A model generated the notes under the pieces. It made no database searches. It was not told where the DNA came from and saw only the letters and a program-made list of their open reading frames with translations. The translations under genes and the position numbers were made by a program. Below are positions 1-34,033 of a stretch of DNA of 34,033 bases, in pieces. Origin of the DNA: Omnitrophica WOR_2 bacterium RIFCSPHIGHO2_02_FULL_67_20 (GTDB lineage Bacteria > Omnitrophota > Gorgyraeia > Aquiviventales > Aquiviventaceae); the NCBI GenBank assembly GCA_001805695.1, contig MHGT01000019.1, positions 45,438 to 79,470 of the forward strand. Reading direction: 5' to 3'. Numbering within the stretch: the first letter of the stretch is position 1; every line of letters begins with the position of its first letter.

Positions 1-251
1 GTCCACGCGCCAATCGACTGGATGGCGAGGTCCGCCAGGCCCCATTCCGGCCGGTTCTCGCAGAGAAGCAGCACCCGGTCACCCGGGTTGACTTGTTGAG
101 ACAGGAGAAAGAGACTGAGGGCGAGGACGTCGTCGGCCGCCTGCTCCCACGTCACCAGTTGGTAGGTCCCGTGGCGCTTGACCAGGAAGAGCGGGCGCTG
201 CTTGAAGGCGGCGGCCTGCCGGGCGAACAGCTCAGGAATCGTCTCATCCAT
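1..251 (-). CDS. Long-chain acyl-CoA synthetase / AMP-binding ligase, N-terminal part (runs off window start)
   Basis: My own minus-strand reading from ATG at 251: MDETIPELFARQAAAFKQRPLFLVKRHGTYQLVTWEQAADDVLALSLFLLSQQVNPGDRVLLLCENRPEWGLADLAIQSIGAW; typical FadD-like N-terminus. Not in the supplied ORF track. Confidence 0.85.
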   Translation of the reverse strand, partial: MDETIPELFARQAAAFKQRPLFLVKRHGTYQLVTWEQAADDVLALSLFLLSQQVNPGDRVLLLCENRPEWGLADLAIQSIGAW

Positions 252-389
252 AGAGAGTAGTAACCAGGCTGATTACGCCGATTCGCCGTAAATCCGCAAG
301 CCTTAGAGCTGATTTCGCAGATAGAACGCCTTATCTGCGAAATCCGCCTTGAGGGGTGGTTCTTCTCCGCGAATCTGCGAAATCATTCT

Positions 390-2255
390 TCACAGGATGC
401 CGTCTTCCAGCCACGCGAACCGCCCGGCAAGGACGTCCTGGGACACCCCGAGGGCCGGGCGGTCTTCATTCTGATGCAGGGCGCGCATCGCGTGGGTGAC
501 GCGGCGGCGCGCCAGGCGGCAGAAGAGGTCGGCCAGCTCCACCGGGCTCTGCTCGGAGGGCTGCAGCCGGACCATCGCCTGCGCCTTGGAGCAGGCCGCG
601 GCCATGGCGAAGAGGTCGGCGCCCACGTCCACCAGGCGGCCGAGGAGCTGTTGGCGGTAGGCCAGGCGGGTCTGATGGCGCACAGCGCCGTGAAAGAGCG
701 CGCGGGCCAAGCGGTGGCTGGCGCGTTCCACGAACCGCAGGTGCCCGGAGAGGCGCGGCCCGAGGGCGGTGTAGCCCGGCCTTCCCAACGCCGCCAGCCA
801 CTGCCGGGGGTACCACAGCGCGTAGAAGCCGAAGGCGGAGAGCGCCGCGCGCGCCTTGGCGGCCGGCGGCTCGGCGGGGTTCAGCAGCCTGCTGACGATG
901 CGCATGTGGGCGTCGAGTGATTCCCGCGCGATGAAGAGCCGCATGATCTGGCTGGTGCCCTCGATGATGAGGTTGATGCGGGAATCGCGCATGATGCGCT
1001 CGACCGGCAGCGCCGGCTCCCCGCGGGCCCGCAGCGACCGGGCGGTCTCGTAGCCGCGCCCGCCCCGGATCTGCACCGTGTCGTCCACGATCCGCCAGCA
1101 CGCCTCCGAGCAGAAGAGCTTGGCCGTCGCGGCCTCCAGGCGGATGTCGGCCGTCTTGCGGTCCACGAGCGCTGCGGTGAGCCACACCATGGCGTCCATC
1201 GCGAACGTCGTGGCCGCCATCTCGCCGATCTTCACGGCAATCGCCTCGTGCTTGCCCACCGGAGCGCCCCACTGCTTGCGCTCCTTCGCCCACTGACGGG
1301 TGATCTGCAGGCACCGCTTGGCGGTGCCGACGCAGCCCGCCGGAATCGCGAGGCGCCCCGCGTTGAGCGTGATGAGGGAGAGCTTGAGCCCGAGGCCCGG
1401 CCCCCAGAGGATGTTGGTCTTCGGCACCCGGAGGTTGGTGAACCGCAGCACGCCGTTCTGGATGCCCTTCAGCCCCATGAAATCGCACCGGTGCACGACT
1501 TCGAAGCCGGGCATGGACTTCTCCACGAGGAAGGCGGTGATCTGCTTGCGCTCCCGGCCGCCCACGGCGACCGACGGGGTCCGCGCCATCACGACCACGA
1601 CGTCGGCCACCGGCCCGTTCGTGCACCAGAGCTTCTCGCCGTTGAGCACGTAGTGCTCGCCCCCCTCGACCGGGGTGGCCGTCGTGAGCATGTTGGCCGG
1701 GTCGGAGCCGGCGCCGGGCTCGGTCAGGGCGAACGCGGAGACGGTGCCGGCGGCCAGGCGCGGGAGATAGCGGCGTTTCTGCTCGTCGGTGCCGAAGAGC
1801 ATGAGCGGCTGGGGCGCGCCGATGCTCTGGTGGGCGCTGAGCCACACCGTCGTGGAGCCGCAGTAGCTGCCGAGGAGCGCGATGACCCGGTTGTAGTTGG
1901 TCAGGGAGAGCCCCAGGCCGCCGTACTCCCTGGGGATCTTCATCCCGAAGCAGCCCAGGTGCGCCAGCCCCTGGAGGACGGAGGCCGGCATCTCCCCGGT
2001 CCGGTCGATCTCATCCGGGTCCACGTGCTCTTTCAGGAAGGGTTCGAGCTTCGCGAGGAACTCGTCGCCAACCGTTCGGTCCGCTTCAGGCTGCTCCGGA
2101 TACGGGAAGATGAGGTCGGTCCGCAGCCGGCCCATGAAGAGCTCCGCGATGAAGCTCGGATGGCTCCACTCGGCTTCCCGCGCGGCTTCGGTGACCTCCA
2201 GCGCCTCGGGCGAGCCAGTGCCGAGCATCGCGTGCGGGCCTGCGGGCGGGTTCAT
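390..2255 (-). CDS. Acyl-CoA dehydrogenase (large, ~620 aa, with C-terminal extension)
   Basis: ORF 621 aa; AFALTEPGAGSDPANM, GRGYETARSL and RIMRDSRINLIIEGTSQIMRLFIARE motifs. Start overlaps upstream stop as ATGA. Confidence 0.93.
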   Translation of the reverse strand: MNPPAGPHAMLGTGSPEALEVTEAAREAEWSHPSFIAELFMGRLRTDLIFPYPEQPEADRTVGDEFLAKLEPFLKEHVDPDEIDRTGEMPASVLQGLAHLGCFGMKIPREYGGLGLSLTNYNRVIALLGSYCGSTTVWLSAHQSIGAPQPLMLFGTDEQKRRYLPRLAAGTVSAFALTEPGAGSDPANMLTTATPVEGGEHYVLNGEKLWCTNGPVADVVVVMARTPSVAVGGRERKQITAFLVEKSMPGFEVVHRCDFMGLKGIQNGVLRFTNLRVPKTNILWGPGLGLKLSLITLNAGRLAIPAGCVGTAKRCLQITRQWAKERKQWGAPVGKHEAIAVKIGEMAATTFAMDAMVWLTAALVDRKTADIRLEAATAKLFCSEACWRIVDDTVQIRGGRGYETARSLRARGEPALPVERIMRDSRINLIIEGTSQIMRLFIARESLDAHMRIVSRLLNPAEPPAAKARAALSAFGFYALWYPRQWLAALGRPGYTALGPRLSGHLRFVERASHRLARALFHGAVRHQTRLAYRQQLLGRLVDVGADLFAMAAACSKAQAMVRLQPSEQSPVELADLFCRLARRRVTHAMRALHQNEDRPALGVSQDVLAGRFAWLEDGIL

Positions 2256-3262
2256 GTGCCTGACACGAGGTTGACGGGTGCGCCGCCGAGGAAGCCGGCG
2301 ATGTTGGTGACCGTCGTATCGAGAATGCGCTGGAGCGCCTCTTTGCTGTCGAAGGCGATGTGCGGCGTGATGACGACGTTCTCCCGATGGAGCAGGATGT
2401 GGTTCTTCAAGGCCGTCGCGAGCTTCTCCTTCGGGAAGTCATGTGAGAGCAGTTGGCGCTCCTCCTTGACCAGCTCCTCCCCTTCCAGCACATCGAGCCC
2501 TGCCCCACCCACAATCCCCTGGTCAAGCGCCCACACGAGCGCATCGGTCTCCACGATGCCGCCACGCGCCGTATTGATGAGGAGTGAGCCGCGCTTCATG
2601 AGCCGGAACATCCGCCGGTTCATGAGATGGTGCGTGGCCGGCATATAGGGCACGTGGAGGCTCACGATGTCCGACCGGCGCAGGAGCGTGTCCAGCGGGA
2701 CGTACTGGTAGTCCAGCACCTCGCTCAGGAACAGGTTCTGGCGCGCGTCGTGGACGAGCACCTCCATGCCGAACCCCTTCGCCATCTTGATGACGTGCAG
2801 GCCGATATGCCCGCCGCCCACGACGCCGAGCGTTTTGCCTTTCAGGTCGAACCCCTGCAGCCCCTCGAGCGAAAAGTCGCCCTTGATCGTCTTCACGTAG
2901 GCCTTGTGGATGTTGCGCGAGAGGGCGAGGATGAGTGCGAAGGTGTGCTCGGCCACCGTGTTCTCCCCGTACGAGGGGACGTTGGAGACGACGATGCGGC
3001 GGGAGCGGCAGGCCGCGAGGTTGATGTGGTCGAACCCGGTTGAGCGCGTCGCGATGAACGTGAGGCGGGGCAGCCGGCGGAGCACCGCCGAGGTCAGCGT
3101 GGAGTAGATGAAGACCGAGAGGACCGCCGCACCATCGGCCAGCCGGCGCGTCGCCTCGGTGAGCGGCTCCGCCAGGAATCGGACCTGGAGCTTGCTCTTC
3201 GCCAGCGCCCGGGTCAGATACCGGCGCTCCCAGGGCGCCGTTTCAAAGAAAACTGCTTTCAT
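2252..3262 (-). CDS. D-2-hydroxyacid dehydrogenase (D-lactate dehydrogenase-like)
   Basis: VVGGGHIG NAD-binding motif, NTARGGIVETDAL, ENVVITPHIAF; D-isomer-specific 2-hydroxyacid DH family. Confidence 0.9.
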   Translation of the reverse strand: MKAVFFETAPWERRYLTRALAKSKLQVRFLAEPLTEATRRLADGAAVLSVFIYSTLTSAVLRRLPRLTFIATRSTGFDHINLAACRSRRIVVSNVPSYGENTVAEHTFALILALSRNIHKAYVKTIKGDFSLEGLQGFDLKGKTLGVVGGGHIGLHVIKMAKGFGMEVLVHDARQNLFLSEVLDYQYVPLDTLLRRSDIVSLHVPYMPATHHLMNRRMFRLMKRGSLLINTARGGIVETDALVWALDQGIVGGAGLDVLEGEELVKEERQLLSHDFPKEKLATALKNHILLHRENVVITPHIAFDSKEALQRILDTTVTNIAGFLGGAPVNLVSGT

Positions 3263-3265
3263 CAA

Positions 3266-3345
3266 ATTTCGGATTTGCGATTTCGGATTTCGGACCGGCG
3301 GCGTTTACTTCCGAAATCCGCAATCCGAAATCCGCAATCTGCCTG
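3266..3345. repeat. Intergenic inverted array of TTTCGGAT/TTTGCGAT-like units
   Basis: AATTTCGGATTTGCGATTTCGGATTTCGGA ... TCCGAAATCCGCAATCCGAAATCCGCAATCTG. Confidence 0.85.
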
Positions 3346-4137
3346 TCATCGATCCTTGAATTGCGGCTGGCGTTTCTCGAGGAAGGCCGACACGCCCTCG
3401 CGGCAGTCCTCGGTCGCGGCGATGCGCCCGAAAGCGTCGGCCTCGCGGGCCAGCCCCTGCTCCAGCGGCAGATGCAATCCTTCTTCGATGGCCCGCAGCG
3501 ATTCGCGGATGGCCACGCTACCCTTTGCGGCGATCTTCCGCGCCAGGTTCTTCGCCGCCTTGAGCACCTGATCCTGCGGCACCACCTGGTTGACGAGGCC
3601 CAGCCTGAGCGCTTCCTGCGCCGTGACCATATCGCCCGTCAGGATCCATTCGATGGCTTTGGCCCGGCCGATGAGGCGAGGCAGCCGCTGGGTGCCGCCC
3701 CAGCCGGGGATGATGCCGAGGTTGATCTCCGGCTGGCCGAACCGGGCCCGGTCGCCGCTGATGCGCAGGTGGCAGGCCATGGCCAGCTCGCACCCGCCGC
3801 CGAGGCAGACGCCGTTGATGGCGGCGATGACCGGCTTGGACAGGCGTTGGATCTTCAGGAACACCGACTGGCCCAGCGCCGCCATCTCCTTGGCCGCCTC
3901 GACGGAGCCGAGCTGGGAGACTTCTTTGACGTCCGCGCCGGCGACGAAGGCGAGCGACCCGCCGCCGGTGATGACCACGACTTTCGCGGCCGGATCGCCG
4001 GCGATGGCGTCGAGTGCGCGGTCCAGCTCCTGCAGCGTCTGCCGGTTGAGCGCGTTGACCGGCCGGTGGTCGATCGTCACGACCGCCACGCGGTCCTCCA
4101 CGGCCACTTTCACGTTCTCTCCCGACGCAACAGCCAT
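3346..4137 (-). CDS. Enoyl-CoA hydratase/isomerase family
   Basis: AFVAGADVKE, GVCLGGGCELAMACHLRI, GWGGTQRLPRLIG. Start chosen at MAVASG, preceded by AAGGAGATCAC. Confidence 0.93.
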   Translation of the reverse strand: MAVASGENVKVAVEDRVAVVTIDHRPVNALNRQTLQELDRALDAIAGDPAAKVVVITGGGSLAFVAGADVKEVSQLGSVEAAKEMAALGQSVFLKIQRLSKPVIAAINGVCLGGGCELAMACHLRISGDRARFGQPEINLGIIPGWGGTQRLPRLIGRAKAIEWILTGDMVTAQEALRLGLVNQVVPQDQVLKAAKNLARKIAAKGSVAIRESLRAIEEGLHLPLEQGLAREADAFGRIAATEDCREGVSAFLEKRQPQFKDR

Positions 4138-4161
4138 GTGATCTCCTTGGGAACTCATGGG

Positions 4162-4244
4162 GCAACCAGTAACTGGTAACCAGTAACCGGTAACCAGTAA
4201 CCAGCACCCCTGTCCCGGTAACCGGTGACTGGTTTCTGGTTACT
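4162..4244. repeat. Intergenic inverted array of GGTAACCAGT units
   Basis: aaccagtaactggtaaccagtaaccggtaaccagtaaccag ... ccggtaaccggtgactggtttctggttact between ECH and HCDH, overlapping the HCDH stop codon. Confidence 0.85.
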
Positions 4245-5460
4245 CGGCATAGTCAAAGAAACCCCTCTTCGCCTTCTTCCCAAGATGCCCCGCCGCCACC
4301 TTCCGCTTCAGGAGCGGCGAGGGCCAGAACCGCTCGCCATGCTCCTTGGTCAGCTGCTCAAGCTCCTTGAGTACGACGTCCAAGCCCACCTCGTCGGCGT
4401 AGTGGAGGATGCCGCCCTTCGACTGGGGGAAGCCTAGCCCCGCGATGATGGAGAGGTCCGCGTCGGCGGCGGTGCAGACGTGCTCCTCGAGGCACCGGAT
4501 CGTTTCGTTGATCATCGGCAGGACGAGCCGGTGGATGGAGAACGCCGTCGGCTTGCGCGAGCGGCACAGCTCCGTGATGATCCGCTCCAGGTCTGGGTCC
4601 GGCTGTCCCGCCCGGTCGCCGTAGAGGTAGAAGCCCGCACCCGACTTCGTCCCATAGCGCTTGAGGGCGTAGAGCCGTTCCCAGATGGCGGCCGGTGCTA
4701 CCCGCGAGCCGTACGCGTCGAGCAGAACGTTGACCACCTCGCGGCAGACGTCGAAGCCGAGGTTGTCCACGAGCGTGAAGGGGCCCATCGGGAAGCCGAA
4801 CTGGACCGCCGCCTCGTCGATCTCGCGGGCCGAGGAGGCGCCCTCCTGCACGCAGTAGGCCGCCTCGTTCAGGTACGGCATGAGGATGCGGTTGACGAGA
4901 AACCCCGCACACTCGTTGACGCGGACCGGCAGCTTGCGCAGGCTTTCGGCGAAGGCGGTGATGTCGCCGGTCGTCTCCTCGGAGGTGTCGAGGCCGGGGA
5001 TCACCTCGACGAGCTTCATGATGTGGGCCGGGTAAAAGAAGTGCATCCCGATGACCTTGTGCGGCCGCGTGGTCGCCTGTCCCAGCGCGGAGATGGAGAG
5101 CGAGGAGGTGTTCGAGGCGAGGATGGCCGTTTCGGGCGTGAGGCGGTCGAGCTCCGCGAAGATCTGCCGCTTGAGGTCCAGTTTCTCCGGCACCGCCTCG
5201 ATGACGAGGTCCGCCTCCCGAAAGCCGTCAAACGTGGTCACCCCGGTGACGAGCGTGAGCTTCTTTTCCAGCTCGTCCTGGGTCATCTTACCGCGGTCCA
5301 CCCGGCGCTGGTAGATCTTCCGGATGACCTCGAGGCCCTTGTCCACGCGGCCCTGGTCCACGTCCTTGAGGAGGACCGGCACGCCGCTGAAGCTAATCGC
5401 CTGGGCAATCTCCGCCCCCATGGCGCCCGCGCCGATCACTGCAGTCTTATAAATATACAT
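4240..5460 (-). CDS. 3-hydroxyacyl-CoA dehydrogenase (NAD domain plus two C-terminal domains)
   Basis: AVIGAGAMGAEIAQAISFSGVPVLLKD, IGMHFFYPAHIMKLVEVI, GFLVNRILMPYLNEA. Confidence 0.93.
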   Translation of the reverse strand: MYIYKTAVIGAGAMGAEIAQAISFSGVPVLLKDVDQGRVDKGLEVIRKIYQRRVDRGKMTQDELEKKLTLVTGVTTFDGFREADLVIEAVPEKLDLKRQIFAELDRLTPETAILASNTSSLSISALGQATTRPHKVIGMHFFYPAHIMKLVEVIPGLDTSEETTGDITAFAESLRKLPVRVNECAGFLVNRILMPYLNEAAYCVQEGASSAREIDEAAVQFGFPMGPFTLVDNLGFDVCREVVNVLLDAYGSRVAPAAIWERLYALKRYGTKSGAGFYLYGDRAGQPDPDLERIITELCRSRKPTAFSIHRLVLPMINETIRCLEEHVCTAADADLSIIAGLGFPQSKGGILHYADEVGLDVVLKELEQLTKEHGERFWPSPLLKRKVAAGHLGKKAKRGFFDYAE

Positions 5461-5462
5461 AG

Positions 5463-5549
5463 CTTCAGTCCGTAGTCCGTAGTCGATAGTCCGTGGACGG
5501 GCCAGCTGACGCGCTATGGACTACGGACTGCGGACTATGGACTCTCGAC
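5463..5549. repeat. Intergenic inverted array of AGTCCGTAGTCC units
   Basis: cagtccgtagtccgtagtcgatagtccgtggac ... ctatggactacggactgcggactatggactc. Confidence 0.88.
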
Positions 5550-5550
5550 A

Positions 5551-6744
5551 TCATACTTTTTCGAACACAATCGCCGCCCCCTGCCCGCCGCCGATGCAGG
5601 CGGTGGCGACTCCGATCGACACGTTGCGGCGCTTCATCTCATGGAGGAGGGTGACGACCAGGCGCGTCCCGGTGGCACCGACCGGATGGCCGAGCGCAAT
5701 GGCGCCGCCGTTCACGTTCGTGGTCTCACGGTTGAATCCCATGGCCTTCTCGCAGGCGAGGAACGTCGCGGCGAAGGCCTCGTTGAGCTCCATGAGCTGA
5801 ACGTCCTTCATCGTCAGTCCGGCCCGCTTCAGCGCCGCGGGCACCGCAAGCGCGGGCCCGAGCCCCATCCGCTCAGGCTCCAGCCCGGCGAAGGCGTAGC
5901 TCCGGACGCGGGCCAGCGGGGTGTAGCCCAGCGCCTTCGCCTTGGCGGCCGTCATCAGCAGGACCATGGCGGCCCCGTCGGCGTTGAAGCAGGCGTTGCC
6001 CGACGTCACGCTGCCCTGCTCCTTGAAGATCGCCGGGTACTGGCCGAGGAGCGGCTCGCTTAAGGCCGGGTTGATGCCTTCGTCCTGCGTGAACGGCTCC
6101 GGCGGCAGGTCGCGGCCCATCGAGCGCTTCGGCACCAGGACCGTCACCAGCTCGTCCTTGAACCGGTTCTCCCGGGTCGCGCGGAACGCGCGCTGGTGCG
6201 AGAGCAGCGCGAACCGGTCCTGGTCGGCGCGGCTGATGGAAAACTCCGCCACGAGGTTCTCGGCGGTCTGCCCCATGATCTGGCCGCACACGGGGTCGGT
6301 CAGCCCTTCCCAGATCGTGTCGATCATCTCCGCGTGGCGCAACCGCTTGCCCCACCGCATGTCGCGGCTGACATACGGGGCCGCACTCATGCACTCCGCG
6401 CCGCCGGCGATCTGGACGTCCCGGTCGCCGCAGAGGATATTCTGGCAGGCGCTGACGATCGCCTGCAGGCCGGAGGCGCAGTTGCGCTGGACGGTGAAGG
6501 CGGGCGTTTCGTTCGGGACGCCGGCTCGCAGGGCAATCACGCGGGCGATGTTCGGCGCGTCCGAGCCCTGGCCGACGCAGCCGACGATGACCTCGTCGAC
6601 CTCCGCCGGCTTGAGGTTCGTGCGCTTCAGGAGCTCCCGCACCACCGCCTCGCCGAGGAACTGGGCGGTAAGCTGTTTGAGCGCGCCGCCGAACACCCCC
6701 TGCGGCGTGCGGAACCCGGCCACAATCACCACATCCTGCGCCAT
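5551..6744 (-). CDS. Acetyl-CoA acyltransferase (thiolase)
   Basis: QRNCASGLQAI active-site Cys, NVNGGAIALGHPVGATGTR, CIGGGQGAA. Confidence 0.95.
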   Translation of the reverse strand: MAQDVVIVAGFRTPQGVFGGALKQLTAQFLGEAVVRELLKRTNLKPAEVDEVIVGCVGQGSDAPNIARVIALRAGVPNETPAFTVQRNCASGLQAIVSACQNILCGDRDVQIAGGAECMSAAPYVSRDMRWGKRLRHAEMIDTIWEGLTDPVCGQIMGQTAENLVAEFSISRADQDRFALLSHQRAFRATRENRFKDELVTVLVPKRSMGRDLPPEPFTQDEGINPALSEPLLGQYPAIFKEQGSVTSGNACFNADGAAMVLLMTAAKAKALGYTPLARVRSYAFAGLEPERMGLGPALAVPAALKRAGLTMKDVQLMELNEAFAATFLACEKAMGFNRETTNVNGGAIALGHPVGATGTRLVVTLLHEMKRRNVSIGVATACIGGGQGAAIVFEKV

Positions 6745-6777
6745 GTACACGAGCCTCACAGAGACAAGAGCATCATC

Positions 6778-8961
6778 CTACTGGGCGTGGGGGAGGTTGT
6801 CAACGCTCCGGACTCTCGCAATCCGCTTCAGCTCAGGCAGATACTGCAACGCCACCTCTTCGCCGCGGCGGATGAAGGGCTCGGGGTTGAAGAACTCGAG
6901 CCAGTGGGAGCCGGGGACCGTCGGGCGCAGCGTGAGGTCCGCTTCGCGGCAGGCGACCTCGGCGATCTGGTACTCCATCGCCTGCATCGAGCGCATGATG
7001 ACGTCGAAGACGAGCGGTGACACGGAGCGGACGAGCTCCTGCCGGACCCGGAACAGGAGCCGGAACGGCAGGCTGCGCGAGGCCAGCTGCATGTCCCGCT
7101 CGGCGCGGCGGCGCTGCACGTCCTGCTGGTGCGCCGTGATCTCCGCGGTCGTCGGGAAGACGTTCACCGCGATCACGTGGTGCGCCCCGGAGCGCTTCAA
7201 CACGCTCACCGGAATCGGGTTGACGACGCCGCCATCGAGGCACAGCCTGCCCTTCCGGACGACCGGCTTGAAAATGCCGGGGATGGACACCGACGCCCGC
7301 ACCGCATCGGCGATCGACCCCGAGTCGAAGATGACCTCCTCGCGCGCGATGGGGTTGGCCGCCACGATCTTCAGCGGCAGCCACGTGTCGTCGAACGTCT
7401 TGCCGGCGAAGTCCTGCTCCAGCTTGGCCATGAGGCGCGCGCCCTGGATCGGGCCGCCGGCGAGCGGGCCCAGCACCACGCCGACCGCCACGCACACGAT
7501 GAACCCGAAGAGCAGCCCGGTCCAGAATTCCGCCAGCCACCCCACCAGGATGCCGGCTGAGAGGCCGATGAGCACGCTGAAGAGCGGAATCCCCAAGTCC
7601 AGCATAAAGAGCTTGCGGATGTCCCAGGGGTTCTTGAAGCTCAGCGCCATCCGCTCCAGGTCGTCGGCGGAACGGCCCGAGGCCCAGAGGCCTGCGATAA
7701 ACGCCCCGATGCTGGAGCCCGCGATGAGGTCGATCGGGATCTGCTCGCGCTCGATGACTTTGAGGACCCCAATGTGCGCCAGCCCGAGCGCCGCCCCGGA
7801 GCCGAGCGCTAGCCCGACGAGCTGGCCGCCCAGCTCGCGGGCGATGCGCCGCACCGTCCGCGCATAGGCCGTGGCCGGCTGCTCCATCATCTGCCGCAGC
7901 CGGTCGGGCAGCTGAGCGCCTTCCAGCTCGTCGGCATGGGGCAGGACGACCGCGACGGGCTGCTCCATCAGCGCCGCCGCGTCCGGCGGGCTGAGCTGCC
8001 ATTCGCCGGTCCGGGCCAGCTGGTTCAGGACCACCTTGATGCGCTGCTCGGCCGGCCCGACCGACGCGTGGAGCTGGTGGATGAGGGCGTTCGTGCGGAT
8101 GATGTGCTCCTTCTGGGGATCGGTCAGGAGATAGACGAGGTCCGACTGGGTCAGCGCCTTCAAGACCTGGCTGTTCAGCTCGACCGGCAAATCGAGGAGG
8201 ACGTAGTGGAACCGGTTGGTCAGCGAGCTGAGGAGCGGCGCGATCGCCTGCTCTCCGCCCGGCTCGGCGAGGAGTGCCTTGGCGGGCAGCAGGTCGTGGC
8301 CAAGCGGGTGGGGGACAATCGCCCCCTCAGCCGGCTCGCCTTCGGCAGTCACCGGAAGCAGCCGCCCGGCCCGGCCGGCGGCGCCGAAGTCGACCACGAT
8401 GACGCTCCGTCCGGTTTCATGCCGCAGCGACACCGCCAGCGCGGCGGCGAAGGACGTCCGCCCCACCTGCTTGACGGCGCTGTACACGGCGACGATGGTG
8501 GCATCCGAGAACTCCCCACCCCGGTTGCTGGTGCGCAGCCGCCGCGAGAGCGACCGGCTCAGGTACAGGACGAGCGACGGGATGCGGTTGATGACCTCTT
8601 CGAAATCTTTCTTCTGGAGCTGGAGGATGAGCGCGTCGTTGAGCGCCTGGATGGTGGCGGAGTGGGTCTCGCCGATGAGGAGCGAGATCTCGCCGAACGA
8701 GTCGCCGTTGTGGAGGACCGTCAGCGTCCGCTCCTCCCCCTGCGCCGTCCGGGTGAAGACGCGCACGCGCCCGGAGCTGATGATGTAGAACGCGTCCGCC
8801 GAGTCGCCCTCGCGGTAGACGAGCTCGCCCTTCTTGTACTCGACGAGGCGGGTCCGGTCGGCGATGAGATGCAGCTGGTCCTCGGTGCAGGACGCGAAGA
8901 CGGGGACGCGCCGCAGAATGACGAGCTTGTCCTGCGGGTGCGGGGGCTCAAAGGTGGTCAT
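6778..8961 (-). CDS. Cyclic-nucleotide-binding / degenerate ParA-MinD-like / patatin-like phospholipase fusion
   Basis: N-terminal cNMP-binding fold (GELVYREGDSADAFYIISSGRVRVF...NGDSFGEISLL); middle domain VYSAVKQVGRTSFAAALAVSLRHETGRSVIVVDFG; patatin GLALGSGAALGLAHIGVLKVIE, GSSIG, LCLDGGVVNPIP. ATGA overlap with GDPD stop. Confidence 0.88.
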   Translation of the reverse strand: MTTFEPPHPQDKLVILRRVPVFASCTEDQLHLIADRTRLVEYKKGELVYREGDSADAFYIISSGRVRVFTRTAQGEERTLTVLHNGDSFGEISLLIGETHSATIQALNDALILQLQKKDFEEVINRIPSLVLYLSRSLSRRLRTSNRGGEFSDATIVAVYSAVKQVGRTSFAAALAVSLRHETGRSVIVVDFGAAGRAGRLLPVTAEGEPAEGAIVPHPLGHDLLPAKALLAEPGGEQAIAPLLSSLTNRFHYVLLDLPVELNSQVLKALTQSDLVYLLTDPQKEHIIRTNALIHQLHASVGPAEQRIKVVLNQLARTGEWQLSPPDAAALMEQPVAVVLPHADELEGAQLPDRLRQMMEQPATAYARTVRRIARELGGQLVGLALGSGAALGLAHIGVLKVIEREQIPIDLIAGSSIGAFIAGLWASGRSADDLERMALSFKNPWDIRKLFMLDLGIPLFSVLIGLSAGILVGWLAEFWTGLLFGFIVCVAVGVVLGPLAGGPIQGARLMAKLEQDFAGKTFDDTWLPLKIVAANPIAREEVIFDSGSIADAVRASVSIPGIFKPVVRKGRLCLDGGVVNPIPVSVLKRSGAHHVIAVNVFPTTAEITAHQQDVQRRRAERDMQLASRSLPFRLLFRVRQELVRSVSPLVFDVIMRSMQAMEYQIAEVACREADLTLRPTVPGSHWLEFFNPEPFIRRGEEVALQYLPELKRIARVRSVDNLPHAQ

Positions 8962-9719
8962 CGGCTGATTCGCGCCAGCCGCGCGGGATCGTTGGTGAAG
9001 ATGCCGTCCACTCCCATCCGTGTGAGCCGGCGCGCCGCGCGGACCTCGTCCACCGTCCACGCGTGGACCCGCAGGCCGGCGGCGTGGGCCGCGGCGACCC
9101 GGCGGGGGGTCACGAGCGTATGAAAGGGGTGCCAGGCGGCACAGCCGAGCCGGATCGCCTGCCGAAGCGAACGGTCCGGCTGAGCGCGGCAGATGAGCGC
9201 CCGGGGGCGGCGCGAGGACGCGGCCAGACGGATCAGACCGGGGTCAAAGGAGGACAGGAGAATGCGTCGTTGTTTGGGGACATGCCGGAGCAGCCGCAGG
9301 AGCCGGCGGATGAGCGGCCGGGGTGCCGCGGTCCGCTTCAGCTCCAGGTTCACGCCCATGCGCGGCGGGATGCGGCGGAGCGCCTGGGACACCAGCAAGA
9401 TACGCTCGCCCGAGAACCGTGGATGGAACCAGCCGCCCGCGTCGAGCCGGGCTGCGTCCGCATAGCGCGTGTGCGTCAACACTCCTCGTCCGTCCGTCGT
9501 CCGTTCCAGCCGCTTGTCGTGGAAGATCACCAGCCGGCCGTCGAGCGTCACTTGGACGTCCAGCTCGACCATGCCCGCACCCGCGCGCGCAGCCTCGCGG
9601 ATCGCGGCCGCCGTGCTCTCCGGAGCCCTCGCCGAGGCACCCCGGTGGGCGATGATGATGGGGTGTGACCCCGCATCGTGGGCATATGATAATATCACGC
9701 CGCCGCGGCCCGCGCTCAT
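8958..9719 (-). CDS. Glycerophosphodiester phosphodiesterase (GDPD)
   Basis: IIAHRGASARAPESTAAAIREAARAGAGMVELDVQVTLDGRLVIFHDKRLERTTDGRG. Confidence 0.93.
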   Translation of the reverse strand: MSAGRGGVILSYAHDAGSHPIIIAHRGASARAPESTAAAIREAARAGAGMVELDVQVTLDGRLVIFHDKRLERTTDGRGVLTHTRYADAARLDAGGWFHPRFSGERILLVSQALRRIPPRMGVNLELKRTAAPRPLIRRLLRLLRHVPKQRRILLSSFDPGLIRLAASSRRPRALICRAQPDRSLRQAIRLGCAAWHPFHTLVTPRRVAAAHAAGLRVHAWTVDEVRAARRLTRMGVDGIFTNDPARLARISR

Positions 9720-9820
9720 CCCACCACCTGCCTCGGTCCGCCGGAGGCGGACCGGACAACAACAGTGGCATCCGCGTGGGTTGTCCCGGCCTTCGGCCGA
9801 GAGGCAGGTGGTGGGATCAT
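9716..9820 (-). repeat. ATCCCACCACCTG-type structured inverted repeat, copy A, with bridging micro-ORF (34 aa)
   Basis: 17-bp perfect outer stem ATCCCACCACCTGCCTC/GAGGCAGGTGGTGGGAT enclosing three stems. Micro-ORF MIPPPASRPKAGTTHADATVVVRSASGGPRQVVG* starts in ATGA at the alpha/beta-hydrolase stop and ends in ATGA at the GDPD start. Confidence 0.93.
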
Positions 9821-10674
9821 CCCGTCAGCGCCCGTGAAAAAAAGTTCGCCACCCGGGCGCAGTACTCCTCCGGGTGGCGGGCGAACATCCCGACGTGCGC
9901 CACCGTCGGCTCGTACCAGCGCTCCTTCGGACCGGCCCACCGCTCGTAGAACTCCTGCCCGAGGATCGGCGCCACGCGCTGGTCTTCCCCGCCCTGAATC
10001 GCGAGCAGCGGCTGGCGCAGCCGCGGCGCCAGTGTTACCGGGTCGAGCCGAGACAAGCGCCGGCCGAGTGTGAGCTGAAGGCCCCACCACGCAAGCCAGG
10101 CCGCCAGCGCAGCGACGTCGCCGTCGCGCTGGATGAGAGCGCGGCGGAGCACCGGAAAGAATCGTGAATAGGGAGAATCGGCGACCACCGCGCGCACGTC
10201 CGGATCGCGCGCCGCCATCTGGCACGCCACCGCGGCTCCCATGGACAGGCCGAGCACGCCGGCCGGCACGCGGGCCGCCCCCTCCCGCATGCGCGCCCAC
10301 CGGAGCACGGTCAGCCCGTCCTCCGTTTCGCGCACGCCGAGCGTGCAGGGACCGGGCCGCTCGCCGTGCCCGCGCAGCTCGAAGATCAGCGCCTCGTAGC
10401 CGCGCCGGCGCAGCCCGTCGGCGATGCCGAGGACCTGGTACCGGTTGGCGGAGTAGCCGTGACAGAGCAGGATGCGGCCGCGGGGAGCGGAGGACGGGGC
10501 CAGCTGCCACACGTCGAAACCAACACCGTCCGGCGCGCGCAGGGTGTGCGAGGTGGACGCGGGCGCGGGCGTCGGCGGCGGGATGGGCCGGCGCTCAGGA
10601 TAGAGGAGCCGCCGGCTCAACAACCCCGCCCACCCCGCGAGGCCGAGTCCCAGGAGTGCCAGGAACCAGATCAA
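9817..10674 (-). CDS. Alpha/beta hydrolase with N-terminal membrane segment
   Basis: MIWFLALLGLGLAGWAGLL membrane segment; RILLCHGYSANRYQ; GVLGLSMGAAVACQ nucleophile elbow; terminal D/H region. Confidence 0.85.
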   Translation of the reverse strand: MIWFLALLGLGLAGWAGLLSRRLLYPERRPIPPPTPAPASTSHTLRAPDGVGFDVWQLAPSSAPRGRILLCHGYSANRYQVLGIADGLRRRGYEALIFELRGHGERPGPCTLGVRETEDGLTVLRWARMREGAARVPAGVLGLSMGAAVACQMAARDPDVRAVVADSPYSRFFPVLRRALIQRDGDVAALAAWLAWWGLQLTLGRRLSRLDPVTLAPRLRQPLLAIQGGEDQRVAPILGQEFYERWAGPKERWYEPTVAHVGMFARHPEEYCARVANFFSRALTG

Positions 10675-11075
10675 GACGTCGATGGGCGAGAGAGGCGCTG
10701 GCGCACGAACCGGGAAAGAACCGACCGGTTGCGCTCACTCAGGTCGGTGAAGAAGATGGCGACGTGGTACCGGCCCTTGTCCGGGCTGACGATGACCGGC
10801 TCCGACCGGACGACGACGCCGGCGCAGCGGATGCGCACGCGCCGGCCGCCGCCTACCCCCCCGCCGGGGGGGTCGGGCAGCTCGTAGTCGAGCTGCAGCT
10901 TGGTCATGGGTGCCAAGAAGCGGTCGAGGGTGCAGTAGGCGCCGGCGGCGCTGAGGTTGACCGTCTCGGCCTGGATCGGCGCGCCGCCGTCGGTGATGGC
11001 GAGCGGCACGCGCTCGCTCACGCGCGGTGAGCGGCGGCGTTCCGAGGCTTCGGTGCGAGGTCGGCGCTGACGCAT
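10671..11075 (-). CDS. PilZ domain protein
   Basis: RRRSPRVSERVPLAI...VNLSAAGAYC..., ending VAIFFTDLSERNRSVLSRFV. Confidence 0.75.
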   Translation of the reverse strand: MRQRRPRTEASERRRSPRVSERVPLAITDGGAPIQAETVNLSAAGAYCTLDRFLAPMTKLQLDYELPDPPGGGVGGGRRVRIRCAGVVVRSEPVIVSPDKGRYHVAIFFTDLSERNRSVLSRFVRQRLSRPSTS

Positions 11076-11425
11076 TACCCTGGCGGCCAGGTCATCGGTC
11101 GTCCTCCCAGGAGATGCCAGTGGAGATGCCAGACCGACTGGCCGGCCGCGGCACCGCAGTTCACGACGAGCCGGTAGCCGTGCTCGGTCAGCCGGCGCTC
11201 CCGCGCGAGCCGGTTGGCGAAGTGGACGGCGCGGCCCAGGAGTGGGGTGTGCGACTCGGAGACATCGGCGAGCGTCGGGATGTGCTCGGTCGGGATGATC
11301 AAAAGATGCGTGGGGGCCTGGGGGTTGATGTCCGTCACGGCGAGCAGGCCGTCGGTTTCAGCGACGATGTCGGCCGGCACCGCCCGGCGGGCGATGCGGC
11401 AGAAGAGGCAGTTCGCGTCGCTCAT
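11075..11425 (-). CDS. HIT family protein
   Basis: CLFCRIARRAVPADIVAE...HLLIIPTEHIPTLAD...GQSVWHLHWHLLGG (HxHxH). Confidence 0.93.
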   Translation of the reverse strand: MSDANCLFCRIARRAVPADIVAETDGLLAVTDINPQAPTHLLIIPTEHIPTLADVSESHTPLLGRAVHFANRLARERRLTEHGYRLVVNCGAAAGQSVWHLHWHLLGGRPMTWPPG

Positions 11426-11473
11426 CCATCCTGTCGCAGGCTTCGTCCGGGAGGCAACCTGCGCTGCGGTCGC

Positions 11474-11680
11474 TCAGGAAGCGGCCGGCTTGGCCGCTTC
11501 GGCCTTCGCCTTCTCCTCGGCGTCGGCCTTGACCTTGGCGGCGTCCGCCGCCAGCTTTTCCCGCTCCGTGACCCAGACCTGCTTGTTGTAGAAGTACTTC
11601 CCGTCCTGGTAGAACCACGACTTGGCCCGCAGGCGCTTGCCCGTGACCGAGCAGACGGCGGGGCGGCTTCCCTTCGACAT
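11474..11680 (-). CDS. Small hypothetical protein with Lys/Ala-rich C-terminus
   Basis: MSKGSRPAVCSVTGKRLRAKSWFYQDGKYFYNKQVWVTEREKLAADAAKVKADAEEKAKAEAAKPAAS; no family assigned. Confidence 0.6.
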   Translation of the reverse strand: MSKGSRPAVCSVTGKRLRAKSWFYQDGKYFYNKQVWVTEREKLAADAAKVKADAEEKAKAEAAKPAAS

Positions 11681-11712
11681 CACACCTGATCCCCTATGGT
11701 TGTGCCGGCCAA

Positions 11713-11817
11713 TTAGTGGAACGCCCACGCGGCCCAGTGGCAGGCCAGCGCGAACGTGAGGCCGAGCGCCACGCCCAAGATGAAATCCGGCGCGCGAGGA
11801 TGGAAGAACCCGAACAC
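11713..11817 (-). CDS. Putative 34-aa single-pass membrane peptide
   Basis: GTG start with AAGGGGG upstream: MFGFFHPRAPDFILGVALGLTFALACHWAAWAFH*. Confidence 0.4.
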   Translation of the reverse strand: MFGFFHPRAPDFILGVALGLTFALACHWAAWAFH

Positions 11818-11891
11818 AGGAACCCCCTTGCGGATCAGCAACACCGTCGAGAAACAGCGACGGCAGTATAGCGGTTTCCGTCGACCAGCGC

Positions 11892-11932
11892 AATAAAAAA
11901 ACGTCCCCCCACCTGCGACAGGTGGGGGGACG
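11892..11932 (-). terminator. Rho-independent terminator (minus strand)
   Basis: 14-bp perfect stem CGTCCCCCCACCTG/CAGGTGGGGGGACG, 3-nt loop, followed on minus strand by TTTTTTTATTG. Confidence 0.92.
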
Positions 11933-11956
11933 AGCCGTTCTCGGATCCTGGCGGGC

Positions 11957-12106
11957 TTACTTGGTCGAGACGACCTTTAGGCCCATGACCACGCCAAGGA
12001 TCACGAGAATTCCCTTGTACGCCTCCAGCGGGAAGTAGAGGCCGATGAGGGCCCCTATGACTGCTCCCGTGAGGACGTGATGATCAAACAACTTGTCAAG
12101 TTTCAT
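11957..12106 (-). CDS. 49-aa small membrane protein (glycine-rich hydrophobic segments)
   Basis: ATG preceded by AAGGAGGTGAGCGAGA: MKLDKLFDHHVLTGAVIGALIGLYFPLEAYKGILVILGVVMGLKVVSTK*. Own promoter and terminator. Missing from the ORF track. Confidence 0.78.
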   Translation of the reverse strand: MKLDKLFDHHVLTGAVIGALIGLYFPLEAYKGILVILGVVMGLKVVSTK

Positions 12107-12124
12107 TCTCGCTCACCTCCTTCT

Positions 12125-12142
12125 TCTAGACATTTGTCTAGA
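12125..12142. promoter_or_regulatory. Perfect-arm palindrome in 5'UTR of the 49-aa gene (operator or RNA hairpin)
   Basis: TCTAGACA-TT-TGTCTAGA between predicted promoter and ribosome-binding site. Confidence 0.6.
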
Positions 12143-12192
12143 GTAGAGCGGGTTGAACCTCCTCCAAGGGATCCAGAACCGCTCTCAAGGCA

Positions 12193-12222
12193 AGTATACC
12201 CGATGGAGGAAGCAAGCGACAA
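12193..12222 (-). promoter_or_regulatory. Sigma70-like promoter for the 49-aa gene
   Basis: Minus strand TTGTCG-18 nt-TATACT. Confidence 0.6.
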
Positions 12223-12227
12223 GTCTT

Positions 12228-12258
12228 CAGTAACTTATTGTTATACAAGAAGTTACTG
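12228..12258. promoter_or_regulatory. 9-bp inverted repeat (operator or weak terminator of the PilZ gene)
   Basis: CAGTAACTT ... AAGTTACTG, 13-nt spacer, immediately after PilZ stop (12264) and upstream of the predicted -35. Confidence 0.45.
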
Positions 12259-12263
12259 ATTAA

Positions 12264-12620
12264 CTAGGCGGGAATGAGCGGGAATTTTTCGGAGAGGCGT
12301 CCCAGATAAGCAGACAAACGTCGCTTATCCGTCTCTGGCATCTCGAGGAAGGCGACCCCGAGATCGAACTGTTCGCTGTACGGGATGGACCGGAACCAGG
12401 CGGTACGTCCTCGGGCGGAGATCGGCCCCTCCCCGGTGGAGAGGATGAGCTCGAGGTTGAACTGGGTGGAAACCGGAAAAGCGGTCGAGCTGATGCAGCA
12501 CACGCCGCCGATCGAGATATCCTTGGTGAGCGTTTCGAGGAGGCGCGGAGAGCGCGGCAGGTGCAGCCGCACCGGCCGGTAGGCGCGAACCCGTGAGCTT
12601 GTCCGCCGTTCGTTAAGCAT
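12264..12620 (-). CDS. PilZ domain protein
   Basis: ERRTSSRVRAYRPVRLHLP...TKDISIGGVCCIS...LGVAFLEMPETDKRRLSAYL. Confidence 0.8.
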   Translation of the reverse strand: MLNERRTSSRVRAYRPVRLHLPRSPRLLETLTKDISIGGVCCISSTAFPVSTQFNLELILSTGEGPISARGRTAWFRSIPYSEQFDLGVAFLEMPETDKRRLSAYLGRLSEKFPLIPA

Positions 12621-12694
12621 GGCAACAGGCTACCAAAGTGTCCGCGCGGCGTCAAGCACGAAGTGGCTGTCGCCAGCCAGCGGCCAAGCGTCCT

Positions 12695-12730
12695 CCCGGG
12701 TAAACGTTTCCCGGGAAACGTTTACCCGGG
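12695..12730. promoter_or_regulatory. Perfect 36-bp palindrome in divergent intergenic region
   Basis: CCCGGGTAAACGTTTCCC|GGGAAACGTTTACCCGGG, every base matched; two AAACGTTT sub-palindromes 14 bp apart. Confidence 0.85.
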
Positions 12731-12766
12731 ACGCAGGCTGGGAACGCCCGTGAGGCGCGTCCCTGC

Positions 12767-12795
12767 TTGCATCATGCCTGCCGCCGCGCTACAAT
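12767..12795 (+). promoter_or_regulatory. Sigma70-like promoter for exeA-like gene
   Basis: TTGCAT-17 nt-TACAAT, 17 nt between the -10 and the ATG at 12813. Confidence 0.6.
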
Positions 12796-12812
12796 GAACG
12801 GCGAGCAGCGAC

Positions 12813-13634
12813 ATGTATCTCGAATATCTTGGCCTGCGTGAAAAGCCGTTCTCCATCACGGCCGACCCCTCGTTCCTCTACCTCTCCCGCAAGCACCGCG
12901 AGGCGCTCTCCCACATGGTCTACGGCATCCGGGAGCGCAAAGGCTTCGTCGAAATCACCGGCGAGATCGGCACCGGCAAGACCACGCTCTGCAAGGCGCT
13001 CCTGCGCCAGCTCGACCCATCGACCAGGACGGCGCTGATCCTCCAGCCCCAGCTCTCGGAACTCCAGCTGCTGCAGTCCATCGTCCAGGACTTCGGCCTC
13101 AACCCGATGCGCGGCAACAACCGGCTCGGCCTCTTCACCCAGCTCAACCAATTCCTCCTCGAAGAAGCTCAGCTGGGCCGCAACATCGTCCTCGTCATCG
13201 ACGAGGCGCAGAACCTCAGCCTGCGGCTCCTGGAGCAGATCCGCATGCTCTCCAACCTCGAGACGGACAAGCAGAAGCTCATCCAGATCATCCTCGTCGG
13301 CCAGCCCCAGCTGCGCGAGAAGCTCGCCCTGCCCGCCCTCGAGCAGCTGCGCCAGCGCATCGGCGTGCGCTACCACATGATGCCGCTCGACATCGACGAG
13401 GTCCGCACGTACATCCAGCATCGCCTGCGCGTCGCAGGCTCGGACGGCGGGCTCGAATGGACGCCGGAAGGCCTGGATGAGGTCTACCACCTCTCGCGGG
13501 GCATTCCCCGCCTCATCAACCTCATCTGCGACCGCAGCCTGCTCGCCTGCTACGTCTTCCGCGTAAAGCGGGTGGACGCCGACATCGTCCGGCACAGCTA
13601 CCAGGAACTCTCGGGGCAGGTGTTGGTCTCGTAG
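12813..13634 (+). CDS. ExeA-like AAA+ ATPase (general secretion pathway protein A type)
   Basis: MYLEYLGLREKPFSITADPSFLYLSRKHREALSHM, GEIGTGKTTL Walker A, VLVIDEAQNLS Walker B, GIPRLINLICDRSLL. Confidence 0.92.
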   Translation: MYLEYLGLREKPFSITADPSFLYLSRKHREALSHMVYGIRERKGFVEITGEIGTGKTTLCKALLRQLDPSTRTALILQPQLSELQLLQSIVQDFGLNPMRGNNRLGLFTQLNQFLLEEAQLGRNIVLVIDEAQNLSLRLLEQIRMLSNLETDKQKLIQIILVGQPQLREKLALPALEQLRQRIGVRYHMMPLDIDEVRTYIQHRLRVAGSDGGLEWTPEGLDEVYHLSRGIPRLINLICDRSLLACYVFRVKRVDADIVRHSYQELSGQVLVS

Positions 13635-13646
13635 GAGGGGCTCGCC

Positions 13647-14267
13647 ATGAGCATCATCGAAGAGGCGCTCCGGCGCGTGCAGGACCCGCGGCTTCCCCCG
13701 GCGAAGCAATCGCCGGCTCCCGCTCCGGACCGGCCGGCCGAGCCGAAGCACCGTCCGGTGGCGCACCCATGGCAGACGGCCGCACCGTCGAGCCCGGCCG
13801 CGCCGACGCTCCAGCCCCAGACCGCGCCGCTCACCGCCGTGGCGCTGGCCGTGCTGCTGCTGACCACCGCCCTGATCATCGGAGGAGCGCTCTGGATCGG
13901 ACGCGCTCTGGCCACCGCTTCGCGCGCCGGTAGCGCCGCCGTCCAGGTCCCCATCCCCTCGCCGCCGGCGACGGTGCTCGTCGAGCCCCAGCCGCAGGCC
14001 GAGCCGGAGCCCGAGGAAACCACACCCGCCCGCCCCGAGCGCCCATGGAACGCCCCCTGGGCAAGCACTCACGCGGGCGCCGACAAACCGGGTCTGGTGC
14101 TGAGCGGGGTGGTAGAAGGGCTGGGGGATCCGTACGCGGTGATCAACGGACTGATCGTCGCCGTCGGGGAGCGGGTCGGCGACGCCACGATCGAACAGAT
14201 CGCCAAGGGCTCGGTGACGCTCCGCCACGACGACGGGCGCCAGACGATCCTGCGCGTCCCGCGGTAA
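13647..14267 (+). CDS. GspB/ExeB-like secretion assembly protein
   Basis: MSIIEEALRRVQDPR N-terminus, single TM (VALAVLLLTTALIIGGALWIG), Pro-rich linker, C-terminal LSGVVEGLGDPYAVINGLIVAVGERVGDATIEQI. Confidence 0.72.
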   Translation: MSIIEEALRRVQDPRLPPAKQSPAPAPDRPAEPKHRPVAHPWQTAAPSSPAAPTLQPQTAPLTAVALAVLLLTTALIIGGALWIGRALATASRAGSAAVQVPIPSPPATVLVEPQPQAEPEPEETTPARPERPWNAPWASTHAGADKPGLVLSGVVEGLGDPYAVINGLIVAVGERVGDATIEQIAKGSVTLRHDDGRQTILRVPR

Positions 14268-14293
14268 CGCAGAAACACATCTGTGTTTCTGCG
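14268..14293. terminator. Bidirectional hairpin between convergent genes
   Basis: CGCAGAAACACA-TC-TGTGTTTCTGCG, 12-bp stem between gspB-like stop and aroB stop; no U-tract. Confidence 0.5.
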
Positions 14294-14309
14294 GTGCAGG
14301 GAGGACGTC

Positions 14310-15395
14310 TTACCGCACTATATCCGAAATGACCCGTTCCGCCGCCGAGGGCGGGACCGCTTCCGTGACCGTCACCTGGCCGAGGCGCGCGAGCAGGACC
14401 CACCGCGCTCGGCCGTGGATGAACTTCTTGTCGTAGCGCAGCGCCGCGCGCACGGCGTTGCGCGACACCCCGCGTGATTCCGTCGGCAGCCCGGCCGCGC
14501 GAATCAGCCGCACTACTCGCTCGCAATCCCGCTCTGCCAATTTCCCCAGCGCCGCGCTCAGCCGGGCCGCCGCGCACATCCCGATCGCGATTGCCTCGCC
14601 GTGCGTCCAGCGCCGGTAGCCGCCGGCCGCCTCGAGCGCGTGGCCCAGCGTATGGCCGAAGTTGAGCTGGGCGCGCAGGCCGCGCGTCTCCCGCTCATCC
14701 CGCGAGACCACCGCCGCCTTGATCGCGCACGAGCGCTCCACCATCACGCGCACCGCGCGCAGCTCCAGGCGCAGGCACTCGCGCAGGTGCGTTTCGAGGA
14801 ACCGGAAGAGCGTGGGGTCGGCGATCGCGCCGTACTTGATGACCTCGGCCAGGCCCGAGCGGCGCTGGCGCAGCGGCAGGGTGCGCAGAAGGCTGAGGTT
14901 GTTCCACACGAGGCGCGGCTGGTGGAAGCTCCCCACGAGATTCTTCGCGTGGGGGAGGTCCACGCCGACCTTGCCGCCGATGGCGGAGTCCACCTGTGCC
15001 AGCAGTGTCGTGGGCAGCTGCACGTACGGCACGCCGCGCCGGTACACCGCCGCCACGAAGCCGGCCAGGTCGCCCACGACCCCGCCGCCGAACGCGAAGA
15101 GGACGGGGATGCGCATCGCGGCGCGTCGCGAGAGCTGGGTGATGAGCCGCTGGGCGTGCGCGAACGACTTCGACGTTTCCGATTCCGGGACCACAAGCGT
15201 CTCCACGGTCCAGCCGGCGCGCCGGAGCGGCCCGAGGAGGTCGCGGCCGCTGCGCGCCAGCACCGACCGGTGCGAGACCACCCACCCGTGGCGTCCCAGG
15301 CCCAGGTGCCTCAGGCGCTCGGGCAGGCGCGCGTAGGAGTCCGCCACGGTGATGGCGTAGGAGCGCTCGCCCAGCGAGACTCGGATGTCCTTCAT
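14310..15395 (-). CDS. aroB: 3-dehydroquinate synthase
   Basis: MKDIRVSLGERSYAITV...FAFGGGVVGDLAGFVAAVYRRGVPYVQLPTTLLAQVDSAIGGKVGVDLPHAKNLVGSFHQP; LNFGHTLGHALE. Confidence 0.96.
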   Translation of the reverse strand: MKDIRVSLGERSYAITVADSYARLPERLRHLGLGRHGWVVSHRSVLARSGRDLLGPLRRAGWTVETLVVPESETSKSFAHAQRLITQLSRRAAMRIPVLFAFGGGVVGDLAGFVAAVYRRGVPYVQLPTTLLAQVDSAIGGKVGVDLPHAKNLVGSFHQPRLVWNNLSLLRTLPLRQRRSGLAEVIKYGAIADPTLFRFLETHLRECLRLELRAVRVMVERSCAIKAAVVSRDERETRGLRAQLNFGHTLGHALEAAGGYRRWTHGEAIAIGMCAAARLSAALGKLAERDCERVVRLIRAAGLPTESRGVSRNAVRAALRYDKKFIHGRARWVLLARLGQVTVTEAVPPSAAERVISDIVR

Positions 15396-15544
15396 CGTCG
15401 TCCAACACCACAGAAACACAGAATGCCACAGAGACACAGAGAAGACCTCAACATCCACCCTGCTCTGCCTGCTCTCTTCTGTGCTTCTGTGGGTTTCTGT
15501 GTCTCTGTGGTGTACCTGTTGAATGCAACGCGCAGCTCCTTCAT
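15392..15544 (-). repeat. Intergenic CACAGAGACACAGA inverted array carrying a 50-aa bridging ORF
   Basis: CACCACAGAAACACAGAATGCCACAGAGACACAGAGAAG ... CTTCTGTGCTTCTGTGGGTTTCTGTGTCTCTGTGGTG. Minus-strand ORF MKELRVAFNRYTTETQKPTEAQKRAGRAGWMLRSSLCLCGILCFCGVGRR* starts in ATGA at nnrE stop and ends in ATGA at aroB start. Confidence 0.88.
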
Positions 15545-16263
15545 GGAACCAACAGTGATGACGGAATGGTGATGGGGTCGATGACCAGCTCGCCGACGTG
15601 CGCGGGCCCGTTAGCGATGAGACAGCCGCGCTTGGGCAGGCCGAACGTCACGGTCACGGCCGCCCGCACGGCGACGCCCTGGATGCGCCCGGTGTCGCCG
15701 TCCAGGCCGGAGGGGATGTCCGCCGACACCACGGGCTTGCCCGCCCCGTTGATGCGGCGGATGAGCGAGGCGACGGGCTCCCGCACCGTCCCGGCGGCGC
15801 CGATCCCGAGCAGCGCGTCAATGATCACGCCGGCGTCGGCCAGCCACGACCCCAGCTCGGCCGCTTCCTCCGCGGTGGCGCACTCGCGGAGCGCGCAACC
15901 GAGCCCGCGCAGGATGCGGGCGTAGACCGCGGGCTCCTCCCGCAGCCGGTCCGCCCGCCCCGCCACGAGGATGCGCAATGGATAGCCCCACTCATGGAGG
16001 TGGCGGGCAGCGGCCAACCCGTCGCCGCCGTTGAAGCCAACACCGCAGCAGACGGCGATGGGCGCGGGACTGGCCGAGGTGAGGGTGCGGACGGCGCGGG
16101 CGAGTGCGAGGCCCGCGTGGTCCATGAGGAGGAGCCGGGGAATGCCGAGCGTGCCAATCGCGGCGGCGTCGATCGAGCGCATGCGCGCCACCGACACGGC
16201 CGGCGGCGAACCGTCGTACACGGAAGCGGCTGGGGGCGGGCCGGACGCGCTGCGGCCGCTCAA
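15541..16263 (-). CDS. NAD(P)H-hydrate epimerase (YjeF_N domain only)
   Basis: IAVCCGVGFNGGDGLAAARHLHEWGYPLRILVAG...DALLGIGAAGTVREPVASLI...SADIPSGLDGDTGRIQGVAVRAAVTVTFGLPKRG. Confidence 0.9.
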   Translation of the reverse strand: MSGRSASGPPPAASVYDGSPPAVSVARMRSIDAAAIGTLGIPRLLLMDHAGLALARAVRTLTSASPAPIAVCCGVGFNGGDGLAAARHLHEWGYPLRILVAGRADRLREEPAVYARILRGLGCALRECATAEEAAELGSWLADAGVIIDALLGIGAAGTVREPVASLIRRINGAGKPVVSADIPSGLDGDTGRIQGVAVRAAVTVTFGLPKRGCLIANGPAHVGELVIDPITIPSSLLVP

Positions 16264-16266
16264 CGG

Positions 16267-16524
16267 CTACGACGCCTTCGGGGAGGAGCCGGCAGCCGCG
16301 GCGCCAGCGCCGGCGGCCGGTGCGGCGGCGGATGCCGCCTCTTCTTTTTCCTTCTTGCGGGCCTTCATCTTGACCTGCTTGATCTTCGGCAGGCCGAACA
16401 TCGAGCGCCCGTCCGGCCACAGACCGCGCTCCATGAGATGCCGGACGCGCTCGTGGCGCTTGAGGACGTTACGCAGGGCTCCCCCGGCTTTGCCGGCGGA
16501 TTTCAAGGACGTGTGAATCGACAT
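16267..16524 (-). CDS. Small basic protein (TIGR04137-like, PVC-restricted family)
   Basis: MSIHTSLKSAGKAGGALRNVLKRHERVRHLMERGLWPDGRSMFGLPKIKQVKMKARKKEKEE, plus an Ala/Pro tail; family recognised from memory. Confidence 0.75.
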   Translation of the reverse strand: MSIHTSLKSAGKAGGALRNVLKRHERVRHLMERGLWPDGRSMFGLPKIKQVKMKARKKEKEEAASAAAPAAGAGAAAAGSSPKAS

Positions 16525-16532
16525 CGAAAGGG

Positions 16533-16616
16533 CTTTTTCTGATTACGCAGATTTTGGGACGATTACGCAGATACAGACTACATCTGCGAAATCACGGCAC
16601 AATCTGCGAAATCATC
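16533..16616. repeat. Intergenic inverted array of GATTACGCAGAT / ATCTGCGAAATC units
   Basis: tctgattacgcagattttgggacgattacgcagatacagactacatctgcgaaatcacggcacaatctgcgaaatcatcc. Confidence 0.85.
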
Positions 16617-16626
16617 CTTTGTTTTG

Positions 16627-17238
16627 TTACAGCGTCTTCACGAAACAGTCGCGGTACTTCGTCTTCAGCGTGGACACCTTCTCGACCGCATGGTCCTTCG
16701 ACGGGAACGGGCCGACGTACACCATCGTCCGGCCGCCGTCGCGAATGACGAGGAACGCCCGCTCCCCCTTCGACCGCAGCCGGTCCATCTCTTTCTTCGC
16801 CAGCTGCGGCTGGCTGAAAGTCACGACCTGGACCGCGTAGCGCGACTTGCCCGCTTTCGCCTTCGCCGGCTCCTTCTTGCGAGCCGGCACCGGGCCGGCC
16901 GGCGTGGCCGCCTTCATCGCGGGAGCGGGAATCGCCGTCGGGGCGGGCATGGGAGCCGGGGCGGCTGCGCTGACCTGCCGCTCAGCCTGCGGCGTCTGCG
17001 GACTGGTCTGCTGGCGCGCGAGGATGGCTCGCTCGGTCCTGGCCAACTGCTTGCCCCGCTCGACGCCTGAGGCGAAGATGATGGTGAGGCCGATCACGCC
17101 CGCCATCGCGGCCAAGACGAGCTGGTCATGGCGCAACTGAAACAGCACCCGGCCCAGCGTGTCGCGATGATGCGGACGCGGAGCTGACTTCTGCGTCAGC
17201 TCAAAGAGCTCAAGCTGTTTTCCCTGCTCCGGTCCCAT
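16627..17238 (-). CDS. SPOR-domain membrane protein
   Basis: TM LVLAAMAGVIGLTIIFASGV; C-terminal SRYAVQVVTFSQPQLAKKEMDRLRSKGERAFLVIRDGGRTMVYVGPFPSKDHA. Confidence 0.82.
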   Translation of the reverse strand: MGPEQGKQLELFELTQKSAPRPHHRDTLGRVLFQLRHDQLVLAAMAGVIGLTIIFASGVERGKQLARTERAILARQQTSPQTPQAERQVSAAAPAPMPAPTAIPAPAMKAATPAGPVPARKKEPAKAKAGKSRYAVQVVTFSQPQLAKKEMDRLRSKGERAFLVIRDGGRTMVYVGPFPSKDHAVEKVSTLKTKYRDCFVKTL

Positions 17239-17289
17239 TCAACAGCCTTCTATTGTACGCACCCGCCGTCCGTTCGTCAACCCCCCACG

Positions 17290-17447
17290 CAGATGGCGGT
17301 ACAGATGACCGCTGATCGTCGTATCTGCGGCAATCCCTGCCCGCCGAAGCCCTGCTTCGCCGGAGCGAAGCCCCGGCTTCGCAGAGGCGAGCCTCGGCGC
17401 AGGCGGGTGCGCCCTCCGATCTGCGAAAATCTGCGTCCTCACGAATC
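17290..17447. repeat. Composite intergenic inverted repeat: ATCTGCGGCAATC/GATCTGCG units with a nested GAAGCC/GGCTTC hairpin core
   Basis: Outer ctgatcgtcgtatctgcggcaatc ... gatctgcgaaaatctgcgtcc; inner cgaagccccggcttcg. Confidence 0.7.
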
Positions 17448-17458
17448 GCATTAGGACA

Positions 17459-18070
17459 CTACCGCGCCGCTCGTCCGCGGCCGAAGCGGTGCTCGGTGCC
17501 CTGCCGGAGGCGCTGGATGTTGGCGCGGTGCCGGACCGCGATGAGGAGCGCGAGGGCGCCGCCGAGGAGGATTTCCTCCGGCGGACGATGGAAGAGCGCT
17601 TGCGCGAGCGGCACCGTGGCCGCGGCGGCGAGCGAACCGACGGAGACGTAGCGCCAGGCGAGGAAGCACGCGAGCCACACCGTCGCGCACGCGAGCGCGA
17701 TGTCTGGGTACACGCCGACGAGGACGCCGATCGTCGTCGCCACGCCCTTGCCGCCCTGGAACTTCAGGAAGACGGGCGCCACGTGGCCGATGACCGCGGC
17801 GAGCCCGCAGGCGAACCGGAAGGCCGGCCCGGCGTCCGGCTGGAGGAGCGGTGCTACGAGGAGCGCCGCCGCGAGGCCCTTGGCCAGGTCGACGGCAAAC
17901 ACGAACGCGCCGGCCGTGAAGCCGGCGGAGCGCGTCACGTTCGTGGCACCCACGTTGCCGCTGCCGACGCTGCGAATGTCCACCCGCTTGAGCCGCTTCA
18001 CGACGAGGTACGCGGTCGGGATCGAGCCGAGGAGATAGGAGCCCGCCAGCGCGATCAGCCACGCCGCCAT
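17459..18070 (-). CDS. plsY: Glycerol-3-phosphate acyltransferase PlsY
   Basis: MAAWLIALAGSYLLGSIPTAYLVVKRLKRVDIRSVGSGNVGATNVTRSAG...FLKFQGGKGVATTIGVLVGVYP. Confidence 0.96.
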   Translation of the reverse strand: MAAWLIALAGSYLLGSIPTAYLVVKRLKRVDIRSVGSGNVGATNVTRSAGFTAGAFVFAVDLAKGLAAALLVAPLLQPDAGPAFRFACGLAAVIGHVAPVFLKFQGGKGVATTIGVLVGVYPDIALACATVWLACFLAWRYVSVGSLAAAATVPLAQALFHRPPEEILLGGALALLIAVRHRANIQRLRQGTEHRFGRGRAAR

Positions 18071-19443
18071 GCCGCCCTCCGTCGCTGGCGGCTTGCCCGC
18101 TCCTGGTGCGAGACGTCCATCACGACCAGGCGGACCGGCACCCCGACCAGCGCCGGCGAGGCGTGCAGGCGCTTCAAGAGGTAGTGCCGGTATGGTCGCG
18201 GCAGGGCGCCGATGGGGCGCGTGGCGAGCTCCACCCGCGCCGGGCGCCCCGGCACCCACCGCGCCCGCTCGAGGCGGATCGCGCGCCCCCGCAGACGGGG
18301 TGGGGCGTGGGCGGCCCATGCCTGCCGCATCAGCGCCTCGCAGGCGCCATCCGAGAGCCCGTCGCGCAGGGCGCGCGCGACCCGCATCGCCTCGGCGACC
18401 GCGCGCATGACTTGAAACCCGGTCTTGGCCGACACCGGCAGGACTGGCGCTGCGGACGCGTCGGGCAGCAAATCCCGAATCGACTTCGCGAGTGCCTCTT
18501 CGCTGAGACGGCGCCGGCCGCCGGGAGCGCCGGGTGCCTGCATGAGATCCCACTTGTTCAGGAGCACCACGATGCCGCAGCCCGTCCCGCACAACCGGCA
18601 GAGCAGTCGCCGGTCGTCGCTGGTGATGCCCTGCGTCGCGTCCAGCACCACCAGCGCCACGTCGCAGCGCTGGATGGCCTCCATGGCGCGCGACATGGAG
18701 AAGGTATCGATGGGGTCGGTGACTTTCCGCCGGTGGCGCAGGCCCGCCGTGTCGATCAGCGCGATGGCGGCGCCCTGGAACTGGAGGCTGGATTCGACCG
18801 CGTCCCGCGTCGTGCCCGGCGCGTCGCTGACAATCGCCCGCTCGTCCCGCAGCAGCGCGTTGAAGAGCGAGGATTTGCCGACGTTCTGCCGCCCGACGAT
18901 CGCGAGGGCCAGCTCCGGCGCCGGCCCGCCGCCGGCCGAGGGCGGGCTGAAGCGGTCCACGAGGACATCGAGCAGATCGCCGGTGCCGGTGCCGTGCAGG
19001 GCCGACACGGCCGCCGTGTGCGGAGCACCCAGCGAGAAGAAGTCCGGCGGCACGACGGGCCGCTCGTCCGCCTTGTTCACCGCGAGCAGGACCGGCTTCC
19101 CCGTCCCGCGCAGGACGTCCATCACCATCGCGTCGGCCGGCAGCAGCCCGTCCCGGGCGTCGCAGACGAAGAGGAACCCCTCCGCCTCCTCCAGCGCCCG
19201 GCGGATCTGGCGCTGGACCGAGGCGGGCAGCCCCTCGGTGCGGGAAAACTCGAGGCCACCCGTGTCCAGCAGCCGCAGGACCCTCCCCCGCCACTCCACC
19301 CGCCCCTCGATCCGGTCGCGCGTGGTGCCGCGCGTCGTGGAGACGACCGCCCGGCGCTCGCCGAGGAGGCGGTTGAACAGGGTGGACTTGCCGACATTGG
19401 GGCGGCCGACGATGGCGATAAGGGGTGGACGGTTCGTGCTCAT
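18055..19443 (-). CDS. der: GTPase Der (EngA)
   Basis: Two G domains: IAIVGRPNVGKSTLFN...TTRGTTRDR and AIVGRQNVGKSSLFN...DAPGTTRDAVES. Start at MSTNRPP. Confidence 0.96.
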   Translation of the reverse strand: MSTNRPPLIAIVGRPNVGKSTLFNRLLGERRAVVSTTRGTTRDRIEGRVEWRGRVLRLLDTGGLEFSRTEGLPASVQRQIRRALEEAEGFLFVCDARDGLLPADAMVMDVLRGTGKPVLLAVNKADERPVVPPDFFSLGAPHTAAVSALHGTGTGDLLDVLVDRFSPPSAGGGPAPELALAIVGRQNVGKSSLFNALLRDERAIVSDAPGTTRDAVESSLQFQGAAIALIDTAGLRHRRKVTDPIDTFSMSRAMEAIQRCDVALVVLDATQGITSDDRRLLCRLCGTGCGIVVLLNKWDLMQAPGAPGGRRRLSEEALAKSIRDLLPDASAAPVLPVSAKTGFQVMRAVAEAMRVARALRDGLSDGACEALMRQAWAAHAPPRLRGRAIRLERARWVPGRPARVELATRPIGALPRPYRHYLLKRLHASPALVGVPVRLVVMDVSHQERASRQRRRAAWRRG

Positions 19444-19468
19444 GATGCGGGAACGGGACGCGGGACGC

Positions 19469-19594
19469 TCATCCCACCACCTGTTTGCCCCGCCAACGGC
19501 GGGGCTGGAATAAACCAATGAGACCGAACGTCCCGCCTGCCCGGTGAATTCCAGCGGGCTGCCTTCGGCAGCCCCGAACAGGTGGTGGGATCAA
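19469..19594 (-). repeat. ATCCCACCACCTG-type structured inverted repeat, copy B, with bridging micro-ORF (41 aa, TTG start)
   Basis: Outer stem ATCCCACCACCTGTT/AACAGGTGGTGGGAT, hairpins CCCCGCC-AAC-GGCGGGG, CTGGAAT...ATTCCAG, CGGGCTGCC-TTC-GGCAGCCCG. ORF MIPPPVRGCRRQPAGIHRAGGTFGLIGLFQPRRWRGKQVVG*. Confidence 0.9.
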
Positions 19595-19595
19595 C

Positions 19596-20144
19596 TCAGC
19601 TCAGCGCGCGGATACCCATGCGGACGTACATGGCCGCCGAGAGCAGGGTCAGCGCCGCGGCCGCCGCCAGCAGGGGCGTCGTCACGGCGGGCGGGCCGCC
19701 CAGGAGCACCGAGGGGATCACGAGCATTTGGGCGAAGGTCGTCGTCTTGCCCACGCGGCTCGGGTGGACGCTCCAGCGTCCCTTGATGACAAACAGTACC
19801 ACCGTGCCCGCCACGAGCAGGGCGTCCCGGCTGATGACGACGAGGTTGAACCACGCGGGAATGCGCATCCAGGCCGGCAGCCCCTGGATGACGGAACAGC
19901 TGATGAGCGCGCTGAGGATGAGCGTCTTGTCCGCGATCGGGTCGAGGAGGGTGCCCAGCTCGGTCTGCTGACGCTGGAGTCGGGCGAGGAACCCGTCGAT
20001 GGCGTCCGAGACGACCCCCACCGTGAAGAGCCCGAGCGCCAGGAAGCGGAGCCAGTCACGCTCCGGATGGTAATAGACCAGCGAGGCGACGATGGCCGGC
20101 GCCAATAAGATCCGGAAGATCGAGATCTTATTGGGTAAATTCAT
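19596..20144 (-). CDS. pgsA: CDP-diacylglycerol--glycerol-3-phosphate 3-phosphatidyltransferase-like
   Basis: MNLPNKISIFRILLAPAIVASLV...DAIDGFLARLQRQQTELGTLLDPIADKTL (CDP-alcohol phosphatidyltransferase signature DG..AR....G..LD...D). Confidence 0.93.
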   Translation of the reverse strand: MNLPNKISIFRILLAPAIVASLVYYHPERDWLRFLALGLFTVGVVSDAIDGFLARLQRQQTELGTLLDPIADKTLILSALISCSVIQGLPAWMRIPAWFNLVVISRDALLVAGTVVLFVIKGRWSVHPSRVGKTTTFAQMLVIPSVLLGGPPAVTTPLLAAAAALTLLSAAMYVRMGIRALS

Positions 20145-20290
20145 CCCACCACCTGCGCCTCACGGCGGCTCGTCGAATATCCCCGTAGGCCGCCGTGGCG
20201 GCGCGCGTCATCGCAATGGAACGAATCCGATCTAGGCCTGCACAACGCCGCGTCCCGCCGCAGGCGGGACGGCGCAGGTGGTGGGATCAT
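20141..20290 (-). repeat. ATCCCACCACCTG-type structured inverted repeat, copy C, with micro-ORF (49 aa)
   Basis: 17-bp perfect outer stem ATCCCACCACCTGCGCC/GGCGCAGGTGGTGGGAT, three internal stems (GTCCCGCC-GGCGGGAC; GCGGCG-CGCCGC; CACGGCGGC-GCCGCCGTG). ORF MIPPPAPSRLRRDAALCRPRSDSFHCDDARRHGGLRGYSTSRREAQVVG* ends in ATGA at pgsA start. Confidence 0.9.
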
Positions 20291-20299
20291 CCGCCCGGC

Positions 20300-20392
20300 A
20301 TCGCTGATGAACGCTGATGACGACGCTGATTCACGCTGATATCAGCGACAATCAGCGTTGAAATCAGCGGGGATCAGCGTTACCGCAGATCA
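20300..20392. repeat. Intergenic inverted array of CGCTGAT / ATCAGCG units
   Basis: cgctgatgaacgctgatgacgacgctgattcacgctgatatcagcgacaatcagcgttgaaatcagcggggatcagcg; abuts copy C. Confidence 0.88.
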
Positions 20393-20767
20393 GTTCTCTT
20401 TGTAGCGGAGCTCGACGCCGTGGTTCGGGCAGTACTTGACGTCCTCGCCGTAGAGCTCGCCGCCCACCGGGCAGAATTTCGTGCGGTTCGTCGCGACCGG
20501 AGTCGTCTGCTGCTGGGCTTTCTGCTCGCTCTCCTCGAGCGCGTGGCCCATCAACCCTCCGCCCAACGCCCCCAGCCCGGCGCCGATCGCCGTGCCAGCG
20601 CCCGCGCGGTCGCTCTGGTTGCCGACGATGGCGCCGGTCCCTGCGCCGAGCAGGCCGCCCAGCACCGCGCCCTGGGTCGTCTTCGACTGGGCCGCCGTCC
20701 CCATGGACTCGCACCCGACCGCGCCAACCGCCAACAGCGCTATGCCGACCACTGCACCGTATCTCAT
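20390..20767 (-). CDS. Glycine-zipper lipoprotein-like protein
   Basis: Signal peptide with Cys (LLAVGAVGCES); GAVLGGLLGAGTGAIVGNQSDRAGAGTAIGAGLGALGGGLMGH. Confidence 0.82.
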   Translation of the reverse strand: MRYGAVVGIALLAVGAVGCESMGTAAQSKTTQGAVLGGLLGAGTGAIVGNQSDRAGAGTAIGAGLGALGGGLMGHALEESEQKAQQQTTPVATNRTKFCPVGGELYGEDVKYCPNHGVELRYKEN

Positions 20768-20853
20768 CTCATGTCCCTCCTGTTGAGCGTGATGACAACG
20801 CTTCTACTCTAGCACGGTGAGCCGCCCCACGCAACCACTCGTCCCGCCCCGCT

Positions 20854-21441
20854 TCAGCGCAACACCCGCCACCGGGTCACGGGCCAGAAGATGCACATCG
20901 CCCGCCCGATCAGCAGCTGCCGCGGGACAAACCCCCAGAAGCGGCTGTCGTGGGACGACGAAGAGTTGTCCCCGAGGACGTAGAACGAGCCTTCCGGCAC
21001 CCGCACCGCCTGCTGCTCCTGGCCGTACGCGCCCTGGTTGTAGTAGAAGTTGGCCGAGAAGATGCCCTGACCGTTCGGCGGCTGGCCGTTGACCAGGACC
21101 CGGCCGCTGCGGATCTCGACGGTGTCGCCGCCGACCGCGGCCAGGCGCTTGATGAAGGGGCGCTTCGGGTCGTCGGGGTAGCGGAAGACGATGATCTCGC
21201 CGCCGCGCGGCGCCCGGAAGTGATAGAGGAACTTGTTGACCAGGATGCGGTCGCCCTCGATCAGGGTCGGCCGCATGGAGCCGGACGGGATCTTGAAGGG
21301 CGCCATGATGAACGTCCGGATGAACAGGGCGAGCGCGACCGCCCACAGGAGCGACTCGATGTTCTCGCGCCATGGCGAGGCCGGTTTCGCGGGAGCGAGC
21401 GCCGCGCGGGAAGCGCGGGACGGACGGCGCCGGAAGGGCAT
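20854..21441 (-). CDS. lepB: Signal peptidase I
   Basis: PFKIPSGSMRPTLIEGDRILVNKF, DDPKRPFIKRLAAVGGDTVEI, YVLGDNSSSSHDSRFWGFVP. Confidence 0.96.
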   Translation of the reverse strand: MPFRRRPSRASRAALAPAKPASPWRENIESLLWAVALALFIRTFIMAPFKIPSGSMRPTLIEGDRILVNKFLYHFRAPRGGEIIVFRYPDDPKRPFIKRLAAVGGDTVEIRSGRVLVNGQPPNGQGIFSANFYYNQGAYGQEQQAVRVPEGSFYVLGDNSSSSHDSRFWGFVPRQLLIGRAMCIFWPVTRWRVLR

Positions 21442-23234
21442 CAGATTTTCAGGACCGCCAGGAACGCTTCCTGCGGAATCTCGACGTTGCCGAACTGCTT
21501 CATGCGCTTCTTCCCCTCCGCCTGGCGCTCCCACAGCTTCCGCTTGCGGGTGATGTCGCCGCCGTAGCACTTGCCCGTGACGTTCTTCGCGAGCGGCCGG
21601 ACGCTCTCGCGCGCGATGACGTGGCTGCCCACCGCCGCCTGGATGGCCACCTCGAAGAGCTGGCGCGGGATGAGCCCCTTGAGCCGTTCCACGAGGACCT
21701 TGCCCTTCTCGTACGCCTGGTCCTTCGCCACGATGGACGAGAGCGGCTCGCAGATCTTGCCGTTGAGCAGGATGTCGAGCTTCACGAGCTTCGCCGGCCG
21801 GTAGCCGATCACCTCGTAGTCGAACGAGCCGTAGCCGCGGGTGAGCGACTTGAGCCGGTCGTAGAAGTCGACGAGGATCTCGGCGAGCGGCATCTCGTAG
21901 ACGAGCTTCACGCGCGTCTCGCTCAGGTACTCGGTCGAGCGGTACAGGCCCCGCTTCTGGATGGCGAGGTCCATGAGCGCACCCACCGACTCCGCCGGGC
22001 AGAGGATGACCGCCTGGACGTACGGCTCGGCGATCTCCTTGATGGCCGAGGGGTGCGGCAGGTCGTTGGGCCGGTGGATCTCGATGAGCTTGCTCCCGTG
22101 CGTCGCGACCTGGAAGACGACGCTGGGTGTGGTGAGGACGAGGTCCACGCCATACTCCCGCTCGAGCCGCTCCTGGACGATCTCCATGTGGAGGAGGCCG
22201 AGGAACCCGCAGCGGAAGCCCTGGCCGAGCGCATCGGACTGCTCGGGCTCGAACCGGAACGCCGCGTCGGTGAGCGCAAATTTCTCCATCGCCGTCCGGA
22301 GGGTGGTCAGCTCCTGAGTGTTGGCCGGATAGATGCCGGCGAACACCATCGGCTTCAGGCGCGTGAAGCCGGGCAGCGGCTCGGCCGAGGGCCGGCCGGC
22401 TTCCGTCACCGTATCGCCGGCGATGACATCGTGCGGGCTGCGGATGTTCGCCGTCAGGTAGCCCACTTCACCGGCGTGGAGCTCCGGCACCGGGTCGGGC
22501 TGGGGCGTGAAGACGCCCAGCTCCTGGATGTCGAATGTCTTGCCGTTGCCCATGAAGACGACCCGCATGCCCTTGCGGAGGGTGCCGTTGACGAGCCGCA
22601 CGAACACGATGACCCCCTTGTACGAGTCGTAGGTCGAGTCGAACACGAGGCACGAGAGCGGCTTCGCGGGGTCGCCGCCCGGCGGCGGGATGTCGCGGAC
22701 GATGCGCTCGAGGAGCTCATCCACGCCGCGCCCCTCCTTGGCGCTGACGCGGAGCGCGTCGACGTCGGAGCGCTGGAGGAGGCGGGCGATCTCTTCCTCA
22801 ACCCGTTCGGGCTGGGCGTTGGGCAAATCGATCTTGTTGATAACCGGGATGATCGCGAGGCCCTTGTCCCTGGCGAGCTGGTAGTTGGCCACGGTCTGCG
22901 CCTCCACCCCCTGCGCCGCGTCCACGACGAGGATGGTGCCCTCGCAGGCCTGCAGGCTCTTCGTCACCTCGAAGGAAAAGTCCACGTGGCCCGGCGTGTC
23001 GATGAGGTTCAGGATGTGCGTCCGCCCATCCGCCGCGGGATAGCGCAGGCGCACCGCGGAGGCCTTGATGGTGATGCCCCGCTCCCGCTCCAGGTCCATG
23101 TCGTCGAGCACCTGCTCGCGGAACTTGCGCTGGTCGCCGGTCCCGGTCGCCTGGATGAGGCGGTCGGCGAGCGTGGACTTGCCGTGGTCGATGTGCGCCA
23201 CGATGCAGAAGTTGCGGATGAGCCGGAGATCCAT
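21441..23234 (-). CDS. lepA: Elongation factor 4 (LepA)
   Basis: IRNFCIVAHIDHGKSTLADRLIQATGT...DTPGHVDFSFEV...NKIDLP; C-terminal LLNGKICEPLSSIVAKDQAYEKGK...AYGGDITRKRKL-like end. Confidence 0.97.
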   Translation of the reverse strand: MDLRLIRNFCIVAHIDHGKSTLADRLIQATGTGDQRKFREQVLDDMDLERERGITIKASAVRLRYPAADGRTHILNLIDTPGHVDFSFEVTKSLQACEGTILVVDAAQGVEAQTVANYQLARDKGLAIIPVINKIDLPNAQPERVEEEIARLLQRSDVDALRVSAKEGRGVDELLERIVRDIPPPGGDPAKPLSCLVFDSTYDSYKGVIVFVRLVNGTLRKGMRVVFMGNGKTFDIQELGVFTPQPDPVPELHAGEVGYLTANIRSPHDVIAGDTVTEAGRPSAEPLPGFTRLKPMVFAGIYPANTQELTTLRTAMEKFALTDAAFRFEPEQSDALGQGFRCGFLGLLHMEIVQERLEREYGVDLVLTTPSVVFQVATHGSKLIEIHRPNDLPHPSAIKEIAEPYVQAVILCPAESVGALMDLAIQKRGLYRSTEYLSETRVKLVYEMPLAEILVDFYDRLKSLTRGYGSFDYEVIGYRPAKLVKLDILLNGKICEPLSSIVAKDQAYEKGKVLVERLKGLIPRQLFEVAIQAAVGSHVIARESVRPLAKNVTGKCYGGDITRKRKLWERQAEGKKRMKQFGNVEIPQEAFLAVLKI

Positions 23235-23248
23235 GCAGGGGTGGGAGG

Positions 23249-24670
23249 TTACGCCGTCCGGGCCAGCCGAATGCCGGCCCGCATCAGTTCGGGCAGGCGG
23301 CTCCGCGATGGCGTCTCGGCGTAGATGCGGACGATGGGCTCCGTGCCGGAGCGCCGGAAGAGGAGCCAGCTGTCATCCTCGGCGATGACCTTGACGCCGT
23401 CCATCGTGCTGAACTCCCGGACGCGCAACCCGGCAACCCGCGCGGGCCGCCAGCGCGTGAGCGCATCGAAGAGCCGGTTCACTTTGGCCGTGGTGAGGTG
23501 GAAGTTCTGAAGGTCGCTGTGCCAGCGGCCGTAGCGCCGCTCAAGCTCCTTGACCATGGCGCCGAGTGTCTGGCGCCGGACCGCCATCGCCTCGAGCACG
23601 AACAGGCCGTTGAGAATGCCGTCGCGCTCGGGCAGGTAGCCGCGAATGCCAATTCCGCCGCTCTCCTCGCCGCCGATGAGGACATCCTCCTTGAGCATCC
23701 ACTCGACGATATACTTGAAGCCGACGGGTGTCTCCCGGACTTTCAGGCCGAGGTCGCGCGCCATGCGCTTGACCATCACGGTATTGGAGACCGTCGTGGC
23801 CACCGAGCCCGTCCGTCCCTTGGTTTCGACGAGATATTGGAGCAGAACGCACAAAATGATTCCGACTGGCAGCCGCTGGCCCGACGGACCGATCACGGCG
23901 ATGCGATCGGCGTCGCCATCGTTGGCGATCCCGAGGTGTGCGCGCTCTCGGCGGACCCGCGCGCACAGCGTGACGAGATTCTTTGCCACCGGCTCTGGGG
24001 CGTGGCCGCCGAACAACGGATCGCGTGCGCCGCGCAGCGTCTCGACCCGGCAGCGCCCGCCTCGCAGGAGCCGCTCGATGTACCGGTCCCCCGCCCCGTG
24101 CATCGAGTCCACGAGCACCCGCAGCGGCGCACGCCGGATGGCCGCGAGGTCCACGAACGCGCGGATGCCCGAGAGGAAGCGCGGGAGCATGTCGACCGTC
24201 CGGATGCGCCCCGCCTTGGCCGCCCCCTCGAAGGCGATTCGCTTCACCGCCGAGCGGCCGATGCGGCGCTCGATGGCGGCCACCGTATCCGAGGTCGCGG
24301 AGCCGCCGTAGCCCGCCTTCACCTTGAGGCCGTTATAGTCCGGCGGGTTGTGGCTGGCGGTGATCATGATCCCGGCGGACAACCGGGCGTCCTTGACGTA
24401 GCGGCTCACCGCGCACGTCGGCACCATGCGGTCGCTGAGGAGGACGCGGACGCCGTTGCCCGCCAGCACCTCGCTCACCGCCCGCGCGAACGAGTCGGAG
24501 AGGAACCGCGTGTCGTAGCCGACCGCCATCGTCACCCTGCCGCTCCGCCCCGCCGTGGCATGGTAGTGCTCGGCGATCGCCTGGGCGACGAGGCGGACGT
24601 TTGGAACGGTGAACTCCTCCGCCATGACCGCCCGCCAGCCCTCGGTGCCGAACTTGATCGTTGTTGTCAT
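23249..24670 (-). CDS. Phosphoglucomutase/phosphomannomutase family
   Basis: MTTTIKFGTEGWRAVMAEEF, GIMITASHNPPDYNGLKVKAGYGG, GIANDGDADRIAVIGPSG, GGEESGGIGIRGYLPERDGI. Confidence 0.95.
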   Translation of the reverse strand: MTTTIKFGTEGWRAVMAEEFTVPNVRLVAQAIAEHYHATAGRSGRVTMAVGYDTRFLSDSFARAVSEVLAGNGVRVLLSDRMVPTCAVSRYVKDARLSAGIMITASHNPPDYNGLKVKAGYGGSATSDTVAAIERRIGRSAVKRIAFEGAAKAGRIRTVDMLPRFLSGIRAFVDLAAIRRAPLRVLVDSMHGAGDRYIERLLRGGRCRVETLRGARDPLFGGHAPEPVAKNLVTLCARVRRERAHLGIANDGDADRIAVIGPSGQRLPVGIILCVLLQYLVETKGRTGSVATTVSNTVMVKRMARDLGLKVRETPVGFKYIVEWMLKEDVLIGGEESGGIGIRGYLPERDGILNGLFVLEAMAVRRQTLGAMVKELERRYGRWHSDLQNFHLTTAKVNRLFDALTRWRPARVAGLRVREFSTMDGVKVIAEDDSWLLFRRSGTEPIVRIYAETPSRSRLPELMRAGIRLARTA

Positions 24671-24708
24671 AGCAGAACCCACCTGTTGGGGGAGATATTG
24701 AAATGCGT

Positions 24709-25365
24709 CTATCCCCGCAGCGATTGGATCGCGTCCTTGTACGACGCGGCCTTGAACACATAGGTCCCCGCCACCAGGACGTTCGCCCCGGCCTCGCGGC
24801 AGGCTCGTCCGGTCTCGGCGTTGATCCCCCCGTCCACCGCGAGGTCGCGACTGAACCCCTCGCGCACCTGCCGCACTTTGGGAACGACCTCCGGCATGAA
24901 CGCCTGGCCGCCGAAGCCCGGCTCCACCGTCATGAGGAGCACGAGGTCGACCGCCTCGAGGAACGGCCGGAGGGCGTCGGCGCTCGTGCGCGGACGCACG
25001 GAGAGGCCCGGCCGCGCGCCGAGCGCTCGGATCGCGTCGAGCGTCTTGCGCAAGACGCTCTCGGTGCGCAACCCGGGCGCTTCGAGGTGCACCGTCAGAT
25101 ACTGGGCGCCCGCCTCGATGAAGGGCTTCACGTGCTGCTCCGGGTGGTTGAGCATGAGGTGGACATCGAGGGGCAGGCGGCTCGCGCGGCGGATCGCCTC
25201 GACGACGACCGGCCCGACGGTGAGGTTCGGCACGAAGTGGCCGTCCATCACGTCCACGTGGAGCCAGTCCGCGCCCGCCGCCTCGACGGCGCGGACCTCC
25301 TCGGCGAGCCGGCCGAAGTCGCACGCGAGGAGACTCGGCGACACCATGATCGAACGCGCGCTCAT
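24709..25365 (-). CDS. rpe: Ribulose-phosphate 3-epimerase
   Basis: MVSPSLLACDFGRLAEEVRAVEAAGADWLHVDVMDGHFVPNLTVGP; LLMTVEPGFGGQAFMPEVVPKV; VDGGINAETGRACREAGANVLVAGTYVF. Confidence 0.97.
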   Translation of the reverse strand: MSARSIMVSPSLLACDFGRLAEEVRAVEAAGADWLHVDVMDGHFVPNLTVGPVVVEAIRRASRLPLDVHLMLNHPEQHVKPFIEAGAQYLTVHLEAPGLRTESVLRKTLDAIRALGARPGLSVRPRTSADALRPFLEAVDLVLLMTVEPGFGGQAFMPEVVPKVRQVREGFSRDLAVDGGINAETGRACREAGANVLVAGTYVFKAASYKDAIQSLRG

Positions 25366-25481
25366 CTGCTGCCTTGCACTTGAATTTCGGATTTTGGATT
25401 TTGGATTTTGGATTTGCCGTACGGGAAATCAACCAATCCAAAATCGAAAATCCAAAATCTAAAATTCGCCTGTCGTTTCAT
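25362..25481 (-). repeat. Intergenic GGATTTTGGATTTT inverted array carrying a 39-aa bridging ORF
   Basis: ATTTCGGATTTTGGATTTTGGATTTTGGATTTG ... CAATCCAAAATCGAAAATCCAAAATCTAAAATTC. ORF MKRQANFRFWIFDFGLVDFPYGKSKIQNPKSEIQVQGSR* from ATGA at M16 stop to ATGA at rpe start. Confidence 0.9.
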
Positions 25482-26785
25482 CGAATATGGCACAGCTCGG
25501 TGAGCCGCCTCGTCTCGGGCTCGCCGACCGCCCCCACGACCGCCAGGTGCATCCGCGGTGTTTCGAAGAGCTCGCGGGCGACGCGCCGGATGTCCCGCTC
25601 GGTCACCTTGGCCATGTGCGCGAGGAGCTCGTCCGGCTTCGCGATGCGCCCAAGTGTTACCGCCTGCTCGCCCATCCAGAGCATCTGGTCCATGGTGTCC
25701 TCCAGCCCCATGAGGAGCTGTCCCGCGTAGTAGTCCTTCGCCCGCCGCAGCTCGGCGCGCGGGATCGGGCCGCGCCGCACGCGGGAAAGCTCCGTGAAGA
25801 TCGTCGCCACCGTCTCCGCCAGCTTGCCCGTGTCGCAGCCCGCGTGGATGACGAAGGCGCCGGTGTCCTCGAACCGCTTGATCTGCGTGCCGATCTCGTA
25901 GACCAGCCCCCGCCGCTCCCGCACCTCGCGGAAGAGCCGCGAGGACATGTTCGCGCCCAGCATGACATGGAGCAGCTCCAGGGCGAACCGGGCCGGGTGC
26001 GTGCGCGGAATCGCGTAGGTGCCGACGCACAGGTGCGCCTGCTCGGTCGGCTTGTTCCACACGCGCACCTGCGGGCCCCGCCGGGGCCGGGGCGCGCGGA
26101 GGAACCGGCCGCGGGCTCCGCCTTTCGCACCCGTCGGGGCGGGGTGTTGGCCGGCGCCGAAGGCCCGCCGGATATGCCGCGTCGCCGCGCCGGGCTCCAC
26201 CGCCCCCGCCACCGTCACGAGGAGGTTGGCCGGCCGGTACATCCGCCGCCAGTAGCCGACGAGGTCGGCGCGCGTGATCCGGCGCACGGTGTCGATCGTC
26301 CCCGAGAGCAGCATCCCGAGCGGATGGTCGGGCCACAGGAGCTGGCTGAAGAGGTCGTGCACGTACTGGCCCGGCGCATCCTCGCACATGCGGATCTCTT
26401 CAAGGATGACCTCGCGCTCCTTTTCGATGTCCTGGGGGCTGAACCGCGGCCCGCGGACCATGTCCGCCAGCACGTCCACCGCCCGGCGCGCGTGGCGGTG
26501 CGGCACCTTCGCCAGGTAGCAGGTGAACTCTTCGGCGGTGAAGCCGTTCAGCATCCCGCCGACCCCCTCCACCTGCTGTTTGAGCTCCTCGCAGGAGCGC
26601 CGGCGCGTACCCTTGAAGAGCAGGTGCTCGAGGAAGTGCGAGATGCCCGCCACCGCGGGCAGCTCGTAGCGCCCGCCCGCCCGCGCCCAGACGCCGACTG
26701 CCACCGACTGGGCGTGCGGCATCGGCTTCAGGACCAGGCCCAGGCCGCCGGGCAAGGTGGAGACGTGGGAGGCCGGAGGGCTCAT
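25478..26785 (-). CDS. M16 family zinc peptidase (processing-protease type)
   Basis: GVWARAGGRYELPAVAGISHFLEHLLFKGT (HxxEH), VILEEIRMCEDAPGQYVHDLF. Confidence 0.95.
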   Translation of the reverse strand: MSPPASHVSTLPGGLGLVLKPMPHAQSVAVGVWARAGGRYELPAVAGISHFLEHLLFKGTRRRSCEELKQQVEGVGGMLNGFTAEEFTCYLAKVPHRHARRAVDVLADMVRGPRFSPQDIEKEREVILEEIRMCEDAPGQYVHDLFSQLLWPDHPLGMLLSGTIDTVRRITRADLVGYWRRMYRPANLLVTVAGAVEPGAATRHIRRAFGAGQHPAPTGAKGGARGRFLRAPRPRRGPQVRVWNKPTEQAHLCVGTYAIPRTHPARFALELLHVMLGANMSSRLFREVRERRGLVYEIGTQIKRFEDTGAFVIHAGCDTGKLAETVATIFTELSRVRRGPIPRAELRRAKDYYAGQLLMGLEDTMDQMLWMGEQAVTLGRIAKPDELLAHMAKVTERDIRRVARELFETPRMHLAVVGAVGEPETRRLTELCHIR

Positions 26786-27243
26786 CGAAAATTCATTCCA
26801 AATGATCTCGGGTTTTGAAGAGAACCCCCGGGACGCGCCATGTCGAGATACTGTTGGAGGATCAACTGCGCCGCCACCTGGTCGATGACCGCTTTCCGCT
26901 TGCGGCCGCGCGTGCCGATCTCCTGCAGCGCACGCGAGCCCTGCACCGTGGTCAGCCGCTCGTCGATGAGCTCCACGGGCATCGCGAGCCGCCGGCGGAG
27001 CTCGTCGGAAAACGCCGCGACCTTCCGGGCTTGCGGGCCACGCTCGCCGCGCATCGTGAGCGGCAGCCCCACGACCACCGTCCGCACGCCGTGCCGCTCG
27101 ACGAGCGCGCGCACCGCCTCCACGTCCTGCGACAGCCCCGTCCGCTCGAGGACGGTGAGCCGCTGCGCGGTCAGCCCCAGCGGGTCGCTGAGTGCGACCC
27201 CGATGCGCACGTCTCCCACGTCGAGGCCGAGCACGCGGGTCAT
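26782..27243 (-). CDS. ruvX: Holliday junction resolvase-like RuvX/YqgF
   Basis: MTRVLGLDVGDVRIGVALSDPLGLTAQ, VVVGLPLTMRGERG, LIDERLTTVQGSRAL. Confidence 0.94.
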   Translation of the reverse strand: MTRVLGLDVGDVRIGVALSDPLGLTAQRLTVLERTGLSQDVEAVRALVERHGVRTVVVGLPLTMRGERGPQARKVAAFSDELRRRLAMPVELIDERLTTVQGSRALQEIGTRGRKRKAVIDQVAAQLILQQYLDMARPGGSLQNPRSFGMNFR

Positions 27244-27344
27244 CCCACCACCTGCCTTGGTTCGCCGGAGACGAACCGGACACGGACGATGAGATGCGCG
27301 TGGTGTGTCCCGGCCTTCGGCCGGAAAGCAGGTGGTGGGATCAT
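27240..27344 (-). repeat. ATCCCACCACCTG-type structured inverted repeat, copy D, with bridging micro-ORF (34 aa)
   Basis: Same length as copy [38 protein letters not shown] from ATGA at trpA stop to ATGA at ruvX start. Confidence 0.93.
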
Positions 27345-28147
27345 ACCGCCTTCCGGAGACGCGCGACGAACGCCGCCGCGCGCCGGAGGGCCGCGCGGCC
27401 TCGCGCGAGCGCCATCGCCTGGATGAGCGCGCTGCCGACGATGACCCCGTCGGCGACGCGGGCCACCGCCGCGGCCTGGGCGCTCGTCGAAATGCCGAAG
27501 CCCACGCACACCGGCTTGGTCGTCAGCAGCTTGAGCTGGCGCACCCCGTGCACTAGGCCCGGCGGCAGCTCGCGTCGCGCGCCGGTCGTGCCGGCCACGG
27601 AGACGTAGTAGATGAACCCCTGCGCGGCGCGCGCGATCATCCGCAGCCGCGCAGGCGGGCTGGTGGGTGCCGCCAATAACACGGCGCAGAGCCGCTCGGC
27701 CGAGGTCGAGCGGCGCAGCAGCAGGCTTTCTTCGACCGGCAGGTCCGGCACGATGACGCCCGCCAGGCCGCTCGTCCGCGCCGAGCGCGCGAACGCGCGG
27801 ACCGCCTCCGGCGCGCCCCCGGGCCCGAACGACAGGACCGGGTTCCAGTACGTGAGCGCCACCACCGGGACGCGCAGTTGCCCGCGCACCGAGGCCACGG
27901 CGTCCAGCACCCGCGGCGGGGTCGCACCCCGCGCGAGCGCGCGCGACGAGGCCGCCTGGATGACCGGCCCGTCGGCGAGCGGGTCCGAAAACGGAATGCC
28001 GACCTCGATCACGTCCGCTCCGGCCTCCTGGAGCGCCAGGAGGAGTGGGCCGGTCGTGCGCAGGTCCGGGTCGCCCGCCATGATGAACGGGATGAGCGCC
28101 TTCCGGCCCGCGCCCCGGAGGCGCTCAAACGCGGCGGGCAGGTCCAT
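27341..28147 (-). CDS. trpA: Tryptophan synthase alpha subunit
   Basis: [84 protein letters not shown]. Confidence 0.97.
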
Positions 28148-29342
28148 TCGGGAAGAGCCGCTCGGCCATCGTCTGGACGTCTTTGTCGCCGCGCCCGGAG
28201 AGGCCGACGATGACAAGCGCGTTGCGCGGCAGGCGGCGAGCCAGCGGCTCCAGATAGCCGATGGCGTGCGCCGGCTCCAAGGCCGGCAGGATGCCCTCGG
28301 TGCGCGCGAGGAGCGCGGCACCCCGCAGGGCCGTCGCGTCGCTGGCGGCGGCGTACTCCGCGCGCTTCGCCAGCTGGTAGTAGGCATGCTCCGGCCCGAC
28401 GCCGGGATAGTCCAGGCCCGCCGAGATGGACTGGGTCTCCATCACCTGCCCGAACCGGTCCTGCAGGAGCAGGCTGCGTGAGCCGTGCAGGACGCCCGGC
28501 CGCCCCTTGACCAGCGTGGCGGCGTGATGCCCCGGGGTGAGCGATCGGCCGCCCGCCTCGACGCCGATCATCCGCACGCGCCGGTCGTTGCGGAACGGGT
28601 GGAAGAGGCCGATGGCGTTGGAGCCGCCGCCGACGCAGGCCAGCAACACGTCGGGCAGCCGGCCCGCCACTTTCCGGATTTGCCGGCGGGCTTCCTCGCC
28701 GATGACCGACTGGAAGTCGCGCACCAGGCGCGGGTACGGGTGCGGCCCGACGACGGAGCCGATGCAGTAGTGGGTCGTGCGCACCGTGGTCACCCAGTTG
28801 CGGATCGCGTCGTTGCAGGCGTCCTTGAGCGTGCGCGTGCCGCTGCGCACCGCGGTGACGCGAGCACCCAGCAGGCGCATCCGCACGACGTTGAGTGATT
28901 GGCGGCGCATGTCCTCCTCGCCCATGAACACCTCGCACTCGAGGCCGAAGAGGGCGGCCACCGTCGCGGTCGCGACCCCGTGCTGGCCCGCACCGGTTTC
29001 GGCGATGAGCCGCCGCTTGCCCATGCGCACGGCGAGCAGCCCCTGGCCGAGCGTGTTGTTGATCTTGTGGGCGCCGGTGTGCAGGAGGTCTTCCCGCTTG
29101 AGGTAGACGCGGACGCGGCCGAGTGAGCGGCTGAGGCGCTTGGCGAAGTAGAGGGGCGTCGGTCGGCCGGCGTACTGCGCGAGCAGCTCGCCGAGCTGGC
29201 GGCGGAAGCCGGAATCCCGGCGGGCCTCGGCGTAGGCGCGCTCGAGCTCATCCAGCGCGGCCATGACGGTCTCCGGGACGAACTTGCCCCCGAAGGGCCC
29301 GAAGTGGCCGGTGCGGTCTGGGAGGGTCGGTTGGAATCTCAT
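28125..29342 (-). CDS. trpB: Tryptophan synthase beta subunit
   Basis: [70 protein letters not shown]. Confidence 0.98.
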
Positions 29343-29382
29343 GGCATGGAAACCCTTATGGTAACCGTCGGGAGAGGATGTG

Positions 29383-30387
29383 TCAAACGACGGAGGAGGC
29401 TGACCAGAGGCGCACGCGGCGGCCTACCCTGGCCCGGCGGGCCCGGCGCACGACCTCAGCACCCAGGGCGATGTCATGGATGGCCAGGCCGGTGGAGTCG
29501 AAGACGGTCAGCTCGGCGGCCGAGCGGCGGCCGCGCGCGCGGCCAATGAGGATCTCGCCCAGGCTGGCGTGGATGTCGCGCCGCCGGAAGAACCCGCGGC
29601 GCACCGGCACGTTCAGCTCCCCGCCGTGGAGCGCCTGCTCCCGCTCGTCGACCACGACGAGCGCGTCGGTGAGGATGCGCGGGTCGAGTTCCTGCTTGCC
29701 CGGGGCGTCCGCCCCGACCGCGTTGACGTGCGTGCCGAGCGAGAGCCACGCGCGCCTGACGATGGGGCGGCGCGAGGGGGTGAGCGTCACGACGATGTCG
29801 GCCTCCCGTACGCACCGCTCGATCCCGGCGCAGGGCTCGAAGGCGATGCCGCGGTGGGTGCGGCGCATCCGCGCGCAGAAGTGCCGCGCCTCGCCCGGAA
29901 GCGCCCCCCAGACGCGCACCCGGCGCAGGCGGAAGACCGCGGCGAGCGCGGCCAGCTGGGCGTCCGCCTGCGCCCCGCAGCCGACGAGCCCGACGGTGCG
30001 GCTGTCGCGCCGCGCGAGTGTGCGCGCCGCCACCGCTGCGGCGGACGCCGTGCGCAGCTTCGTGATGAGCAGCCCGTCCATCACGGCGAGCGGCACCCCC
30101 GTCGCCGGGTCGTTGAGGACGATGACCGCCATGACCGTCGGCAATCCGCGCGCGGGGTTGTGCGGGTGCACGTTCACCCACTTGATACCGCAGGCCGGCG
30201 GGTGCGCAAGGTAAGCCGGCATCGCCCGGAAATCGCTGCCGCGCGACAGCGGCAGATAGATTTTCGGCGGCATGACCGTTTCGCCGCGCGCCATGGCCTT
30301 GAACGCCTCGCGCGTCGTGCGGATGGCGGTGCGGATGTCCACGAGGCGGGCGACATCCCGCTGAGTCAAAATCAACGTGTCTTGCAT
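29383..30387 (-). CDS. Ornithine cyclodeaminase / mu-crystallin family
   Basis: [105 protein letters not shown]. Confidence 0.92.
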
Positions 30388-30408
30388 GAAGAGCCGGGCC
30401 CGCTCAGG

Positions 30409-30500
30409 AGGACGCAGATGACCGCTGATTGCTGCGCAGATCACCGCAGATCAGCGAAAATCTGCGCTCTGTCATCTGCGGCAATCTGCGTCCTCCTCAT
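30409..30500. repeat. Intergenic inverted array of ACGCAGATGACCGCTGAT / ATCAGCGAAAATCTGCG units
   Basis: aggaggacgcagatgaccgctgattgctgcgcagatcaccgcagatcagcgaaaatctgcgctctgtcatctgcggcaatctgcgtcctcct. Confidence 0.9.
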
Positions 30501-30514
30501 TTGTGAAGCTCGTC

Positions 30515-31606
30515 CTAGGATCCTACCCGGAAATGGATCACGTCGCCGTCCTGCACCGCGTAGTCCTTCCCCTCCAGCCGTAGGAAACCCTGCGCCTTCG
30601 CGTTCGCCTCGCTGCCGCACTGCAGCAGCGCCTGGGCCTGGATGACCTCGGCGCGGATGAACTTCCGCTCGAAGTCGGTATGGATGGTCCCGGCCGCCTG
30701 CGGCGCTTTCGTGCCGCGCGGGACGGTCCAGGCCTGGAGGATCTTCGAGGCGGTCGTGAAGAAGGTGATGAGCGACAGGAGGGCCGAGCCCTCCCGGATG
30801 ACCTGCGGCAGGACCGACTCCTTCACCCCCAGCTCCCGCATCATCTCGGTCCGGTCCGCCGGCGGAAGCTCCATCAGCTCCGCTTCGAGCTTCGCGCACA
30901 CGACCACCACGCGGGCCCCCTCGCGCTCCGCGAGCGCGCGGAGTGCTGCGACCGACGGCTCCGACGAGCCGCTTCCCTCCCCGACGTTCGCCGCGTAGAG
31001 CACCGGCTTCGCGCTGAGCAGATCCACCCCCCACGTCCCGGGGTGCTGCTCCGGTGCCAGGCTCAGGCTGCGGATCGTCCGTCCGGCGCCGAGTGCTGTG
31101 TCCCATGCGGCCAGCCGCTCGACGAGAGCCGCCGCCTTCTTGTCGCCGCTCTTCGCCAGCTTCTGCTCCTTCTCCTTGCGGCGCTGGACGACCTCGAGGT
31201 CCTTGAGGAGGAGTTCGGTGTTGACGACCTCGGCGTCGCGCGCCGGATCCGTCCCGCCCATCGGGTGGGCGACGTTTTCCTCCTCGAAGCAGCGCACGAC
31301 GTGCAGGAGCGCGTCCACGCCGAAGACGTGGCTGAGGAACTGGTTGCCGAGCCCCTCGCCCTGGGAAGCACCCTTCACCAGGCCGGCGATGTCCACGACC
31401 TCGAGCGTCGTCGGGATCACCCGCTCCGGCAAGAGGAGCGCCGCCAGCGCGTCGAGGCGCGCATCCGCGACTGGTGCGACGCCGACGTGCTGGTCAATCG
31501 TCGTGAACGGGTACGGCGCCACCGCGGCGTGGCCGGCGGTCAGCGCGTTGAAGAGCGTGGACTTGCCGGCGTTGGGCAACCCCACCAGGCCGAGCTTTGT
31601 ACTCAT
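30515..31606 (-). CDS. ychF: Redox-regulated ATPase YchF
   Basis: MSTKLGLVGLPNAGKSTLFNALTAGHAAVAPYPFTTIDQHVGVAPVADARLDALA; C-terminal TGS-like FERKFIRAEVIQAQALL...GKDYAVQDGDVIHFRV. Confidence 0.96.
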   Translation of the reverse strand: MSTKLGLVGLPNAGKSTLFNALTAGHAAVAPYPFTTIDQHVGVAPVADARLDALAALLLPERVIPTTLEVVDIAGLVKGASQGEGLGNQFLSHVFGVDALLHVVRCFEEENVAHPMGGTDPARDAEVVNTELLLKDLEVVQRRKEKEQKLAKSGDKKAAALVERLAAWDTALGAGRTIRSLSLAPEQHPGTWGVDLLSAKPVLYAANVGEGSGSSEPSVAALRALAEREGARVVVVCAKLEAELMELPPADRTEMMRELGVKESVLPQVIREGSALLSLITFFTTASKILQAWTVPRGTKAPQAAGTIHTDFERKFIRAEVIQAQALLQCGSEANAKAQGFLRLEGKDYAVQDGDVIHFRVGS

Positions 31607-31613
31607 CGTCGTT

Positions 31614-31630
31614 CCGGTGTCTGACACCGG
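31614..31630. repeat. Short perfect palindrome between EamA-type gene and ychF
   Basis: CCGGTGTC-T-GACACCGG. Confidence 0.6.
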
Positions 31631-31633
31631 CCA

Positions 31634-32053
31634 TTAGCGACGCAGCAACAGGACTCCGACAACGACGCACACCACCCCCAGCAGGCGCGAAAGGGTCAGC
31701 GGCTCGCGCAGCACCCACCAGCCGAGGAGGGCGGCCACCAGCGGGTAGGCGCCGGCGACCGGCGTCACCTGGGAGAGCGCGCCGCTCTTGAGCGCATGGT
31801 AGAACGCCATCTGCCCCACGAAGCTGGCGAGCAGGCCGCTGAGTGCGAGCAGCACCACCGACGTCCAGGGCATCGCGCGCACCGCCGCCCAGGGCGACCA
31901 GAGCCACGTGGCGACCACGAGGCCGACCACCACTCCCGCGCTGCGGACGACGACGCCCGCGGCGGGTGGGGCGCCGCCCAAGCCCACTTTCTCCATGAGG
32001 GGGACGATGCCCCAGATGCACGCCGTCAGCAAGGCCCAGAGAAACGCATTCAT
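31634..32053 (-). CDS. EamA-type single-domain membrane transporter
   Basis: MNAFLWALLTACIWGIVPLMEKVGLGG...GQMAFYHALKSGALSQVTPVAGAYPLVAALLGWWVLREPLTLSRLLGVVCVVVGVLLL. Confidence 0.85.
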   Translation of the reverse strand: MNAFLWALLTACIWGIVPLMEKVGLGGAPPAAGVVVRSAGVVVGLVVATWLWSPWAAVRAMPWTSVVLLALSGLLASFVGQMAFYHALKSGALSQVTPVAGAYPLVAALLGWWVLREPLTLSRLLGVVCVVVGVLLLRR

Positions 32054-32056
32054 GTA

Positions 32057-32164
32057 ACCTCCACTGGTGGGGTCAGACACCTCGCTTCAGCCACCCGACG
32101 GCGAGGTGTCACCTCCACTGGTGGGGTCAGACACCTCGCTTCAGCCACCCGACGGCGAGGTGTC
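32057..32164. repeat. Perfect tandem duplication of a 54-bp unit containing a 10-bp stem
   Basis: acctccactggtggggtcagacacctcgcttcagccacccgacggcgaggtgtc x2 (32057-32110, 32111-32164); GACACCTCGC...GCGAGGTGTC hairpin. Confidence 0.95.
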
Positions 32165-32173
32165 AGACCCCAA

Positions 32174-32905
32174 CTATTCGCGGCGAAATTGCTGCCAGAG
32201 CCGCCGGAAGCGGCTCTCGTACAGCAGCTGGTAGAGCGCCTGCTTGTCGGGGAACGCGCGCGCCGCCGCCTCGCGGAGCGCTGCCTGCTGGATCTCGATG
32301 TCGATGAGCGGCACATCCCCGGAGACGATCAGCTCGCAGATGCGGTCCGCCTGCCGCTGGAGCGCGCGCACCGTCTCGTCCTCGGCGCAGAGTGCGGAGA
32401 GCCGTGCCAGCAGCTCCTCCTTCACGTCCTCGCGGTTGACGGCCGAGAGCGGGATCAGCTCGACGTCCCGGCGCCGCTTCAGCGCCGTCAGGAACGGGAT
32501 CGGCGACACACCCGCCGTCGCGACGATGGAGGGGCCGCGGTCGAAGGCCTCCTGCACCGCCTGCTCGAACGCCTTCGAGGAGAGCTCCATCTTGCCCAGC
32601 TCATCGAGGAAGAGGAGGAAGGCGCGCTGGACCCCGCGCCGGATCACCGGCACCGCCACGTTCTCGAGGACGGAGGGATTGACCAGGTACGGCCCGACGC
32701 GCGTGCCATGCTCGAGGCGGCGGTGCGCCAGCAGGACCTGCCGCCCGTCGAGCGGGCTGAGCCAGAACCCCACGCGCTGCTCCCCTTCCCGGCACTCCTC
32801 GGTCAGGAAGCCGTCGATCGGGCAGTGGCGCAGGGAGCGGACGAGCTCCTTCACGAGGGTGGTCTTGCCGCTGCCGGGCCGGCCGACGATGAGGAGGTGC
32901 TTCAT
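32174..32905 (-). CDS. THEP1-like nucleoside-triphosphatase with C-terminal extension
   Basis: MKHLLIVGRPGSGKTTLVKELVRSLRHCPIDGFLTEECREGEQRVGFWL; AFLLFLDELGKMELSSKAFEQAV. Confidence 0.85.
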   Translation of the reverse strand: MKHLLIVGRPGSGKTTLVKELVRSLRHCPIDGFLTEECREGEQRVGFWLSPLDGRQVLLAHRRLEHGTRVGPYLVNPSVLENVAVPVIRRGVQRAFLLFLDELGKMELSSKAFEQAVQEAFDRGPSIVATAGVSPIPFLTALKRRRDVELIPLSAVNREDVKEELLARLSALCAEDETVRALQRQADRICELIVSGDVPLIDIEIQQAALREAAARAFPDKQALYQLLYESRFRRLWQQFRRE

Positions 32906-32906
32906 C

Positions 32907-32994
32907 AGAGTGGCGAAGTGACTGAGTGGCAAAGTGGCCTGGCTCTATAAGGCGAGTGGACCCTTCCACTCTGCCACTTAGCCACTGGGCCACT
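32907..32994. repeat. Intergenic inverted array of AGTGGC(A/G)AAGTGGC units
   Basis: agagtggcgaagtgactgagtggcaaagtggcctgg ... ccttccactctgccacttagccactgggccactt. Confidence 0.88.
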
Positions 32995-33411
32995 TCATTC
33001 GAGCGGGAGGGACTTGCGCCGGTCCGACTTCTTGTAGTACTCCAGGGTCGGCAGGATGGGCGCGAAGTCCTCGGGATACGGGAGGAAGAAGGTCGCCGCC
33101 TCATAGACGCCCACGCTGGTCCGGACGGCCCCCTTGAAGACGCCGTACGCCGCGCCCGTGAAGAAGCTGCCGCCGGTGTCGCCGCTCGACATTCGCTGGC
33201 CGATGTTGAGCGGAATCTCCATCCACCCGCCGAGCGCATTGGCCAGCCCCCGCCCCAGCTTGTTGAAGGCCGGGTGGAGGTTGTACCGGCCCATCACCTC
33301 ATCGACGCGGTCCTGCGCCGGCGGCGTAGGCGGCAGCTCGGCCCACACCGCCGAGGCTCCGACGCACACCGCCACGACCGCGATCCCGCTCAAGCGTCGC
33401 CACACCGTCAT
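32995..33411 (-). CDS. Exosortase system-associated protein, TIGR04073-like
   Basis: Signal peptide; KLGRGLANALGGWMEIPLNIGQRM...GAAYGVFKGAVRTSVGVYEAATFFLPYPEDFAPIL. Confidence 0.75.
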   Translation of the reverse strand: MTVWRRLSGIAVVAVCVGASAVWAELPPTPPAQDRVDEVMGRYNLHPAFNKLGRGLANALGGWMEIPLNIGQRMSSGDTGGSFFTGAAYGVFKGAVRTSVGVYEAATFFLPYPEDFAPILPTLEYYKKSDRRKSLPLE

Positions 33412-33412
33412 G

Positions 33413-34033
33413 TCATGTCCTCCGCCGGGCTCTGTGTGTGATGCGGCGCGCTGCCGGCCGCGCGGCCATGAGGCCCCGCGCGGCCAGGCTCACCACGCCG
33501 TCGGCGCCGATGATGAGATGGTCCAGCACTTCGATGCCCAGGAGTAGCCCCGCCTCGACGAGCCGCCCGGTCAGCTCCACGTCGTGCTCGGACGGCTCGG
33601 GATCGCCCGAGGGATGGTTGTGGGCGACGAGGACCGCGGCGGCGGAGGCGGCGATTGCCTCCTTGAAGAGCTCGCGGGGGTGGACGAGGCTCGCCGAGAG
33701 GCTGCCGACGGCGATGGGGCTGACGCGGAGCAGGCGGTGGCGGGCATCCAGGAGGAGGGCGACCACGTGCTCCTTGCGCTTGTCGAGGAGCCGCGGCCGC
33801 AGGACCGCGGCGGCCGCGTCAACGCTGTCGATGACCGGCCGTCCGCCGTCGGCGGGCAGCGCGATCCGCCGCGCGAGCTCCACCGCCGCCTTGAGCTGCG
33901 CCGCTTTCGCCGGACCGATGCCGTGGACCGACGAGAGCTGCTCCACCGACGCCTCCGCGAGGCTCCGCAGCGTCCCGAAGGCGGCGAGGAGCCGCCGCGC
34001 GCTGACGAGCACCGACTCGCCCGCGACCCCGCG
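33413..34033 (-). CDS. radC: RadC/MPN-domain DNA repair protein (N-terminus beyond window)
   Basis: HhH segment SVHGIGPAKAAQLKAAVELARRI; KKEHVVALLLDARHRLL, SLVHPRELFKEAIAASAAAVLVAHNHPSGDPEPSEHDVELT (JAB/MPN HxHPSG). Confidence 0.94.
   Translation of the reverse strand, partial: RGVAGESVLVSARRLLAAFGTLRSLAEASVEQLSSVHGIGPAKAAQLKAAVELARRIALPADGGRPVIDSVDAAAAVLRPRLLDKRKEHVVALLLDARHRLLRVSPIAVGSLSASLVHPRELFKEAIAASAAAVLVAHNHPSGDPEPSEHDVELTGRLVEAGLLLGIEVLDHLIIGADGVVSLAARGLMAARPAARRITHRARRRT

Follow-up and report, generated by a model that had tools for sequence, protein, structure and literature searches.

Between minus-strand genes of the Omnitrophota MAG sequence analysed here (the window, 34,033 nucleotides) lie four copies of a foldable sequence, identical at their outermost letters and variable inside. 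The locus raises the question of what these copies are, why they stand where one gene ends and the next begins, and what moves them. The initial annotation described a four-copy intergenic element with a conserved outer stem and three internal hairpins, recognised no named family, and proposed selection on folded RNA or single-stranded DNA.

Anatomy and distribution of the element

The four copies are present where they were first placed, and the count of four proved too low. Their terminal 13-mer has eight exact matches in the window and ten with up to two mismatches (0.8 expected). The whole MAG (844,662 bases, 42 contigs, 73% complete) contains 42 exact matches, mostly as inverted pairs 80-153 bp apart, against none for the reversed control, and holds about 25 copies. 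The outer stem is conserved as described, and calling it a stem was incomplete: it consists of perfect 12-bp terminal inverted repeats (TIR), TCCCACCACCTG...CAGGTGGTGGGA, enclosing three inner hairpins, and together with a target-site duplication (TSD) it identifies a mobile element. The true ends lie inside the limits first given; those limits match, to the base, the start and stop codons of mini-ORFs spanning the copies (Table 1). Each window copy is bordered by the direct repeat TCA, that is, TGA in the sense of the genes. In 130 of 151 distinct copies the 3-mers on the two sides are identical (TGA/TGA in 109, TAA/TAA in 11, other triplets in 10). This flanking repeat is a TSD of 3 bp.

Table 1. 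Positions of the element copies, their mini-ORFs and adjoining genes in the window, and of the long forms in relatives
Feature	Positions	Strand	Remarks
Element copy A	9719-9816	-	98 nt; 12-bp TIRs, three inner hairpins
Copy A mini-ORF	9716-9820	-	MIPPPASRPKAGTTHADATVVVRSASGGPRQVVG, then stop; ATG start from target, TGA stop from TSD
Copy A TSD (TGA in sense)	9817-9819	-	stop of upstream alpha/beta hydrolase gene 9817-10674
Copy A second TSD (TGA)	9716-9718	-	with last A of TIR gives ATG-A, start of GDPD gene 8958-9719
Element copy B	19472-19590	-	119 nt
Copy B mini-ORF	19469-19594	-	TTG start; LIPPPVRG...GKQVVG, then stop
10-codon ORF	19440-19472	-	directly after copy B; ATGA-coupled to Der-like GTPase ORF 18055-19443
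Element copy C	20144-20286	-	143 nt
Copy C mini-ORF	20141-20290	-	MIPPPAPSRLRR...REAQVVG, then stop
Gene started by new ATG of copy C	19596-20144	-	CDP-alcohol phosphatidyltransferase
Element copy D	27243-27340	-	98 nt; between trpA (27341-28387) and ruvX (26782-27243)
Copy D mini-ORF	27240-27344	-	C-terminal end EPRQVVG, then stop
Long form L244	L244:757-1070		314 nt
Long form L292			317 nt
Long form L293			317 nt
Long form L294			317 nt
Long form L295			356 nt

The scan of one genome per GTDB species bore out the expectation of further copies in relatives. It yielded 94 stretches, whose titles almost all read Candidatus Omnitrophota or Omnitrophica; the exceptions are two titled Elusimicrobia (L062, L147) and one titled Planctomycetales (L121). 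The last is probably misbinned, because its flanking proteins are 66% and 87% identical to those of a syntenic locus of the window's MAG. No viral contig carrying the element was found by pattern search or by protein search. The lack of a named family also held, with no Rfam match in scans at the gathering threshold or under permissive settings. The TIR varies on both arms together (CCCC..GGGG and TCCCCCC..GGGGGGA within the window's MAG); the variants CCCACGCCCTG or CCCACCCCCTG occur in 8 of the 27 genomes of the family, and some of these genomes have few or no CACCACCTG copies.

The inner hairpins do stay paired while their letters change, as assessed on close copies and with shuffles. With the TIRs removed, folding of the 151 interiors still exceeds that of dinucleotide shuffles (median z -3.7, 134 below -2; -3.55, -4.88, -3.0 and -2.2 for window copies A to D). 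Close paralogues at separate loci differ mainly in their loops, as in L136/L106, where stem letters are mostly kept. Paired changes on two arms are found in near-identical copies, as a C-G to G-C exchange (L088/L076) or one added base per arm (L119/L114), and in L146/L110 an entire hairpin is swapped. Pairing kept through change is by itself no proof of selection on folded RNA, since quasipalindrome correction, a template switching within palindromes that changes both arms, can also produce it. The paired arm changes and the exchanged hairpin are what such a mutational process would give. As a full explanation of the kept pairing it is highly improbable, for it accounts neither for loops that vary beside mostly kept stem letters nor for the rules of frame and TSD given below.

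Several other repeats were recorded. Bare TIR hairpins of 29-33 nt with TGA/TCA duplications are the minimal copies (contig C26:16786-16818 of the MAG; L040:2717-2745). A 2.26-kb TIR pair in genome G022, considered as a conventional transposon, is two separate short copies, and a 443-nt pair in G014, considered likewise, looks like a copy with a nested second repeat; the 443 nt at L257:1233-1675 are a copy apparently holding another inverted-repeat element (CTAGAACCGGCTTCATACATCC). Contigs C1, C8, C27 and C38 of the window's MAG carry other inverted repeats with possible 3-bp duplications, for example TTA-GGGGTCAGACCCC, GAC-AACAGTGTAAAG, TTA-GGGTGGTGCC and CCG-TTGAGCCCGTT.

Placement at start codons and the open reading frame

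The copies are not merely intergenic, as was first thought: with a start codon on one side and a duplicated stop on the other, they are kept as open reading frames. The sites of the TGA copies are start codons (NTGA), most of which overlap the stop of the gene upstream. Their right arm rebuilds an ATG for the following gene, the right end reading CAGGTGGTGGG-ATG-A with a long ORF next in nearly all; in the window these are the genes for GDPD, the CDP-alcohol phosphatidyltransferase and ruvX and the 10-codon ORF coupled to the der-like gene. After collapsing at 70% identity, 75 non-redundant TGA copies remained, 56 of them with a length of 2 mod 3 (P = 3e-13). The frame from the NTG immediately left of the element to the duplicated TGA is open in 53 of these 56 (P = 9e-14); for the remaining five frames the figure is about 49%. 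Among copies from hosts with a GC content below 55%, it is open in 12 of 15, compared with 3-4 of 15 for the other sense frames. The left TGA serves as the stop of a long upstream ORF in 75 copies; of these, 65 fit the length rule, 64 of them with an open frame. All four window copies follow the rule of length and frame (lengths in Table 1). Where the left triplet is CTG, which rarely serves as a start codon, none of four copies obeys the length rule.

The encoded peptides have the form MIPPP[A/V]...QVVG followed by a stop, from the codons NTG-ATC-CCA-CCA-CCT...CAG-GTG-GTG-GGA-TGA. Copies with a TSD other than TGA have a length of 0 mod 3 in nine of ten cases, several of them in frame within long ORFs, and the minority of copies located in genes are mostly in frame. 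The copies are translation-transparent, and the mini-ORF is probably translated. A translational bypass of the byp type is unnecessary because in-gene copies are mostly in frame. In a ribosomal protein operon of G022, a copy at L241:8368-9246 comes immediately after an rpsE-like gene, whose reading continues into the frame of the copy.

Orthologous empty sites have an intact ATGA or GTGA overlap (L114 versus L060, L096 versus contig C19 and L131 versus contig C22 of the MAG), and other orthologous junctions are occupied by unrelated elements. No target motif extending beyond A-TGA was found. An A stands at position -4 in 86% of used sites and 41% of generic junctions, the generic set including spurious ORF pairs of a GC-rich genome. 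The window's MAG contains 21,672 TGA/TCA trinucleotides, and inspection by eye revealed no loops that match the flanks as guides would. The crowding at start codons is a matter of targeting or of survival. On the simplest view, an insertion persists only if reading can go on across it, and the GIY-YIG-encoding form described below needs the NTG and TGA of its target for expression.

The structure behind the initial proposal of selection on folded RNA or single-stranded DNA is real, and folding alone does not explain the kept reading frame. A more specific version would treat the copies as functional RNA kept for regulation and not as selfish DNA: the outer stem would hide the Shine-Dalgarno-like AGGTGG beside the new ATG, and a ribosome that terminates upstream or translates the mini-ORF would open it, tuning the coupling of the two genes. 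Strong folding agrees with such a role, as does the position of nearly all TGA copies, which directly precede a start codon and have the right arm CAGGTGGTGGG-ATG. However, copies also lie in frame within genes, non-TGA duplications are varied, the flanked genes have no obvious functional theme, and orthologous junctions are empty or hold unrelated elements. Regulation may hold in part, as a consequence of insertion and not its origin; as the explanation of the family it is improbable.

A GIY-YIG-encoding form and the movement of the family

A search of copy-rich relatives for widely spaced ends revealed a longer form. In G022, a 314-nt copy (Table 1) has an end-to-end frame that encodes a GIY-YIG protein (Pfam GIY-YIG, E = 7e-12). 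Homologues with 56-61% identity in G009, G010, G023 and G008 are likewise bounded by TIRs. The five long forms come from five genera, and all have TIRs, a TGA duplication, a length of 2 mod 3 and a single end-to-end ORF. Their coding DNA follows the folding plan of the short copies, with an outer stem, hairpins formed by coding arms (for example GGTTGAGCATGCG/CGCATGCTCAACC in L292) and, on the 3' side, a triloop hairpin. Tyr18, Tyr29, Arg39, His43 and Glu75 are invariant in the element proteins and correspond to the catalytic Tyr, Tyr, Arg, His and Glu of GIY-YIG enzymes, whose roles have been described for the enzyme family (PMC2988022). The protein model has a confident core (residues 15-97) with disordered TIR-encoded ends; among solved structures, UPF0213 BH0048 and SLX1, a structure-specific nuclease, are closest in fold. 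None of 30 other GIY-YIG loci in the same genomes has TIRs with a TSD. Related forms from other families of the class, again at start codons, are bounded by CCCCACCACCT, TCCCGCACCTTTT or CCCCGCACCTTYT, among others; L320 and L324, with lengths of 1 mod 3, go against the rule.

Further GIY-YIG arrangements were noted. In two genera a GIY-YIG element lies back to back with a CCCCACC hairpin element (L296:1451-1781, L297:1459-1775 and following) within a single outer TSD pair (TCA), possibly a composite unit. A second family of ends, CCCCGCACCTTYT...ARAAGGTGCGGGG (L326-L330, L346-L357), comprises GIY-YIG forms and short forms of 46-62 nt in 16 of 386 genomes of the class; its rebuilt start is GTG, and in L327, L328 and L330 the TSD seems to be TGAA (4 bp). 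Some other GIY-YIG genes of the class are flanked by short repeats resembling parts of tRNA genes (CCCCATCGTCTAGTGGCAGGACA; L310, L331), and one in G014 (L298) lies between GGGCGGACCCGCC repeats immediately before a tRNA-like sequence.

The family is mobile, with a TSD, translation-transparent placement and a recurrent GIY-YIG form of the same layout. We consider it probable that the short copies are its non-autonomous members and that the partner GIY-YIG nuclease does the moving. In the proposed mechanism, the full-length form (about 315-355 bp), whose ends are of the same kind as those of the short copies and which shares their stem-and-hairpin plan and open frame, would supply a nuclease with the fold of SLX1, a branch-cutting enzyme. 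The nuclease would recognise folded or inverted-repeat ends and cut them; it would read DNA structure, and the hairpins may be its substrate. It would cut the target with a 3-nt stagger, and gap filling would leave the TSD; the element ends would presumably be joined by host repair. Short copies retaining fold and frame would be moved in trans. Their insertions would be kept almost only where translation stays unbroken, either at NTGA starts, usually overlapping an upstream stop, as an extra mini-cistron with a rebuilt ATG-A, or in frame within genes. Several points count against the proposal. GIY-YIG enzymes are hydrolases and are not known to join DNA, and the well-studied ones leave 2-nt 3' ends, not 3 (PMC2988022). 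In G023 and G008 the inverted repeat of the GIY-YIG form differs slightly from that of the abundant short copies, and the short copies cannot clearly be derived in sequence from the GIY-YIG gene, apart from the ends and the hairpin plan. The lengths of L320 and L324 also count against it, as does the lack of the GIY-YIG form in the window's MAG and several copy-rich relatives.

The GIY-YIG gene could instead be a captured passenger in an ordinary MITE family moved by an unseen conventional transposase that makes a 3-bp TSD, for example of the DDE type. TIRs with a fixed 3-bp TSD are typical of cut-and-paste transposases, and several copy-rich MAGs lack the GIY-YIG form: none was found in the window's MAG, 73% complete, and no close match in G014, G021 and G007, most relatives being incomplete too. 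Against this reading, GIY-YIG forms of one layout recur: the family has them in five or more genera, and variants turn up in other families. Between such ends no ORF of another kind was found, and PF01609 and PF01797 are absent from the copy-rich, 90% complete G014. We consider a conventional MITE family unlikely. The Y1 and DDE_Tnp_1 families were also considered as drivers and rejected: they show no correlation with copy number, and Y1 is absent from the copy-rich G014 and G023.

Relation to known systems and significance

Two described kinds come closest: free-standing homing endonucleases, treated below, and the Rickettsia palindromic elements (RPE; Ogata 2000, as described in PMC10969869 and PMC2229807), which by description have about 100-150 bp, 12-bp TIRs, hairpins, an open frame, in-frame insertion in genes and no known mobilizer. 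The Omnitrophota element is likewise palindromic and open in frame, with in-frame insertion in genes for a minority of copies. On the other hand, the TSD of RPE is listed as unknown (PMC2229807), whereas here it is a clear 3 bp; the Omnitrophota element prefers NTGA start/stop overlaps as a separate mini-cistron, has three separate inner hairpins, and belongs to a family whose full-length form encodes a GIY-YIG protein. The ORF-bearing MITEs of bacteria (ERIC, Correia/NEMIS, YPAL, RUP) are also small and foldable, with TIRs, TSD and often an ORF, and TIRs and a TSD of fixed size, confirmed by empty sites, are found here. Their usual presumed partner is an IS transposase, whereas the apparent partner here, with the same kind of ends, encodes a GIY-YIG nuclease and no known transposase, and the rule of frame and start codon is strict.

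Free-standing GIY-YIG homing endonucleases, such as the T4 seg genes (PMC2988022), are small nucleases encoded as the sole gene between host genes, and the long form shares their catalytic domain with its conserved residues. However, they home to alleles by flank homology, with neither TIRs nor a 3-bp TSD and no non-autonomous hairpin derivatives at many unrelated sites, and the Omnitrophota copies occupy unrelated sites with both TIRs and TSD. REP/RAYT systems are palindromes too, dispersed by a nuclease of a single domain that may recognise them as folded DNA, but their enzyme is HUH/Y1, and they are extragenic, lacking a TSD and a translated frame. UPF0213 and SLX1 proteins share the fold of the element protein, but they are cellular or repair proteins without bounding inverted repeats. 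No description of TIR-bounded GIY-YIG elements in prokaryotes was found in the open-access literature; an earlier account elsewhere is possible.

What would set the family apart as a new kind is the GIY-YIG form; taken by themselves, the short copies would be a novel variety of coding palindromic MITE. On balance, we lean towards a new class of bacterial transposable element: a self-contained unit of about 315 bp whose sole protein is a GIY-YIG nuclease with start and stop provided by the target NTGA, whose DNA folds into a stem and three hairpins while coding, and which would seed non-autonomous, translation-transparent swarms through essential operons. If true, an enzyme class would be added to the short list of those that move DNA in bacteria, and few mobile elements that encode their own enzyme would be smaller. 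The long-standing question of how coding palindromes move, those of Rickettsia included, would gain an answer open to testing. By copying a stop/start overlap and remaining readable, mobile DNA would have a route into dense operons that leaves them unbroken, and new small proteins and linkers may arise from the element.
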